Source of the DNA: Azoarcus sp. Aa7
Lineage (GTDB): Bacteria; Pseudomonadota; Gammaproteobacteria; Burkholderiales; Rhodocyclaceae
Reading direction: 5' to 3'
NCBI RefSeq assembly: GCF_014822185.1
Contig: NZ_QVLR01000040.1
Coordinates: forward strand, 62,001 to 126,000
DNA length: 64,000 nucleotides
In this document: positions 1 to 64,000 of the stretch, piece after piece
How the letters are laid out: the number at the start of each line of letters is the position of its first letter
Position numbering within the stretch: the first letter of the stretch is position 1
Notes under the pieces: model-generated
Seen by the model: the letters and a program-made list of their open reading frames with translations, nothing else
Database searches by the model: none
Told to the model about the DNA's origin: nothing
Position numbers and translations under genes: made by a program

Positions 1-131
1 AGCAGGCACTTGTGGGGATGAGCAGTGACAACCAGCGGCGCCCCGTCGGGAACGAGGGCGTCACGATGCCGCGCGGGGATCGCAACGCGACCCTTGGCAT
101 CGAGACTGAGCGCAGCGGCTCCCTGGAACAT
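1..131 (-). CDS. mraZ: Transcriptional regulator MraZ (5' part only)
   Basis: The start codon is at 131 and the gene runs off the left edge, so only about 43 N-terminal residues are visible. They begin [19 protein letters not shown], the usual MraZ start including the DAKGR segment of the AbrB-like DNA-binding fold. A GGGGG-type ribosome-binding site precedes the ATG. MraZ is the first gene of the division and cell-wall (dcw) cluster and binds its own promoter. The matching operator lies just upstream at 171-205. The rest of the gene and the dcw cluster would lie beyond base 1. Confidence 0.95.
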
Positions 132-170
132 TCCACCCCCTGATTTTGCCCGTCGAGGCGGCATGAATAT

Positions 171-205
171 GCCACCTTGACCCACTTTTCACCACCAGGC
201 CCCAC
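171..205 (-). promoter_or_regulatory. MraZ operator: four GTGGN boxes at 10-bp spacing
   Basis: Read on the minus strand this stretch is GTGGG, five bases, GTGGT, five bases, GTGGG, five bases, GTGGC, a strict 10-bp period (201-205, 191-195, 181-185, 171-175 on the plus strand). Published MraZ operators are TGGGN/GTGGG repeats at this spacing upstream of mraZ. The first box overlaps the -10 hexamer of the predicted mraZ promoter, which fits autorepression. Confidence 0.9.
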
Positions 206-232
206 TTTAGAGTAAAGGGAATGGAGGGTCAA
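204..232 (-). promoter_or_regulatory. Predicted sigma-70 promoter of mraZ/dcw
   Basis: On the minus strand TTGACC (232-227) is followed after exactly 17 bp by TAAAGT (209-204). The spacing is ideal and the -10 runs into the first MraZ box. The stretch between here and rnpB (about 233-427) holds no supported gene. Confidence 0.7.
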
Positions 233-427
233 GCCGCGCCCAAGGAGTTTTCCGTTGCTACACAATGACTTATGAACGAGCAAAGCGCCGCCATAAACCC
301 TGAAAAATCAAGGCAGATAGCGCAACTTCATGAGAAAAACGTAGAGATTCGGGCGCCGGACGGACCCGAAGTGGGGAAGTGTGGGAAAACGCACACGAAA
401 GCGGGGAAAAACAGCTCGGCGGGAGAA

Positions 428-810
428 GGGAAGTTCGCCGATAAGCCGGGTTTTGTCGAGCGGCCGCGACCCATGGGCCGCAGCCGCCGGGCAGTCATTC
501 CTCTGGGGGCCGTGTTGCCACGGCGCTCTAGCAGCCTACCCGGGAGCAGCGCGAGCCACGCCATCGCTCCCCTATTTGGCCTTGCCCCGGATGGGGTTTA
601 CCGTGCCAGTCCTGTTGCCAGTCCTGCGGTGGGCTCTTACCCCACCATTTCACCCTTACCTGTGCCTGCGAACAGGCCATCGGCGGTTTGCTTTCTGTTG
701 CACTTTCCGTCGCCTCACGGCGCCCGGCCGTTAGCCGGCATCCTGCTCTGCGGGGCCCGGACTTTCCTCCACGCACACAAGGTACGCAGCGACTGCCTGG
801 CGAACTTCCC
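428..810 (-). ncRNA. rnpB: RNase P RNA (bacterial type A)
   Basis: Catalytic RNA of ribonuclease P, which matures tRNA 5' ends. The minus strand carries the universal core pieces: GAGGAAAGTCCGGGC near the 5' end, ACAGAAA in the middle, AGGGTGAAA then GGTAAGAGCCCACC, GAGGAATGACTGCC, and ACAAAACCCGGCTTATCG near the 3' end. The ends GGGAAGTTCGCC and GGCGAACTTCCC pair perfectly as helix P1, which sets the boundaries to within a few bases. A TATAAT box sits 8 bp upstream of the 5' end at 818-823. The gene lies between the small lipoprotein gene and mraZ, and its promoter abuts the 3' end of the lipoprotein gene. Confidence 0.96.
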
Positions 811-817
811 GCTACCG

Positions 818-823
818 ATTATA
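818..823 (-). promoter_or_regulatory. -10 box of rnpB
   Basis: A perfect TATAAT on the minus strand, 8 bp upstream of the P1 helix of RNase P RNA. No good -35 hexamer is visible at 16-18 bp. Confidence 0.7.
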
Positions 824-835
824 CGCGACCCGCGT

Positions 836-1255
836 TCACTTGCCCGCGGGGATGAAGGTCGCGATGCCGTCCTTGAAGCGGAAGGAGCCGAGTGCGGGCC
901 CCGGAGCCGAACCCGTGGCGTTATCCCAGTCCTGCACATGACACTTGTCGGTCCCGACAAGGTACCAGCGGCTACCCTGGTGGAGCGCCCACAGGCGGTC
1001 GCCCGCCTCGAACACTTCCATCGGAGTCAGTTCGGTACCGTCCGGATGGATCGGGACGCGCCTCTGGCAGTGCGGCAGACGCGACGCGATGACCGCCTGA
1101 TTGACCGCGCCCTGCCAGAAATAGGGCTTCTCGCGCACCAGGATCAGGGCGTGCTGGCTGCCCTCGATCATGAAGGCGGTCGCGCTGTTCTCGCACGCCG
1201 CAAGCATGGGCAACAGCGCCAGCGCGACAATCGCTTTTGTCCGGACACTCGGCAT
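836..1255 (-). CDS. Small predicted lipoprotein of unknown function
   Basis: 139 aa. The N-terminus MPSVRTKAIVALALLPMLAAC is a lipoprotein signal peptide with Cys21 as the predicted lipidation site, so the mature protein should be membrane-anchored in the periplasm. The remaining 118 residues contain two further Cys (about 63 and 104) and many aromatic residues but no motif I recognise. It starts 12 bp after the pyrC stop on the same strand, so it is probably co-transcribed with pyrC. The function is not known. Confidence 0.8.
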   Translation of the reverse strand: MPSVRTKAIVALALLPMLAACENSATAFMIEGSQHALILVREKPYFWQGAVNQAVIASRLPHCQRRVPIHPDGTELTPMEVFEAGDRLWALHQGSRWYLVGTDKCHVQDWDNATGSAPGPALGSFRFKDGIATFIPAGK

Positions 1256-1267
1256 AGGGACTCCCGA

Positions 1268-2302
1268 TCAGAGCAGACGCCAGGCGATCGTCTCGCCGGC
1301 ACGCAGGGGCACCAGCGGGTCGCCGGCGAGATAGTCGTAGGCGGCCGGAACCTCCCATACGTGCTTCGCCAGCGTGATGCGCCCGGAATTGGGCGGCAGA
1401 CCATAGAACGCCGGACCGTTGAGGCTTGCGAACGCCTCGAGCCTGTCCAGCGCTCCGGCCTGCTCGAAGGCTTCGGCGTACAGCTCGATCCCGGCATGCG
1501 CGGTGTAGCAGCCCGCACAGCCACAGCCTGCCTCTTTCGTCGAGCGCGCGTGCGGCGCCGAGTCGGTGCCGAGGAAGAACTTCGCACTGCCGGAGGTCGC
1601 CGCTTCGACCAGCGCACGCCGGTGGGTCTCGCGCTTTAGCACGGGCAGGCAGTAATGATGCGGCCGAATGCCGCCGGCAAAGATCGCGTTGCGGTTGAGC
1701 AGCAGGTGATGGGCGGTGATCGTTGCGCCGACGTTGTCGCCCGCCGCCTTCACGAACTGGGCGGCATCGGCGGTGGTGATGTGCTCGAACACCACGCGCA
1801 GGCCCGGAAATTTCTGCGTCAGCGGGGCCAGCACACGCTCGATGAACACCTGCTCGCGATCGAAGACGTCGACATCGCCCTGCGTCACTTCACCATGCAC
1901 GCACAGCACCATCCCGACGCGCTCCATCCGCTCCAGCACCGGATAAACCTTCTCGATCGCCGTCACGCCCGCATCGGAATTGGTCGTCGCACCTGCCGGA
2001 TAGAGCTTCGCCGCCACCACCGCGCCGCTCGCACGGGCACGGTCGATTTCGTCCGGCGCCATGTTGTCGGTGAGATACAGGCTCATCAGCGGTTCGAACT
2101 CGATGCCGTCCGGCACCGCCGCGCGGATGCGGTCACGGTATTCGAGGGCCTGCACCGTCGTGGTCACGGGCGGCCGCAGGTTGGGCATGATGAGCGCGCG
2201 GCCGAAGCGCTGCGCGGTGTGCGGCACGACGGCCGCGAGCGCCGCGCCGTCGCGCACGTGCAGATGCCAGTCGTCCGGGCGGATAAGGGAAATTTTTTGC
2301 AT
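1268..2302 (-). CDS. pyrC: Dihydroorotase (class II, PyrC)
   Basis: 344 aa. Catalyses reversible cyclisation of N-carbamoyl-aspartate to dihydroorotate in pyrimidine synthesis, in the cytoplasm. Visible zinc-site elements are WHLHVRD (HxH, about residues 12-18), [14 protein letters not shown] containing the Lys that is carboxylated in the family, CVHGE, FEHI and GTDSAPH. The start at 2302 ([15 protein letters not shown]) is preferred over an upstream in-frame ATG at 2344 because it matches the family N-terminus. It lies between rsmI and the small lipoprotein gene on the same strand. Confidence 0.95.
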
Positions 2303-2358
2303 GACGTTCCAGGATCGGGATGCGGGCACTGTTGGTCGCATCAATTATATATGCGCAC

Positions 2359-3225
2359 TCAGCTGCCCTTCAGTTCCAGCGCGCGCGCATACAGCAGCTT
2401 GCGCGACGCGCCGGTGATGTCGGCAGCGAGCCGCGCGGCGGTCTTTACCGGAAGCTCCTCCAGCAGCAGCGCAAGGGCACGTTCGGCATCCGCGCCGAGG
2501 CCTTCGACCGCGGGCGCACCGGCGACGATCAGCACGAACTCCCCGCGACACCGGTTCGCATCGGCCGCCAGCCACGCCGGCGCCTCGCCCAGCGGCATAC
2601 GGGCGATCTGCTCGTAGATCTTCGTGATTTCGCGCGCGATCACGATGTCGCGCGACGGCTCCAGCACCGCAGCAAGGTCCTCGACACATTCGGCGATGCG
2701 GTGCGGCGATTCGTAGAACACCAGCGGCACCGCCTGTGCGCGCAACTCCTCGATCCGGGTACGCCGTGCGGCCTGTCTGGCCGGCAGGAAGCCGACGAAG
2801 CGGAAACCGTCGTCCACAAAACCGGACGCGGACAGTGCCGCAATGGCCGCACACGGGCCGGGCACGGGCACCACCGGAAAGCCCGCCTCGCGCACGCGCG
2901 CAACCGCCCGCGCCCCGGGGTCGGAGATAGCCGGGGTACCGGCGTCGCTGATCAGCGCGACGTGCTGCCCCGCCTCCAGCATCCGGATCACCTGCCCGAC
3001 GGCGGCCTGCTCGTTGTGCTCATGCAACGGAAAGAGCCGGGTACGAATGCCCAGCGCCTCGAGCAGGCGTTGACTGTGGCGCGTATCCTCGGCGGCGATG
3101 GCGCCGACTGCCGTCAGCACGCCCTGCGCACGCATGCTGACGTCCTGAAGATTCCCGAGCGGCGTCGCCACCACATACAATGACGGCGTACTTGAAAGCG
3201 GAGACGGGCTGTTCGACATGGACAT
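2359..3225 (-). CDS. rsmI: 16S rRNA (cytidine1402-2'-O)-methyltransferase RsmI
   Basis: About 288 aa. A SAM-dependent tetrapyrrole-methylase-fold enzyme that 2'-O-methylates C1402 in the ribosomal P site. Signature segments are LYVVATPLGNL, EDTRHSQRLL, ISDAGTPAISDPG, VPVPGP and FYESPHRI. Two ATGs (3225 and 3219) precede the conserved start; neither has a strong ribosome-binding site. The gene is divergent from yraN, as rsmI is from the yra block in E. coli, but here the two coding regions overlap at their 5' ends. The in-frame extension to 3471 is antisense to yraN and is rejected. Confidence 0.93.
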   Translation of the reverse strand: MSMSNSPSPLSSTPSLYVVATPLGNLQDVSMRAQGVLTAVGAIAAEDTRHSQRLLEALGIRTRLFPLHEHNEQAAVGQVIRMLEAGQHVALISDAGTPAISDPGARAVARVREAGFPVVPVPGPCAAIAALSASGFVDDGFRFVGFLPARQAARRTRIEELRAQAVPLVFYESPHRIAECVEDLAAVLEPSRDIVIAREITKIYEQIARMPLGEAPAWLAADANRCRGEFVLIVAGAPAVEGLGADAERALALLLEELPVKTAARLAADITGASRKLLYARALELKGS

Positions 3226-3637
3226 CGGGGATCGCAGCAAAAGGGAAGGCATTGTCCGGCGGCCAGCGCCTCTCACGCAAGCACGCGGCAAAGCAGGCGA
3301 GGAGCTCGCCGAGCGCTTCCTCGCGCGCCGGGGCCTCACCCCACTCGCACGCAACGTGCGCTGCCGCGGTGGAGAAGTCGATCTCGTGTGCCTGGACCGC
3401 GGCACCGTGGTGTTCGTGGAGGTCCGTCTGCGCAGCAATCCGGGCTTCGGCGGCGCGGCGGCGAGCATCACCGCGACGAAGCGCCGGCGCGTCGTGCTTG
3501 CGGCACGCTGGTGGCTCGCGGGCGCGGGCCGGCGCTACGCACAAAGCCCCTGCCGCTTCGACGCGGTACTGATGAGCGCACTCGACGAAGCGGCGGTGGA
3601 ATGGCTGCGCGGCGCGTTCGACGCCGGCTCATGGTAA
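3218..3637 (+). CDS. yraN: YraN family (UPF0102) endonuclease-like protein
   Basis: 139 aa. UPF0102 proteins have a restriction-endonuclease-like fold; their role is unclear. The protein shows the family order GKAGEELAERFL, RNVRCRGGEVDLV and VVFVEVRLR (usually EVKxR). The ATG at 3218 gives an N-terminal extension of about 20 residues before the conserved part, so the true start could be a later non-ATG codon. The ATG shares bases with the start codon region of divergent rsmI. The order rsmI, yraN, gmhA/diaA, BON lipoprotein matches the E. coli yraLNOP order without lpoA. Confidence 0.88.
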   Translation: MDIGDRSKREGIVRRPAPLTQARGKAGEELAERFLARRGLTPLARNVRCRGGEVDLVCLDRGTVVFVEVRLRSNPGFGGAAASITATKRRRVVLAARWWLAGAGRRYAQSPCRFDAVLMSALDEAAVEWLRGAFDAGSW

Positions 3638-3674
3638 GCGTCTGTAAGGAAGCCCGCCGCTGCAGCGCCCGGCA

Positions 3675-3706
3675 CGGCACACTTGCGCGGCACACTTGCG
3701 CGGCAC
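3675..3706 (+). repeat. 13-bp tandem repeat, about 2.5 copies
   Basis: CGGCACACTTGCG occurs twice in tandem (3675-3687, 3688-3700) followed by a partial third copy (CGGCAC). It lies in the yraN-gmhA gap. No function is apparent. Confidence 0.8.
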
Positions 3707-3766
3707 GGGGGCCGCGGCGGGGCCGGCCTCCGCCTCGTGCTAGACTTTTGCCCCCGACAGAAGTGA

Positions 3767-4371
<605 letters not shown>

Positions 4372-4372
<1 letters not shown>

Positions 4373-5004
4373 TGAACAACAAGACCCTTCAAGCCAGCCG
4401 GCGCACATTGCTTCTCGGCCTGGGCGCCGCGGCGACGCTGCCGCTGCTGCAGGGCTGCTTCCCGCTGGTCGCGGGCGGGGTCGGAGCGGGCGCGGCCATG
4501 GTTGCCGACCGCCGCACCTCGGGCGCCTACGTTGAGGACGAAGGCATCGAATGGCGCACCTCGAGCGCGCTGCGCGATCGCCTCGGCGATGCCGTGCATA
4601 TCAACGTGACGTCCTTCAACCGTAACGTGCTGCTCACCGGCGAAGCCCCCAGCGAGGCGCACCGCGCCGAGGCGGAGCGGGTGGCTGGCGGCATCGCCAA
4701 CGTGAAGGGCATCGTCAATGAGATCCAGGTCGCCGGCACCTCATCGCTGACCTCGCGCGGCAACGACTCGCTGATCACGTCGAAGGTCAAGGCGCGCTTC
4801 GTCGATTCGGCGCAGTTCAGCGCCAACCACATCAAGGTCGTGACCGAGGCGGGAACCGTCTTCCTGCTCGGCATCGTGACGCGCCGCGAGGCGGATGCCG
4901 CGACCGAGGTCGCGCGCCGCACGGACGGCGTGCGCAAGGTCGTGAAGGTGTTCGAGTACATCACCGACCAACAGGCCCGCCAGCTCGAAGGCAAGAAGGA
5001 CTGA
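4372..5004 (+). CDS. dolP: BON-domain lipoprotein, DolP/YraP-like
   Basis: 210 aa. N-terminal signal with a twin-Arg-like SRRTLLLGLG followed by a lipobox ending LLQGC (Cys29), then two BON domains (about 65-130 and 143-205; LITSKVKARFVDS opens the second). DolP is an outer-membrane lipoprotein that protects envelope integrity and binds anionic phospholipid in E. coli. The start overlaps the gmhA stop by one base, so translation is probably coupled. Its 3' end is followed by a REP-like inverted repeat pair that may stop transcription from both sides. Confidence 0.88.
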
Positions 5005-5036
5005 GAGGCCGAAGCCGCGGCTAGAGCGACTTCGGA

Positions 5037-5106
5037 GGGAGCGGCTTCAGCCGCGAATGGGCGGTGTCGCCGTTGATGCGGTCGATTCGCGGCTGAAGCC
5101 GCTCCC
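5037..5106. repeat. REP-type inverted pair (BIME), family 1
   Basis: Perfect 22-bp inverted arms at 5037-5058 and 5085-5106, separated by 26 bp. Each arm contains its own hairpin GCGGCT-TC-AGCCGC, and the minus-strand copy has the GTGGGAGCGG head typical of REP elements. It sits between the convergent 3' ends of the BON lipoprotein gene and mpl. A degraded relative is at 17195-17250. Confidence 0.88.
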
Positions 5107-5126
5107 ACAGTTTCTGCCTTGGCTCG

Positions 5127-6497
5127 TCAACCCGCCTGGCGGGAACGCAAAGCGGCGAGCAGCTTGTCGTGCACGCCGCCGAAACCGCCGTTGCTCATGA
5201 CCAGCACGTGATCGCCGGGGCGGGCCTCGGTGACGACGGCCGCAACCAGTTCATCCAGCGAATCGAAGGCACCGGCCCGCCCGCCCAGCGGCGCGAGCGC
5301 TTCGCCCGCATCCCAGCCGAGAGCGTTGGCATAGCAGTAGACGCGATCGGCCAGCGCCAGGCTGTCGGGCAGGCGACTCTTCATCACCCCCAGCTTCATC
5401 GTGTTCGAGCGCGGCTCGAGCACCGCGAGGATGCGCCCCTGCGCTTCGCGTTTGCGCAGCCCTTCCACCGTCAGTGCGATCGCCGTCGGATGGTGGGCAA
5501 AATCGTCATAGACGGTGACCCTGTCTACACGACCGCGCACTTCCATGCGGCGCTTGATCCCCTGGAAACGTGCGAGGCTCGCGATGGCCTGCGCCGGCGT
5601 CACGCCGACATGGCGGGCCGCGGCGATGGCCGCAAGTGCATTGCTGCGATTGTGGCTGCCCGACATCGGCATCGCGATGCGCCCCAGCTCCTCCCCGCGC
5701 AGCCTGAACACGGCCTCGCCCTCGCCCTTGCCTTCCTCCACACCCGGCTCCACCGACCACTGCGCGGCGTCGCCGAACCACTCCAGTTCGGACCAGCAGC
5801 CGCGCGCGAGCACGCGCTTCAGACTCTCTTCGCCGCCATTCGCGACGATGCGGCCGGATCCCGGAATCGTCCGCACGAGGTGATGGAACTGGGTCTCGAT
5901 CGCTGCGAGGTCCGCAAAGATGTCGGCGTGGTCGAATTCGAGGTTATTGAGGATCGCCGTGCGCGGACGGTAATGCACGAACTTCGAACGCTTGTCGCAG
6001 AACGCCGTGTCGTACTCGTCCGCCTCGATGACGAAAAAGGGCGAATCGGTGAGGCGCGCCGACACGCCGAAGTTACCCGGCACGCCGCCGACGAGGAAGC
6101 CGGGATTCAGCCCGGCGTCCTCCAGCATCCACGCGAGCATGGAGGTGGTCGTAGTCTTGCCGTGCGTGCCCGCGACGGCCAACACCCAGCGCCCCTGCAG
6201 GACATGCTCGGCCAGCCATTGCGGCCCGGACACATAGGGGAGGCCGCGCTCGAGGATGGCCTCCAGCAGCGGATTGCCGCGCGAGATGGCATTGCCGACG
6301 ACGAACACGTCGGGCGCAAGGTCGATCTGCGCAGCATCGTAGCCTTCCGTCAGGCCGATGCCCTGCGCTTCGAGCTGGGTGCTCATCGGCGGATAGACGT
6401 TCGCGTCGCAGCCGGTGACGGTGTGCCCTGCCGAACGCGCGAGCAGCGCCACGCCGCCCATGAAGGTGCCGCAGATTCCAAGGATGTGGATGTGCAT
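5127..6497 (-). CDS. mpl: UDP-MurNAc:L-Ala-gamma-D-Glu-mDAP ligase (murein recycling)
   Basis: 456 aa Mur ligase. Mpl re-attaches the recycled tripeptide to UDP-MurNAc in the cytoplasm. Domains in order: N-terminal Rossmann-type start MHIHILGICGTFMGG, ATP-binding AGTHGKTTTTSML (about 109-121), the central EADEYDTAF and LNNLEFDHADIF segments, and the C-terminal domain with DDFAHHPTAI. ICGTFMGG distinguishes Mpl from MurC. The start at 6497 has GGAG 7-8 bp upstream; in-frame sequence up to 6758 is not used because it runs antisense into the next gene. Confidence 0.95.
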   Translation of the reverse strand: MHIHILGICGTFMGGVALLARSAGHTVTGCDANVYPPMSTQLEAQGIGLTEGYDAAQIDLAPDVFVVGNAISRGNPLLEAILERGLPYVSGPQWLAEHVLQGRWVLAVAGTHGKTTTTSMLAWMLEDAGLNPGFLVGGVPGNFGVSARLTDSPFFVIEADEYDTAFCDKRSKFVHYRPRTAILNNLEFDHADIFADLAAIETQFHHLVRTIPGSGRIVANGGEESLKRVLARGCWSELEWFGDAAQWSVEPGVEEGKGEGEAVFRLRGEELGRIAMPMSGSHNRSNALAAIAAARHVGVTPAQAIASLARFQGIKRRMEVRGRVDRVTVYDDFAHHPTAIALTVEGLRKREAQGRILAVLEPRSNTMKLGVMKSRLPDSLALADRVYCYANALGWDAGEALAPLGGRAGAFDSLDELVAAVVTEARPGDHVLVMSNGGFGGVHDKLLAALRSRQAG

Positions 6498-6546
6498 CGA
6501 AACTCCGGGACTGACGGACCGCTGCAATGTGCGTGAAACGGGTCCG

Positions 6547-6569
6547 TGTAGAATGGTGCGCATTCTACA
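6547..6569. promoter_or_regulatory. 9-bp palindrome between divergent genes
   Basis: TGTAGAATG, five bases (GTGCG), CATTCTACA. The arms are perfect. It lies 50 bp upstream of mpl and 26 bp upstream of the rightward gene. TAGAAT in each arm could serve as a -10 box in either direction, so it may be a shared promoter core or an operator. Confidence 0.5.
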
Positions 6570-6594
6570 TCGACCCTCATCCGGACTCGCGACC

Positions 6595-7212
6595 ATGACT
6601 TTCCGCGCGCCCCCCTCCCGCTCCGGAACCCTGAGGCGTGAAATCGCCGCCACGGCGGCCCGCATGATGGCCGAAGACGGCATCAGCGACTTCGGTTTCG
6701 CCAAGCGCAAGGCCGCGCGCCAGCTCGGCGCGTCCGACACGGATTCCCTGCCCAACAACGCCGAGATCGAGGCCGAGTTGCGCGCCTGGCAGGCGCTCTA
6801 CCAGGACGAGGAGCAAGCCGAACGCCTGCTCGAGATGCGGCGCGCCGCCGTCGGCGTGATGCGCCTGCTCGACGACTTCCGCCCCTACCTCACCGGCGGC
6901 GCGCTCGACGGCACCGCAGGTCGCTACACCGAGGTCGATATCGAACTCTTCGCGGAGAGCGCCAAGGAAGTCGAGATTTTCTTCCTCAACCAGGACATCG
7001 CCTACGAACACCGCGAACCGCGCCGCCCCGCGCCGCACGCGCCGGAAGCCATCCTGAGCTTCGATTGGGAGCAGGTTCCGATCCGCCTGTCGATCTATCC
7101 GGCCCACTCCGAGCGCTCCAACCGCCGGCATGCGGAAAGGGCGCGCCTGCCGGCGGTCGAGGCGCTGCTGGCCCCGGGCGGCAGCGAGACCGAACCCGAA
7201 CCCGTACGCTGA
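6595..7212 (+). CDS. Conserved unknown, nucleotidyltransferase-like
   Basis: 205 aa from the ATG at 6595. No confident family name. The middle shows GGALDGTAGRYTEVDIELF (about residues 100-118), which resembles the hGG-x(n)-D-h-[DE] motif of minimal nucleotidyltransferases, followed by a segment (ESAKEVEIFFL) that could be the next beta strand. The N-terminal third is helical and charged. It is followed after 12 bp by a TlpA-like gene and is divergent from mpl. An alternative start at 6553 would add 14 residues. The NTase idea is inference from the motif only. Confidence 0.7.
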   Translation: MTFRAPPSRSGTLRREIAATAARMMAEDGISDFGFAKRKAARQLGASDTDSLPNNAEIEAELRAWQALYQDEEQAERLLEMRRAAVGVMRLLDDFRPYLTGGALDGTAGRYTEVDIELFAESAKEVEIFFLNQDIAYEHREPRRPAPHAPEAILSFDWEQVPIRLSIYPAHSERSNRRHAERARLPAVEALLAPGGSETEPEPVR

Positions 7213-7224
7213 ACCGGTCGCGAC

Positions 7225-7776
7225 ATGAAGCCACTCGTCCGCAACGCCTTGATCCTCGCCGTCGCCGCAGCCGCGGGGCTCGCCGGCTATCTTGCCCAGC
7301 GCGCCGAATCGCCCTCCCGCCCTGCGCCGGCGCAGGTCGCCCGCGCGGCGGGCGCGCCGATACTCGCCCTGAACCTGCCCGACAGCGACGGCCAGCCCCA
7401 GGCGCTCTCGCAGTGGCGCGGCAAGGTGCTGGTGGTCAATTTCTGGGCGACATGGTGCCCGCCCTGTCTGCGCGAGATCCCCGAATTCGCCGCCGTGAGC
7501 CGGCGCTTCGCCGATGCGCCGGTGCAATTCGTCGGCATCGGCATCGACCAGCCCGACAACGTGCGCAGATTCGCCGAGGAAAACAAGGTCCCCTACCCGC
7601 TGCTGAGCGCCCCGCTGCAGACCCTGGCCGTGACGAGCGCGCTCGGAAACACGTCCCAGGCGCTCCCATTCACCGCGATCTTCGACCGGCAGGGCGAACT
7701 GGATTTCGTGAAGCTGGGCACCTTGAACGAAGCGGAACTTGAGGGCAAAATTCGCGCACTCCTCGCTTCGCACTGA
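7225..7776 (+). CDS. TlpA-family thiol:disulfide thioredoxin
   Basis: 183 aa. One N-terminal membrane anchor/signal (about 7-24, AAAAGLAGYLAQ) and a periplasmic thioredoxin domain with WATWCPPC (active-site CxxC about residues 77-80) and a cis-Pro region near QALPFTAIFD. TlpA/ResA proteins reduce periplasmic disulfides, for example in cytochrome c or copper-site assembly. No dedicated cytochrome maturation gene is next to it, so its partner cannot be named. It is 12 bp downstream of the NTase-like gene. Confidence 0.9.
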   Translation: MKPLVRNALILAVAAAAGLAGYLAQRAESPSRPAPAQVARAAGAPILALNLPDSDGQPQALSQWRGKVLVVNFWATWCPPCLREIPEFAAVSRRFADAPVQFVGIGIDQPDNVRRFAEENKVPYPLLSAPLQTLAVTSALGNTSQALPFTAIFDRQGELDFVKLGTLNEAELEGKIRALLASH

Positions 7777-7833
7777 CGTTCCCGACGCGCTTTCACTGGA
7801 CAAAGTGCAGCGATCTGCGGCAAACTTGCCGTC

Positions 7834-8325
7834 ATGACGCGCTCAAAACGCAGCAAAGCCGCCGAAACTCCACCGCCACCGCAGACTCGAATCCTGGTTC
7901 TGCACGGCCCCAACCTGAACCTCCTCGGCACTCGCGAACCCGATGTCTACGGCCGCACCACGCTGGCCGACATCCATTCCGCGATGGATGCGCGTGCCCG
8001 TGCAGACGGGGTCGTCGTCGAGTCCTTCCAGAGCAATCACGAAGGGCAGCTCATCGACCGCATCCAGGCTGCCGTGGTGGAAGCGGTCGACTACATCATC
8101 ATCAACCCGGCCGGTTACAGCCACACGAGCGTCGCCCTGCGCGACGCGCTGGCCGCGGTGGCGATTCCCTACGTGGAAGTACACCTGTCCAACATCCACG
8201 CGCGGGAACCGTTCCGCCATCACTCCTATTTTTCCGATCGCGCCATCGGCGTCATCTGCGGACTGGGCGCATACGGCTACATGGCCGCACTCGAATTCGC
8301 CCTGACGCAACTGCGGAAAAACTAG
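7834..8325 (+). CDS. aroQ: 3-dehydroquinate dehydratase, type II
   Basis: 163 aa. Dehydrates 3-dehydroquinate to 3-dehydroshikimate in the shikimate pathway. Family motifs: [20 protein letters not shown], the SNHEGQLID segment, [18 protein letters not shown] and [18 protein letters not shown]. About 18 residues of charged sequence precede the usual start ([10 protein letters not shown]), so the chain is slightly long; no better internal ATG is present. It heads a probable aroQ-accB-accC run as in many proteobacteria. Confidence 0.95.
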
Positions 8326-8379
8326 ACACAAAACCCCTCTGGCGGCGCCCCGGATGCGCCGCATTGTCCGGAGAACAGC

Positions 8380-8829
8380 ATGGATCTGCGCAAGCTGAAG
8401 AAACTGATCGACCTCGTCCAGGAATCGGGCATTTCCGAACTGGAGGTTACCGAGGGCGAAGAGAAAGTACGCATCGCCAAACACATCGCCGCCCCCACGG
8501 CTCCCGCCTACCTGGCCGCGGCGCCCATGGCCGCTCCAGCTGCGGCCCCCGCGACCAGTGTGGTCGTCGCGCCGGCAGCCGACGCACTACCCGACGGCCA
8601 CGTCGTCAAGTCGCCGATGGTCGGCACCTTCTACCGCGCAAGCGCGCCGGGCGCGAAGCCGCTGGCCGACGTCGGCCAGAGCGTCGCCGTGGGCGACCGC
8701 CTGTGCATCATCGAAGCGATGAAGCTCATGAACGAGATCGAGTCGGAGTTCACCGGCACGATCAAGGCGATCCTGGTCGAGAACGGCCAGCCGGTCGAGT
8801 ACGGCCAGCCGCTGTTCGTCATCGCCTGA
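8380..8829 (+). CDS. accB: Acetyl-CoA carboxylase biotin carboxyl carrier protein
   Basis: 149 aa. Carries biotin for the first step of fatty-acid synthesis. N-terminal [23 protein letters not shown], a central Ala/Pro-rich linker (about 38-70) and a C-terminal biotinyl domain with EAMKLMNEI, where the Lys is biotinylated. A strong GGAG precedes the ATG. accC follows after 10 bp, so the two are co-transcribed. Confidence 0.97.
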
Positions 8830-8839
8830 TCGGCACGCC

Positions 8840-10201
8840 ATGTTCGAAAAGATCCTGATTGCGAACCGCGGAGAGATCGCGCTGCGGGTGCTGCGCGCCT
8901 GCCGCGAGCTCGGCATCCGCACCGTCGCCGTGCATTCGGTCGCGGACACCGAGGCCAAGTACGTGAAGCTCGCCGACGAATCGGTGTGCATCGGCCCTGC
9001 CGCTTCGGCGCAGAGCTACCTCAACGTGCCGGCCATCATCTCGGCGGCGGAAGTCACCGACGCCGAAGCGATCCACCCCGGCTACGGCTTCCTGTCGGAG
9101 AACGCCGACTTCGCCGAGCGCGTCGAGCAGTCCGGCTTCGCGTTCATCGGCCCGCGCGCCGAAACGATCCGCCTGATGGGCGACAAGGTCAGCGCCAAGG
9201 ATGCGATGAAGGCCGCGGGCGTACCCTGCGTGCCGGGCTCCGAGGGCGCCCTGCCGGAAGACCCCAAGGAGATCGTCAAGATCGCGCGCGCGGTCGGCTA
9301 TCCGGTGATCATCAAGGCGGCCGGCGGCGGCGGCGGACGCGGCATGCGCGTGGTGCACACGGAAGCCGCGCTGCTCAACGCCGTCCAGACGACCCGCGCC
9401 GAGGCGCAGGCCGCATTCGGCAACCCGGTGGTCTACATGGAGAAGTTCCTCGAGAACCCACGCCATGTCGAGATCCAGGTTCTCGCCGACGAGCACGGCA
9501 ACGCAGTTTATCTGGGCGAGCGCGACTGCTCGATGCAGCGCCGCCACCAGAAGGTCATCGAGGAAGCGCCCGCGCCCGGCATCGATCGCAAAGCCATCGC
9601 CAAGGTCGGCGAGCGCTGCGCCGAAGCCTGCCGCAAGATCGGCTATCGCGGCGCCGGCACCTTCGAATTCCTGTTCGAAAACGGCGAGTTCTACTTTATC
9701 GAGATGAACACGCGCGTGCAGGTCGAGCACCCGGTCACCGAGCTGATCACCGGCATCGACATCGTGCAGGCGCAGATCCGCATCGCGGCGAACGAAAAGC
9801 TGTGGTTCGGCCAGAAGGACATCGTCTTCCGCGGTCACGCGGTCGAGTGCCGGATCAACGCCGAAGACCCGTTCAAGTTCACCCCCTGCCCCGGCAAGAT
9901 CACCAACTGGCACACGCCGGGCGGCCCGGGCATCCGCGTCGATTCGCACGTCTACAACGGCTACACGATCCCGCAGCACTACGACTCGATGATCGGCAAG
10001 CTGATCGCCTACGGCGACACGCGCGAGCAGGCGATCCGCCGCATGCGCATCGCGCTGTCGGAGATGGTCGTCGAAGGCATCAAGACGAACGTGGCGCTGC
10101 ACCAGGAACTCATGCTCGACGCGCGCTTCATCGAAGGCGGCACCAGCATCCACTACCTGGAGCACAAGCTGGCCGACCGCAACGAAGTCAAGAAGAGCTG
10201 A
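8840..10201 (+). CDS. accC: Acetyl-CoA carboxylase biotin carboxylase subunit
   Basis: 453 aa, the normal length. ATP-grasp enzyme that carboxylates the biotin on AccB using bicarbonate. Visible: [20 protein letters not shown], the Gly-rich ATP loop [27 protein letters not shown], and [14 protein letters not shown] with catalytic residues. It is directly downstream of accB. Confidence 0.98.
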
Positions 10202-10220
10202 CGAGCCGGAGCCGCCTCTC

Positions 10221-11129
10221 ATGTGGATTTCCGTGACCCTGCAGGCCGAGGCGAAGAAGGCCGAGGCGCTGTCCGAGGCGCTGATGGAGGCGGGCGCGCT
10301 CTCCATCAGCATCGAGGACGCCGACGCCGGCACCGACGCCGAGCAGCCGCAGTTCGGCGAGCCGGGCCACCACCCGGTGGGCCTGTGGGACCACAGCCGC
10401 GTCATCGCGCTGTTCGCCGCCGACGCCGATCTCACGGTCGCCCTCGCACGTGCAGCGGCCGACGCGGGCTTCGACGCGGTGCCGCCCTTCACCCTCGAAG
10501 ATGTCGCGGAACAGAACTGGGTGCAGCTCACGCAAAGCCAGTTCGACCCGATCCGCATCACCGACCGGATGTGGATCGTGCCTTCCTGGCATACCGCCCC
10601 CGATCCGGACGCCATCAACATCGAGCTCGATCCCGGCATGGCCTTCGGCACGGGCTCGCACCCGACCACGCGTCTGTGCCTCGAGTGGTTGTGTGACGCG
10701 GTCACACCCGGCGCCACCGTACTCGATTACGGCTGCGGTTCGGGCATCCTCGGCATCGCCGCGGCAAAGCTGGGCGCCGCCGACGTGCTGGGCATCGACA
10801 TCGACGACAAGGCACTCGAGGCCGCGCACGACAATGCGCAGCGCAATGGCGTGACGATGCGCCTGCAGCATTCGCGCGAAGTGCTCGATGTGCAGTTCGA
10901 CATCGTCGTCGCAAACATCCTTACCAACCCGCTGTGCGTGCTCGCGCCCTTGCTGGCCGCGCGCGTGGCGCCCGGTGGACGGATCGCGCTGTCGGGCGTG
11001 CTCGACACCCAGACCGATCAGGTCATCGCGGCCTACGCCCCCTTCATCGCCCTGCGCGTCGGCGCGACCCACGAGGGCTGGGCGCGACTGGAAGGCACCC
11101 GGCCCGCCACCGGGGCCGGCAACGACTGA
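10221..11129 (+). CDS. prmA: Ribosomal protein L11 methyltransferase
   Basis: 302 aa. SAM-dependent trimethylation of ribosomal protein L11. The substrate-binding N-terminal domain is followed by [21 protein letters not shown], the SAM loop [18 protein letters not shown] (about 168-185) and NILTNPL. It lies 20 bp after accC, and its TGA overlaps the next ATG (ATGA), so it is coupled to the DUF3426 gene. Confidence 0.97.
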
Positions 11130-12328
11130 TGCTCGCCCGCTGCCCGGCCTGCCACACGGTATTCCGGGTACGGAGCGAGCAGCTGCGCGCGCACCACGGG
11201 CAAGTGCGCTGCGGCAGCTGCCTGCTCCCGTTCGACGCACTGGACAACCTGATCGAGGAGATGCCTCCTCCTGCAGCACCCAGGACGCCCGAGCCGGCAC
11301 CGGACCGCTCCGATCGCTTCTTCGTGCTGGAAGACAAGGCGGCCGAAACCTTCTCGGACGAGCTCGACTTCGAATTGCCCGACGCGCTCGTCCCGCAGCG
11401 CACGGCGCAACGCGACGCAACCGGTCCGCGGCAGGAACCCGAGGAACGCACGCCCGCGCCGCCGATATTTCCGCTCGACGCCGCCGGAGCGGATCGCCAC
11501 GTAGCGGGCGCGCCCGCCGCGGCTCCACAAAGCCTCAAACCGGAAACCGACGAACTGCAGGCGGCGACCGGAAAGCCCGAGCAGGAGCACCGGAGCAAAG
11601 AAGATATCGACACGCCCGCGCACCGGTCATGGCGGGATAACGATGATCTGGAGCAGCCGGAACCTGCACAGGAATACGCGCCCGACACCCTGACGCCCGG
11701 CCCTGCGTCGACGGACCGGCTCGAGCCGGGTTTCGTGACGCCGCCACGCGTCGAAGAGGATTCCCTTGCCGAAGAATCCGCGCCTGCCCCCAACGAACCG
11801 GCGACGGATACCGAAGACGAGTTCGCAGACTATGCACCGCCGGCGCCCCCCCCTGCCCGCCGCAGCCTCACCGGCCTTGCCATCGGCCTGCTGAGCGGGA
11901 TGCTCGCGGCGCAGTTGCTCTATCTTTTCCGCGCCGACCTCGCACGGGAATGGCCATCCTTGCGGCCGGTGCTGGTAACGGCATGCCACGCCCTGGGCTG
12001 CACCGTCGAACTGCCGCACATCGCCGGCCTGATCAGCGTCGAATCCTCGGACTTGCAATCCGAGCCCGGCAAGGCGGCCAACCTCGTCCTGAACGCGACG
12101 ATCCGCAACCGCGCGCCCCATCCGCTGGCTTGGCCGCACCTCGAACTGACCCTCACCGACGCGCGGGACCGCCCGCTTGTGAGGCGCGTACTCACGCCAC
12201 AGGACTGGTTTCCGGACGCAGATCTCGAACAGGGATTCGCCACCGGACGCGACATTGCCGTCACCCTACCGTTTTCGGCGAACGGACTGGGCGCGACCGG
12301 ATACCGGATCTACGCCTTCTACCCCTGA
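11129..12328 (+). CDS. Zinc-ribbon and DUF3426 membrane protein
   Basis: 399 aa. The N-terminus [20 protein letters not shown] with a second CGSC (Cys pairs at about 5/8 and 29/32) is an MJ0042-type zinc ribbon. A long acidic, Pro-rich low-complexity region follows (about 45-240), then one membrane helix (SLTGLAIGLLSGMLAAQLLYL, about 248-268) and a C-terminal DUF3426 beta domain. This topology suggests a cytoplasmic zinc ribbon and a periplasmic DUF3426 part. Its role is unknown. The start overlaps the prmA stop (ATGA); longer in-frame starts lie inside prmA and are not needed. Confidence 0.88.
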   Translation: MLARCPACHTVFRVRSEQLRAHHGQVRCGSCLLPFDALDNLIEEMPPPAAPRTPEPAPDRSDRFFVLEDKAAETFSDELDFELPDALVPQRTAQRDATGPRQEPEERTPAPPIFPLDAAGADRHVAGAPAAAPQSLKPETDELQAATGKPEQEHRSKEDIDTPAHRSWRDNDDLEQPEPAQEYAPDTLTPGPASTDRLEPGFVTPPRVEEDSLAEESAPAPNEPATDTEDEFADYAPPAPPPARRSLTGLAIGLLSGMLAAQLLYLFRADLAREWPSLRPVLVTACHALGCTVELPHIAGLISVESSDLQSEPGKAANLVLNATIRNRAPHPLAWPHLELTLTDARDRPLVRRVLTPQDWFPDADLEQGFATGRDIAVTLPFSANGLGATGYRIYAFYP

Positions 12329-12348
12329 CACTCACGCGACGCCACCCC

Positions 12349-12741
12349 ATGCCCCAGCCGCATCACGAGCATCACGAAAGCCCGTTCAAGGGCAAGACCG
12401 GACTCACCCGCCTGTTCAACGCCCTGCGCTACTCGTTCGACGGCCTGAGCGCAGCCTTCCGGCACGAGGACGCCTTCCGCCAGGAGTGCATCCTCGCCGC
12501 GATTCTCATCCCGCTCGCGCTGTTCATGCCCGTCACCGGGGCGGGCAAGGCCCTGCTCATCGGCAGCGTGCTGTTCGTGATGATCGTGGAACTGATCAAC
12601 TCGGCGATCGAAGCGACGGTCGACCGCGTTTCCCTCGAACGCCACCTGCTCGCCAAGCGGGCGAAGGACATAGGCAGCGCCGCCGTCCTTCTTGCGCTCG
12701 TCAATCTTGCCTGCGTGTGGGGATTGGTCCTGCTGGGCTGA
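12349..12741 (+). CDS. dgkA: Diacylglycerol kinase (integral membrane)
   Basis: 130 aa. Phosphorylates diacylglycerol to phosphatidate in the inner membrane, recycling DAG from envelope glycan synthesis. Typical DgkA features: the amphipathic LTRLFNALRYSFDGLSAAF, EDAFRQE, three membrane helices, and VELINSAIEATVDR with the catalytic Glu region. A His-rich tail (HHEHHE) sits at the N-terminus. It begins 20 bp after the DUF3426 gene and is followed by a palindromic terminator-like site. Confidence 0.95.
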   Translation: MPQPHHEHHESPFKGKTGLTRLFNALRYSFDGLSAAFRHEDAFRQECILAAILIPLALFMPVTGAGKALLIGSVLFVMIVELINSAIEATVDRVSLERHLLAKRAKDIGSAAVLLALVNLACVWGLVLLG

Positions 12742-12745
12742 TCGG

Positions 12746-12761
12746 GGCCCTCGCGAGGGCC
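12746..12761. terminator. Palindrome between convergent genes (possible bidirectional terminator)
   Basis: GGCCCTCGCGAGGGCC, a perfect 16-bp palindrome between the dgkA stop (12741) and the stop of the leftward lipoprotein gene (12766). There is no T-run, so it is a hairpin candidate only. Confidence 0.5.
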
Positions 12762-12765
12762 TGAC

Positions 12766-13242
12766 TCAGCGCGTCACACGCGTGGTCGATCCGTCGCGCA
12801 CGATGCGGACCGAATCGCCGGAACGGAAATCCTCGCCCTTGTCGTCCTGAACGACCGCCATGAGCTGATTGTTCTCAAGCCGGACGGTGACCTCGACGCC
12901 TTGGGAGCGGGTCGCGCCCTCCTCGATCGCCGAACCGGCAAGGCCGCCGGCAACCGCACCGATCACCGTCGCGATCGCCGCACCACGCCCTTCGCCGATG
13001 CCGCTGCCCGCGATGCCGCCGATCGCCGCCCCCCCGAGCGCGCCGATCGGGGTCTTGGTCCCTTCGAGTTTCACGTAGCGAACCGATTCGACCACACCAT
13101 ACTGCACCGTCATTGCCCGGCGCGCCTCGCCCCGCGAATAGGTCTCGCCGCCGAGGCCAGTCGCGCAACCACCCAGCCCGAACCCCAGCACCGCCACGGC
13201 AAATGCCGCCGCAACGGCACGCTGCCTCGTGTCCATCACCAT
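12766..13242 (-). CDS. Glycine-zipper outer-membrane lipoprotein, SlyB/PcP-like
   Basis: 158 aa from the ATG at 13242 (156 from 13236). Signal peptide with lipobox GLGGC, then a 17 kDa surface-antigen type glycine zipper (GALGGAAIGGIAGSGIGEGRG and GAVAGGLAGSAIEEG, about 85-120) that inserts in the outer membrane. The C-terminal part (VEVTVRLENNQLMAVVQD) matches the SlyB/PcP pattern. The start region overlaps the stop of the upstream PfkB kinase gene, so the two are translationally coupled. Confidence 0.88.
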   Translation of the reverse strand: MVMDTRQRAVAAAFAVAVLGFGLGGCATGLGGETYSRGEARRAMTVQYGVVESVRYVKLEGTKTPIGALGGAAIGGIAGSGIGEGRGAAIATVIGAVAGGLAGSAIEEGATRSQGVEVTVRLENNQLMAVVQDDKGEDFRSGDSVRIVRDGSTTRVTR

Positions 13243-14171
13243 AATGCCTCTCCAAATGCCTTCGCATAACGCGCGGCGATCGCCTCGCGATCCGGCGCGT
13301 GATTCTGCCCCCCGCGACTGGCGATCTTGATCGATCCCATCAGGGACGCCAAGCGCCCGGTCCGCGTCCAATCGTAAGCTTGTGCAATCCCGTACAGCAG
13401 CCCCGCCCGGTAGGCATCGCCACACCCGGTCGGATCGACCACATCATCGGCCGGCACGCAGGGGATCTCGAAGCACCGTCCTTCCGCATAGATGCGCGAG
13501 CCCTCCGGCCCCAGCGTGACGACCAGCGCCTCGACGCTTTCCGCCAACTGCTCCAAAGAACGCCCGGTCCGCTCGCACAGCAGACGCGCCTCGTAATCAT
13601 TGACCGTGCAATAGGTGGCCTGGTTCAGGCATTGCAGCAACTCCTCGCCCGAGAACAGCGGCATCCCCTGGCCCGGATCGAACACGAAGGGCACGCCCGC
13701 ATCGGCGAACTGCGCGACGTGGTTCAGCATGCCGTCGCGACCGTCCGGCGACACGATCCCGAGCTTCACGCCGTTCGCGTCCTGCACCCGGTTGAGATGC
13801 GAGTAGTTCATCGCCCCGGGGTGGAAGGCGGTGATCTGGTTGTCGTCGAGATCGGTGGTGATGAAGGCCTGCGCGGTAAAGCTGTCCGGCACATGCTTCA
13901 CGTGATCCTGGCGCAACCCGAGGTGCTGCAGGCGCTGGCGGTAGGGCTCGGCATCGTCCCCCACCGTCGCCATGATCAGCGGGTCCGCGCCCAGCAGTTT
14001 CAGGTTGTAGGCGATGTTCCCGGCGCACCCGCCGAATTCGCGCCGCATGTCCGGCACGAGAAAGGACACGTTCAGGATGTGGATCTGCTCGGGAAGGATG
14101 TGGCGCTTGAAACGATCGTGGAACACCATGATCGTGTCGTAGGCCATGGAGCCGCAGACGAGGATGGACAT
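13236..14171 (-). CDS. PfkB-family carbohydrate/adenosine kinase
   Basis: 311 aa ribokinase-fold kinase. Motif 1 is FGGCAGNIAYNLKLLG (about 46-61) and motif 2 with the catalytic Asp is DPTGCGDAYRAGLL (about 248-261). Betaproteobacterial members are often called adenosine kinase, but the substrate cannot be read from the sequence. It overlaps the next lipoprotein gene at its 3' end. Confidence 0.88.
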   Translation of the reverse strand: MSILVCGSMAYDTIMVFHDRFKRHILPEQIHILNVSFLVPDMRREFGGCAGNIAYNLKLLGADPLIMATVGDDAEPYRQRLQHLGLRQDHVKHVPDSFTAQAFITTDLDDNQITAFHPGAMNYSHLNRVQDANGVKLGIVSPDGRDGMLNHVAQFADAGVPFVFDPGQGMPLFSGEELLQCLNQATYCTVNDYEARLLCERTGRSLEQLAESVEALVVTLGPEGSRIYAEGRCFEIPCVPADDVVDPTGCGDAYRAGLLYGIAQAYDWTRTGRLASLMGSIKIASRGGQNHAPDREAIAARYAKAFGEALW

Positions 14172-14226
14172 TCAGTAACCCGGAGGAAGGAAAATCCCGC
14201 CATTATAGGGCGCCGCAGCATTGCCC

Positions 14227-14637
14227 CTACAACGCCGCCCGCAGCTTTGCCGCCATCTCCTCGAGCGCCTCGCGCGGGGGATTCTTGGCCGGCCACGCCA
14301 GCGCCATACCGTCGCCCTCCCAACGTGGCACGACGTGGATGTGGAAGTGGAACACCGTCTGGGCCCCGGCCTTCTCGTTGGCCTGCAGAAGCGTCACGCC
14401 CTCGCAGCCGACGACCGCCTTAAGCGCACGCGCCATCCGAGCCGCAGTGCGGAAAGCGGCCCCGGCCAGCTCGTCGTCGAGTTCATAGATATTCGCACGG
14501 TGCGGCTTCACGACCACCAGCATGTGCCCGGGATTCACCGACTGCAAGTCCATGAACACCAGCGTCGACTCGTCCTCGAACACCCTGGAGGCGGGCAACT
14601 CCCCCTTCACGATGCGGCAGAACACACAGTTTTCCAT
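14227..14637 (-). CDS. HIT-family nucleotide hydrolase/transferase
   Basis: 136 aa. CxxC near the N-terminus (CVFCRIV), then the histidine-triad motif HFHIHVVPRW (about 106-115). HIT proteins hydrolyse nucleoside phosphoramidates or dinucleoside polyphosphates. It is of normal length and single-gene, leftward. The gap to the olsB-like gene (117 bp) is the divergent control region. Confidence 0.92.
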   Translation of the reverse strand: MENCVFCRIVKGELPASRVFEDESTLVFMDLQSVNPGHMLVVVKPHRANIYELDDELAGAAFRTAARMARALKAVVGCEGVTLLQANEKAGAQTVFHFHIHVVPRWEGDGMALAWPAKNPPREALEEMAAKLRAAL

Positions 14638-14754
14638 TGACCCTCCCGAAGCAGACCGAACTCGATTTCGTCACCCCATCGTAACGCCCTCGTCATGGCA
14701 CCGCAACGCAGCATTTCGACAATGCGGGCACACGCCAGAACAAGGATGAACGTC

Positions 14755-15513
14755 ATGCTTCAGAAACAGGCGCACACTGCGGAACGCCGCAGCCGCAACC
14801 TGCACGTCGGGCTCGCAGGCTGCGAAACCGAGATCCTCGAAGCGCAGAAGCTGCGCTACCGCATATTCGCCGACGAAATGGGCGCCCGCCTGCCGAGCCG
14901 CACGCCGGGCGTCGACCGCGACATCTACGACCCCTACTGCGAGCACCTGATCGTGCGCGACGAGGCTGCCGGACGCATTGTCGGCACCTACCGCATCCTG
15001 TCGCCCGCGGCCGCACGCAAGGTCGGCGGCTACTACTCCGAGAACGAGTTCGACCTCACGCGCCTGCAGCACTTGCGCAACCGCATCGTCGAGATCGGCC
15101 GCTCGTGCATCGACGCCGACTACCGCAGCGGCGCCGTCATCACGCTGCTGTGGGCCGGTCTCGCCCGTTACATGCGGGAAAACGGCTACGACTACCTGAT
15201 CGGCTGCGCCTCCGTCAGCATGGCCGACGGCGGACACACTGCCGCCAGCCTGTACAATCGCCTCAAGGACGAGCACGCCGCGCCGCTCGAGTACCGTGTC
15301 TTCCCGCGCTGCCCCCTGCCCCTCGAACACCTGCGCAACGACCTGCCGGGCGAGGCACCGCCGCTCGTCAAGGGCTACCTGCGCGCCGGCGCTTGGATCT
15401 GCGGCGAACCGGCGTGGGACCCCGACTTCAACACCGCCGACCTGCCCATCCTGCTGTCGATGAACCGGCTCGACGGACGTTACGCCAAGCACTTCATGGG
15501 ATGCCAAGACTGA
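14755..15513 (+). CDS. olsB: Ornithine-lipid N-acyltransferase OlsB-like (GNAT)
   Basis: 252 aa from the ATG at 14755, chosen because AAGGA lies 8 bp upstream (14742-14746); ATGs at 14746 and 14695 are possible. OlsB transfers a 3-hydroxyacyl chain from acyl-ACP to the alpha-amino group of ornithine. Hemolysin-like GNAT features: LRYRIFADEMGA, DxYDPYCEHLIVRD, GTYRIL, EIGRSCIDADYRSG and GCASV. It overlaps the downstream acyltransferase by 13 bp, the usual olsB-olsA arrangement for ornithine lipids. The lipid product is inferred. Confidence 0.87.
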   Translation: MLQKQAHTAERRSRNLHVGLAGCETEILEAQKLRYRIFADEMGARLPSRTPGVDRDIYDPYCEHLIVRDEAAGRIVGTYRILSPAAARKVGGYYSENEFDLTRLQHLRNRIVEIGRSCIDADYRSGAVITLLWAGLARYMRENGYDYLIGCASVSMADGGHTAASLYNRLKDEHAAPLEYRVFPRCPLPLEHLRNDLPGEAPPLVKGYLRAGAWICGEPAWDPDFNTADLPILLSMNRLDGRYAKHFMGCQD

Positions 15514-16337
15514 AAACGCACGCCCCTCGACCACTGCCCCGCCCACCCGCCCCGTACTGGCTGCGCGTGTGGCGTTACCTGCGCCTCGCACTGCACGTTG
15601 CGCAAGGGTTGCTCATGGTTCTCGCCATCTATCCTCTGACCGGCGAAGCGACGCACCGCAACCTGCGCCGCCGTTGGTCGCAAAAGCTGCTCGCCATCCT
15701 CGGTGTCGAACTGCGCGTGGCAGGACACGCCATCCAGCCCGGCTGCATGCTCGTCGCCAACCACATCTCGTGGCTCGACATCTTCGTCATCAACGCCCTC
15801 GCGCCCTCGGCCTTCGTGTCCAAGGCCGAGGTGCGCGGCTGGCCGCTGATCGGCTGGCTCGCAGCCAGAAACGAAACCGTTTTCCTGCGCCGCGGTAGCC
15901 GCGGCCACGCGAAAATCATCAACGCGGAGATCGCTGCCCTCCTTGATGCCGCACGCAATGTCGCGGTCTTCCCTGAAGGTACGACCACCGACGGTAGCCA
16001 CGTTCTGCATTTCCACGCCGCCCTCCTGCAACCGGCAATCGAATGCGGCCATCCGATCCAGCCGCTTGCGCTCTTCTACGTGGGCGTCGACGGTCAGCCG
16101 AACCGCGCCGCCGCCTACGACGGGGACATCACGCTCGGACAGAGCTTCGGCAAGATCGTCGCCGAACCCCGCCTCATCGCACGCATCGACGCCGCAGCGC
16201 CAATAGCCACCGGAGCTATGCACCGCCGTGACCTGGCCGCGATGGCCCACACGGCAATCGTCGCGCGATTGCATAGTGTCGGGGATGTGACTGCGCACGG
16301 CCCCCGGAACGAGGAAGCGGGAAAGAAGGTCGCCTAA
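15501..16337 (+). CDS. olsA: Lysophospholipid-type acyltransferase, OlsA/PlsC-like
   Basis: 278 aa. One N-terminal membrane segment (about 30-50), then the acyltransferase motifs NHISWLD (NHx4D form), SKAEVRGWPLIGWLA and FPEGTTTDG. Paired with OlsB it would add the second acyl chain to lyso-ornithine lipid; alone it could act as a 1-acyl-glycerol-3-P acyltransferase. The ATG at 15501 lies within olsB. Its stop overlaps the convergent apaH stop by a few bases. Confidence 0.86.
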   Translation: MPRLKTHAPRPLPRPPAPYWLRVWRYLRLALHVAQGLLMVLAIYPLTGEATHRNLRRRWSQKLLAILGVELRVAGHAIQPGCMLVANHISWLDIFVINALAPSAFVSKAEVRGWPLIGWLAARNETVFLRRGSRGHAKIINAEIAALLDAARNVAVFPEGTTTDGSHVLHFHAALLQPAIECGHPIQPLALFYVGVDGQPNRAAAYDGDITLGQSFGKIVAEPRLIARIDAAAPIATGAMHRRDLAAMAHTAIVARLHSVGDVTAHGPRNEEAGKKVA

Positions 16338-17131
16338 GCCTGAACCTGAAACACGGCGCCGTCCTCGAGGCGCACCGCCGTCAGCTTGCCGCCCCAGACG
16401 CAGCCGGAATCGAGCGCGATGAGGCCCGGAGCCCGGTAGAAACCCAGCGCCGACCAGTGGCCGCAGACGATCGTATGGGTCGTGCTCAAGCGCCCGGGCG
16501 TCGTAAACCACGGCATCGTGCCCGCCGGCGCGCGCATCGGCGAACCCTTCGCCTGCAGCGCCATGCGCCCGTCAGCGCTGCAGAAGCGCATGCGAGTCAG
16601 CGCATTGACGACGACCCGGTGGCGCTCCAACCCGGTCAGGTTCTCCGACCACGCATCCGGCTCGTTGCCCCCCAGATGCTTGAGCAAGTCCTGCGCATCC
16701 GGTCCAACCAGTGCGGCACTCACATCCGCCGCAAGCTCCTCCGCGCACGCAACACTCCACTGCGGCAGCAGCCCCGCATGCACCATCGCGAAATCGCCCT
16801 CGACGTGCATCAGCGGCCGGGACGCAACCCACGCCAGCAGTTCCTCGCGATCCGGTGCTTCCAGCACCTGGAACAGGGTGTCATCGTCGTCCAGGCGCTT
16901 GTGTCCTGCCGCGACCATCAGGAGATAGAGATCGTGGTTCCCCAGCACGATCGTCGCCGCATCGCCCAGCCCCGACAGGAAGCGCAACGTCTGCACCGAC
17001 TCGGGGCCTCGATTCACCATGTCACCCACAATCCACAGGCGGTCCGCCTTCGGGTCGAAAGCGATCCGCTCCAGCAGGCGCTGGAGCACTGAATAACAAC
17101 CTTGAATATCGCCTATCGCGTACCTGGCCAT
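16334..17131 (-). CDS. apaH: Symmetrical bis(5'-nucleosyl)-tetraphosphatase
   Basis: 265 aa metallophosphatase that splits Ap4A and decaps Np4-capped RNA. Motifs: GDIQGCY, GDMVNRGPES, GNHD, VHAG and GHWSALG. The start at 17131 (MARYAIGD) fits the family; an ATG at 17155 would add eight residues. It is convergent with olsA, and REP-like sequence lies upstream. Confidence 0.96.
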   Translation of the reverse strand: MARYAIGDIQGCYSVLQRLLERIAFDPKADRLWIVGDMVNRGPESVQTLRFLSGLGDAATIVLGNHDLYLLMVAAGHKRLDDDDTLFQVLEAPDREELLAWVASRPLMHVEGDFAMVHAGLLPQWSVACAEELAADVSAALVGPDAQDLLKHLGGNEPDAWSENLTGLERHRVVVNALTRMRFCSADGRMALQAKGSPMRAPAGTMPWFTTPGRLSTTHTIVCGHWSALGFYRAPGLIALDSGCVWGGKLTAVRLEDGAVFQVQA

Positions 17132-17194
17132 GGAAATCGGGTGCGTCACCGACATTGCGGGCGCTACAAGAAAGCAACGACTTGATTCTATCGC

Positions 17195-17250
17195 GTGGGA
17201 GCGCCTTCAGCCGCGAATCGCCGGTGTCACACGATCCGACGCTCCCAAAT
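17195..17250. repeat. Degraded REP element, family 1
   Basis: GTGGGAGCGCCTTCAGCCGC at 17195-17214, continuing GAATCGCCGGTGTC, matches one arm and part of the spacer of the element at 5037-5106. The second arm survives only as GACGCTCCCA near 17239-17248, so the pair looks partly deleted. It lies between apaH and wbpM. Confidence 0.75.
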
Positions 17251-17267
17251 TTCCGGCGACCGGATCG

Positions 17268-17297
17268 TAGGGCGGGAGCAGCGTAGCGAATCCCGCC
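17268..17297. repeat. REP-like element, family 2, copy 1
   Basis: GTAGGGCGGG, ten variable bases (AGCAGCGTAG), then CGAATCCCGCC. The outer GGCGGG/CCCGCC pair. Similar elements occur at 43891-43922 and 45325-45356, all sharing the GTAGGGCGG head. Confidence 0.7.
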
Positions 17298-17363
17298 GCG
17301 CGGCGGCCGGGCGGATTCCGGAGCCTGGTTTGGCTGGATACCGCTGCGGGCGGAGGAGCTCCG

Positions 17364-19253
17364 TCAGGCCTTGCTGCCCGCGCGGACGAAGCTCCGTTCT
17401 CCCTCGACCACACGCAAGGCCGGGCGCCCGCCCATCGGAACATACTCGGGCACCCAGCGCAGCAGACCGCGGCGAACCTCGTCGTCGGTCAGCGACCCGC
17501 TTTGCGTCAGCCAGGCGTTCAGTTCGGCCAACAGGGACACCACTGCCGGGCGGGCACGGGCGATGCGCAGTTTCGGATGGGGCGTCTCACGCGTTTCCTC
17601 GGCGTCGGCCAGCAGCTCCTCGTAGAGCTTTTCACCCGGGCGCAAGCCGGTGAACTCGATGCGGATCTCGTCTTCCGTGAAACCCGACAAGCGGATCATG
17701 TTGCGAGCCAGATCGACGATCTTCACGGGCTGCCCCATGTCCAGCACGAATATTTCCCCACCCCGGCCCATCGATGCCGCCTGCAACACCAACTGCGCCG
17801 CCTCGGGAATCGACATGAAGTAGCGGTTGATCTCCGGATGCGTCACCGTCACAGGCCCGCCGCGCGCGATCTGCTCCTGGAACTTCGGAATCACGCTGCC
17901 CGTGCTGCCAAGCACGTTGCCGAAACGCACCATTTCGAAGTGGGTCGAATCGCTCCGGTCCTGCAGCGCCTGACAGAGCAGCTCTGCAAGCCGCTTGCTC
18001 GCCCCCATGACGTTGGTCGGGTTCACCGCCTTGTCGGTGGAAATCAGCACGAAGCGCTCGGCGGCATGACGCTGGGCGGCCTCGGCCACACGCAAGGTGC
18101 CAAGCACGTTGTTGCGCACCGCCTGCCACGCGTTACCGACCTCCATCAAGGGCACATGCTTGTACGCGGCCGCGTGGAACACAACCTGCGGCCGCCATGC
18201 GGCGAATACCTCATCGAGGCGCGCAGCATCCTTGACGTCGCCCGCGAGCGGCACGACCGCGAGCTCGGGGCAATTCTGCGCGAACCACTGCTCGATCGTG
18301 TACAGGGCAAACTCGTTCTGCTCGAACAGCACCACGCGCGCCGGGGAAAAGCGCGACAGCTGGCGGCAAAGCTCGCTGCCGATCGACCCGCCCGCCCCCG
18401 TCACGAGCACGACCCTGCCATTCAGCATGGCCTCGACGTGCGGCGTATCGATCCACACCGGCTCGCGTCCGAGCAGGTCCTCGATATCCACGCGTCGAAT
18501 CGAGGCGACGGCCACCCGGCCGCCCATCACGTCCTCGAGCCCCGGCACGGTGAACACCTTCGCTCCGGACCGGACCGCCAGATCTGTCGCGTGGCGCCGC
18601 ACTCGGGTCGCGGCCGAAGGCATTGCCAGGATCACATGCTGAACACGTTCGCTCGCGAGAATCTCAGGCAACTCCTCGACGGAACCCAGCACAGGCAATC
18701 CTAGAAGCTCGCGCCCCCACTTGCTCTCGTCGTCATCGACAAGACCGATCACCCTCCAGTCCGCGCTGCGCTGGAGCTCACGCACCAGCATCGCGCCCCC
18801 CCGCCCCGCCCCGACGATCACCACCGGCTTGCCCTTGGCTACCAAACCGCCATAGAGCCGATGCTCCTTCCACATGCGATAGGTAGCCCGCCCCCCGGCC
18901 ATGATCACGGCAAGAAGGATCGGATACAGCAACAGAGTCGAACGGGGAACGACCGGCTGCGCACGGTACAGCGCAACGAAAGCCCAGACGGAAAGAGAAG
19001 AAATCGCGACTGCGCGCAGCACGCGAGCGAGGTCCGGCAAGCTGGCGAATACCCACATGCCGCGGTAGAGGCCGGCCCAACGACAGACGATTCCATGAAC
19101 CGGCAGCAGCACCAGCATGCCCAAGCCGATCTGGGCCACGTACTCAGCGGGCCACTCGAAGTTGAACCGCAAGAGGTACGTCCCGACCCATGCTGCACAC
19201 GCGGCGACGAGGTCGAACAACAGGACAAGGGCGGAACGGCTCAACCACTTCAT
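17364..19253 (-). CDS. wbpM: WbpM-type UDP-HexNAc 4,6-dehydratase (polytopic)
   Basis: 629 aa, as expected for WbpM/CapD. Four N-terminal membrane helices (about 1-120), a CoA-binding-like Rossmann fold (IVGAGRGGAMLV, about 146-157), then the catalytic SDR domain with VTGAGGSIGSEL and STDKAVNPTNVMGASKR. The Met-xxx-Lys (MGASK) replaces the usual Tyr-xxx-Lys, as in WbpM. It should convert UDP-GlcNAc to UDP-4-keto-6-deoxy-GlcNAc at the inner membrane. GAGGAA precedes the ATG at 19253. It is the last gene of the wbpV-wbpL-wbpM trio. Confidence 0.92.
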   Translation of the reverse strand: MKWLSRSALVLLFDLVAACAAWVGTYLLRFNFEWPAEYVAQIGLGMLVLLPVHGIVCRWAGLYRGMWVFASLPDLARVLRAVAISSLSVWAFVALYRAQPVVPRSTLLLYPILLAVIMAGGRATYRMWKEHRLYGGLVAKGKPVVIVGAGRGGAMLVRELQRSADWRVIGLVDDDESKWGRELLGLPVLGSVEELPEILASERVQHVILAMPSAATRVRRHATDLAVRSGAKVFTVPGLEDVMGGRVAVASIRRVDIEDLLGREPVWIDTPHVEAMLNGRVVLVTGAGGSIGSELCRQLSRFSPARVVLFEQNEFALYTIEQWFAQNCPELAVVPLAGDVKDAARLDEVFAAWRPQVVFHAAAYKHVPLMEVGNAWQAVRNNVLGTLRVAEAAQRHAAERFVLISTDKAVNPTNVMGASKRLAELLCQALQDRSDSTHFEMVRFGNVLGSTGSVIPKFQEQIARGGPVTVTHPEINRYFMSIPEAAQLVLQAASMGRGGEIFVLDMGQPVKIVDLARNMIRLSGFTEDEIRIEFTGLRPGEKLYEELLADAEETRETPHPKLRIARARPAVVSLLAELNAWLTQSGSLTDDEVRRGLLRWVPEYVPMGGRPALRVVEGERSFVRAGSKA

Positions 19254-19394
19254 ACTGTCCGGTTCCTCGGGGCAAGATGCTCGCAGAAGTTTGCGCCGAT
19301 GGCATTCTACTCGAATCTCAACGGATATTCTGCAACGCAACATTTCGCCACAAGAAGGCTGCTCACATTGAGCAAACCTTCGGATCGTTGCACC

Positions 19395-20429
19395 TCAAGC
19401 CGCGCAGCCTTCCTCTTCTCCCGCATGCAGGGCGACGGCGAGGAGAAACAGAGGAGCATATGCCATGGCAATTCCAGGCAAGCCTGCAACACGGCCGCTA
19501 CCGACGGCGAGAGCAAGCGGAAGCAGCCAGAACAGATTGGTTGCGCAAACGAAAAGGGTCACCGGAAGGTGGCGCCCGAATCGGCGCGCTGCGTGCTGAT
19601 ACGCGTGGCTGCGATGTGCTTCGTAGATGCGCCGCCCCTGCACCAGTCGGCGCAAGAGCGTCCACGTTGCATCGACGATAAACACGCCAAGAAGAATCAG
19701 CCAGCCCCACAACAACTCCGGCGAGATCCACCCGGCATGCAAGGACAGCACGCCGAGCACGATACCGAGGAAACCGCTACCCGCGTCCCCCATGAAAATC
19801 TTCGCAGGCGGGAAGTTCCAGCAAAGGAACCCCGCCACTGCCGCCGCAAGCGCCAGCGGCACCATTGCCAGCACCAAATGGCCAGACAGCGCGTACAACG
19901 CTGCCCCACCCACGCACACGCAAATCGCCTCGAGGCCGGCGATCCCGTCAATGCCGTCCATGAAGTTGTACAGGTTCAGCACCCACACGAGATACACCGC
20001 CGCTAGCGCCGCCCCGACCCAACCCATCGCCACCGTGACGCCGAACACCGACAGCGTCGGGCTTCCGCCCAGCCAGGCGAGCGCCCACGCCGCCGCGGCG
20101 AAATGCGCGAGCAGGCGCCACCGCGCCGCCACGTGACCGTGATCATCGAAAAAACCCACCGCCGCCACCAGCCCGCCAGAACCCACCAAGGCCCACAGCA
20201 GCGACGCATCGAGAGCCCCGCCCAAAAACAGCACCGGCAGGGCCGCCAGCATTCCCAGTACGATCGCCACCCCTCCCCCGCGCGGGGTCGGCACCTGATG
20301 CGAACTGCGCGCATTCGGAACGTCGATCAGGCTACGAGCGAGCGCATAGCGCCTAAGCGCCCCAGTCAGTACGGCCGAGCCAACGCCGACCGCCAGTGCG
20401 AGGACAATGAAATACTCTGGGCAGCTCAC
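19395..20429 (-). CDS. wbpL: Undecaprenyl-P HexNAc-1-P transferase, WbpL/WecA family
   Basis: 344 aa, about ten membrane helices. It shows FFDDHGHV (DD motif), NLYNFMDGIDGIAG, FMGDAGSGFLG and the cytoplasmic HRSHAYQH. Such enzymes attach a HexNAc-1-P (QuiNAc or FucNAc for WbpL) to undecaprenyl phosphate, the first step of O-antigen synthesis. Its start overlaps the end of the wbpV-like gene, and 141 bp without a gene separate it from wbpM. Confidence 0.9.
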   Translation of the reverse strand: MSCPEYFIVLALAVGVGSAVLTGALRRYALARSLIDVPNARSSHQVPTPRGGGVAIVLGMLAALPVLFLGGALDASLLWALVGSGGLVAAVGFFDDHGHVAARWRLLAHFAAAAWALAWLGGSPTLSVFGVTVAMGWVGAALAAVYLVWVLNLYNFMDGIDGIAGLEAICVCVGGAALYALSGHLVLAMVPLALAAAVAGFLCWNFPPAKIFMGDAGSGFLGIVLGVLSLHAGWISPELLWGWLILLGVFIVDATWTLLRRLVQGRRIYEAHRSHAYQHAARRFGRHLPVTLFVCATNLFWLLPLALAVGSGRVAGLPGIAMAYAPLFLLAVALHAGEEEGCAA

Positions 20430-21370
20430 CCTCGAAACCCCTCGACCGCCCTCCGCAGTCCCTCATCCACGCTCACAGGCGGCCGCCACCCGAGCACCCT
20501 GCGCGTATCCGCGATATCCACCTGCAGATTTCCGCACAGGCGACGCATCATCCCGCCCTTGCCCAGCACGGTCGCCGCGCCGTACAACAGCGGCACCGGT
20601 ACCGGCAGAAGACGCGCGGGCACCCCCATCGCCGCCGCCAACCGTCGCATTAACTCCGCGGTCGACAAATCCTCGCCATCGGACACCAGGAAGGTCCGGC
20701 TCGCCGCGGTCGGATGATCGATACAGGTCACGATCAGGTCCACCAGATTGTCCAGCGCCACGAGCGAGCGCCGATTGCTCACGACGGCCCCGAGCGGCAG
20801 CGGCACCCCGCGATGCAGCGCACGCATCAAGCTGAGGAAGTTGGCCTTCACGCCAGGCCCGTAGACCAGCGGCGGCCGGACGATCACGACCTCCATCCCG
20901 GTCTCCGCGGCCAGCGCCCGCAAACCGGCTTCGGCCTCCGCCTTCGAGATGGCGTATACGTCCTGCGGCGACGGGGCGTCGTTCGCCGCGTACGGACGCC
21001 CCGGCTCCGTCGCCTCGCCATTGACCTTGATCGAACTCAGGAACACGAAGCGCCTCACCCCTGCCTCGGCAGCCTGCCGGGCGAGGCGCAAGGTACCGTC
21101 GACGTTTGCGGCGCGATATGCTTCCAGCGGATCGATCGCCGACTCGCGCATCACGTGGACGCGCGCGGCCGTATGGATGACGACACCGCACCCCGCCAGC
21201 GGCCCCGACCAGTCGCCCCTCTCTTCGAGCGCCGGTCCACGTATGCACCCCGCGAGGGGTACCGCGCCACGGACTACGCCGCGCACTGGAACCCCTGCGT
21301 GACGCAAACGCACAAGCACAGCGGAACCGACGAAGCCGCCACCCCCGGTTACGAGCGTGCCAGACATCAT
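20426..21370 (-). CDS. NAD-dependent sugar 4-reductase/epimerase, WbpV-like
   Basis: 314 aa SDR. NAD loop VTGGGGFVGSAV at the N-terminus, HTAARVHVM, SSIKVNGE and catalytic YAISK. In the wbpV-wbpL-wbpM module of Pseudomonas this enzyme acts on the WbpM product to give UDP-QuiNAc or UDP-FucNAc. The position directly before wbpL supports that role; the exact stereochemistry cannot be read. Two adjacent ATGs start it (21370 or 21367). GC is as high as in core genes, unlike the genes upstream. Confidence 0.83.
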   Translation of the reverse strand: MMSGTLVTGGGGFVGSAVLVRLRHAGVPVRGVVRGAVPLAGCIRGPALEERGDWSGPLAGCGVVIHTAARVHVMRESAIDPLEAYRAANVDGTLRLARQAAEAGVRRFVFLSSIKVNGEATEPGRPYAANDAPSPQDVYAISKAEAEAGLRALAAETGMEVVIVRPPLVYGPGVKANFLSLMRALHRGVPLPLGAVVSNRRSLVALDNLVDLIVTCIDHPTAASRTFLVSDGEDLSTAELMRRLAAAMGVPARLLPVPVPLLYGAATVLGKGGMMRRLCGNLQVDIADTRRVLGWRPPVSVDEGLRRAVEGFRG

Positions 21371-21757
21371 GTATCTCGCGACACTTCAGCGGCCGAAGTG
21401 ATAGGGCGGAGACTTCCGCGCGGAATAAACACGGGACAGAACCGTCACGCGCTCACAGCCGACGAGAGTCCCAATAAATGGAAGGCGGCTGACAACATAT
21501 TCCCGGCCACCTGCAACGCGAAAGGCTATTGATCTTACATGACATAGCATCGTCCAGAACAGCGCTCACGGTCATGCGACTACGAAGCGAAGCCGCTGCT
21601 CACAGCACCGGAACTTGTGTAGTTTTCTCGTCTTTTTGGGGGTCCCATGAAGACCTGGGAAGTGATGCCGCTCCACGCAGCGTCAGGCGTGTGTCTCGAT
21701 ATCCGACCCACGCTGCGCTATCACGACAGTCCTACGACAAGTGGATGCGCCGATCAT
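21371..21757. other. Intergenic region at the left edge of the low-GC locus
   Basis: 387 bp without a supported gene. GC falls across it. An imperfect inverted repeat CGCAGCGT/ACGCTGCG lies near 21677-21714. It should hold any promoter specific to the wbpV-wbpL-wbpM genes, but I see no convincing -35/-10 pair. Confidence 0.5.
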
Positions 21758-23632
21758 TCACTGGCTTCCAGGATGTTCCCTAACATCAAATTTCCGCCTG
21801 ACGGGATTCGGGTAACCGTCTTCCGGCAAAAGGGGCGCCCCGTCGACCAACACGTTAGCATAATAACCCGTAGAATCTACACGCAATACAGTTCTGGTTC
21901 CTGACTTAAGAAAAGTCACCTTATCTCCTGCCTGAAGCCCTGCGCCATCACTGCGTTCTCCATAAACAAAGCTGTGCACGCGAGGATTCTCCTTATTGGA
22001 CCAAATTCCATTTATCCAGTTATCGTCATTGATTTTTAACGGCATGACAATATTTGGGTTTGAATTAAGCAAGGCTAATGGGTCGGTCTTGAATCGCTGA
22101 CTAGTAACCAACCGAGGGAAATCGACCACTACCTCTCTAGAAGCCCATCCCGCCTGAACTTTGTCGAGATCCCCATGCACCGAGATTTGTGCGTTTGGAG
22201 CTAAATTCATGCTCCGTACAACGATTTCAACAATGGGCTTTGCATAGTATGCCCTGACCGACGACGGCATTCCAAATTCGTCATAAGCCATCGGCCTGGC
22301 AGAAGAATCCTCCCAAGAGGCCGGCCTTACCACCAATAAAACTCTCTCCGTCTTCTTGATAGCAGCATCCCTCAAGAAACTCGCCAAGTTATTCAACTCA
22401 AAAACATTTGGAAGAACAAACGCGCTTAATACAGTTCCGTGCGCATTAACCGTTATTAAATACAATAATGCGATCGACGGAATCCACAGATATTTAGCAT
22501 AACAACTAAGTGTTTCATATGAACTAAAGCCCCTTCGAATCAAAAAAACAGACTCTCTAAGGAGAAGGACTGTCATCACCACTATTGATGCAGCGACAGC
22601 CCCAATAGATCTATACGATGTCCAATTTTCTGCCGTAACCAAATTTGGCGCATACGAGCCGAACAAGCATAAAACACCATAAACAAATATGATTAAACTT
22701 GTAGACAACCCGTATTTGCCTAAAAAAACAAGAGCACTTAGAAGTATTAAGGAAATCGTCGCATACTGCAGAGCAGTGCTTCTAGGGACTGCATATAACG
22801 ATAGCGCGTTAGCGATCGGTTCAGAGAAAAACCAACTCAGCTTTCCATAAATATCTTGTACAAGCCCATATCGAGACGCATCATTCGGATATAGATATTG
22901 CCCGATTTTGAATATAATAAAGCCAGCAAGCATTGCCACCACAAAGGCCGCCACAGCATCAATCGCCCTCTCACCCCCCCAATCAGAAACGGCATCGGGC
23001 TTAGATAGCACTGACAGCAAGACCCCCGTACAAAATAGCATTGCCAGCGGTTGATATATGATAATCGCAATTAAAAGCAATACTGCCGCCAATGCTATTG
23101 CCAATCCTCTTGAGCGCTTGCGAATTGCGCATGCGGGCGTCAATACGAATGCGCTCAATATAGCTAACACGCCCGCAAATGGAGTTGTGAAATGCTGAGC
23201 CCAGGATGCATAAACATGGAAGGATGGCAACAATATGACTCCGCACGCTATCGCTAACGAGGATACGTAGTCGACACAGTGCCGTCTGGAAAAGAAATAC
23301 AAACAAACCCCAAGCAGCCATATTCCAATTATGGTTATAGAGCGAAGAATTGAAAGACCTTCGATCGACCCTGCCAAATAGAATCCTTGATCGAGCAGCA
23401 CTGCATTAAGCGGTCGTCCTGCACCAATCAGTAGCGGAAGCGTGTGATTACCACCCGTAATAGCGTCATGAAGGAAGTAGTAATCATCAAGCACGCCAAA
23501 GGTATTCAAAAGGACAACGGAATAGGCAGCCAAAACAACAGCCGCAATAATCAATGAAGCTAAAAACGATTGCGTAACAATAATATCTCTTGATCCATCC
23601 TCCGTCGATCTGGCTCTATCTACATTAATCAT
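21758..23632 (-). CDS. Large polytopic membrane protein, GT-C glycosyltransferase candidate
   Basis: 624 aa from 23632 (AAGGG upstream; ATGs at 23668 and 23689 also possible). About eleven membrane helices between residues 22 and 420, then a soluble C-terminal domain of roughly 200 residues. An Asp pair (VLDDYYF, residues 49-50) lies in the first loop after helix 1, where GT-C enzymes such as GtrII and ArnT carry catalytic acidic residues. I recognise no exact family. It is the last gene of a tightly coupled seven-gene run, and its start overlaps the preceding GT2 stop by 8 bp. Base composition is clearly AT-richer than core genes. A polymerase or other transporter role is not excluded. Confidence 0.68.
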   Translation of the reverse strand: MINVDRARSTEDGSRDIIVTQSFLASLIIAAVVLAAYSVVLLNTFGVLDDYYFLHDAITGGNHTLPLLIGAGRPLNAVLLDQGFYLAGSIEGLSILRSITIIGIWLLGVCLYFFSRRHCVDYVSSLAIACGVILLPSFHVYASWAQHFTTPFAGVLAILSAFVLTPACAIRKRSRGLAIALAAVLLLIAIIIYQPLAMLFCTGVLLSVLSKPDAVSDWGGERAIDAVAAFVVAMLAGFIIFKIGQYLYPNDASRYGLVQDIYGKLSWFFSEPIANALSLYAVPRSTALQYATISLILLSALVFLGKYGLSTSLIIFVYGVLCLFGSYAPNLVTAENWTSYRSIGAVAASIVVMTVLLLRESVFLIRRGFSSYETLSCYAKYLWIPSIALLYLITVNAHGTVLSAFVLPNVFELNNLASFLRDAAIKKTERVLLVVRPASWEDSSARPMAYDEFGMPSSVRAYYAKPIVEIVVRSMNLAPNAQISVHGDLDKVQAGWASREVVVDFPRLVTSQRFKTDPLALLNSNPNIVMPLKINDDNWINGIWSNKENPRVHSFVYGERSDGAGLQAGDKVTFLKSGTRTVLRVDSTGYYANVLVDGAPLLPEDGYPNPVRRKFDVREHPGSQ

Positions 23633-24515
23633 CACTTGCCCTTGCCTTTGTTTTTTTCTTAAAGCCATTGTGAGCATTACAATCAACATCTAACTTTGGG
23701 TTGTAAAAACCAGCACATGCGAGAAAAAGCACCTTCAGCACGGAAATATTCCCCTTAAAAGTGCTAATCTTCGTTGGCACTTCGCCTTTTGGGTATCGTC
23801 GAATAGTTGGAATTTCAATACAGCGGTACCCAAGAATAGGCGCGCAATATGATAAATACGCAAGAAGCTCATATGCTTGAAATACGTCACGAAATGGGGA
23901 AATTTCAGGGGCAAGCAGCATTTTCCTGCTGTACGCGCGAAACCCTTGGGTCGTGTCACTCCACCTAAAGCCTGATGCAAAGCTTAGACAGGGGGCGTGG
24001 ATAAAGCGAATAGCGAAATCTCTGGATTTTGGCGTGTTTTCCGCAATGCCACCGTGTATAAATCTGGAGGCCTGCGCGAAATCAACGCCGTCCATTAGTG
24101 CCTCAATGAATCGAGGTATGGATTCAGGGTCATCCTTGTCGTTTCCGTCAATGGTGACAATTCCTTGATAGCCTTGATCAAGAGCGAACGCGTAAGCGCA
24201 TCTAAGCTGGGCACTCAGTTTTCCAGGACCTGTCTTGACGACAACGCCTCGGACGCCTACGTGCTGAAGTGCTGCAAGTTCCAGTGAGCCGTCAGTGCTC
24301 CCGCCATCAACGATGATGAGGTCCGCAATTGCGGAAATCCGCGTAGCCTCCATCCGTTTGAGCAGACTCCTGATTCGGTCGCCTTCGTTGATAACCGGGA
24401 TCACAACGCAGTACGGATGCTGCTTCCCCAGCCACAGTGGCACTTCCATCGCTGGCACTTGCCACTTATCGCGCACCGTCGGAGACATTTCATTTATTCT
24501 ATTGATTTGGTTCAT
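23625..24515 (-). CDS. Family 2 glycosyltransferase, DPM1-like, soluble
   Basis: 296 aa. GT-A fold: CVVIPVINEGDRI (about 36-48), IIVDGGSTDGS, and TIDGNDKDDPESI with the metal-binding acidic cluster; SRFIHGG and QGFRAYSRKM are as in polyprenyl-phosphate sugar synthases. No C-terminal membrane helices, unlike GtrB. The likely donor is a nucleotide sugar and the acceptor may be polyprenyl phosphate. ATGA overlap with the small EamA gene upstream. Confidence 0.82.
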   Translation of the reverse strand: MNQINRINEMSPTVRDKWQVPAMEVPLWLGKQHPYCVVIPVINEGDRIRSLLKRMEATRISAIADLIIVDGGSTDGSLELAALQHVGVRGVVVKTGPGKLSAQLRCAYAFALDQGYQGIVTIDGNDKDDPESIPRFIEALMDGVDFAQASRFIHGGIAENTPKSRDFAIRFIHAPCLSFASGFRWSDTTQGFRAYSRKMLLAPEISPFRDVFQAYELLAYLSYCAPILGYRCIEIPTIRRYPKGEVPTKISTFKGNISVLKVLFLACAGFYNPKLDVDCNAHNGFKKKTKARASDD

Positions 24516-24868
24516 GCGACACGCGCGGTGATGAGCGCCACACCTGAAATTACAAGCAGAATGCCGACGCCTGTGTTCCAGTGGAATGGCTCACGAAAGA
24601 TTAGAACGGAAAGAACTGCAACTGTACCTACGGCCCCCGAAGTCAGCACTGGGTGTGCGACATTCAATGGCAACCTCGCTAGCGCTGCTGCGTACAGAAT
24701 AAATGCCCCGCCATACAAACCGAGCCCCAGCCAGAATGGCCAGTTGGTGAGGGCGGTGATGGGGTCGGCTAGCGATGGGAATTTTCGGGGGGGCGTCATG
24801 GCGATCTTGACCAGAACGCTGGCAGACGCATTGACAGTGATACCAAGCACCAATATGAGCCATTTCAT
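24512..24868 (-). CDS. Four-helix EamA/SMR-type membrane protein
   Basis: 118 aa from 24868, four membrane helices, size and pattern of ArnE/ArnF-type half-flippases (VLVKIAM, GLGLYGGAFILYAAALARLPLNVAHPV is split over helices 2-3, GILLVISGVALI at the end). ArnEF flips undecaprenyl-P-aminoarabinose. Here it lies between a sugar isomerase and a GT2 and may flip a lipid-linked sugar. The ATG overlaps the TGA of the TIM-barrel gene (TGATG) and its own stop overlaps the GT2 start (ATGA). Confidence 0.8.
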   Translation of the reverse strand: MKWLILVLGITVNASASVLVKIAMTPPRKFPSLADPITALTNWPFWLGLGLYGGAFILYAAALARLPLNVAHPVLTSGAVGTVAVLSVLIFREPFHWNTGVGILLVISGVALITARVA

Positions 24869-25698
24869 CACAAGGCGCCTCGTGTCGGACGGTAGCAAGC
24901 AACCGCACAGGAGAGTGCACGCTCGATAGAGACGAGGTGGGGCTCTTCAGTCGTTGCCACCATCTCAATGGATACCAGGTGCTCTGGAAGATGCCTGACA
25001 AGTGCTTGGTGATTAAGCCGATGATCAACTCCGCTGTCGCCTAGTGGAACCAGATCTGGCTCACTAGCATGCACATGTCCAACTAGGTGCGCACTACTCG
25101 CCAGTACGACCTCGGGAGATTCTTCATTTATCGCTAGTGCCCCCGTGTCAAACTGCATTCGGATGGCTCTGTGATTAACGGCACTTACAACATCGGCTGT
25201 CTCCGCACTGGACGTCATGAAGTTAGCTCCATAGCGTGTTGGATTAGGCTCTAGGCACACGATGACCCCACATGCCTGCGCGATATCACCAACGCGCTGG
25301 AAGAACGTCACTGCTTCAGCTAGCGCTTGTTCATCGCTCAAGCCTGAACGGTCGCGGTTTTTTGGCGATCCAAATACGAGGCGAGTCGCACCAAGGCCTG
25401 CCCCGATACGGCAAATCGCAGCCATCCGCTCGAGCAGAGCATTTCGAACGCCCCGTGAGCCAAAAACATTCAAACCGACTGTGCCAAACAGAAGCGCTTG
25501 CATGCCAGTGATTTCAATATCCCGCGCTGACCACCAACGCCGCACGTTCTCTACATCGGCTTGGGTTGCACTTTCAGGATCAGGGAAGTACTTTCCTGGA
25601 GCAATATCAATCGCGTCGACGCCGTATTTGTGCAACAGCGTTGCAACATTTTCTTCATCAGAGACGTCCCAAGCGATATTCGATATGGCAAGCCTCAT
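24868..25698 (-). CDS. Xylose-isomerase-like TIM-barrel protein
   Basis: 276 aa. The AP-endonuclease-2/xylose isomerase fold is indicated by VCLEPNP, MQFDTGAL, VGHVHASEPD and LVSIEM, which supply the Glu-Asp-His-Glu metal ligands of the family. It probably isomerises or epimerises a sugar or sugar phosphate. The start at 25698 overlaps the upstream stop (ATGA); a longer frame to 25800 lies inside the neighbour and is not used. Confidence 0.83.
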   Translation of the reverse strand: MRLAISNIAWDVSDEENVATLLHKYGVDAIDIAPGKYFPDPESATQADVENVRRWWSARDIEITGMQALLFGTVGLNVFGSRGVRNALLERMAAICRIGAGLGATRLVFGSPKNRDRSGLSDEQALAEAVTFFQRVGDIAQACGVIVCLEPNPTRYGANFMTSSAETADVVSAVNHRAIRMQFDTGALAINEESPEVVLASSAHLVGHVHASEPDLVPLGDSGVDHRLNHQALVRHLPEHLVSIEMVATTEEPHLVSIERALSCAVACYRPTRGAL

Positions 25699-26489
25699 GA
25701 TGTTTCCGCCGCCTTGGTTTTCAAAGTAACTGGTTCGGATTGAGCATACGCTCGAATTGCCTGGATCGTTTCTCGGACACTGTATTGATGCCGCCCGCAA
25801 GCACCGAACAAATCGGCATAACGTGTTTGCATGTCGTAGCGGGCGGGTGTATTGACAAATTCATGCACGAACTGTCGCCCAAAACCATTTAGAAAAACCT
25901 CTGAGACACTAATCGGCTCTGAGGTAAGGTGTACGATAGTTAGGGCTTCTCGAAGCGCCGTATGAATGTCGTACCAAAGATTTACCATTGGGTAAAACTG
26001 AAATATACCGCGACTTTCGATTGAGTTAAGATTATTGTTATTGAGAAAATCGAAAATTATGTTCTTACGCAAGCCAGGACCGACCAGGCCAGGCAAGCGC
26101 ACGATCAGGTGTTTCGAAAAATGCTCTTGAACGAATTTCTCGAGCATTCGACGATGAAGGCCGTAAGGATTGAGCTCGGTTTCATCAACTGGGGTCGCTT
26201 CGTCGACACCCACTGGCATCTTGAACACATCAACAGTGCTGATCAATATGAAAGTGTTGCACTTGATCGTTCTCAGGTGCCCAATAAGGGATTCAATCTT
26301 GTTCCTGTCATCATCCGGATTGCTATTCGCAATCCACTTCTGTGCTGGAGCACCAGCGCAGACAACGAGTTCGAACTCTTGGTTGTCAATTTCCTGGATA
26401 TTGGTTGAGCGGTATAGTGCGTCAAATTGCGCCTGCTTACGCAGCGTACTTCCCACAAAACCAGAGAATCCAATCAGTGCGTTCTTCAT
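25695..26489 (-). CDS. NAD-dependent SDR/epimerase with YxxxR active site
   Basis: 264 aa. The Rossmann loop is IGFSGFVGSTL at the N-terminus, ILISTVDVF is the serine strand and NPYGLHRRMLE is the Tyr segment; the residue four after Tyr is Arg, not the canonical Lys. Related to RmlD-type reductases and epimerases. It follows the FAD enzyme by 4 bp and overlaps the TIM-barrel gene, so the three probably act on one sugar intermediate. Confidence 0.8.
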   Translation of the reverse strand: MKNALIGFSGFVGSTLRKQAQFDALYRSTNIQEIDNQEFELVVCAGAPAQKWIANSNPDDDRNKIESLIGHLRTIKCNTFILISTVDVFKMPVGVDEATPVDETELNPYGLHRRMLEKFVQEHFSKHLIVRLPGLVGPGLRKNIIFDFLNNNNLNSIESRGIFQFYPMVNLWYDIHTALREALTIVHLTSEPISVSEVFLNGFGRQFVHEFVNTPARYDMQTRYADLFGACGRHQYSVRETIQAIRAYAQSEPVTLKTKAAETS

Positions 26490-26493
26490 TAAG

Positions 26494-27633
26494 TTACTCC
26501 GCTGTACTCTCAAACTCTTCAGCTTCGAGTTTCTCAAGAACGTCGTATATATTGTCAATTTTTCCGCCCAACACAGAATAGCAGCCGGGTAATTCAGCGT
26601 GTTTTTCGAACAATATGGGGCGTCCGTCGTCTCCCTCGTTCTTGATAAGTACTGTTTTTACTTCAAAGAGTGATTCGACGTATTTGGCATCAAATACCGA
26701 CGGTAGATATCGCCCAACATCTCTGACCATGCGGTCAACGCGCGATACTCGATCGTATGCCTCCAACTTCTTGTACGGGTCGACACCTGGCTCATCTTGC
26801 CAACTGAAATGCGGCGTGTAACGGACGTGGGAAAGTGTGTGCAAGCCCCGAGCGGGGAAGGGCATCATGGAGAAGAACGGCCCATCCATGACCGTAATCC
26901 CTACTTCTTTAAGTATTGGAGGTGCTTGTACGAGGGCCATTTCTGTGACTTCCTGCTTAAGCCTAGTTTGTGTACCTGAAAAATCCCCACTGAGCTGATT
27001 TAGCCCACTGTAGGTACAATTGAAAACATACCCGCAGTTCACAGAGTCCGTGTAACCCTTGTCACAAAGAGTCGACACGATCAAGCCGTGTGTACTAGAA
27101 CGTGAGATCGCCGTAGCCATTGAAGAAAGTCGCACGTCTACACCCGTTTGTTGCAATTCATCTTTAGCCCATGCGGCTAGACGGGTCGCATCAAAAACAT
27201 ACTCCTCAACCAGAAACACTTCTTCGATCAACCGAGGTTCGAACAGCTTTTTTAAGCCAGCTTCTGCTGGCCGAATCTTTGCCCCAATCTCGTGGCAAAA
27301 GCGTTCGAACTGCGTGGCCGTTACTTTCGAGTTTCGCCTTGCGATGGCATATAGCTTGCTAAAGTCTTGCTTGATGGCCTGGGGCCAGTCGAGCACGAAC
27401 CTGGGCAAGTTGACGCGACTACGATAGGCAGTAGTAAAGCTACGAGGGTAGTGATAGCCGTTGTGCACGCGCGCCTGATTGTTATATGAGGCTCGGCATA
27501 GCAATTTAGTTTGCCTCTCGAGCAGCACAATTCGCTGCAGCCCGCGCTTTTTGGCCAGATAGATGGCTATGGCAGCACCATAGAACCCACCGCCAATGAT
27601 TACAGCATCTGCGTTACTTGTGCTCATGGTCAT
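26494..27633 (-). CDS. FAD-dependent oxidoreductase (DAO family)
   Basis: 379 aa. FAD-binding GGGFYGAAIAIYLAKKRG (about 13-30), VLLERQTKLLCRASYNNQARVHNGYHYPRS resembles the DAO-family substrate/flavin contact region when read in pieces, and a C-terminal LGGKIDNIYDVL returns to the FAD site. Such enzymes oxidise amino or hydroxy groups. In a polysaccharide locus it may oxidise a sugar. ATGA overlap with the upstream GT2. Confidence 0.82.
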   Translation of the reverse strand: MTMSTSNADAVIIGGGFYGAAIAIYLAKKRGLQRIVLLERQTKLLCRASYNNQARVHNGYHYPRSFTTAYRSRVNLPRFVLDWPQAIKQDFSKLYAIARRNSKVTATQFERFCHEIGAKIRPAEAGLKKLFEPRLIEEVFLVEEYVFDATRLAAWAKDELQQTGVDVRLSSMATAISRSSTHGLIVSTLCDKGYTDSVNCGYVFNCTYSGLNQLSGDFSGTQTRLKQEVTEMALVQAPPILKEVGITVMDGPFFSMMPFPARGLHTLSHVRYTPHFSWQDEPGVDPYKKLEAYDRVSRVDRMVRDVGRYLPSVFDAKYVESLFEVKTVLIKNEGDDGRPILFEKHAELPGCYSVLGGKIDNIYDVLEKLEAEEFESTAE

Positions 27634-28655
27634 GCACCAATGCGCGCGGGGTGACGGGTGGCATCTAACGGCTGAGAGGTTACCGCTTCAATGTTCAGTT
27701 TTTCTCTTCGCGTCATGCGCGCACTCGTAAACTCTTGGCCAACGTGATAAAGGGGCCCCTCATTTGACAAGCTTGCCATGTGCAAGATGTATTCACCTAG
27801 AACCAAGAGTACGAGCGAAATGAGGAAGAACATACCCGACTGCTGGAGTGACATGCTCACCCAGCCCGGAGCAACATCCGACTTGAAGATTCCGATCGCT
27901 AATACATAAACGGAATAAAGCAGGTTTGTTGCCGCACCAAATAGAGATAACGTCGTGACCAGTCGCATGGGCGCTTGGGTAGTGGAGACAAGCAGACGCA
28001 TGCCGCGATCAATGCTTTCCCCCAGTCTCTTTGTACTGCTCGCGAGGGGCGTCGCACTGTATTCCATGTTGATCCGTGCGAAACCGGCCGTTGCAGGCAA
28101 GTGCCGATAGGTGACAGAGGGTTGTGGGTGCTGCAGGATGAAGTTAATGACGCGCTTGCTGAGGAGTCTGTAGCTTGGCGCCTCCTTCGCAAGGTGAATG
28201 CCGTTAAAGCATTTGTAAATTGAATGAAAAACGCGGTAGGCTGCACGATACGCAAAACCTTGGCGGGACATTTGGCGATTATTGGCAAAAACAACATCGG
28301 CGCCATCGACGGCTTTGTCGAGCATCTGTGGCAAGAATGCAATGTCGTCGACCAGAGGATCAATTACCGCAACAAAGTCACCCAGCGCGTTTTCGAGGCC
28401 AACCCAGGCCGCCGTATCGCTGCCAACCTCCTTGGTGAGAGCGTACACCTGAAGATTAGGCAACCCCTCCGGAGCAGTGAGCGTTCTTAGCACTCGCACG
28501 CTATCGTCATCGGAAGCATTGTCAACAATAATCAATTCATAATCACTGACATACGACGATATCAACGTATTTGCGCTTCTGAGAATGTGCTCTAATTGAG
28601 AATCCTTGCTGCGGACCACAAATACAACCGACAGAAAGACAGGATAGAATGCCAT
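27630..28655 (-). CDS. Membrane-anchored GT2, GtrB/ArnC-like
   Basis: 341 aa. GT-A domain (SVVFVVRSKDS, LIIVDNASDDDS, VAVIDPLVDD) followed by two C-terminal membrane helices (about 240-263 and 277-300), the layout of polyprenyl-phosphate glycosyltransferases GtrB and ArnC. It begins the seven-gene coupled run; the ATG at 28655 has GGAGA 13 bp upstream. It may make undecaprenyl-P-sugar for the flippase and GT-C proteins downstream. The 260 bp before it hold no gene. Confidence 0.82.
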   Translation of the reverse strand: MAFYPVFLSVVFVVRSKDSQLEHILRSANTLISSYVSDYELIIVDNASDDDSVRVLRTLTAPEGLPNLQVYALTKEVGSDTAAWVGLENALGDFVAVIDPLVDDIAFLPQMLDKAVDGADVVFANNRQMSRQGFAYRAAYRVFHSIYKCFNGIHLAKEAPSYRLLSKRVINFILQHPQPSVTYRHLPATAGFARINMEYSATPLASSTKRLGESIDRGMRLLVSTTQAPMRLVTTLSLFGAATNLLYSVYVLAIGIFKSDVAPGWVSMSLQQSGMFFLISLVLLVLGEYILHMASLSNEGPLYHVGQEFTSARMTRREKLNIEAVTSQPLDATRHPARIGA

Positions 28656-28915
28656 ATTAGAGTTTCTCCGAAGATCCGTGATATGCAAATGCGCCAAATA
28701 ATTTGAATTTGCAAAGTTAACTTTATAGTTTGCTTTGAGGCGGGAGTTGCCCGATTTTGACGCTTTCAGAACCACCTATGTGTGTGGTGAAGGCCCGAGC
28801 CTTCATCCCTCCTCATGCGCAGGGGGCTAGCCCGGTGCTAGAACTCGCGCACATATAGCATTCCACTTGTGCTGAACGCACACCCATGCACTGAGCATCT
28901 TAACGGGAGAGAATT

Positions 28916-30262
28916 TCATTCAACCCCTCGCCATATGGCCAGCAACTCATCCACGTACTTCTCTGTAGACTTTGGGGCGCGCGCTTGCGCACCCAGTCGT
29001 TGCAATAGCCCCTCCTCATTGAGGAGGCGAAGAAGTTGACGGGCAAGATCGGATGAGTTACCCGATTCGAACAATAGCCCATTCACATCGCCATGAATTA
29101 CATCCGCGATCCCCGGCAAATTTGACGCAACCACCGTACAGCGTGCCGCCTGTGCGGAATAGAGTACCAGCGGGCTGTTCTCGTACCAGAGGGAGGGAAC
29201 CACCAGCACATCAATATCAACGAAAATTTGCGCGATTTCTGAATTTGGGAACGTTCCACAAAACTCGATCGCCTTATGATCACCCGCGAGCGACTTCAAT
29301 TTGCGCACATAATCTGGAAAGTCCTCCGACCGCCCATATATTTTCAATGACGCGCCAGCATCAGGCAGCATCTTAAATGCTTCGATAAGAACGTGGCACC
29401 CTTTGTGTGGAGCAAGTGTGCCAATAAACGCTACACGCAGAGGTTGTCGACGTTCTCGCTGCTCAGCACGCACTGCAGGCTCAGTCACTTCAATTCCAAA
29501 CGCCACCTCAGTTATCAAACGAGGGATCACGCCTTGTCGAACGAGGAACTCTCTCATGAACCCATTTGGCACAACGAGTCCATTTAACATATTCAGACGC
29601 AAGACATTCGCATGCCACCGCTTTGCAAGAGCCACAACCTCTGCACGCTTTGGATAACTTGGTAACGTTCCATTTTTTGTAAGGCGCACCAGCAGATCAA
29701 CCCAAGCGGTCGGCAGCAATTCAGCCGCCTTTCGAATGAAGCCCTTTTGCGTGTTCTGAGCAACGTGTCTTACACAATTTCCGGCATGCGCGCTCGGCCC
29801 CGCGCACGAACTTCCATCCGAAAGCAAAAGCTGTCCCGTTGGACAGACGACCCAAAAATCGGTCGGCGTCATAAAGCGAGGAACCCCCAACTCTACAGCA
29901 CACTCAATTAGTCCAGTGCCCAAACGATTCAGATGAAAAAAGTGCACCAAATCCGGTTTAAACGTCTTTAGAATACGTTCAAAGTATGTCACAGCAAGGC
30001 GATTGTCATACCCAAGCTCAATTGCCGAAGTTTGCGAACCCACTGCGATGTATGAGTGATGAAAACGATATACGTGAATCTGATCCAAGTCGTATTCATC
30101 AAACCGATCTTCATCAGCCAAATTCGCACTGCCGGGGTGTCCAGTCAGGACATGCACGACATGCCCGCGCTTTTGTAACTCACGCGCAACCGAATGTGTC
30201 AGCACCTCAGTCCCGGCAGCAAATTGCGGCAGGAACTGATGTGCAGTTAGCAGAATCCTCAT
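28916..30262 (-). CDS. GT4-family glycosyltransferase
   Basis: 448 aa GT-B enzyme. N-terminal domain start LLTAHQFLPQFAAGTEVLTH; C-terminal donor domain with FIGTLAPHKGCHVLIEAF, YGRSEDFP and PSLWYENSPLVLY, the EX7E region of GT4 here with the second Glu not obvious. Cytoplasmic retaining glycosyltransferase for O-chain assembly; sugar unknown. It follows the epimerase at 30269 by 6 bp. Confidence 0.87.
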   Translation of the reverse strand: MRILLTAHQFLPQFAAGTEVLTHSVARELQKRGHVVHVLTGHPGSANLADEDRFDEYDLDQIHVYRFHHSYIAVGSQTSAIELGYDNRLAVTYFERILKTFKPDLVHFFHLNRLGTGLIECAVELGVPRFMTPTDFWVVCPTGQLLLSDGSSCAGPSAHAGNCVRHVAQNTQKGFIRKAAELLPTAWVDLLVRLTKNGTLPSYPKRAEVVALAKRWHANVLRLNMLNGLVVPNGFMREFLVRQGVIPRLITEVAFGIEVTEPAVRAEQRERRQPLRVAFIGTLAPHKGCHVLIEAFKMLPDAGASLKIYGRSEDFPDYVRKLKSLAGDHKAIEFCGTFPNSEIAQIFVDIDVLVVPSLWYENSPLVLYSAQAARCTVVASNLPGIADVIHGDVNGLLFESGNSSDLARQLLRLLNEEGLLQRLGAQARAPKSTEKYVDELLAIWRGVE

Positions 30263-30268
30263 TTCAAG

Positions 30269-31204
30269 TCAACTCTGCGCTAACTCGCGTCTCATCCATT
30301 CCACCGTACGAGCTATGCCTTCGGGCATGGAAACCAGCGTAGTCCAGCCCAACTCCCCTCTCCCCAAGTCATTGCAGAGCACACTTACCGGAACATCAAA
30401 TGGACGTCCTGGCAAATAGCGACGCTCAACCGACTTTCCGATTACCGCTTCAAGCATGTCTATCAAAGCATTTAGCGTGGTACCAATACCAGAACTCACA
30501 TTGAACACACGATGCTCTCCCCTGTAAGTCAACGCTTTGACGAATGTCTCAGCGACATCGCTCACGTAGATATAGTCGCGCATTACTGTGCCGTCGCCCC
30601 AGATCTCAATGGGGATATTCTTAAGCGCGTTGTACACAAAGACGCCAATGGCACCTTGCGCTGTTTCAACGCGCTGGCGCTCGCCATACGGGTTTGAAAC
30701 GCGCAGCGTAATGGCCCTTATGCCATGAAGACGCTCATACATCTGCAAGTATTTTTCGATGGCCAGCTTGGTGATGCCATACGACACGAGGGGATTCGTG
30801 GGGTGACTCTCATTAATAGGCAAATAAATTGGATTGCCGTAGACCGTTCCGCCAGAGGAAATAAAGATGATATTGCGAACCTTCTGCGTTACCATCGCGT
30901 TAAGGATATGAAGCGAGGCTACAACATTGCTCTGCACGTCATAGATCGGATCGTCGTTGGAGTTCTTCGGCAGCGTGGTTGACACTAGATGCAGAACCGT
31001 ATCAGCGCCCGCGATCGCGCGGCTAACATCGTGTGCGTTCGAAAGATCACCAACCATCCACTCAACCGATTCGTTGCACTTGAACTCTCGGTACGGTTGA
31101 ACTCGTGGTCGCTCAAAAATTCTCAGCGCATGTCCATCGGCCAACAAGCGATCCGCTATCGTTGAGCCGATAAAACCGCCGCCTCCGAATATCGTGATAT
31201 TCAT
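30269..31204 (-). CDS. NAD-dependent epimerase/dehydratase, GalE-like SDR
   Basis: 311 aa. GGGGFIGSTIADRLL at the N-terminus, FISSGGTVYG, catalytic YGITK, RVSNPYGERQ and the C-terminal YLPGRPFDVP. The overall pattern resembles UDP-glucose/UDP-GlcNAc 4-epimerases. Substrate unknown. Start at 31204 with AAAGGGCG upstream. Likely co-transcribed with the GT4 gene. Confidence 0.86.
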   Translation of the reverse strand: MNITIFGGGGFIGSTIADRLLADGHALRIFERPRVQPYREFKCNESVEWMVGDLSNAHDVSRAIAGADTVLHLVSTTLPKNSNDDPIYDVQSNVVASLHILNAMVTQKVRNIIFISSGGTVYGNPIYLPINESHPTNPLVSYGITKLAIEKYLQMYERLHGIRAITLRVSNPYGERQRVETAQGAIGVFVYNALKNIPIEIWGDGTVMRDYIYVSDVAETFVKALTYRGEHRVFNVSSGIGTTLNALIDMLEAVIGKSVERRYLPGRPFDVPVSVLCNDLGRGELGWTTLVSMPEGIARTVEWMRRELAQS

Positions 31205-31366
31205 AAAACGCCCTTTGTCAAAACAGATATGCAAAACGCACTCAAAATATCTAGCAATCTATTTCCATGACCGCCAACCCAGTCTATCCGAAGCGACATC
31301 ACCATTCACCCCACAACCCCGCACTCGAACCCGGCGCACTTCTTAGGAAGGCCGGGTTGCCTCCCA

Positions 31367-33649
31367 TCATGCCCGACTTGGCGCCCCGAGTCGTTGTAAG
31401 ACGTATCGTCCGAAAGCCCGCACTACATCGTTTCGGATAAGCTTCCGTCCAAACCAAGTCTGGCTCAACGCGATGGCGAACTTAGCGACAGCCAGCGCCT
31501 CTGCAGATACCCTAAGCATATCCGACTCAGAAGACGTACTCTTTGGCGTAGCATTCCACAGCCAATCCACGGCCTCACCCAAACGTTTACATTCAAGCGC
31601 CTGAGCCACCAACTCGCGTCCTAATTGTGGAGTAATTGCGTTACGTGGCGTGGTCAAGCGAAAACGATGTGCCTCGTCCAAAATGGATAAGAAACGATCT
31701 ATCATGCCATCCCAAGATAACTTTGAAGATGCAATGGTTTTACATCGAGTCGACATCTGCCGCAGCGTAGAGCAGTCAGTTAACAAGCGAAGTAAGGCCG
31801 CAACATACTCTTCCAACTCCTCCCCCCCCTGAGAAATGAGCATCCCAGCATCTGCGCTCACTATCTCATCTTGGCCTCCGACCTTTGCCACCACTGGCAC
31901 AACGCCGGAAGCCAAAGCTTCCAGCAACGCAATAGAGATTCCTTCATAGGCCGATGGCATCAACAAAACGTCTGATGCGGCAAGGATCTCAAGCCAGCGG
32001 CGATGAGAAACTGAACCCAGCAACTGGACCTGATCCGTAAGTCGATATTCAGCTAGCAAATTTGCCAACTGGTCTCTCAACTCACCATCCCCGATGATGA
32101 CCGCTCGAAAAAGAGCACCTTGTTCGCGCACGCATCTCAATATTTCCGCCAGCATCGCGGGTCGCTTCTGTTCACAAATGCGGCCAGCGAAAACGATCAA
32201 TGGTATGTCATCATCAAGATCCAGTTCGAACCGTACATTCTCCCTATTCTTGCTACTTGGCTGTACCGCACGAACGCCGGTATACATCACCTTAATTCTG
32301 CTTTCATCGGCGCCGCGCCCCTGCATCCACTCGGCCAAGTGCGCTGTCGTGGTGATATTTTGATCAAGCAAGTCCTGATAACCGACCCCAAACCTCGGGT
32401 GCCCACCGTTCAACCAATGGGGCTCCTCAACGTGACACATGTCAACAAAGGCCACCTCTGGCGACAGGGCTTTGAGGTAGGGAAGACACTGATAGCCGAG
32501 CGAACTTCCTGTAATGACTACAGTATCGACTTTCCGTGACTCGATCACGTAAGCCAAGAACCTCGGATAGTCCGATGCACGGAGAAAGTTCGGTAGAACA
32601 AAAATATCGGACGTTAGTCGCGCAAACTCATGCTCCCAACGGTGATCAGTTGCCAGGGTCGCACAAACCGTTACGCCGTGCCCTCTAGCTCTCAGACCTT
32701 CAATGAGATCAAGGTTAACGCGATCTGCACCGCCCGTTACCATCCATGGGACGATGAACATTATTTGACGCCCCGTTGACGTCGCGACCAACGGATTGAA
32801 CACTGGAATCCGTGTTTCGACCGAATCATAGGGCGCGGGGTGCCGTCTCGATGGTTCTGGAAAGCGCTTTTCCAAGCCTGCGTACTTTGTGCGCATTAAC
32901 TCTTCAAACTCGTCGTTAACGCCCTCAGTCTTCATTACCTGCTCGAACCGGCCGCTGCCTCGTTTTCGATACCATTGCAGAAACTCACGAATGGTGTACC
33001 CCCAATGCCCCGCACTTGCCATCGCCAACCAAAAATCCCAATCTTCATGGCCAAACCGTATGGATTCGTCAAACCCACCACAATCTTCATACGCTGAGCG
33101 GCGAATCACCGAAATTGGTGGCCCGCTATTCGCCTGCAGGTGAGCCCTGCCTCTTTCGAAACCGGTCGTCCATAGGTAATTTTGGTCTCCGAACACAACG
33201 CTATAACTGTTGCAGAACGCAAACTCCGGGTTCGACTCAAGAAACCATACGCACTTTTCAAGGTACGTTGGCTCGACCATATCATCACTGTCGAGCAAAC
33301 AAATGTAGCTACCGCCAGTATTATGAAATGCGGTATTTCGCGCAGCGGCCGGCCCTGCATTCGACTGACGAATAACCTTGATGCGCGGATCCGTTGCTGC
33401 CAGCTTAGCCAATCTTTCCACTGAATCTTCGTCGGACGAACCGTCATCAACAATCACCCACTCCCAGTTTTGTAGCGACTGCGCCTGAAGCGACGCATAA
33501 GTCTCTATGAAAAAAGCTTCGGTGTTGTAGTAAGGTGTAACAATTGAGACCGCTGGCGCCCTACAATCCGCAGTGCAGCGATTATAGGTACATGAGACAA
33601 TTCTTCGCCCCGGATGATCGCAGAAATCCGGCTCCAAGTAGTTAATCAT
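31367..33649 (-). CDS. Two-domain glycosyltransferase: GT2 fused to GT4
   Basis: 760 aa from the ATG at 33649; a TTG at 33670 overlaps the upstream stop and is less likely. Residues about 35-270 are a GT2 domain (SIVTPYYNTEAFF, VDDGSSDED, LLDSDD, FGHEDWDFWL). Residues about 305-660 are a GT4 domain (FIVPWMVTGGADRVNLDLI, VFAGRICEQKRPAML, YEGISIALLEALASG with EX7E). A fusion can add two sugars in succession. A helical tail of about 90 residues follows. Confidence 0.88.
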   Translation of the reverse strand: MINYLEPDFCDHPGRRIVSCTYNRCTADCRAPAVSIVTPYYNTEAFFIETYASLQAQSLQNWEWVIVDDGSSDEDSVERLAKLAATDPRIKVIRQSNAGPAAARNTAFHNTGGSYICLLDSDDMVEPTYLEKCVWFLESNPEFAFCNSYSVVFGDQNYLWTTGFERGRAHLQANSGPPISVIRRSAYEDCGGFDESIRFGHEDWDFWLAMASAGHWGYTIREFLQWYRKRGSGRFEQVMKTEGVNDEFEELMRTKYAGLEKRFPEPSRRHPAPYDSVETRIPVFNPLVATSTGRQIMFIVPWMVTGGADRVNLDLIEGLRARGHGVTVCATLATDHRWEHEFARLTSDIFVLPNFLRASDYPRFLAYVIESRKVDTVVITGSSLGYQCLPYLKALSPEVAFVDMCHVEEPHWLNGGHPRFGVGYQDLLDQNITTTAHLAEWMQGRGADESRIKVMYTGVRAVQPSSKNRENVRFELDLDDDIPLIVFAGRICEQKRPAMLAEILRCVREQGALFRAVIIGDGELRDQLANLLAEYRLTDQVQLLGSVSHRRWLEILAASDVLLMPSAYEGISIALLEALASGVVPVVAKVGGQDEIVSADAGMLISQGGEELEEYVAALLRLLTDCSTLRQMSTRCKTIASSKLSWDGMIDRFLSILDEAHRFRLTTPRNAITPQLGRELVAQALECKRLGEAVDWLWNATPKSTSSESDMLRVSAEALAVAKFAIALSQTWFGRKLIRNDVVRAFGRYVLQRLGAPSRA

Positions 33650-33670
33650 GAGACACTCGAAAATGATCAA

Positions 33671-34858
33671 TCAAAAAACGGTGGCCAACAAAACACAAGC
33701 AAGAACGAACACCCACGACCCTTTAGCAATGTTCTGCCAAGTCTTCGGGACATCTCTAAGTCGAAGAAAGGGTTCTTCGATCTGATGATAGGTAACCCAA
33801 GAAACAAAGTAGAAAAATACAAAGTAAAGTGGGTAGAGTATAAACGGGTTTCCGTACACTTGATCGAACAGACCAAGATGTGAAAGCAGTCGATTGACCG
33901 CAATTATTACAAGAATGTGAACTAGATATAGCGAATAGGAAAGCTTGCTCGTTAGAACAATGAAGCCGCCCCGCGCATTAATTGAACGCAACGCATCAAA
34001 CCAAGGCAACAGTAGAGCACACAAGACTGCCTGAACTGTGTACAGATTAATTTGCAACGCGCGCGACTGCATCAGGTACGGCGCGTTCACAAACCACCAA
34101 GTGCACAGCAGCACAAGCAATACTGCAGTAATCGCCGTTCCCCTCCGAATCCATTCGAATCCAAAACCCCAGTAACGCTTGATTGCCGCCATTAACACGC
34201 CGAACATAATCGCATCAATGCGCGACAGCACAGTAAGACGAATCGTTCGATTATATTCATTCCAATCCTGAAACTGTGGATGTGAAAGGCGAAACGTATA
34301 CGCAACGATCAGGAACGACACGGCGGCCAATACGATCGCCAGACGCGCCCTCTTGGTGATCCTTTCCAAAACAAAGAAGGCAATCGGAAACCACAGGTAG
34401 AAGTGTTCCTCAATCGCCAAACTCCACGAGAGCTCAAAAAATTCCGGAATTTTGTACGCAAAATTCTGCATAAACACAAAATAATCTGGAAAATCGAGGA
34501 GCTCATGCCGACCATGGTAATCGAAGCGAAGAAACGCCAATAGCACAACGAAGTAAAGGGGCAAAGTGCGAAGCCATCGCCGTTTCCAAAATTCATTGAT
34601 ATCCGAGATCGAATGAAGACGCCCTTCGTCAATCAGGCGCATAATGATCGTACCGATCAAGTACCCGCTCAACACAAAGAAGAGCTCGACACCCAAGATT
34701 CCAAGCCTGCCGAATACTTGAATTTCCGGCGCTATTTTAGAATGTTCAAAACTATGTCCAATTAGCACAAATATGATTGCAAATGCACGAATTACATCCA
34801 ATCCGTAAACACGAACCGTCTTGATGTCGGTATTCTCTTGATTCATCGTTAAAATCAT
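33671..34858 (-). CDS. Acyltransferase-3 family membrane O-acyltransferase
   Basis: 395 aa with about ten membrane helices. Family features: VYGLDVIRAFAIIFVLIGHS (conserved His), LGILGVELFFVLSGYLIG, KRRWLRTLPLYF and LSWSLAIEEHFYLWFP. Such proteins O-acetylate surface polysaccharides using acyl-CoA. The ATG at 34858 is chosen with GAG upstream; 34846 is also possible. It ends just before the fused GT gene. Confidence 0.88.
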   Translation of the reverse strand: MILTMNQENTDIKTVRVYGLDVIRAFAIIFVLIGHSFEHSKIAPEIQVFGRLGILGVELFFVLSGYLIGTIIMRLIDEGRLHSISDINEFWKRRWLRTLPLYFVVLLAFLRFDYHGRHELLDFPDYFVFMQNFAYKIPEFFELSWSLAIEEHFYLWFPIAFFVLERITKRARLAIVLAAVSFLIVAYTFRLSHPQFQDWNEYNRTIRLTVLSRIDAIMFGVLMAAIKRYWGFGFEWIRRGTAITAVLLVLLCTWWFVNAPYLMQSRALQINLYTVQAVLCALLLPWFDALRSINARGGFIVLTSKLSYSLYLVHILVIIAVNRLLSHLGLFDQVYGNPFILYPLYFVFFYFVSWVTYHQIEEPFLRLRDVPKTWQNIAKGSWVFVLACVLLATVF

Positions 34859-34864
34859 CACCAC

Positions 34865-35230
34865 TCAGTAGCGCCAGATACCGTGATAAGAGCGAACAAT
34901 TTCGCGCTTTGTCATACACCAATCAACACACCGAAACATTCGCCCCCTTGCCTTAAGCGATCGATCCTTTCTGAGGCAGCAACGTCAGCCCAAAAACAGG
35001 ATCGCAATAGCCCGATGATCTGCTATTTAAAGGACGCAAGACTGAACTCAGGCACCAATAACGCAACTAGCGCCTAGTCACTCACGAATAGGCGCCGTAA
35101 TTTAATCGAATAATGTGCAATTAACGTCATCCAATTCTAATTTAAATTCCACCCGCGAATTTCGGACATCCATTAGTCGATAGCTATTTTTGTAACCCTC
35201 GAATTGAGACAAGAAAGCAACGTGCAAAGT
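34865..35230. other. AT-rich intergenic region
   Basis: 366 bp with no supported gene. A 7-bp stem GCGCCTA/TAGGCGC with a 12-base loop is at 35070-35095 but has no T-run. AT-rich stretches could hold a promoter for the acyltransferase and the genes downstream of it; none is convincing. Confidence 0.5.
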
Positions 35231-36928
35231 CTATAAAATATTATATCCACCTATACGATTGACAAATCGAACTACCCAATGATCACGAAGTTTTTTTAGC
35301 ATCGCTTCGCTTGCGACTAGCTTTTCATCGGCTTCACGGTGCCGAGCTCTAATCGCCGTAATTAACTGCTCGCAATCGGCCGCAGTACGCTCCCAAGCGT
35401 CACGCTGCGACGCCAACCATGCGTTGCCGCTGAGCAGCTCCTGAACATACGCTTGTAGAGCCGAGATCGAATGCTCTCGATCAGCCGCCGTTCGCTCCCA
35501 TATGTCGCGCTGCGACGCCAACCATGCGTTGCCGCTGAGCAGCTCCTGAACATACGCTTGTAGAGCCGAGATCGAGTGCTCTCGATCAGCCGCCGTTCGT
35601 TCCCATATGTCGCGCTGGGACGCCAACCCTGCGTTACTGCTGAGCAGCTCCTGCACATGTGCCTCCAGTGCAGCAATAGACTGCTCTCGATCAGCCGCGG
35701 TTTGCTCCCATACGTCGCGCTGCGATGCCAACCATGCGTTACCACTGAGCAGTTCCTGTACATGGGTCTGCAATGCCGAAAAAGACTGCGCCCGATCAAT
35801 AGCACTTCGCTCCCACGCTTCGCGCTGGGAGGTCAGCCATGCATTGCCCCTAAGCAGATCTTCCAGTTGCGCTTGCAGCGCCGTGATCGACTGCTCTCGC
35901 TCGTCCGCGGTTCGCTCCCACGCATCCCGTTGCTGGCGCAGCCAATCATTGGCTACCTTCAGATCCACGAGGGACACATTCAGAGCGTCAACCCGCTCCC
36001 GCATGAACCTCTCGGCTTTCAAGCGTTGATCCTGCCTAGCGATGAGGCTCAGCGCGGGCTTGAGCTCATTTAGCGTAAACGCCAAGTCATCAAAGGCGAC
36101 TGCAACCTCGCTAGCGTCAACGTCGACTGCTCCCATGGCCAAACGCTCCAACCAACCCTGGCACTTCAACACGGCACGCGGCACGTCGGGCAAGGCCGCA
36201 AGGTCGCTCCCACTTGCCACGTTGTGGCGTAGCTCACTCTCCAGGAACTCGCTCTTGTACGCGGCCAGTGCCGAAGGATCCGGTTTGGAAAGTGCCAGCG
36301 TGTCGCTAATTCTCAAGATTTCATGTATTGGATCTTCCATCAGACGATCGTAATCCACCACGACGCGCTGCGCACTCCGGGTTTCGGTGATAGCCGGGAC
36401 CACGTGCTCCAACCAGAGATAGAGCGTCTTTACCGAGTCGAAACCGTCGCGTTTCCGGAGGGACTCCACTACGCTTACGGGATTGCGCACCACAACGATA
36501 TAGCTCGCCTCGCAACCGACGGCACGAAACACCCCCTGCCAGAAAGGCAAGAGCCTCGCAGTACGTGGATCCTTAAAACCCCAAATTCCCGCAGCTGCGT
36601 TGCAGCGCGAGGAAACGAGATCGGACGCCCGCGCATGCAGCGCCCTAATTCTGTCCGTCGCGGGCAGATCCTTCAATAGAAGACCAAGCCCGTCGTAGGA
36701 ACTGCCTAGCTCAGCGAGCAGCTCCTCGTTAACACTCAGAACATCGCGATCCTCCCAAAACCCCTTCGGATTGTCTATGGAAGCGGGGTGGAGAACGTCG
36801 CCCAGCCTGACGCCGACCAATTCTAACGAACGGGTCACGGCACTCGTACCGCTCCGGTGCATGCCGAGGACGACGATCACACGGCGGTTGTGTTCCATCT
36901 GGACCATTTCTATGCGGACTATCTTCAT
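35231..36928 (-). CDS. Sulfotransferase domain with long repetitive coiled coil
   Basis: 565 aa from 36928 (ATGA overlap with the wzt stop, AAGGTGG upstream). Residues about 14-260 form a PAPS-sulfotransferase-like domain: 5'-phosphosulfate loop VLGMHRSGTSAVTRSL (about 21-36), FWEDRDV, FKDPRTARLLPFW, and the 3'-phosphate segment VVVRNPVSVVESL. Residues about 290-545 are a predicted coiled coil containing six 35-residue repeats (consensus NAWLASQRDxWERTAADREx then SIxALQAxVQELLSG). The chain ends in a basic/aromatic stretch, LRDHWVVRFVNRIGGYNIL. The layout recalls the chain terminator/ruler WbdD next to Wzm/Wzt. Sulfotransfer itself is predicted only. Confidence 0.82.
   Translation of the reverse strand: MKIVRIEMVQMEHNRRVIVVLGMHRSGTSAVTRSLELVGVRLGDVLHPASIDNPKGFWEDRDVLSVNEELLAELGSSYDGLGLLLKDLPATDRIRALHARASDLVSSRCNAAAGIWGFKDPRTARLLPFWQGVFRAVGCEASYIVVVRNPVSVVESLRKRDGFDSVKTLYLWLEHVVPAITETRSAQRVVVDYDRLMEDPIHEILRISDTLALSKPDPSALAAYKSEFLESELRHNVASGSDLAALPDVPRAVLKCQGWLERLAMGAVDVDASEVAVAFDDLAFTLNELKPALSLIARQDQRLKAERFMRERVDALNVSLVDLKVANDWLRQQRDAWERTADEREQSITALQAQLEDLLRGNAWLTSQREAWERSAIDRAQSFSALQTHVQELLSGNAWLASQRDVWEQTAADREQSIAALEAHVQELLSSNAGLASQRDIWERTAADREHSISALQAYVQELLSGNAWLASQRDIWERTAADREHSISALQAYVQELLSGNAWLASQRDAWERTAADCEQLITAIRARHREADEKLVASEAMLKKLRDHWVVRFVNRIGGYNIL
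35321..35950 (-). repeat. Six in-frame 105-bp tandem repeats
   Basis: Six units of 105 bp (35 codons, five heptads) within the sulfotransferase/coiled-coil gene, beginning at 35950, 35845, 35740, 35635, 35530 and 35425 on the minus strand. Units 4 (35531-35635) and 5 (35426-35530) differ at only four positions, so they arose by recent duplication. The outer units are more diverged and the last one is degenerate at its end. Confidence 0.9.
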
Positions 36929-38334
36929 GCCACCTTGGCGACGCACCCGAAATCCACGAGTGCAGTTGCGCAGTTTTCACTTTCTGCCAGAATTCTGAAC
37001 ATAACAATATCAACAAGACGATGCAGAAAATCCTCTCCCGAATCGGAGATCTGCCCTGTAACCCCGGCATTCATAAAGTAAACGCCCGGATTGAGGTTGG
37101 CGTTGAAGCGAAACTCCACTCGAAGCGTCTGTCCGGCCTCCACGAACGAAATCGCCTCAGCGATGGTCGGCGCCGAGATGCCCCCCCCCAGTTCAATGCC
37201 GGAAATGGTCTTGATCAGCATTCCGAAGCGGACATTACTGGCCGGATTTGAAAACCGAACTGTATAGATGTACCGATAGGATTCCCCACGCACCAAGTTG
37301 TTTACCGGCTCGCCCCTCAACGTCTGAATCTGCGGCGACTCGATCACCGCCCCGTGCGTTTCATACTCGATCGTGCTGCTAGGCACAAGATCAGGATCAA
37401 AGCTCGCGTGAACCGCCTCCGACTGCCGTGCGGCGCCATAATCTACCAATCCAAGCGTTCCATCCTTGCCTCGACCGTCAGCATCGCAGGGGCTGAGCCC
37501 CTCCCGCATCTGCTCCCGAATTACTTCTCGCTTGGCCGCCGGTGCATATAGCAACTTCTGGTATCGCCCGACGACCTGCTTCGGTGCGCCAGACGCCAGC
37601 AATTCTCCACCGTCGAGTAGGATGGCCCGATCGCAGAGTTCGACAATCGCTCCGCCCGAATGCGACACAAAGAGGATCGTCGCACCGCCAGCGCGAATCT
37701 CCTCGATGCGCGAAAAGCATTTGCGCTGGAAGCGCTCGTCGCCCACAGACAACGCTTCGTCAACCACAAGGATCTTTGGGACCACATTGATGGCGACCGC
37801 AAATGCCAGTCGTAACGCCATACCACTCGAATACGTCTTGACCGGCTGTTCGATGAATTTCCCGATATCTGCAAACCCCGCGATATCATCAAAACGATTA
37901 TCAATTTCGTATTTACTCAAACCCAGCACAGCGGCATTCATATACACATTTTCCCGCCCCGTGAATTCTGGGTTAAAGCCGGATCCGAGCTCCAGCAAGG
38001 CAGCAATACGGCCATGGGTTTCAACACTGCCACCGGTTGGCGACAACGTGCCACAGATCAATTGCAACAACGTAGATTTACCCGATCCGTTACACCCAAT
38101 GATTCCAACAGTTTCGCCGCTTTTGACTTCGAACGATACGTCTTTAAGTGCCCAAAACTCTCTGTAGTATGTTGGAAGCACTGATTTGCCCGGGGGAAAA
38201 AGCTTGCGCAGCGGCGAAACGGCCCCCCTCAATTTTGGAACAACAAATTGCTTGAGGCGGTCACGCGGGGTGTCGTAGATTTCGTAGCACTTGCAGAGAC
38301 CGCTGACGCGGATTGCAATATCACTAGAGGACAT
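36925..38334 (-). CDS. wzt: Polysaccharide ABC exporter ATPase with C-terminal cargo domain (Wzt)
   Basis: 469 aa. ABC domain: Walker A GCNGSGKST (80-88), signature region YSSGMALRLAFA, Walker B ILVVDEALSVGDE. After about residue 290 there is an extra domain rich in beta strands (IYTVRFSNPASNVRFG, SFVEAGQTLRVEFRFNANLNPGVYFMNAGV), as in Wzt proteins that recognise the capped non-reducing end of the O chain. It overlaps wzm by 11 bp and the sulfotransferase gene by 4 bp. Start at 38334; the frame upstream of it lies inside wzm. Confidence 0.93.
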   Translation of the reverse strand: MSSSDIAIRVSGLCKCYEIYDTPRDRLKQFVVPKLRGAVSPLRKLFPPGKSVLPTYYREFWALKDVSFEVKSGETVGIIGCNGSGKSTLLQLICGTLSPTGGSVETHGRIAALLELGSGFNPEFTGRENVYMNAAVLGLSKYEIDNRFDDIAGFADIGKFIEQPVKTYSSGMALRLAFAVAINVVPKILVVDEALSVGDERFQRKCFSRIEEIRAGGATILFVSHSGGAIVELCDRAILLDGGELLASGAPKQVVGRYQKLLYAPAAKREVIREQMREGLSPCDADGRGKDGTLGLVDYGAARQSEAVHASFDPDLVPSSTIEYETHGAVIESPQIQTLRGEPVNNLVRGESYRYIYTVRFSNPASNVRFGMLIKTISGIELGGGISAPTIAEAISFVEAGQTLRVEFRFNANLNPGVYFMNAGVTGQISDSGEDFLHRLVDIVMFRILAESENCATALVDFGCVAKVA

Positions 38335-39196
38335 CGGCAAACCCCTTCCTGGTCTTCTGGAACCAGGCATAGCCCGCCCAAGCCACGACGGAGGCGGCCA
38401 GCATGTAGAGGCTCAGGCCCGGCCAATCAGGCTGACGCCCCCAGATCAGCACTTCCCGCGCCTGCTCGATGATGAACGCGAGGGGGTTGGCCATGAGCCA
38501 AGGGCGGAATTCTTCGGGTAGCGCAGTGACCGGATAAAACACCGGGGAGAGAAACAACAGAATCGTTGTGACAATACCGATGGTTTGACCCACGTCACGC
38601 AGAAACACGCCTAATGAGGCGAGCATCCAGGCCAAACCCAAGGTGAGGACGACAAGTGGAAGAATCACCAGCGGTGCAAAAACTACCGTCCAGTGCAGAT
38701 AGCCGTTGAGGATCACAAAGGCAACCAGCAAAACGATCAGACTGATGAGGCAGTGAAACAGGGCTGCACCCTGACTGATGACGGGCAAGATTTCAAGCGG
38801 AAAGACGACTTTCTTGACATAGTTGACGTTGGAGAGAATCAGGCCTGGGGCGCGGTTGAGCACCTCGGCAAACAGGCCATGGACAAGCATACCGACGAAC
38901 AACACCACGGCAAACTGAGTATTGCTTTCTTCGCTTCCCAAGCCCCAGCGTGCTCTGAACACCACGGAGAACACAAATGTATACACCGCCAAGAGGAATA
39001 CGGGATTAATAATCGACCAAGCCAACCCCAAAGCGGAGCCCTTATAGCGGCCTAGCACTTCACGCTTAGTCATCTGCGCAATAAGCTGGCGGTTGTACCA
39101 CAGACTTTTTCCCAGGCCCATCAAAGAGATTGGCGGGGGGGTGCGAGAGACGGTTGCGCTTTGAGCAATAAATGTTGAGTGGCGAGTGGTGGTCAT
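38324..39196 (-). CDS. wzm: Polysaccharide ABC exporter permease (Wzm)
   Basis: 290 aa. ABC-2 type permease with six membrane helices; the N-terminal LIAQMTKREVLGRYKGSALG is the typical cytoplasmic coupling segment. With Wzt it exports the finished undecaprenyl-PP-linked O chain across the inner membrane. The ATG overlaps the stop of the small upstream gene (ATGA). Confidence 0.93.
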   Translation of the reverse strand: MTTTRHSTFIAQSATVSRTPPPISLMGLGKSLWYNRQLIAQMTKREVLGRYKGSALGLAWSIINPVFLLAVYTFVFSVVFRARWGLGSEESNTQFAVVLFVGMLVHGLFAEVLNRAPGLILSNVNYVKKVVFPLEILPVISQGAALFHCLISLIVLLVAFVILNGYLHWTVVFAPLVILPLVVLTLGLAWMLASLGVFLRDVGQTIGIVTTILLFLSPVFYPVTALPEEFRPWLMANPLAFIIEQAREVLIWGRQPDWPGLSLYMLAASVVAWAGYAWFQKTRKGFADVL

Positions 39197-39525
39197 GCAA
39201 CGCGCTCCGCGTCATCCTGGATTTTTCCTTCGGCATCCTTCGCGGCGATCATTGCGGGCACACGCCGGTCAAATGCTTTGGAGCATTGATGCAGATCAAC
39301 GTTCACATAAAGAACTTTATCCAGCACCAATCGCACAAGCCTTCCAAAAGATTGCCGAATCTGAGAATACAGATCGCGCAGTATATCTTTCACACGACGG
39401 CGGAGGTTATCCTGCACATTAATCCAGCCCAGATTCAGACTTTCAAAAAATAATTTATATTTATCGCCGAGCGCCATAGGTTCGATGAGTGCAAATTCGG
39501 CATGGGCGAGCAGGGCTTCATTCAT
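39193..39525 (-). CDS. Unrecognised 110-aa protein coupled between rmlA and wzm
   Basis: 110 aa, no family recognised. The N-terminal half is mixed ([20 protein letters not shown]), the middle is basic and predicted helical (about 40-75, [20 protein letters not shown]), no membrane helix or signal. Both ends use ATGA overlaps (with rmlA upstream and wzm downstream), strong evidence that it is translated. It is too short and lacks the motifs for RmlC or FdtA. It could be a truncated remnant or a real accessory protein. Confidence 0.65.
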
Positions 39526-40406
39526 CTGAATACGCTTTCCTCAAGAATCCGAAGCAAATATTGCCCGTAGCCGTTCTTCAGCAGAGATTGGGCGAGGGCC
39601 TCAAGCTGCGCAGCATCTATCCAACGCTGGCGGTACGCGATTTCTTCCGGGCAGGAAACCTTGAGCCCCTGCCGATTTTCCAAGGTAGCGATGAACTGGC
39701 TCGCATTGGCCAGCGATTCGTGTGTACCGGTATCCAACCAGGCGTAGCCACGCCCCATGATTTCCACACCAAGCTGCCCCTGTTCAAGATAAAGTCGATT
39801 CAGGTCGGTAATCTCCAGCTCGCCGCGAACTGAAGGCTTGAGTGATTTCGCCAACTCAACGACGTGTGCGTCATAAAAGTAAAGCCCCGTAACTGCATAG
39901 TTAGACTTGGGATTCTTCGGTTTTTCTTCGAGCGACAGCACTTTACCCTGTGCATCGAACTCGGCCACTCCATAGCGTTCGGGGTCGGTGACATGATATG
40001 CAAATATACGTGCCCCCTCGCTACGAACCATGGCACTGGCCAGTAGATGATCGAGGTCATGGCCGTAGAAGATGTTGTCGCCCAGCACGAGCACGGAGGG
40101 GCTGTTACCAACAAAGGCTTCCCCAATCAGGAAGGCTTGCGCCAACCCGTCCGGCGAAGACTGGACTGCATACTGCAAATTCAAGCCCCACTGACACCCA
40201 TCGCCCAGCAATTGCTGAAAGCGTGGGGTGTCCTGCGGCGTGCCGATGATGAGTATGTCGCGAATCCCAGCCAACATCAGGGTGCTGAGCGGATAGTAGA
40301 TCATTGGCTTGTCGTACACGGGCAGCAGCTGTTTGCTGATAGCTAGTGTTGCCGGGTGCAAACGGGTGCCGGAACCTCCAGCGAGGATGATTCCTTTGCG
40401 CGTCAC
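39522..40406 (-). CDS. rmlA: Glucose-1-phosphate thymidylyltransferase
   Basis: 294 aa. Makes dTDP-glucose. N-terminal [37 protein letters not shown] (nucleotide-binding loop and catalytic residues, read in pieces), [31 protein letters not shown], and [10 protein letters not shown]. The start is a GTG at 40406 that overlaps the rmlB stop (GTGA) with AGGAG 8 bp before it; upstream ATGs lie within rmlB. Confidence 0.96.
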
Positions 40407-41476
40407 GCTACCATCTCCTGACCATACTGTTTGGCGACCCAATCCCGGTAACTGCCACTTTGCACATGCGCAATCCATTCGGGGTTCTGCAGATACCATT
40501 GCACGGTTTTGCGAATGCCGCTCTCAAACGTTTCTGCGGGCTTCCAGCCCAGTTCGCGCTCGATCTTGCGCGCGTCGATGGCATAGCGGCGATCGTGGCC
40601 AGGCCGATCGGTGACGTAGGCAATCTGGGTTGCGTAGCTTGTACCATCAGCCTTGGGGCGCAGTTCATCAAGCAATGTGCAGATGGATCTCACAATCTCG
40701 ATGTTGGGTTTCTCGTTCCAGCCTCCGATGTTGTAGGTGTCACCCACCCGACCTGCTTCCAATACACGGCGGATTGCACTGCAATGATCTTTCACGTAGA
40801 GCCAGTCGCGAATCTGCATGCCGTCGCCGTATACAGGCAAAGAATTTCCCGCCAAGGCATTGACGATCATGAGCGGGATGAGCTTCTCGGGAAAGTGATA
40901 CGGCCCGTAGTTATTGCTGCAGTTGGTGGTGAGCACAGGCAGGCCGTAGGTATGGTGCCACGCGCGCACCAGATGGTCACTGGCGGCCTTGCTTGCGGAA
41001 TAAGGACTATTGGGCTCGTAGCGGGCACTTTCAGCAAATGGCAGATCCGTTGGCGTGAGCGTGCCGTAAACCTCATCGGTGCTGACATGAAGGAGGCGAA
41101 ACGCCTGCCTTTCTGCATCGGGAAGCCCACTCCAATATTCGCGCACGGCTTCGAGCAAGCGGAACGTGCCGACGATATTGGTTTGGATGAAGTCTCCTGG
41201 GCCATGAATGGATCTATCTACATGGCTTTCGGCGGCGAAGTTGAGCACCGCGCGAGGCCGATGCTCAGCCAGTAGGCGCCCCACCAAAGCACTGTCACCG
41301 ATATCTCCTTGCTCAAAGTCGTGCCGCGCGTCGTTTTGCAGACCGACGAGATTTTCCAGGTTGCCCGCGTAGGTCAGCCTATCGAGGTTGACTACAGGCT
41401 CATTGGAACGGACCAGCCAGTCGAGCACGAAGTTACTACCAATGAATCCGGCGCCGCCGGCAACCAATATCGTCAT
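40403..41476 (-). CDS. rmlB: dTDP-glucose 4,6-dehydratase
   Basis: 357 aa [29 protein letters not shown], catalytic [22 protein letters not shown]. Produces dTDP-4-keto-6-deoxyglucose. The usual partners rmlC and rmlD are not seen in the window, so the sugar made from this intermediate is not settled. It ends in the rmlA start. Confidence 0.96.
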
Positions 41477-41478
41477 AG

Positions 41479-42534
41479 CTAAATCTTCCCGAAAATTGCT
41501 GCGGCCGCCAACCCGAGGTTACCCAAGAGAGTCTGTCGATAAATACCGCTTCGCTTGAAATGGATAAGACGTGAAATCAAGCTCATATCGCGCGCTTTGG
41601 CAAAATGATCTAGAATCTCTCTATTTTTAGGCGTTAACTTATTTTGCAATGTGCGAAGCGCGGCGATATTGCCATCATTCCAATTTCGAAAGCGTCCCCG
41701 CCATAACATCCTGATGCGCTTGAAGCGCGCCCCCCATGTCGCATTCATGCCAACCAGATTGAATCCATGTTGGCGATAACGCAGCGATGGGTAACAATCA
41801 TAATGAACGTAGCCACCACATCCCGTAACGACCATATAAGACCACCAGTCATGTGTAACGACATCAACCTCCGCCCCCGCTTCTCGGAGAAGTGCGCGAG
41901 CAGCATTGTTGAAAACCATAGTATTACCGCCGCCGATGCTCTCTATAAGAGCATTTTCAAAACTGGTTGAATTTGAAAACAACGGAGAAAAACCAATTTC
42001 GTTGTTATCAGCATCAACCAACCGAGTGCGCGAGCAGTAAAGGGCCGGGAGGTTCGTAGGAATGGTTTCGAGCCAACGAACTGCGCGTTGCAGCTTATCT
42101 GCTTCCCAAACGTCGTCTTGATCCGAATAGGCGTAGTAATCTGCTTCAATATCAGCCTTGCAAGTCAGCGACAGAAAATTTGCTGCAAACCCCTTGCCCG
42201 GCCCACGGTGAATTGACAGGCGATCCGACGGCCATTTCTCTTTGTAGATCTCGAGAATCGCGTGAGTATCATCTTCCGAACCGTCGTCCGAAGCCCAGAC
42301 CTCCCAGTTCGTGTGTATCTGGGCAGCAAAAGAATCAAGTTGCTCTGCGAGATAGTGCTCGCCGTGGTATGTACACAGGAAAATAGCTACTTTTGGGGAG
42401 GCTACGCTAATCTCTGCCAGGACACCACGACTAGAGCTAGCTAGCTCCGAGATGTTCATTTCGCGGTTCAATTTACCTATCTCAACAAATCGCTCTTCGA
42501 TGCCATGCAAATTTCTACCCACTGACGAGCACAT
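41479..42534 (-). CDS. GT2 glycosyltransferase, rhamnosyltransferase-like
   Basis: 351 aa from 42534, or 326 aa from 42459 (MNISELASS); neither ATG has a clear ribosome-binding site. GT-A motifs: [20 protein letters not shown] (about 49-68), [10 protein letters not shown], and [10 protein letters not shown], the DQDDVW form common in rhamnosyltransferases. It ends 2 bp before rmlB. Acceptor and linkage cannot be read. Confidence 0.86.
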
Positions 42535-42694
42535 TGAACGGCAAGCACGGCCGCTTTTATATGCACATCCACTCAGGAGTTCGCGACTAAGCGCATGAAT
42601 TCCTATTACACTGCAATCAAAAAGCTATTTAATAATAAAACTTATAAGAATCACACAAAAACCAATCTGCCGCAATTCTACAAAAGTAATAACC

Positions 42695-43702
42695 CTACAC
42701 CCTGTAGTACGCCCGATACCAATCAATGAAGCGCTCCACCCCATTTCGAGCACTCGCCGCTGGAGCGAACCCCGTCCAAGCGTTGAGTTCCGCCGTGTCG
42801 GCATAGGTTGCCGGCACATCACCATACTGCATAGGCAGGAAGTTCTTCTCCGCCTTGACACCAACAGCTTTCTCGATCGCATCGATAAAGCTCATCAGCT
42901 CGACAGGGTCGTTATTGCCGATATTGAAGACCCGGTACGGGGCTGAGCTGCGGCCCGGGTCGGGCTGAAGGGGGTTGAAGGCGAGATCGGGTTCGGCGGT
43001 GCGGTCGAGGGTGCGAATGACGCCCTGGACGATGTCGTCGATGTAGGTGAAGTCGCGCTTCATCTTGCCGTGGTTGAAGACGTCGATCGGGCGCCCCTCA
43101 AGGATGGCCTTCGTGAACAGGAAGAGGGCCATGTCGGGGCGGCCCCAGGGGCCGTAGACGGTAAAGAAGCGCAGGCCGGTGGTGGGCAGGCCGTAGAGGT
43201 GGCTGTAGGTGTGGGCCATCAGCTCGTTGGCCTTCTTAGTGGCGGCGTAGAGGCTGACGGGGTGGTCGACGCTGTCGTGCTCGGAGAACGGCATCTTGGT
43301 GTTGCCGCCGTAGACGCTGGAGCTGCTGGCGTACACGAGATGCTGCACCTTGGTGTGGCGACAGCCTTCGAGGATGTTGATGAAGCCGACGAGGTTGCTG
43401 TCGACGTAGGCGTGCGGGTTCTGCAGGGAGTAGCGCACGCCGGCCTGGGCGGCGAGGTGGATGACGCGGTCGAACTTTTCCTCGGCGAAGAGGCGTTCCA
43501 TCCCGACGCGGTCGGCGACGTCGAGCTTGACGAAGCGGAAAGCGGGATGTGGGGTAAGGCGCGCGAGGCGGTCGAGCTTGAGCTTCGGGTCGTAGTAGTC
43601 GTTGAGGTTATCGAGGCCGACGACTTCGTCGCCGCGGGCGAGGAGCGCCTCGCTGGTGTGCATGCCGATGAATCCGGCGGCGCCGGTTACGAGGATCTTC
43701 AT
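42695..43702 (-). CDS. UDP-glucuronate 4-epimerase-like SDR
   Basis: 335 aa. [46 protein letters not shown], catalytic YAATK and [19 protein letters not shown] mark the UDP-GlcA to UDP-GalA epimerase group. GC is core-like over the N-terminal part but drops toward the C-terminal end (below about 42940). It begins the leftward locus; a GATAAT box lies upstream at 43739-43744. Confidence 0.9.
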
Positions 43703-43890
43703 ACGCAGTACGACCGTTTGTGGGAATTTTGACCGCGAATTATCTCACGGACGAAGGGCGCTTTCGTTACAGGACGTTATCGGAGCAGGGCAATCGCATG
43801 AAGGAACGCAGGGCGGGCAACAAAGTTCAGGCGCAGCGAAAAGTGCAGCGCCGTCCTCCGTGGGCATCGGGTAGCTGATGCACTCCATGC

Positions 43891-43922
43891 GGCGGATAAC
43901 GCCTTCGGCTCATCCGCCCTAC
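43891..43922. repeat. REP-like element, family 2, copy 2
   Basis: GGCGGATAACGCCTTCGGCT followed by CATCCGCCCTAC. The outer GGCGGAT/ATCCGCC pair and inner GCCTTCGGC give a hairpin. Same GTAGGGCGG head (minus strand) as copies at 17268 and 45325. It lies between the epimerase and waaA. Confidence 0.75.
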
Positions 43923-44021
43923 GCGCGCTGTGGGAGCGATCTCCCTGCTCTTGCTCCCTCGTGGACCGACCACGGACACGCGCGACGATATACTCGGGGG
44001 TTCGCCAAACCCTGACGCCCG

Positions 44022-45284
44022 ATGCTTGCCAGACTGTCCTATACCCTGTTGTGGGTGTGCGCCCTGCCCTTCGTATTGCTGCGCCTCGTGTGGCGTGCGC
44101 GGCGGCAGCCCGCCTACCTGAGGCATCTGGACGAGCGCTTCGGGCATTACGCGCGCCGGGCGCCGCTTCCGGTGATCTGGGTGCATGCGGTTTCCGTGGG
44201 GGAGACGCGCGCGGCGGAGCCGCTGGTGCGCGCGCTGCTCGCGCGCTGGCCCGATCACACGGTGCTGCTGACACACATGACGCCGACGGGGCGCGAGACC
44301 TCCGATAGCCTGTTCGGGGGCGACGCCCGTGTGTTGCGGTGTTACCTACCGTATGACCTGGGGGTGCCGTGTCGGCGCTTCCTCGCACACTTCCGCCCGC
44401 GCGTCGGTGTCGTGATGGAGACCGAGCTGTGGCCGACGCTGCTCCGGAACTGTCGCGCGGGCGGAGTGCCGGTGCTGCTCGCGAACGCGCGACTCTCGGA
44501 GCGTTCGGCGCGGCGCTATGCGCGCTGGCCCACCCTCACGCGCATGGCGCTGGGAGCGTTGGCCGCGATCGGCGCGCAGACGGAAGCGGACGCGCGGCGG
44601 CTCGGCGAATTGGGAGCGAATGGTGTCGTGGTGACGGGCAACATCAAGTTCGACATCTCACCGCCGGATGCACTGGTCGCGCTTGGGGCGAGTTTCCGCG
44701 AACGCTTCGGCGGGCGCCCGGCCGTTCTCGCGGCAAGCACGCGGGAGGGCGAGGAGGCGCTGATTCTCGAGGCGTTCCGGATGCAAGCGCCGGACGATGC
44801 GCTGCTCGCAATCGTGCCGCGGCACCCGCAGCGTTTCGACGAGGTCGCGCGGCTCGTAGAGGCGAGCGGACTCAGGCTGCAGCGGCGTTCGGACGACGCT
44901 CCCGTTGCGGCCGACACGCGCGTGTGGCTGGGCGATTCGATGGGCGAGATGTTCGCCTACTACGCGGCCGCGGACGTTGCGCTGATCGGCGGCAGCTGGC
45001 TGCCCTTCGGCGGGCAGAACCTGATCGAGGCGTGCGCCGTCGGCACGCCGGTGGTGCTGGGGCCGCACACGTTCAACTTCGCGCAGGTGGCCGATCTGGC
45101 AATCGCCGCGGGCGCGGCCCGACGGGCCGGGGACATCGGCGAGGGGATGCGGATCGCGCTCGGGTTGCTGGCCGACAGGGCGGCATGCGACGCAACGGGT
45201 GCGGCCGGAAGGCAGTTTGCGGCCGCCCATCGCGGGGCGACGGCGCGGACGATGGAGATTGTGGAGAGGCTGAACCGGGGGTGA
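44022..45284 (+). CDS. waaA: 3-deoxy-D-manno-octulosonic acid transferase
   Basis: 420 aa. Adds Kdo to lipid A at the cytoplasmic face of the inner membrane. N-terminal membrane anchor (about 4-24), VIWVHAVSVGETRAAEPLV, METELWP, VTGNIKFD, VLAASTREGEEALI, and LIGGSWLPFGGQNLIEA. A TATACT -10-like box lies at 43989-43994. REP-like copies flank it on both sides. Confidence 0.95.
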   Translation: MLARLSYTLLWVCALPFVLLRLVWRARRQPAYLRHLDERFGHYARRAPLPVIWVHAVSVGETRAAEPLVRALLARWPDHTVLLTHMTPTGRETSDSLFGGDARVLRCYLPYDLGVPCRRFLAHFRPRVGVVMETELWPTLLRNCRAGGVPVLLANARLSERSARRYARWPTLTRMALGALAAIGAQTEADARRLGELGANGVVVTGNIKFDISPPDALVALGASFRERFGGRPAVLAASTREGEEALILEAFRMQAPDDALLAIVPRHPQRFDEVARLVEASGLRLQRRSDDAPVAADTRVWLGDSMGEMFAYYAAADVALIGGSWLPFGGQNLIEACAVGTPVVLGPHTFNFAQVADLAIAAGAARRAGDIGEGMRIALGLLADRAACDATGAAGRQFAAAHRGATARTMEIVERLNRG

Positions 45285-45324
45285 TGTCCGGCTGAATGCC
45301 GGACGGTCACGCCCTCCCCTGCAT

Positions 45325-45356
45325 GCGGCGGAAGGCGCTTCGCTTTTCCGCCCTAC
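45325..45356. repeat. REP-like element, family 2, copy 3
   Basis: GCGGCGGAAGGCGCTTCGCT then TTTCCGCCCTAC; outer GGCGGAA/TTCCGCC arms with an inner hairpin. It lies between the convergent 3' ends of waaA and tolC. Confidence 0.7.
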
Positions 45357-45384
45357 GCCCTACCCGCAGGAGCACCGGCGCAAT

Positions 45385-46698
45385 TTACTCTGCCAGCAGC
45401 GCGTCGATGAACTGGACGTCTTCTTCGCCGAGGGTGCCGGCAGCGGCCTTGAGGCGCAGCTGGGCGAGGATGGTGTCGTAGCGGGCGCGAGCGAGCTGGC
45501 GTTGGGTGTCGGCGAGCTGGGACTGGGCATTGAGGACGTCGATATTGATGCGCACGCCGACTTCGTAGCCGAGCCGGTTGGCTTCAAGGGCGGAGGTCGA
45601 GGAGACTTGGGCCGCTTCAAGGGCCTTGACCTGCGCCATGCCGCTGGTGACGCCGAGGTAGGCCTGGCGTGCTGCGAGCGCGGCGGAACGGCGGGCGTCG
45701 TCGAGGTCGGCGTCGGCCTTGAGCTTGAGTGCCGCCGCTTCGCGCTCGCGCGAGGAGACCGCACCGCCGGCGTAGAGCGGGACGTTGAGCTGCAAGCCGA
45801 TGGTGTTGGCGTCGGTACGTGTCGAGCCGCCGGCGGCGCTGGAGCTGAAGCCGGCGCTGTTGTGGCTGCGCGCGGCAACGACGTCGAGGGTCGGGTAGTG
45901 GCCGGCGCGATTGCGCTCGACTTCGCGCGCGGCGATTTCGCGTGCGATCTGCTGCGCCTGCACCGCGTAGCCACCCTGTTCTGCGGCCGTTGCCCATTCT
46001 GCAATGCTGTCGGGCTGCGGCCTGGACAGGGACACGCCCTGACGCAGGCCGGCGAGCGGCGACGGGTCCTTGCCGACGATCTGGACGAGCGCCTGGCGGC
46101 GTACATCCAGGTCATTCTGCGCAGCGATTTCCTGCGCCGAGGCGAGATCGAAGCGCGACTGGGCTTCATGAACGTCGGTGATCGTGACGGTGCCGACCTC
46201 GAAGCTGGCCTTGGCGAGTTCGAGCTGCTCGGAGGCGGCCTTCTTCAGCTGGGATTGCGCAGCGAGGGCGTCCTGGGCGTTGAGGACATCAAAATAGGCC
46301 TGCGAGACGCGCAGGATCAGGTCGTGGCGCGCCTGCCCGAGCTGGACTTCGGCGAGCGCGGTCTGGAGTTCGCCCTGCTTGTACTGGACCCAGTTCTGCC
46401 AGCGGAACAGCGGCTGCGTGAGTTGCACGCCGTAGCCGTTGCTGTTGTATTCGCGCGTGCCGAAGGTCCGGGTATGCGTGTCGACGTCATTCCAGGTGGT
46501 GTTCGCGTTGGCACCGATGGTCGGCAGGAGCCCGGCCCGGCCCTGCACGACCCGCTCCTGGCCCGCCTCGTACTGGGCGCGGGCAGCGGCGAAGCGCGCG
46601 TCGTTGGCGAGCGCGTCGCGATAGACCTGCAAGAGGTCGGCCGACCAGGCGCTGGCCGAAAATAGGGTGACGAGACTCAGGGCGATTGCGCGCTTCAT
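45385..46698 (-). CDS. tolC: TolC-family outer-membrane efflux channel
   Basis: 437 aa. Signal peptide MKRAIALSLVTLFSASAWSA, then two OEP repeats with typical NAxxA and Arg-rich helical segments (VYRDALANDARFAAARAQYEA, AYLGVTSGMAQVKALEAAQ). Forms a trimeric channel for RND or type I systems. Start at 46698 with GGAGAA upstream. Third gene of a pcm-rhodanese-tolC group, which follows the RND operon on the same strand. Confidence 0.92.
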   Translation of the reverse strand: MKRAIALSLVTLFSASAWSADLLQVYRDALANDARFAAARAQYEAGQERVVQGRAGLLPTIGANANTTWNDVDTHTRTFGTREYNSNGYGVQLTQPLFRWQNWVQYKQGELQTALAEVQLGQARHDLILRVSQAYFDVLNAQDALAAQSQLKKAASEQLELAKASFEVGTVTITDVHEAQSRFDLASAQEIAAQNDLDVRRQALVQIVGKDPSPLAGLRQGVSLSRPQPDSIAEWATAAEQGGYAVQAQQIAREIAAREVERNRAGHYPTLDVVAARSHNSAGFSSSAAGGSTRTDANTIGLQLNVPLYAGGAVSSREREAAALKLKADADLDDARRSAALAARQAYLGVTSGMAQVKALEAAQVSSTSALEANRLGYEVGVRINIDVLNAQSQLADTQRQLARARYDTILAQLRLKAAAGTLGEEDVQFIDALLAE

Positions 46699-46728
46699 CG
46701 ACTTCTCCGTGGGCAATTCGCTGTGATG

Positions 46729-47052
46729 TCAGTACTGCGGCATGGCCGGGTCGACCTGGGCGGCCCAGGCGGCGACTCCGCCGGCCAGGTTGATGACCCT
46801 GGAGAAGCCCTGACGCTCGAGGAACATGCACACTTGGGCACTGCGGCCGCCGTGATGGCAGATGACGACGATCTCGTCGTCGGGATCGAGCTCGTTCTGG
46901 CGCGCCGGCACGGAGGCCATCGGCATCAGCAGCGAGCCTTCGATGCGACAGATCCCGAACTCGACCGGCTCGCGCACGTCGAGCAGAAAGGGCTGGTCGC
47001 CCTGAGGGGCGGCAAGGCGTTCGGCGAGTTCGGTGGCAGTGATCTGTCGCAT
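46729..47052 (-). CDS. Single-domain rhodanese
   Basis: 107 aa. Rhodanese active-site loop CHHGGRSAQV (catalytic Cys about residue 65) and LLDVREPVEF, as in GlpE-like sulfurtransferases. Probably cytoplasmic. It lies 11 bp after the pcm-like gene and 30 bp before tolC. Confidence 0.93.
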   Translation of the reverse strand: MRQITATELAERLAAPQGDQPFLLDVREPVEFGICRIEGSLLMPMASVPARQNELDPDDEIVVICHHGGRSAQVCMFLERQGFSRVINLAGGVAAWAAQVDPAMPQY

Positions 47053-47063
47053 GCGGGGGCTCC

Positions 47064-47717
47064 TCAGAAGCGGAATTCGTCCTTGCGCTGGACGTTCTTC
47101 AGCATCGGGACGACGGTTTCGAACACGTCTTCGGTCTGGTACTGGTCATCCGAGACGCGCGTAATCAGGCGGGCTTCCATGACCGGCGCCGCGCCGACGA
47201 AGGCGAACATGCGGCCGCCAACCTTGAGCTGGTCGAGCAGGCTTTGCGGCATCATCGGCAGTCCGCCGGTGACGACGATGACGTCGTAGGGCGCGCGGCT
47301 GCTCCAGCCGCGGGCAGCGTCGCCTTCCTCGACGATAACGTTCTCGACGCCCGCGCGGTTGAGGTTGTCGGTCGCGAACTTGACGAGCTCGGGCTCGATC
47401 TCGACCGAGCGGACCCAGTCGGTGCGCGCGGCGAGCAGTGCGGCGAAATAGCCGGAGCCGGTGCCGATCTCGAGCACGGTATCCGAACGCTTGAGCGGCA
47501 GCGCCTGCAGGATGCGGCCCTCGATGACGGGCTTGAGCATGGTCTGGCCGCAGCCGATGGGAATCTCGACGTCCGCAAAGGCAAGCGTCTTGTGGGCGGG
47601 AGGAACGAATTCCTCGCGCTTGACCGTCATCAGGAGGTCGAGGACGTCCATATCCAGCACATCCCAGGGGCGGATCTGCTGCTCGACCATGTTGAAGCGG
47701 GCGCGTTCGAAGTTCAT
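47064..47717 (-). CDS. Protein-L-isoaspartate O-methyltransferase family protein
   Basis: 217 aa. FNMVEQQIRPWDVLD near the N-terminus, SAM loop VLEIGTGSGYFAALLA (about 79-94), EEGDAARGW and YDVIVVTGGLPMMPQSLLDQLKVGG in pieces. This Pcm subgroup is common just upstream of tolC. The start at 47717 has AGGAAG upstream and lies 14 bp after the predicted +1. Confidence 0.9.
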   Translation of the reverse strand: MNFERARFNMVEQQIRPWDVLDMDVLDLLMTVKREEFVPPAHKTLAFADVEIPIGCGQTMLKPVIEGRILQALPLKRSDTVLEIGTGSGYFAALLAARTDWVRSVEIEPELVKFATDNLNRAGVENVIVEEGDAARGWSSRAPYDVIVVTGGLPMMPQSLLDQLKVGGRMFAFVGAAPVMEARLITRVSDDQYQTEDVFETVVPMLKNVQRKDEFRF

Positions 47718-47737
47718 GGCATTGGCTTCCTGTGCAA

Positions 47738-47769
47738 ATATTAGCACACGCTAATTTAGCGCGCGATAA
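47738..47769 (-). promoter_or_regulatory. Promoter and palindromic operator of pcm-rhodanese-tolC
   Basis: TTAGC-ACAC-GCTAA (47741-47754) is a perfect inverted repeat; TTAGC-GCGC-GATAA (47756-47769) is a near copy 15 bp away, and a TTAGC half-site is at 47785. On the minus strand TGCTAATAT (extended -10, TAATAT at 47743-47738) overlaps the first palindrome. No good -35 is seen. Confidence 0.6.
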
Positions 47770-47784
47770 GTAAACTTTCGCATT

Positions 47785-50700
47785 TTAGCGCACTTGCTGC
47801 ACTGCAGGCGGCCCATCCTCCCCGGTTTTCCGGGGTTCGCGGCGCACGCGATACCAGGCGGCATACAGCGCGGGCAGGAAGATCAGGGTGAGTACGGTGG
47901 CGACGGTGAGGCCGCCCATGATGGCAACCGCCATCGGCCCGAAGAAGGCGCTGCGCGAGAGCGGGATCATCGCGAGGATCGCCGCGGCGGCCGTGAGCAT
48001 GATGGGGCGGAAGCGGCGCACGGTCGATTCGACGATGGCATCCCACGCGCTGCGGCCGTGCTCGCGGTCCTGGCGGATCTGGTCGACGAGGATCACCGAG
48101 TTGCGCATGATCATGCCGGAGAGCGCGATCGTGCCGAGCATCGCGACGAAGCCGAAGGGTTTGTTGAAGGCGAGCAGGAAGACCGTCACGCCAATCATCC
48201 CGAGCGGCGCCGTGAGGACCACCATCGCGACGAGCGAGAAGCTCTGCAGCTGCAGCATGAGCACGGTGAGCACGGCGATGAGGAACAGCGGCATGCCGGC
48301 GGCGACCGACGTGCCGCCCTTGGCGCTCTCCTCGACCGAACCGCCGGCCTCGACGCGGTAGCCCAAGGGCAGCGCGGCTTCGATCGACGCGATCTGCGGG
48401 GCAAGGTCGGCGACGACGACCGCCGGTTGCACGCCACCGTACAGATTCGCGCGGACCGTGACGGTGGGGATGCGATTGCGGCGCCAGACGACGCCCTGCT
48501 CGAAACCGTATTCGGCCGTCGCGACCTGTGCGAGCGAAACGCTGCGGCCACCGCCGACCGGGATCGCGAGGTCCGGCAGCAGACCCAGATGCACGCGTTC
48601 GGATTCGGCGCCGCGCAGCATCACGTCGATGGTCTCGGTGCCTTCAAGGAACTGGGTGACGGCGAAACCCTGCACAGAGGTGTTGAGCAGGGTCGCGATG
48701 TCCTGCGTCGTGAGGCCGAGGAGCCGCGCTTTGTCCTGGTCGACCTTGAGGCGCACGCGCTTGGACGGCTCCTCCCAGTCGAGATGCACGTTGGAGAGCT
48801 GCGGGTGGGCGCGCAGCTTCGCGGCGACCTCGTGGGCGACGCGGCGCAATTCGTCCGGATTCTGGCCGCTGACGCGGTACTGGATCGGGAAGCCGACCGG
48901 AGGGCCGTTCTCGAGCCGGTTGACGACGCCGATGAGTTCCGCCGGGGCCTGATCGAAAAGCTCGATTAGCTTGGCGCGTAGGGCCTCGCGCGCTGCCGGG
49001 CCGTCGGTGAGGATCACGAACTGGGCGAAGCTCGTCTGCGGGAGCTGCTGGTCGAGCGGCAGGTAGAAACGCGGACTGCCGCCGCCGACCCAGGCGACGT
49101 AATTCTCAATGCCCTGTTGGTGATCCAGAAAGTCTTCCAGCCGCCGGACCGCGCTCTCGGTGGCCTGATGCGAGGCGCCCTCGGGAAGGCGCAGGTCGAC
49201 GAGCAGTTCAGGCCGCGTCGAATCGGGAAAGAACTGCTGCGGAACGAAGCGTGCGAATACGACGAGCGAGCCCGAGAACGCGACCAGGGTCAACGCAATG
49301 ACAAGCCAACGACGCGCGACGCAGGCGTCGACCAGAGCCCGAAAGCGCGTGTAGAAAGGCGTGTGGTAGATCGCATATTCGTCGTGCAGCTCGTGCGCAT
49401 GGGCGTCGCGTTCGGCAAGGCGCGCACCAAGCCGCGGCGAAACGCGCCCGAGCAACCGCGCGAGCGCCGAGGGCTTGCCGCGCAGGGCCCGGAAGTCGGG
49501 CAACAGATGGTAGCCGAGCCAGGGGACGAAGAGCACCGCGGCAATCCACGACACGAGGAGCGCGGTGACCGTCACCTGGAAGATAGAGCGCGTGTATTCG
49601 CCGGTCGCGGACGCAGCGGTGGCAATCGGCAGGAAGCCGGCGGCGGTCACGAGCGTACCGGTGAGCATCGGCATCGCGGTCGTGACGTAGGCGGCGCTCG
49701 CGGCCTTCGTGCGCTCCCAGCCCTGCTCCATCTTCGTGGCCATCATTTCGACGGCGATGATCGCGTCGTCGACGAGCAGCCCAAGCGCGAGGATCAGGGT
49801 CCCCAGCGAGATCTTGTGCAGGCCAATGTCGAACAGGTGCATGAACAGGAAGGTGATCGCGAGCACGACGGGGATGATCACGAGCACGACGACGCCGGTG
49901 CGCAAACCGAGCGAGAGCAGGCTCACGGCCATGACGATGACGACCGCTTCGACGAGCACCTGGACGAATTCGCCGACGGAACGGGCCACCGCGCGCGGCT
50001 GATCGGCAACGCGCTCGAGGCGCACGCCGACCGGCAGTTGCGCGTCGATGCGGGCGGTCGCCTCGTCGAGATGGCGGCCGAGCGCGATGATGTCGCCGCC
50101 GGCGCGCATCGACACGCCGATGCCCAGCGCGTCGTCACCCTTGAAGCGCATGCGCTCGCGCGGCGGGTCGGCAAAGCCGCGTCGCACCTCGGCCACGTCG
50201 CCGAGACGGAAGCTGCGTCCCTGCGCGCGGATGACGGTGTCGCGGATGGCGTCGAGGTCCTCGAACGCGCCGCTCGGGCGCAGCCATACGCGCTCATCGC
50301 GGGTATCGAAGAAACCGGCGCCGGTGGTGGCGTTCTGCCCCGCGAGCGCGCCGGCGATGTCGCGCACCGAGAGGCCGAAGGTCGCGAGCTTGGTGTTCGA
50401 GAGTTCGATATACACACGCTCGGGCTGCTCGCCGAAAAGGCTGACCTTCGCGACGTCGGGCACGCGCAGGAGTTCGCTGCGGATCGCCTCGGCATAGCGC
50501 TTGAGCGCGGCGTAGTCGAGGCCTTCTCCGACCAGCGCGAAGATGTTGCCGTAGGTGTCGCCGAATTCGTCGTTGAAGGTCGGGCCGACGATGCCCTGCG
50601 GCAGGGTGTGGCGGATGTCGCCGACCTTCTTGCGTACCTGATACCAGACTTCGGGCATCTCGCGCGCCGGCGTCGAGTCCTTGGCGACGAAGAACACCAT

Positions 50701-51000
50701 CGACTCGCCGGGACGCGAGAAGCTGCGCAGCACGTCAACCTGGGCGACCTCCTGCAGCTTCTTCTCGATCTTGTCGGTGACCTGACGCGCAACCTCCTCG
50801 GCTGCGGAGCCGGGCCATTCGGTGCGAATCACCATCACCTTGAAGGTAAAGGGCGGGTCCTCCGACTGGCCGAGCCGGGAATACGAATACAGGCCGATCA
50901 CGGCGAGCACGGCCATGAAGTAGAGCACCAGCGTCTGGTGCCGCAGGCCCCAGGCGGAGATATTGAAGCGGCCTTCGTCGAACTCGCGCGGGTTCGTCAT
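47785..51000 (-). CDS. RND-family efflux pump inner-membrane protein
   Basis: 1071 aa, the AcrB/MdtC length. Twelve membrane helices in two halves; the first-half helix 4 carries ALGLLVDDAIIAVEMM with the proton-relay Asp pair. Porter segments such as GPTFNDEFGDTYGNIFAL and PVGFPIQYRVSG are present. It pumps drugs or other small molecules with the MFP and an outer-membrane channel. ATGA overlap with the MFP gene. Substrate unknown. Confidence 0.94.
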   Translation of the reverse strand: MTNPREFDEGRFNISAWGLRHQTLVLYFMAVLAVIGLYSYSRLGQSEDPPFTFKVMVIRTEWPGSAAEEVARQVTDKIEKKLQEVAQVDVLRSFSRPGESMVFFVAKDSTPAREMPEVWYQVRKKVGDIRHTLPQGIVGPTFNDEFGDTYGNIFALVGEGLDYAALKRYAEAIRSELLRVPDVAKVSLFGEQPERVYIELSNTKLATFGLSVRDIAGALAGQNATTGAGFFDTRDERVWLRPSGAFEDLDAIRDTVIRAQGRSFRLGDVAEVRRGFADPPRERMRFKGDDALGIGVSMRAGGDIIALGRHLDEATARIDAQLPVGVRLERVADQPRAVARSVGEFVQVLVEAVVIVMAVSLLSLGLRTGVVVLVIIPVVLAITFLFMHLFDIGLHKISLGTLILALGLLVDDAIIAVEMMATKMEQGWERTKAASAAYVTTAMPMLTGTLVTAAGFLPIATAASATGEYTRSIFQVTVTALLVSWIAAVLFVPWLGYHLLPDFRALRGKPSALARLLGRVSPRLGARLAERDAHAHELHDEYAIYHTPFYTRFRALVDACVARRWLVIALTLVAFSGSLVVFARFVPQQFFPDSTRPELLVDLRLPEGASHQATESAVRRLEDFLDHQQGIENYVAWVGGGSPRFYLPLDQQLPQTSFAQFVILTDGPAAREALRAKLIELFDQAPAELIGVVNRLENGPPVGFPIQYRVSGQNPDELRRVAHEVAAKLRAHPQLSNVHLDWEEPSKRVRLKVDQDKARLLGLTTQDIATLLNTSVQGFAVTQFLEGTETIDVMLRGAESERVHLGLLPDLAIPVGGGRSVSLAQVATAEYGFEQGVVWRRNRIPTVTVRANLYGGVQPAVVVADLAPQIASIEAALPLGYRVEAGGSVEESAKGGTSVAAGMPLFLIAVLTVLMLQLQSFSLVAMVVLTAPLGMIGVTVFLLAFNKPFGFVAMLGTIALSGMIMRNSVILVDQIRQDREHGRSAWDAIVESTVRRFRPIMLTAAAAILAMIPLSRSAFFGPMAVAIMGGLTVATVLTLIFLPALYAAWYRVRREPRKTGEDGPPAVQQVR

Positions 51001-52091
51001 TTGCGTGCATCCAGCGCGACCGGGGCGGCTTCATCGACCGCGCGCACGGTTTCGCCGACGACGAGGCGGTGCACGCCCGTCACCACGACGCGCGAGCCGG
51101 CCGGCAGCCCGCCGACGACCGCGACACCGTCCTCGCGGAACGCCCCCGCGTCCACCGCGAGCGGCGCGAGGTGCGAGGCCTCGTCGACGACCCAGACGGT
51201 CGCGCGGCCATCGACGCGGGTCACCGCGGTGAGCGGCAGGACCGTCTGCGCAGCGTTGCGGGATTCCGTGAAGGCGACGCTCGCCGTGGCCCCGAGCGGC
51301 AACGCGTCATCGGCATCCGCGATGCTCACGCGCACCGCATAGGAACGGGTCGCGGCGTCGGCCGCGGGGGCGATTTCGCGCACCGCGGCGACATAGGTGC
51401 GCGCCGGATTTGCCCACGCGCGCACGGCAGCGGGCGAACCCGTCCGCAGCTCGGCAATGCGGCCTTCCGGTACGTGGATCAGCACCTCGCGCTGCTCGGG
51501 ACGTGCCACGCGCAGCACCGGCTGGCCTGCCGCGACGACCTGCCCGACTTCGGCGGGCGCGGCCGTGACCACCCCCTCGTCGGCAACGGTGAGGGCTGCG
51601 TAGCCGGCCTGGTTGCCGGCCGTGGCGTGTTGCGCGCGGGCCTGGCGCAGCCGCGCTTCGGCCGCCTGCACGGCAGTACGCCGGCCGTCCAGCGCCGAGG
51701 CGCTGACGAAATTGCGCGCGTGCAGGTTCTGCACCCGTTCGAATTCCGCCCGCGCCAGCGCCACATCGGCCTCCGCCGCCGACACCTGTGCCGCGGCTGC
51801 TTGTTCGGCGAGCTTCACGTCCTGCGGGTCGAGGCGCGCAAGCACCGTCCCCGGCCGCACGCGCGCGCCGACGTCCACGTTGCGCTCGACGAGCTTGCCG
51901 GCGATGCGGAATCCGATGTCGGCCTCATGGCGCGCGCGCACCTCGCCGGTGTATACGCGCAGCTGCGGCTCGCTGCCGCCGCCTCCGACGGTGCGCACCA
52001 GCACGGCGCGCGGAGGCTTTTCGACCGGCGGCGGGCCGGAGCACCCGGCAAGGAGGGCAACCAGCATGGCGCCTGTCAGTGTTGTCTTCAT
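50997..52091 (-). CDS. RND periplasmic adaptor (MFP) lipoprotein
   Basis: 364 aa. Lipoprotein signal MKTTLTGAMLVALLAGC (Cys17), lipoyl/barrel-sandwich halves (ADIGFRIAGKLVERNVDVGARVRPG and VVTAAPAEVGQVVAAGQPV in pieces), a coiled hairpin between them, and a beta-barrel. Links the RND pump to an outer-membrane channel. ATGA overlaps at both ends with tetR and the RND gene. Confidence 0.94.
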   Translation of the reverse strand: MKTTLTGAMLVALLAGCSGPPPVEKPPRAVLVRTVGGGGSEPQLRVYTGEVRARHEADIGFRIAGKLVERNVDVGARVRPGTVLARLDPQDVKLAEQAAAAQVSAAEADVALARAEFERVQNLHARNFVSASALDGRRTAVQAAEARLRQARAQHATAGNQAGYAALTVADEGVVTAAPAEVGQVVAAGQPVLRVARPEQREVLIHVPEGRIAELRTGSPAAVRAWANPARTYVAAVREIAPAADAATRSYAVRVSIADADDALPLGATASVAFTESRNAAQTVLPLTAVTRVDGRATVWVVDEASHLAPLAVDAGAFREDGVAVVGGLPAGSRVVVTGVHRLVVGETVRAVDEAAPVALDARK

Positions 52092-52735
52092 TGCGCATCT
52101 CCGCCGGGCGCCGGGGCCAGCAGGCCGTTCAGAATCAGGTCGAAATACGTATTCAGGTACTGCGCCACGTCGGTCTCCTGTCCGCAGCATGGGCCGAAGG
52201 AATGTCGCCACATCGCCCGATAGACGAGCGGCGCAATCAGGACGCTGCAGATCGCTTCGGGGTCGACTTGGCGAAACACACCACGATCGACGCCGCGCGC
52301 GACGGCCTTGCGCAGGAGCGCGGTGCCGCGCTGCAAGACTTCCTGCTCGTAATAGAGGGCGACGTCGGGGAAGTTGCGGGCTTCGGACATCATCAGCTTC
52401 GGGATGCCGCCCAGCTCGGTGCTGCCGATGCGCTCCCACCAGCCCAGCAGGATCGCGCGCAGCAGCTCCAGCGGATCGTCGTACTCGTCGAGAAGCACCT
52501 CGCCCGCGTGCAGCGCCGGGACGATGCCTTCCTGAATGACGGCCTTGAACAGCGCGTCCTTGCTGTCGAAATAGAGGTACAGCGTGCCCTTGGAAACGCC
52601 GGCGCGCTCGGCGATGTCATCGAGCCGCGTCGCGGCGAAACCCTTCTCGACGAAGAGCGACAGCGCGGCGGCGGTCAGTTCCTGCGGGCGCGCCTCCTTG
52701 CGGCGGCGGCGCGGTGCGGGGCGAGTTTCGGCCAT
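52088..52735 (-). CDS. TetR-family repressor of the efflux operon
   Basis: 215 aa. N-terminal helix-turn-helix AERAGVSKGTLYLYFDSKDAL (about 42-62 in two pieces) typical of TetR; the ligand domain contains CC near its C-terminus (GPCCGQE). First gene of the tetR-MFP-RND operon, so it is likely autoregulatory through the palindrome at 52808-52825. Confidence 0.94.
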   Translation of the reverse strand: MAETRPAPRRRRKEARPQELTAAALSLFVEKGFAATRLDDIAERAGVSKGTLYLYFDSKDALFKAVIQEGIVPALHAGEVLLDEYDDPLELLRAILLGWWERIGSTELGGIPKLMMSEARNFPDVALYYEQEVLQRGTALLRKAVARGVDRGVFRQVDPEAICSVLIAPLVYRAMWRHSFGPCCGQETDVAQYLNTYFDLILNGLLAPAPGGDAQ

Positions 52736-52807
52736 GTTCCTTCCATCGGTCGAGCCGGGATCGGCCGGCGAAACACGCAGTGCGCGCCAGGACGATCGGC
52801 CATTTAG

Positions 52808-52825
52808 TTACTGACTGGTCAGTAA
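52808..52825. promoter_or_regulatory. TetR-type operator
   Basis: TTACTGAC-TG-GTCAGTAA, a perfect 8-bp inverted repeat 73 bp upstream of the tetR ATG. It is in the position expected for autoregulation. Confidence 0.8.
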
Positions 52826-52916
52826 TTTAGACGCCAATGTCGGGAAGCGCAAGGCAAGAATGGAAGGAGCAGATGCGCGTCGCCGGCGCAGGAGGGCTGC
52901 GCGGCGCGGCGCGCGC

Positions 52917-54317
52917 TCAGCGCGACTCCAGGATCAGCCGACCGTTGGGCGGCTGGATCGGGCGGCCGTTGCGGGCGTAGAGGCGGGCGAAGATCGCGAG
53001 CTGTTCGGACGAGAGGTGGAGCGGCTCCTTCATCACCGCCCACAGCACGCCTTCCGTGCAGGGAGGGGATTCGAGCGAGCCCATGAAGAGGTAGTGCGAC
53101 GAGGACGCGGGCAGCAGGCCCGCCGGGTCTATCGTCACCGTCGGCGTGTAGTCCGTGCCGCGCTCGAGCGGCAGGTTGTTCCACAGGGTCTGGATCAGCG
53201 GGTGCGGACGGTCGCCGCTTTCGAGCAGCACGGCGACGATCGCGATGTTGCCGGCGGCGTCGCGGTGATGGAAATGCACGACCATGTCGGAAGCTTGGCC
53301 GCCGACGCGCTCGACCGAGGGACGGTGGAATTCGAAGAATTCGAGCTCGTAGCGCTGGCTGCGCAGCACCACGCCCATGCCCGCCCCCACGTGCACGCGC
53401 AGCGTGCGGCCGGTATCGGCGATGCGGAAGCCGGTTTCGCGGTAGTCGAAGCGCGGGGCTTCCAGGTCGACCGCGATGCCGTTGCGCAGGTCTATCGGCG
53501 ACTGGCGCTTGCCTTGGGTGCAGACGGCCCACTCCGGGTGCAGCGCGGCCCATTTGTCGGGACCCGTGTCGCCTTCGTAGCTCCATTCAGGGCGCCGCAA
53601 CGCGAAGTCGGGGACGGACGGCGCCCGGGACGACGTGGGCGCGAGCGAGGCGACCGCCTCGCGGGCAGGTGCCGCACTGCGCCGCGGCGACGATGCCCTC
53701 TTTCCGGACGGCGAGGATTCCGCGGGCGCGGATTGCGCCTCGGGTGCCGGCGCCGTGCTCCGCGCGTGGCGCGCGATGCGCTCGGTCTCGCGCGCCGGCG
53801 TATCGGTCGGCACGGCAGCCGAACGGCTCAAGGGGACCAGCGGGGTGATGCCGGCGTCGGCATTCGCGGCGTCGGCGATCGCCGTCACGTCGCGGGCAAT
53901 TTTCTTCAGATCGGAGACCGAGGGCGGTTTGCACACTTCCTGCCACAGGCGTTCGTCCACGCTGTTGCGTGCCGCCAGCACCGGACTCTCGTCGAGGCCG
54001 CCCTCCTCGCGCAGGACTACATGGCGCTCGTCCAGGTAGACGCGCTTGAGCGTGAAGAAGCTGCGGTTGTAGCAATCGTAGCGGTTCATCGCCTTCACGG
54101 ACGCATAACCCTCGATCGCGGCACGTTCGGGCGAGAGCATGATGCGCGCCCACGCGACCTTCTGCCCGCCGTCGGACTGGATCACGCTGGACCGGTCGAT
54201 CTCGACCGTGCGCTCGCGGTCGCGCACGACCAGGCCCCAGGTCTGCTCGGCCGAAACGAAGCCCGGCAGCAGCAGGGCTGCGAGCAGTGCGCAACGGACG
54301 GGACGGCGAGCGGTCAT
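52917..54317 (-). CDS. Degenerate alpha-carbonic anhydrase fused to an adhesin-E-like domain
   Basis: 466 aa from 54317. Signal peptide (1-23), an N-terminal domain (about 25-130; WGLVVRD, YDCYNRSF, VC near 128) resembling surface-adhesin protein E, a Ser/Pro/Ala-rich linker (about 160-235) and a C-terminal alpha-carbonic anhydrase domain (QSPIDL at 272-277). Aligning with human CA II by eye, zinc ligand His94 is Glu329, His96 is His331, His119 is His348, and Thr199 is Glu416. The periplasmic-type Cys pair (266, 420) is kept. It is therefore probably a carbonic-anhydrase-related protein rather than an active enzyme. It is a single gene downstream of nothing obvious. Confidence 0.82.
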   Translation of the reverse strand: MTARRPVRCALLAALLLPGFVSAEQTWGLVVRDRERTVEIDRSSVIQSDGGQKVAWARIMLSPERAAIEGYASVKAMNRYDCYNRSFFTLKRVYLDERHVVLREEGGLDESPVLAARNSVDERLWQEVCKPPSVSDLKKIARDVTAIADAANADAGITPLVPLSRSAAVPTDTPARETERIARHARSTAPAPEAQSAPAESSPSGKRASSPRRSAAPAREAVASLAPTSSRAPSVPDFALRRPEWSYEGDTGPDKWAALHPEWAVCTQGKRQSPIDLRNGIAVDLEAPRFDYRETGFRIADTGRTLRVHVGAGMGVVLRSQRYELEFFEFHRPSVERVGGQASDMVVHFHHRDAAGNIAIVAVLLESGDRPHPLIQTLWNNLPLERGTDYTPTVTIDPAGLLPASSSHYLFMGSLESPPCTEGVLWAVMKEPLHLSSEQLAIFARLYARNGRPIQPPNGRLILESR

Positions 54318-54469
54318 GGCGGGCGGGAAGACAGACAAGGCGATGCTGACCGGACCCGGCCAGCGCCGGATCCTCCATGCGGAAGTCTTCGGCAACAATC
54401 CGCGAATCTTTAGCCTCATCTGCGCGCAGCCCTTCCCTTCACCGTTGGCGAGCGGTTACAATCCGCGCC

Positions 54470-54580
54470 GTCATTAGGGAGTAGCCGCCTCCGAGCCCCT
54501 CGGAGGGACCACGTCAACAAACTTGCCCATCCGGGCATGGCGTGTTCAGTCCTCGGACCTGGCGAGACTTTTGACCGCAT
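54470..54580 (+). ncRNA. yybP-ykoY (manganese) riboswitch
   Basis: The leader of the UPF0016 gene has the two conserved loop strands of this class: TTAGGGAGTAGCC at 54474-54486 and GGCGAGACTTTTGACC at 54561-54576. A TACAAT -10-like box lies just upstream (54457-54462). Downstream, GCATGCTCTCC and GGGGAGGCGTGC (about 54577-54612) can form a hairpin before the ribosome-binding site. This class senses Mn2+ and commonly controls Mn exporters. Confidence 0.85.
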
Positions 54581-54645
54581 GCTCTCCGATTGTTCGGGCC
54601 GGGGAGGCGTGCGGTCATCGGTCATGCGCCGGCCCGGAGAACCTG

Positions 54646-55224
54646 ATGAACCTGCCTCTCGAAGCTTTTTCCGTTTCCACCGGCATCGTCGCGCTCGCCG
54701 AAATCGGCGACAAGACGCAGTTGCTCGCCTTCATGCTAGCCGCGCGCTTCCGCAAGCCGTGGCCGATCATCGCCGGCATCCTCGTCGCGACGATCGCGAA
54801 CCATGCCTTCGCCGGTGCGGTCGGCACCTGGGTCACGACCGTGCTCGGGCCGGACGTGCTGCGCTGGGTGCTGGGCCTGTCCTTCATCGCGATGGCGGTG
54901 TGGATGATGATCCCGGACAAGCTCGACGAGGACGAGATCACGGTGCCGAAATTCGGCGTGTTCGCGACCACCGTCGTGGCCTTCTTCCTCGCCGAGATGG
55001 GCGACAAGACGCAGATCGCGACCGTCGCGCTGGCCGCGCAGTATGGCGCCTTCGTCGCGGTAGTCACCGGCACGACGCTGGGCATGATGATCGCGAACGT
55101 GCCGGCCGTGCTCGCCGGCAATGGCATCGCCAAGCGCCTGCCGGTGCGCCTGATCCACGGCGTGGCGGCGTCGATCTTCGCGGTGCTCGGCGTCGCGGCG
55201 CTGATCGGTTTCGGGCTGGACTGA
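54646..55224 (+). CDS. UPF0016/GDT1-family putative manganese exporter
   Basis: 192 aa, six membrane helices in two repeats, each with the family signature E-x-G-D-K-T: LAEIGDKTQLLAFMLA (about 18-33) and LAEMGDKTQIATVALA (about 115-130). Homologues export Mn2+ (for example in Vibrio) or exchange Ca2+/Mn2+. The riboswitch leader supports Mn. Start at 54646 with GGAGA upstream. Confidence 0.92.
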   Translation: MNLPLEAFSVSTGIVALAEIGDKTQLLAFMLAARFRKPWPIIAGILVATIANHAFAGAVGTWVTTVLGPDVLRWVLGLSFIAMAVWMMIPDKLDEDEITVPKFGVFATTVVAFFLAEMGDKTQIATVALAAQYGAFVAVVTGTTLGMMIANVPAVLAGNGIAKRLPVRLIHGVAASIFAVLGVAALIGFGLD

Positions 55225-55302
55225 GGCCGATCGGTACGGCTTGCCAGGTCGGGGACGTTTCGGTAGCGTCGCCCGCCTGCTCTCCCGTTTCGAGGTAAGA
55301 CC

Positions 55303-56142
55303 GTGCCACGCCAGATCCCCAACGTCGTCAGCATCGCCGGAGTCGACCCGTCCGGCGGTGCCGGCGTGTTCGCCGACATCAAGACCTTCTCCGCACTGGG
55401 CGCCTACGGCTGCGGCGTGGTTGCCGCCCTGACCGCGCAGAATACCCAGGCGGTGACGGGCGTGCACACGCCGCCGACCGATTTCCTGCGATTGCAGATC
55501 GACACGCTGTTCGCGGACGTCTCGATCCACGCGGTGAAACTGGGCATGCTCGGCAGCGCCGAGATCGTCGCGACCGTCGCGGATCGGCTCGCACATTTCG
55601 ACGCGCCGTTCGTCGTCTGCGATCCGGTGATGATCGCGAAGAGCGGCGACCATCTCCTTGCACGCAACGCCGTTGCGATGCTGATCGAGGCGCTGCTGCC
55701 GCGCAGCTTCATGATCACGCCGAACCTCCCCGAGGCCGGCGTGCTGCTCGAGCAGCGCGCGCCCGAGACGGTCAAGGAGATGTACCGCGCAGCCGAACGG
55801 CTGCGCGAGATGCTGCCGCTGTCGTCGGAGCGCTGGGTGCTGCTGAAAGGCGGGCACCTGCCCGGCAGCGAGGTCGTCGACCTGCTGTTCGACGGCGACC
55901 GCATGATCGAACTGCCGTCGCCGCGCATCGAGACGAAGAACACGCATGGCACGGGCTGCACGCTGTCGTCCGCGATCGCCGCCCTGCTCCCCCAGCGCGC
56001 CGGCAGCTTCCGACCGGTCGAGGCGGCAGTGCGCGACGCCCGCGACTACCTGCTGCGCGCGATTGCTGCGTCCGGCGCCCTCTCGGTTGGCAAGGGGCAC
56101 GGCCCGGTGCATCATTTCCACCGCTGGTGGCCCACCGCGTGA
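55303..56142 (+). CDS. thiD: Hydroxymethylpyrimidine (phosphate) kinase
   Basis: 279 aa. Phosphorylates HMP and HMP-P for thiamine synthesis. Ribokinase fold: IAGVDPSGGAGVFADIKTFSALGAYG, DPVMIAKSG, TPNLPEAGVLL and NTHGTGCTLSSAIAALL with the catalytic Asp/Cys region. The start is GTG at 55303 with GAGG upstream. thiC, which makes HMP-P, is the next gene. Confidence 0.95.
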   Translation: MPRQIPNVVSIAGVDPSGGAGVFADIKTFSALGAYGCGVVAALTAQNTQAVTGVHTPPTDFLRLQIDTLFADVSIHAVKLGMLGSAEIVATVADRLAHFDAPFVVCDPVMIAKSGDHLLARNAVAMLIEALLPRSFMITPNLPEAGVLLEQRAPETVKEMYRAAERLREMLPLSSERWVLLKGGHLPGSEVVDLLFDGDRMIELPSPRIETKNTHGTGCTLSSAIAALLPQRAGSFRPVEAAVRDARDYLLRAIAASGALSVGKGHGPVHHFHRWWPTA

Positions 56143-56300
56143 GGCTCTGCGCTGGGACGCCTGGATGACGGCGGCCGCGCGCTTTTGGGCGGTTGGGCGA
56201 CCAGGCGTCGTTTTCCGCCGAATATCGCAGTAATCGAATGTTTCGTTCCGTTTTTTGGTGATTTACACACGCCTGGCTTTGGCGTAACGTGTCGCAACTT

Positions 56301-58373
<2,073 letters not shown>

Positions 58374-58402
58374 CACCGCCCTGCGGAGCAGACAAGTGAA
58401 GT

Positions 58403-58431
58403 CGGGCCGCCCAGCGCGGCCCGTTTTCTTT
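58403..58431 (+). terminator. Intrinsic terminator after thiC
   Basis: CGGGCCGC (58403-58410), five-base loop CCAGC, GCGGCCCG (58416-58423), then TTTTCTTT. A classic GC stem with a T-run. Confidence 0.9.
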
Positions 58432-58481
58432 CCATGCGATTCAGCACCATGCGAGCGGTCGAACTTCGCCCCTCGTCGCCC

Positions 58482-58551
58482 CCTCCAACATCTACGTTCC
58501 GCCGGCACCGTCCGCACTTGCGGCTGGCCGGAGGAACGTAGATGTTGGAGG
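58482..58551. repeat. 19-bp inverted repeat holding the next gene's ribosome-binding site
   Basis: CCTCCAACATCTACGTTCC at 58482-58500 and its exact complement GGAACGTAGATGTTGGAGG at 58533-58551, with 32 bp between, including an inner CCGC-ACTT-GCGG hairpin. The GGAGG of the right arm (58547-58551) is 8 bp before the ATG of the 48-aa lipoprotein gene, so RNA folding would hide it. Confidence 0.9.
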
Positions 58552-58559
58552 ATCCCGCG

Positions 58560-58706
58560 ATGCGCAGATTGCTGACAGCCGTGTTCACGGCGCTCGTCAT
58601 GACCCTTCTCGCAGCCGGTGCCGGGTGTGCGACGACCGCGAAGGACGGCACGCAGTCATCGGCCCCGTCCCGCGACAGCATGAGAGGCGGCGGAGGCGGC
58701 TACTGA
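58560..58706 (+). CDS. 48-aa predicted lipoprotein
   Basis: MRRLLTAVFTALVMTLLAAG then AGCATTAKDGTQ, ending RGGGGGY. A lipoprotein-type signal ends at Cys23 (GAGC). The mature part is only about 25 residues, Ser/Thr/Gly-rich. It is reminiscent of small lipoproteins of the entericidin or Lpp-like size class, but no homology is claimed. The ribosome-binding site is in the 19-bp inverted repeat. Followed by a hairpin at 58708-58732. Confidence 0.65.
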   Translation: MRRLLTAVFTALVMTLLAAGAGCATTAKDGTQSSAPSRDSMRGGGGGY

Positions 58707-58707
58707 C

Positions 58708-58732
58708 GGAGGCCCCGCAAGGGGCCGCCTCC
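58708..58732 (+). terminator. Probable terminator after the small lipoprotein gene
   Basis: GGAGGCCCC-GCAA-GGGGCCGCCTCC, a stem with one bulge, followed by CCCTGTTT rather than a full T-run. Confidence 0.5.
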
Positions 58733-58794
58733 CCCTGTTTCGTCCGGACGCCGCGGGGTGAGACAATGGCGGATCACCCACGCGTTCCGCCGCC

Positions 58795-59322
58795 ATGACC
58801 ACCGACCCGCTCCTGCCGATCGCCGCCATCGTCTATCGCCCCACCGACCACATCGAGCCGGTGCTCCTGGAGGCCGCACGCACACTCGCCGGCGCGGGGG
58901 TGCGGCTGGGCGGCATCCTGCAACACGACATCCCGACGACGATCAATGACCCCTGCGGCATGGAACTGGAGGATCTCGCCTCCGGCGAGCGCTTCGCCCT
59001 GTCGCAGGATCTGGGCAGCGGGTCGGAGGCCTGCCGGCTCGATCCGGATGCGCTCGCGCATGCCGCGGTCGCGGTCCGCGGTGCACTCGAACGCGGCGCC
59101 GAACTCGTGTTCATCAACAAGTTCGGCGCGCAGGAAGTGAGCGGAGCGGGGCTGCGGACCGAGATGGCGATGGCGGTGACGAGCGGCGTGCCGGTCATCA
59201 CCGCGGTCGGGGAGCGCTTCCTCGCCGAATGGCAGCACTTCACCGGCGGCCACTCGACGCTCCTCGAACCGAAGGTCGCCGACATCCTCGCGTGGTGGCG
59301 CGCGCTGCCCGCGCGCGCCTGA
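58795..59322 (+). CDS. DUF2478 family protein
   Basis: 175 aa. The start IAAIVYRPTDHIEPVLLEAARTLAGAGVRLGGILQHD and the later ELVFINKFGAQEVSGAGLRTEM (NTPase-like strand) match the DUF2478 family, whose members often occur near molybdenum genes and are sometimes called NTP-binding. No P-loop is evident here. It is 3 bp ahead of the YkgJ-like gene, so the two may be one operon. Molecular role unknown. Confidence 0.75.
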   Translation: MTTDPLLPIAAIVYRPTDHIEPVLLEAARTLAGAGVRLGGILQHDIPTTINDPCGMELEDLASGERFALSQDLGSGSEACRLDPDALAHAAVAVRGALERGAELVFINKFGAQEVSGAGLRTEMAMAVTSGVPVITAVGERFLAEWQHFTGGHSTLLEPKVADILAWWRALPARA

Positions 59323-59325
59323 ACG

Positions 59326-59583
59326 ATGGAATGCCGCGCGGCCTGCGCCGCCTGCTGCATCGCTCCGTCCATCTCCAGCCCCATTCCCGGCATGGAGGAC
59401 GGCAAGCCCGCCGGCGTGCGCTGCGTCCAGCTCGACGAGGCCGACCGCTGCCGTCTCTTCGGCGACCCGCGTCGCCCCACGGTATGCGGCAGCCTCGCCC
59501 CCAGCCCGCAGATGTGCGGCACGCATCGCGAGGCGGCGATGCGGTGGCTGGCCGATCTGGAAACGCTCACCGCGCCGGCCTGA
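59326..59583 (+). CDS. YkgJ-family Cys-cluster protein
   Basis: 85 aa with eight Cys: C3, C7, C10, C11 near the N-terminus ([11 protein letters not shown]) then C33, C42, C54 and C64. The CxxxCxxCC start is typical of the YkgJ (UPF0153) zinc/iron-binding family. Start 3 bp after the DUF2478 gene stop. Confidence 0.8.
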
Positions 59584-59693
59584 CGCTTACCTTCCGTTGC
59601 GACTGAGGGGCGATTTGTGCGGCCCTGCAACATGACGAGGGGTATCATCGCGCCTTTCGTTCATCATTGCCCCGGCACACGCCCCCACGCCTC

Positions 59694-60518
59694 ATGGATC
59701 TCGCCCAGCTGTTCGTCGCATTGCTTCTCGGCATCATCGAAGGCCTCACCGAATTCCTGCCGGTTTCCTCGACCGGCCACCTGATCATCTTCGGCGACCT
59801 GCTCGGCTACAACGACGAGGCCAGCAAGGTATTCAAGATCGTGATCCAGCTCGCGGCCATCCTCGCAGTGTGCTGGGATTACCGCGAACGCCTCGTGCAC
59901 GTCGCGACCGGCGTCGCCAGCGATCCCGCCGCGCAGCGCTTCGTCGGGCTGCTGATCGTCGGCTTCCTGCCCGCGGCCGTGCTGGGCGTGATGTTCCATT
60001 CGAAGATCAAGGCGCTGCTCTTCAACCCGCTCACCGTCGCGACTGCACTGATCGTCGGCGGCTTCGTAATCCTGTGGCTGGAAAAGCGCAACTACCATCC
60101 GCGCACCAATGCCGTCGACGAGATGCGCTGGCCCGACGCGCTCAAGGTCGGATTCGCACAGGCGCTGGCGATGATTCCCGGCACCTCGCGCTCGGGCGCG
60201 ACCATCATGGGCGGGCTGGTGTTCGGCCTGTCGCGCAAGACAGCGGCGGAGTTCTCCTTCTTCCTCGCGATCCCGACGATGTTCGCCGCGACCGTGTACG
60301 ACCTCTACAAGGCGCGCGACATGCTCCACGCCGGCGACCTGCCTGTGTTCGCGGTCGGCTTCGTCGCGTCCTTCATCGCCGCGATGTGGGCAGTGAAGAC
60401 CTTCATCCGCTTCGTGTCGAACCACACCTTCATCGCCTTCGCGTGGTACCGCATCGTCTTCGGCCTCATCGTGCTGGCGACGTGGAAGTTCGGCCTCGTC
60501 GCCTGGAGCGAGGTCTGA
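59694..60518 (+). CDS. uppP: Undecaprenyl-diphosphatase
   Basis: 274 aa. Dephosphorylates undecaprenyl-PP to recycle the carrier for peptidoglycan and O-antigen. The two signature motifs [15 protein letters not shown] (about 16-30) and PGTSRSGAT (about 163-171) hold the active-site residues; about eight membrane helices. The start at 59694 is chosen to match the family N-terminus [20 protein letters not shown]. Confidence 0.96.
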
Positions 60519-60580
60519 GCCCCCGGGAATCCGCCGCACGTGGTTAAACTAGGGGCTTCGTCACAGCTCCTGCATACGCG

Positions 60581-61165
60581 ATGATCATCTACCTGCACGG
60601 TTTCCGCTCGGCTCCCGCGTCGATCAAGGCGCAGGCATTGCAGCGCCACATGGCCGAGAAGGGGCTCGCCGACGAATTCTGGTGCGAGCTGCTGCCACCC
60701 GAGCCGGACGCTGCCATCGCGCTGGTCGAACGCCAGATCGCGCGCTGCCGCACGGAACGCCCCGCCCTCGCACCGACGCTGGTCGGCAGCTCGCTGGGCG
60801 GATACTACGCGACATATCTGGCGGAGAAACACGACCTGCGGGCCGTGCTCGTGAATCCGGCCGTCGTCGCGCCGCTGTCGCTGGAAGCCTATGTCGGCCT
60901 CCAGACCAACCTGTACACGGGCGAGACCTTCGATTTCAAGGAGGCCTACATCGCCCAGCTGCGCGCGATGGACGTGGCGACGATCGCCCGCCCGCAGAAC
61001 TTCTGGCTGATGGTCGAGACCGGCGACGAGGTGCTGGACTACCGCGACGCCGTCGCGAAGTACGCCCGCGCGCGCCAGACCGTGCTCGCAGGCGGCGACC
61101 ACGGCTTCTCGCGCTGGACGGATTACCTCGACGACGTGATCGCCTTCGCCGGAATCACCCGATGA
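60581..61165 (+). CDS. YqiA-family alpha/beta-hydrolase esterase
   Basis: 194 aa. IIYLHGFRSAPAS at the start (HGF oxyanion region), nucleophile elbow GSSLGG (about 69-74), and GGDHGFSRW with the catalytic His (about 170). YqiA of E. coli is an esterase. The stop overlaps the next start (ATGA). Confidence 0.88.
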   Translation: MIIYLHGFRSAPASIKAQALQRHMAEKGLADEFWCELLPPEPDAAIALVERQIARCRTERPALAPTLVGSSLGGYYATYLAEKHDLRAVLVNPAVVAPLSLEAYVGLQTNLYTGETFDFKEAYIAQLRAMDVATIARPQNFWLMVETGDEVLDYRDAVAKYARARQTVLAGGDHGFSRWTDYLDDVIAFAGITR

Positions 61166-62013
61166 GCGCGCACTCAGGCTTCGACGCGCGCCGCTTCAAA
61201 GCGCAGGAGCGCGCCGGCTTCAACCGCATCGCCGCGCGCTACGCCGAAGGGGCCCACCTGCGCGCCGACCTCGCCACCGCGCTGCTCGACGCGGCGGAGC
61301 TCGCACCGGGACAGACAGTGCTCGACCTCGCGAGCGGCCCGGGGCTCCTCGCCCGGGAGGCCACGTCGCGCATCGCGCCGGGCGGCTGGGTGCTCGCAAG
61401 CGATATCGCCGACGGCATGCTCGCCGAAGGCGCCCGCCGCACCGCCGCCGAGGGCATGGCCGACGCGCTCGCCTTTGCGGCTGCCGACGCCGAACACCTG
61501 TGCCTGCCCGACGCGAGCTTCGACCGCGTACTCGCCGGCCTCGCGCTCTTCATGTTCCCGCACCCGCAGCAGGCGCTCGCGGAGATGCGCCGCGTGCTGC
61601 GCCCGGGCGGACGCATCGCGCTCTCCGTGTGGGGCCCGCGCGAGGCCGTGCCGCTGATTGCACGCGCACAGGATTGCATCGCCCGACTGCTCCCGCCCCC
61701 AAAGGTGGCGCGCCCGTCGGTATTCCGCTTCGGCGATGCCGCCGCGCTGACGGCAGTCCTCAACGACGCGGGCTTCTCGGACGTGCGCATCGCGCCTTGC
61801 CCCTTCCACTGCCGCTTCACCGACGCGGAAAGCTACTGGCAGGCCTTCCTCGATCTCGCCGGCGGTGCGGCCGAGGCCCTCTCGCGCCTGCCCGAGGCCA
61901 CCCACCACGCCCTGCGCGCCGCAGTCGAAGCCGACCTCGAAGACCATCGCGCCGCCGACGGCAGCGGCTACACCGTCGACGCCCTCGCGCTGGTCGCCAC
62001 CGCCGTCGCATGA
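61162..62013 (+). CDS. Class I SAM-dependent methyltransferase
   Basis: 283 aa. SAM loop VLDLASGPGLLAREA (about 53-67), AAADAEHLCLPDASFDRVLAG and [14 protein letters not shown] (motif post III) resemble the UbiE/arsenite-type family. The substrate is unknown. Overlaps yqiA upstream and rarD downstream by ATGA, so the three are coupled. Confidence 0.85.
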   Translation: MSAHSGFDARRFKAQERAGFNRIAARYAEGAHLRADLATALLDAAELAPGQTVLDLASGPGLLAREATSRIAPGGWVLASDIADGMLAEGARRTAAEGMADALAFAAADAEHLCLPDASFDRVLAGLALFMFPHPQQALAEMRRVLRPGGRIALSVWGPREAVPLIARAQDCIARLLPPPKVARPSVFRFGDAAALTAVLNDAGFSDVRIAPCPFHCRFTDAESYWQAFLDLAGGAAEALSRLPEATHHALRAAVEADLEDHRAADGSGYTVDALALVATAVA

Positions 62014-62909
62014 GCACCGCCGCAGCCGATTCGCACCGACGCCGCCAAGGCGTCATCGCGACACTGATCGCTTTCACGATCTGGGGGCTGATGCCGCTCT
62101 ACTTCAAGGCGGTCGGCAGCGTGTCGCCCGGTGAAGTCGTCGCGCATCGCGTACTGTGGTCGGTCGTCTTCCTCCTCGCGCTGCTCGCGCTGTGGCGCGG
62201 TTTCGACGGCCTGCGCCGCCTCGCCGCCCAGCCGCGCCTGATCGGCCTGCTCGCGCTGTCGGCCTCGCTCACCGGCAGCAACTGGCTCGTCTTCGTCTGG
62301 GCAATCTCGGAGAACCGTCTCATCGAGGCGAGCCTGGGCTACTTCATCAATCCGCTGGTGAGCATCCTGCTCGGCCGCCTCGTGCTCGGAGAGCGCATGC
62401 GCCCGCTGCAGCAGGCGGCGGTCGCGCTCGCCTGCGCCGGCGTCGCCTGGCGCGTGTGGCAGGTCGGCACGCTGCCGTGGATCGCGCTCTTCCTCGCGGT
62501 CACCTTCGGCCTGTACGGCCTGCTCAGGAAGCGCGCGCCGGTCGACGCGATCAACGGCCTGTTCGTCGAAACCCTGGTCACCGCACCCCTCGCGATCGGC
62601 TGGCTGGTATGGCTCGCCAGCCGCGGCACGCTGCAGTTCGGCCAGGACCTCGCCACCGACGCACTGCTGCCGCTCGCCGGCGTGCTCACCGCGGTGCCGC
62701 TGATGCTGTTCGCGATCGGCGCCCAGCGCCTGCCGCTATCCACGATCGGCTTCGTGCAGTACCTCGCACCCAGCATCAACTTCCTGCTCGCGGTGTTCGT
62801 CTTCCACGAACCCTTCGATGCCGCCCAACTCGCCGGCTTCGCGCTGATCTGGGCCGCGCTCGCCGTCTATTCGGTCGACATGCTGCGGGCGAACCGCGCG
62901 GCACGATAG
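62010..62909 (+). CDS. rarD: RarD-type EamA transporter
   Basis: 299 aa, ten membrane helices in two EamA repeats. The conserved GVIATLIAFTIWGLMPLYFKAVG near the N-terminus and the SNWLVFVWAISENRLIEASLGYFINPL segment are typical of RarD. Substrate unknown. ATGA overlap with the methyltransferase gene. Confidence 0.9.
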   Translation: MSTAAADSHRRRQGVIATLIAFTIWGLMPLYFKAVGSVSPGEVVAHRVLWSVVFLLALLALWRGFDGLRRLAAQPRLIGLLALSASLTGSNWLVFVWAISENRLIEASLGYFINPLVSILLGRLVLGERMRPLQQAAVALACAGVAWRVWQVGTLPWIALFLAVTFGLYGLLRKRAPVDAINGLFVETLVTAPLAIGWLVWLASRGTLQFGQDLATDALLPLAGVLTAVPLMLFAIGAQRLPLSTIGFVQYLAPSINFLLAVFVFHEPFDAAQLAGFALIWAALAVYSVDMLRANRAAR

Positions 62910-62969
62910 TCTGCGGCAGCCCTCTGCGCCCGACGGTCGAATCCTTTAAACTGTCGGGCTTGCTCAAGT

Positions 62970-64000
62970 ATGGCGGTTCCGATGTTCGTGCTGTTCGAAG
63001 AGGATGGGGCCTTCAAGGCCGGGACCATCCTCGCTGATAACGATTCCTCGCTGCAGGTCGAGACGTCCCACGGCAAGCGCGTGAAGCTGAAAAGCAGCCA
63101 CGTGCTGATGCGCTTCCGCGAGCCGTCGCCGGGCGACCTGCTCAACCGCGCCGAAGCCGGCGCCGAGGAGTTGGACACCGCCTTCCTGTGGGAAGTGTGC
63201 GGCGACGACGAGTTCACCTTCGACGCGTTCGCGGCCGAATACCACGGCCACGCGCCGAACGCCGTCGAGTCCGCGAGCGTCCTGCTGCGCCTGCACTCGG
63301 CGCCGATGTACTTCCACCGCAAGGGCCGCGGCCGCTTCCGCAAGGCCCCCGCGGACATCCTGCAAGCCGCGCTCGCCGGGCTGGAGAAGAAGCGCCAGCA
63401 GGCCGAGGCGATCGAGCGCATGCGCGCCGAGCTGGTCGAGGGCCGGATGCCGGCCGAAATCGCCGGCATGCTGCCGCAACTCCTCTACCGCCCCGACCGC
63501 AACCGCGTCGAGACGAAGGCCTTCGAGGCCGCCTGCGTGGACACCGGGCTGTCGGCGCCGCGCCTGCTGCTGCAATGCGGCGCACTGGGGTCGAGCTACG
63601 ACTTCCACTACAACCGCTTCCTGTTCGAATACTTCGAGGAAGGCACCGCCTTCCCGAGGTTCGAAGCCCCGACCGACCCCGCGGATCTGCCGCTCGCACA
63701 GGTCGCCGCGTTCTCGATCGACGACGCCACCACCACCGAGATCGACGACGCCTTCTCGGTGACGCCGCGCGAAGGCGGCGGCTGGCGCATCGGCATCCAC
63801 ATCGCCGCCCCCGCGCTCGGCTTCGCGCGCGGCTCCTCGCTCGACGCGATCGCACGCCGGCGCCTGTCCACCGTGTACATGCCGGGCAACAAGATCACGA
63901 TGCTGCCCGACGCGGTCGTCGAGACCTTCACGCTCGCCGCGGGACGCGAATGCCCCGCCGTGTCACTGTATCTCGACGTGACCGCGGCGCTCGCCGTCCA
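62970..64000 (+). CDS. RNase II/R family exoribonuclease (5' part)
   Basis: At least 343 aa; the frame is open at the right edge. MAVPMFVLFEEDGAFKAGTI begins a cold-shock/OB-like N-terminal domain; the RNB catalytic domain starts at about residue 250 with AFSIDDATTTEIDDAFSV, where the conserved Asp residues bind the metal. An ATG at 62982 is an alternative start. This betaproteobacterial type is often called VacB/RNase II-like. Only the first half is visible. Confidence 0.9.
   Translation, partial: MAVPMFVLFEEDGAFKAGTILADNDSSLQVETSHGKRVKLKSSHVLMRFREPSPGDLLNRAEAGAEELDTAFLWEVCGDDEFTFDAFAAEYHGHAPNAVESASVLLRLHSAPMYFHRKGRGRFRKAPADILQAALAGLEKKRQQAEAIERMRAELVEGRMPAEIAGMLPQLLYRPDRNRVETKAFEAACVDTGLSAPRLLLQCGALGSSYDFHYNRFLFEYFEEGTAFPRFEAPTDPADLPLAQVAAFSIDDATTTEIDDAFSVTPREGGGWRIGIHIAAPALGFARGSSLDAIARRRLSTVYMPGNKITMLPDAVVETFTLAAGRECPAVSLYLDVTAALAV

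Follow-up and report, generated by a model that had tools for sequence, protein, structure and literature searches.

Does the protein encoded beside wzt at this Azoarcus sp. Aa7 locus end an exported glycan with sulfate, at a length set by its own coiled coil? We analysed the locus within a 64-kb window, the whole stretch of 64,000 nucleotides under study. Our preferred reading, to which we give a probability of roughly 55%, is a sulfotransferase (ST) chain terminator with a coiled-coil ruler and a cap-reading exporter. The features that bear on it are collected in Table 1.

The ORF list entry (35231-36946, minus strand) begins at a GTG, and the 565-residue protein starts from the ATG at 36928. 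The initial annotation had described a sulfotransferase-like domain fused to about 250 residues of coiled coil, overlapping the end of wzt, whose product has an extra C-terminal domain. This description was upheld throughout. The fold is clear in the AlphaFold model (best Z 15.6). The start codon at 36928 shares bases with the wzt stop (ATGA), and Pfam recognises Wzt_C in Wzt at 101.6 bits. The stated coil length is right for the heptad region, residues 304-553 by our own uncalibrated heuristic. The 481-residue Wzt starts at 38370, with an ATG at 38334 as the alternative.

Table 1. Features of the ST-coil and exporter genes and their neighbours, by position in the window
Feature	Position	Strand	Basis
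GT2-GT4 double glycosyltransferase, 767 aa, putative polymerase partner	31367-33670	-	Pfam
Acyltransferase 3 family protein, between ST-coil and GT2-GT4	33671-34864	-	Pfam
ST-coil protein, 565 aa, proposed chain terminator and ruler	35231-36928	-	ORF, Pfam, fold
Long helix/coiled coil, residues 273-559, low confidence ~424-503	35252-36112	-	AlphaFold model, heptad pattern
105-bp tandem repeat (35 aa, five heptads), 5.3 copies, 80% matches	35365-35920	-	DNA and protein-level units
R148-N-P150...S156, 3'-phosphate-binding-like motif	36461-36487	-	R148, P150, S156 invariant, 69 rows
GMHRSGTS (residues 22-29), 5'-phosphosulfate-binding-like loop	36842-36865	-	conserved in relatives
Wzt, ABC ATPase and C-terminal carbohydrate-binding domain, 481 aa	36925-38370	-	Pfam ABC_tran, Wzt_C; 8dku
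Wzt C-terminal domain (CTD/CBD), residues 328-481	36928-37389	-	tree, signature, model m671b0fa74c1f
Codon of Wzt Arg451, aligned with A. aeolicus Trp362 and Arg of 2r5o	37018-37020	-	weak alignment
Wzm, membrane part of exporter	38324-39196	-	Pfam ABC2_membrane

The N-terminal domain has a PAPS-sulfotransferase fold and PAPS-site motifs. Its Sulfotransfer_3 match (22.7 bits) lies under the 27-bit cut-off, and up to E 0.01 Pfam returned only this family and coil families, with no kinase or methyltransferase domain. Most of the domain is modelled at pLDDT ~95 or higher. All 50 structures listed by VIA-align were sulfotransferases, counting Teg12, Teg14 and a few other entries that we take to be such independently of their titles; the top match was 5wri (TPST1; Z 15.6, rmsd 4.0 over 215 residues), followed by 4gox (Z 15.5). 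P-loop kinases were also present in the Foldseek list, ranked lower. Identity to solved sulfotransferases is ~12-20%; searching the PDB by sequence with the full-length protein yielded nothing beyond chance or coil matches, and an ST-only profile was required to find PDB sulfotransferases by sequence. In the 3'-phosphate motif the R-to-S spacing of 8 is the same as in 4gox, and K119 and Glu59 are invariant, like the motif itself, in 69 aligned rows. The phosphosulfate-type loop shows small changes in relatives L025 and L026; since relatives were scanned for with the GMHRSGT pattern, its constancy across the 69 rows is partly a product of the search. The predicted fold together with the invariant 3'-phosphate motif points to the PAPS site on which the initial annotation's proposal depended.

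The relatives, found with a scan pattern that included GMHRSGT, are the best 80 of at least 582 loci; the A2 row set takes in 68 of the 80. L018 was dropped as it shares a contig with L088. Among these best 80, a Wzt gene lies directly upstream on the same strand, with a gap below 200 bp, at 28 loci, and at 37 none was seen in the examined stretch, so the ST family is not tied to Wzt. Carriers of the gene order seen here include Solimicrobium silvestre S20-91 (L071), whose ST-coil is unfused and has an 84-bp repeat, and Massilia eburnea JCM 31587 (L034). For 24 of the 37 loci lacking Wzt, the stretch reaches 6 kb or more upstream and 4 kb or more downstream, and 7 of the 24 show a weaker ABC-ATPase match instead. 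Four complete Wzts among the 28 are short (L045, L065, L075 and L086; 246-295 aa) and for this reason are taken to be without a reading domain; that of L042 is cut. Relatives on Cereibacter sphaeroides plasmids (30-35% identity) are annotated mostly as 'sulfotransferase'; in the stretches shown around them no gene is named Wzt, and one relative lies near another ABC exporter. The ST-coil architecture is widespread rather than unique to the source genome, many relatives having no wzt in their examined flanks. The pairing of fused ST/coil proteins with Wzt C-terminal domains, put forward there for a search across genomes, was recovered in part.

The Wzt CTD is predicted to be a beta-sandwich CBD like those of O9a, O12 and A. 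aeolicus Wzt. Its model matched 2r5o, the O9a Wzt domain (Z 16.0), 8dky (Z 15.2, rmsd 2.4 over 128) and 5hno (Z 13.9). In a CTD tree that omits Wzts below 400 aa (5 of the 28) and L151 (no Wzt above threshold), 23 of 25 ST-linked domains fall in one clade (96), together with one other row. All 23 have Arg at the position of residue 451; L028 and L147, the ST-linked domains outside the clade, do not. The Wzt ATPase domain also clusters with ST linkage; the CTD clade is therefore in part a result of shared operon ancestry.

Wzt_C loci were sampled from 143 and 398 genomes, and those not belonging to the ST set served as controls. Nine lack the ST-clade CTD and have a Pfam methyltransferase beside wzt (L153-L157, L161, L163, L164, L169); at the 451 position these carry Trp in six, Tyr in two, His in one and Arg in none, the methyltransferase loci with Tyr or His being L163, L164 and L169. 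The contrast of Arg with Trp was spotted only after the alignment was made, and we do not rely on its Fisher test (23:0 vs 0:6), which omits L163, L164 and L169 and ignores relatedness among rows. In L153 and L155 the position that follows wzt is occupied by a methyltransferase-coil protein, and in L154 and L169 by one that also has GT modules. The Wzt-first control set, chosen to gauge the rarity of STs, itself contained ST genes beside wzt in L158, L159 and L167. L159 is called from a motif and a weak heparan sulfate 2-O-sulfotransferase match (E 0.12), and L158 and L191 from P-loop motifs read by eye, all three without a Pfam match. The control figure of 5 of 29, counted by hand, comprises L147, L148, L150, L161 and L168 (5.1 kb) among the 32 controls less L158, L159 and L167. 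At L161 the ST gene adjoins wzt on the opposite strand, with a Trp-type CTD and a methyltransferase.

Searching from the CTD in ten new genomes, scanned without Sulfotransfer_2, recovered an ST gene one or two genes after wzt in six of nine readable loci, one by motif only and two of other ST types; two further loci of the nine have an ST elsewhere in the stretch. Arg was present in all ten loci, which is partly built in because the CTD profile favours Arg at 451. With an Arg-type CTD, L188 showed no ST in 15 kb; L162 and L170, outside the clade and with Arg, showed none within 6 kb. At the Arg-type loci L167, L189 and L190 the first gene following wzt encodes a methyltransferase, with the ST gene later or separate, so chains there may end in a methyl group or in methyl together with sulfate. 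These three loci, the Arg without ST in L162 and L170, and Trp in six rather than all nine of the methyltransferase controls lowered our estimates for both the preferred reading and the broader one given below.

APS kinase makes PAPS. The source genome (G000) has two CysNC-type APS kinases, both on other contigs, and none is encoded in the 64-kb window. Two adjacent ORFs (643 and 296 aa; 21758-24515) were considered as CysNC/CysD by size and rejected, Pfam assigning them to a GtrII-type transferase and GT2. Supply at the genome level is a weak test because 32 of 35 genomes, with or without ST-coil, have an APS kinase match. Locally, 19 of 89 unique ST loci have an APS kinase gene in their examined flanks, at most 400 bp away in 10. 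At the other Wzt_C loci, some of them short stretches, the count is 1 of 32, namely L158, where an ST-like gene adjoins wzt. A control value of '0/30' omits L147 and L158. The initial annotation's suggestion that a sulfate cap could replace methyl phosphate draws some support from the exporter-domain clade and the APS kinase neighbours; sulfate transfer, and its position at the chain end, we infer.

These APS kinase neighbours would suit any sulfation, including one in which the ST decorates internal residues of every repeat unit and the coil is a scaffold for ST, glycosyltransferases and exporter. The part of PMC11641403 available to us gives precedents for sulfated bacterial polysaccharides whose gene clusters include PAPS genes and STs, and the many relatives at Wzt-less loci and the four ST-linked Wzts without a reading domain also fit decoration. 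However, it gives no account of why different ST types go with a single CBD clade whose cap pocket is altered, nor of methyltransferase-coil proteins in the same slot elsewhere, and we consider internal decoration unlikely.

There is, in our judgement, little chance that the P-loop domain has lost PAPS activity or moves another group, leaving a terminator or acceptor binder that works by other chemistry. Such a change could explain the Pfam score under cut-off, the ~12-20% identity, the kinases lower in the Foldseek list and the methyltransferase genes ahead of the ST in some relatives. It is difficult to reconcile with the invariance of R148, S156, K119 and Glu59 in 69 rows, with APS kinase genes that adjoin the ST in relatives, or with the presence of further ST families next to Wzts whose CBD is similar.

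The coil was modelled as a helix over residues 273-429, a poorly modelled segment, and helix again to 559. Six 35-residue units span residues 323-532, two of them identical at 33 of 35 positions. Repeats occur in 31 ST genes, the period being divisible by 21 bp in 26 of these, and L063 and L070 differ by a 14-aa indel in the coil; coils in all ST proteins were assigned by the same heuristic. That the ST caps the end and the CBD reads the cap with length set otherwise, by stoichiometry or kinetics, would fit the short coils of several ST relatives (L028, L036, L147) but is improbable given the heptad kept by the repeat units and the extended coil that marks known terminators and that in O9 and O12 serves as a molecular ruler, according to the part of PMC11231755 available to us.

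Under our preferred reading, the ST-coil protein would be the chain terminator for an ABC-transporter-dependent O-antigen or similar glycan. In the mechanism that we infer, the ST domain would put PAPS sulfate on the non-reducing end of the growing lipid-linked chain. A helix rises 1.5 Å per residue, and ~250 residues of coil would keep the ST active site a fixed ~37 nm from the C-terminal end, where the polymerase, for which GT2-GT4 is the candidate, would sit at the membrane. Because this distance would be fixed, only chains reaching the ST would be capped and cease growing. The Wzt CTD would then recognise the sulfated end through a pocket including Arg451 and start export.

A broader reading is more tentative, with the odds somewhat against it. 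Sulfate might be a general 'finished chain' mark, several unrelated ST families having been independently recruited as terminators, each paired with one kind of Wzt cap-reading domain, with Arg for A. aeolicus Trp362 and in-frame heptad duplication as an evolvable ruler. As part of it, residue 451 would help to predict the cap, with Trp pointing to methyl and Arg to sulfate or methyl phosphate, because Arg replaces the methyl-stacking Trp362. Our literature search, judged mostly from listings, found no sulfotransferase terminator or terminal O-antigen sulfate described, and an earlier mention is possible; in the portions of the literature examined, terminators add methyl, methyl phosphate or Kdo. 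If true, a sulfate cap would be a new export signal and a new way to decide that a chain is finished and ready to leave the cell. A widespread family, annotated mostly just as 'sulfotransferase' where annotation was seen, would thereby gain a role, and chain-end chemistry might be forecast from exporter sequence. Published O-antigen structures may need re-examination because one terminal sulfate per chain would probably be easily missed in repeat-unit NMR. The repeat array offers a direct handle on the ruler model.

Among known systems, WbdD of E. coli O9a and K. pneumoniae O3 is similar in its N-terminal enzyme on a long coil, separate polymerase, cap-reading Wzt and anionic cap, the last being proposed here; 2r5o likewise has Arg at the position aligned with Wzt Arg451. 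WbdD differs in being a methyltransferase-kinase, whereas the enzyme here is a predicted sulfotransferase domain. WbbB of K. pneumoniae O12 and ORF6/ORF7 of O7/O4 share the terminator-coil(-glycosyltransferase) layout, although their terminators are Kdo transferases or a methyltransferase-kinase, and the available main text of that report contains no word starting 'sulf' (PMC11231755). As in the WbbB kind, 50 of the best 80 of at least 582 ST relatives have at least 500 residues beyond the ST, long enough for GT modules, which they often carry, GT families leading the Pfam counts. A. aeolicus Wzm-Wzt has the same transporter and CBD fold (8dky, Z 15.2); its methyl-cap pocket, as given in the part of PMC9445017 consulted, comprises Leu300, Thr346, Ala348 and Trp362, with Trp362 stacking on the cap, and these correspond to L385, N434, G436 and R451 here in a weak pairwise alignment. 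TPST1/2, the Ols ST 4gox and the CurM ST 4gbm share the fold and 3'-phosphate motif; they differ in sequence (~16-20% identity), in the coil fused here and in the acceptor, presumably a glycan. The A. salmonicida ABC-type O-antigen cluster also has an ST-domain gene, ORF19, between wzt and wbbB, but as a stand-alone protein of 216 aa with a separate WbbB; in the part of that report available, its authors report no such residue in the O antigen (PMC4483657).

The gene of interest lies within a stretch at roughly 22-44 kb of the window (positions 62001-126000 of contig 40; genome size 5.39 Mb) in which G+C is ~45-57%, compared with ~64-71% in both flanks, suggesting an acquired glycan cluster. 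It encodes a sulfotransferase (ST) domain followed by a coiled coil, referred to here as ST-coil. The wzt stop codon overlaps the ATG of this gene as ATGA, and the protein read from that ATG has 565 residues; the overlap suggests that the two genes are translationally coupled. At the cluster end, three consecutive minus-strand ORFs (21758-24898) encode two proteins that Pfam assigns to the GtrII-family transferases (643 aa) and to GT2 (296 aa), and a small membrane-like product of 128 aa, resembling a periplasmic glycosylation (Gtr-type) module.

Features at the wzt locus (window coordinates)
Feature	Position	Strand	Remark
wzm	38324-39196	-	
wzt	36925-38370	-	3' of wzm
ST-coil gene	ATG at 36928	-	3' of wzt
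Tandem repeat	35365-35920		105 bp x 5.3 copies; 35 aa = five heptads

The initial annotation had proposed that a sulfate cap could replace the methyl phosphate of E. coli O9a here and that the coil could serve as ruler; in O9a the cap is recognised by the C-terminal reading domain of Wzt (CTD, Wzt_C). The ST-coil protein scored 22.7 bits against Pfam Sulfotransfer_3, below the family cut-off, and a profile of eight relatives matched the solved sulfotransferases 4gox (E 6e-6) and CurM ST (E 1e-4). An AlphaFold model built from a 69-row alignment of ST relatives had a mean pLDDT of 81.8, with ~95 or more across most of the ST domain. The 50 structural matches listed were sulfotransferases throughout, among them human TPST1 (5wri; Z 15.6, rmsd 4.0, 215 residues), 4gox (Z 15.5) and TPST2 (about Z 15). 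Glu59, Lys119, Arg148, Pro150 and Ser156 are invariant in the 69 rows, as is the GMHRSGTS loop, which was itself contained in the search pattern for those loci. The loop is also kept, with small changes (GMHRCGTS in L025, GPHRSGTS in L026), in genomes of the family, where relatives were found by protein similarity rather than by the loop pattern. The Arg148-Ser156 spacing of eight is the same as in 4gox. Following textbook descriptions, we take the loop and the Arg148/Ser156 motif to bind the 5' and 3' phosphates of PAPS.

The supply of PAPS was examined through CysC, the APS kinase. Of 89 unique ST loci (90 rows, of which L018 and L088 are one contig), 19 (20 of the rows) had a CysC gene in the examined flanks, in 10 cases within 400 bp; chance would give ~1%, a rough figure assuming a few such genes per genome (binomial p 6e-20). 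Among 32 other Wzt_C loci, only L158 had one, and there wzt adjoins a gene for an ST-like protein ending in a coil-like tail. Two complete and similar CysNC genes occur in the window genome, one on contig 9 and one on contig 41 (L108, L109), with none in the window. PAPS genes together with sulfotransferases are described as a hallmark of sulfated polysaccharide clusters (PMC11641403).

An ST-coil match occurred in 1 of 17 genus genomes, the window's own, and in 17 of 297 family genomes. At least 582 relatives turned up when named genome contigs were scanned, and the 80 best were retained; by title these are mostly Pseudomonadota, with a few from other phyla, many of the latter metagenome bins. 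At 28 of these 80 loci wzt lies directly upstream on the same strand with a gap <200 bp, often overlapping, and the Wzt has at least 400 aa in 23 of the 28 (short in L045, L065, L075 and L086, cut off at a contig end in L042). Wzt lies elsewhere in the stretch examined at 11 loci, 4 lack upstream sequence, and at 37 no Wzt was found in that stretch. The ST-Wzt linkage is therefore strong, though not general. For 24 of the 37 the stretch extends 6 kb or more upstream and 4 kb or more downstream, and seven of these hold a weaker match to an ABC ATPase, mostly 217-227 aa long, which in our reading resembles capsule KpsT. At least 500 residues follow the ST domain in 50 of the 80 relatives. A Pfam scan of these 50, begun ~120 residues past the domain, covering up to 1000 residues and allowing several matches per protein, found GT2 in 23, GT4 family in 21, WbsX in 13 and RgpF in 13; the window protein is the unfused form. 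Relatives annotated 'sulfotransferase' also occur on plasmids pB and pA of the model laboratory strain Cereibacter sphaeroides 2.4.1 (L195, L196); one of them lies upstream of kaiC and close to a rhamnan synthesis F family protein, and no gene named Wzt was seen in the displayed stretch around them.

In the AlphaFold model the coil comprises one helix, 273-429, and a second reaching 559, with low confidence about 424-503. Repeat units four and five match at 33 of 35 residues, making a recent duplication likely, and the copy number may vary among strains. Tandem repeats follow the ST domain in 31 of 90 ST genes, the window's own and those of 89 loci, with a best period that is a multiple of 21 bp in 26 of the 31; chance would give 1/7 of in-frame periods. 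The coils of L063 and L070 (89% identical) differ by a 14-aa indel, or two heptads.

A quick-method CTD tree compared 30 controls from other Wzt_C loci with 25 ST-linked Wzts: that of the window, that of L147 and the 23 directly upstream ones of at least 400 aa. Of the ST-linked rows, 23 fell in the starred clade (SH-aLRT 96) together with L159; L158 and L167 join this clade at 94 (not starred), and the other two ST-linked rows, L028 and L147, fall outside. L158, L159 and L167 had been entered as 'no ST', yet in each the first or second gene past wzt encodes an ST or ST-like product: in L167 a Sulfotransfer_3 protein whose tail is a coil (E 2e-23), in L158 an ST-like coil protein that Pfam did not match, and in L159 a small protein carrying an ST-like motif and only a weak match (E 0.12). 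The Wzt ATPase domain also clusters by ST linkage, though with less support (85), so common descent of the operon accounts for part of the CTD clade. ST-like proteins with an IHSLFRSGST-type P-loop lie directly past wzt at L158 (10177-11400; coil-like tail) and L191 (7112-8641); neither had a Pfam match at E 0.01, and they are possibly an undescribed sulfotransferase family.

In the A. aeolicus Wzt structure the 3-O-methyl group of the cap packs against Leu300, Thr346, Ala348 and Trp362 (PMC9445017). In a weak pairwise alignment, with which structural-match end points agree to about one residue, these correspond to L385, N434, G436 and R451 of the window Wzt, where the methyl pocket appears to have turned polar and basic. 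Arg451 is present in 23 of 23 clade CTDs, as are Asn434, Gly436, Tyr336 and Arg381. Seven controls (L152-L157, L161) have Trp at this position, six of them with a methyltransferase beside wzt by Pfam, and the further methyltransferase controls L163, L164 and L169 have Tyr or His. Arg occurs in 5 of 29 controls (L159 left out): L158, L167, L148, which has a nearby ST on the opposite strand, and L162 and L170, in which no ST was found within 6 kb. Opposite-strand ST genes adjoin wzt in both L148 (Arg) and L161 (Trp, with methyltransferase). The domain in 2r5o, which we take to be that of E. coli O9a Wzt, carries Arg at the aligned position. The O9a chain cap is methyl phosphate (PMC11231755). 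In O12 the domain reads Kdo. The pattern suggests that residue 451 tracks cap chemistry, a contrast noticed post hoc in a comparison covering the clade, the controls and 2r5o.

As a held-out test, 398 genomes from the phylum were searched with the CTD only, giving ten new loci, nine of them readable (L192 is cut at a contig end). No contig among the ten matches in length any that had contributed to the CTD profile. An ST is first or second past wzt in six of the nine, of the same family as ST-coil in L185, L186, L187 and L189, a Sulfotransfer_1 protein with a coil-like tail in L193 (Pfam, E 2e-17) and by motif only in L191; L190 and L194 have an ST elsewhere in the stretch, and none was found in that of L188. 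By profile methods, and tallied by hand, an ST lay within 6 kb at 7 of 9 CTD-found loci compared with 5 of 29 other Wzt_C loci (p 0.002). Arg occupied the 451 position in all ten, a residue that the CTD profile itself favours. In L167, L189 and L190, Arg-type loci that also have an ST, a methyltransferase gene is first past wzt; methylation may thus be part of some caps, and in these three the chain end could conceivably carry both modifications.

With an ST in the terminator slot and a CTD methyl pocket apparently turned polar and basic, the locus is best explained by sulfate capping by the ST-coil protein. Fold, motifs, coil, gene order, neighbours and domain clade are observed; from these we infer that the ST would be active on the chain end as acceptor, that the coil would control length, that the CTD would recognize the cap and that a partner polymerase would take part. 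Among the papers listed by literature searches, no sulfotransferase terminator is described; an earlier mention, in key reviews for instance, is possible. In A. salmonicida an ST-domain gene adjoins wzt, and the known O-antigen structure is reported to have no such residue (PMC4483657). The post-wzt slot is occupied by methyltransferase-coil proteins in L153 and L155; those in the same slot of L154 and L169 carry fused GTs as well. The K. pneumoniae O3, O4, O7 and O12 terminators are described as sitting at the distal end of a coiled-coil ruler (PMC11231755); in the ST-coil protein an ST stands in the terminator's place.
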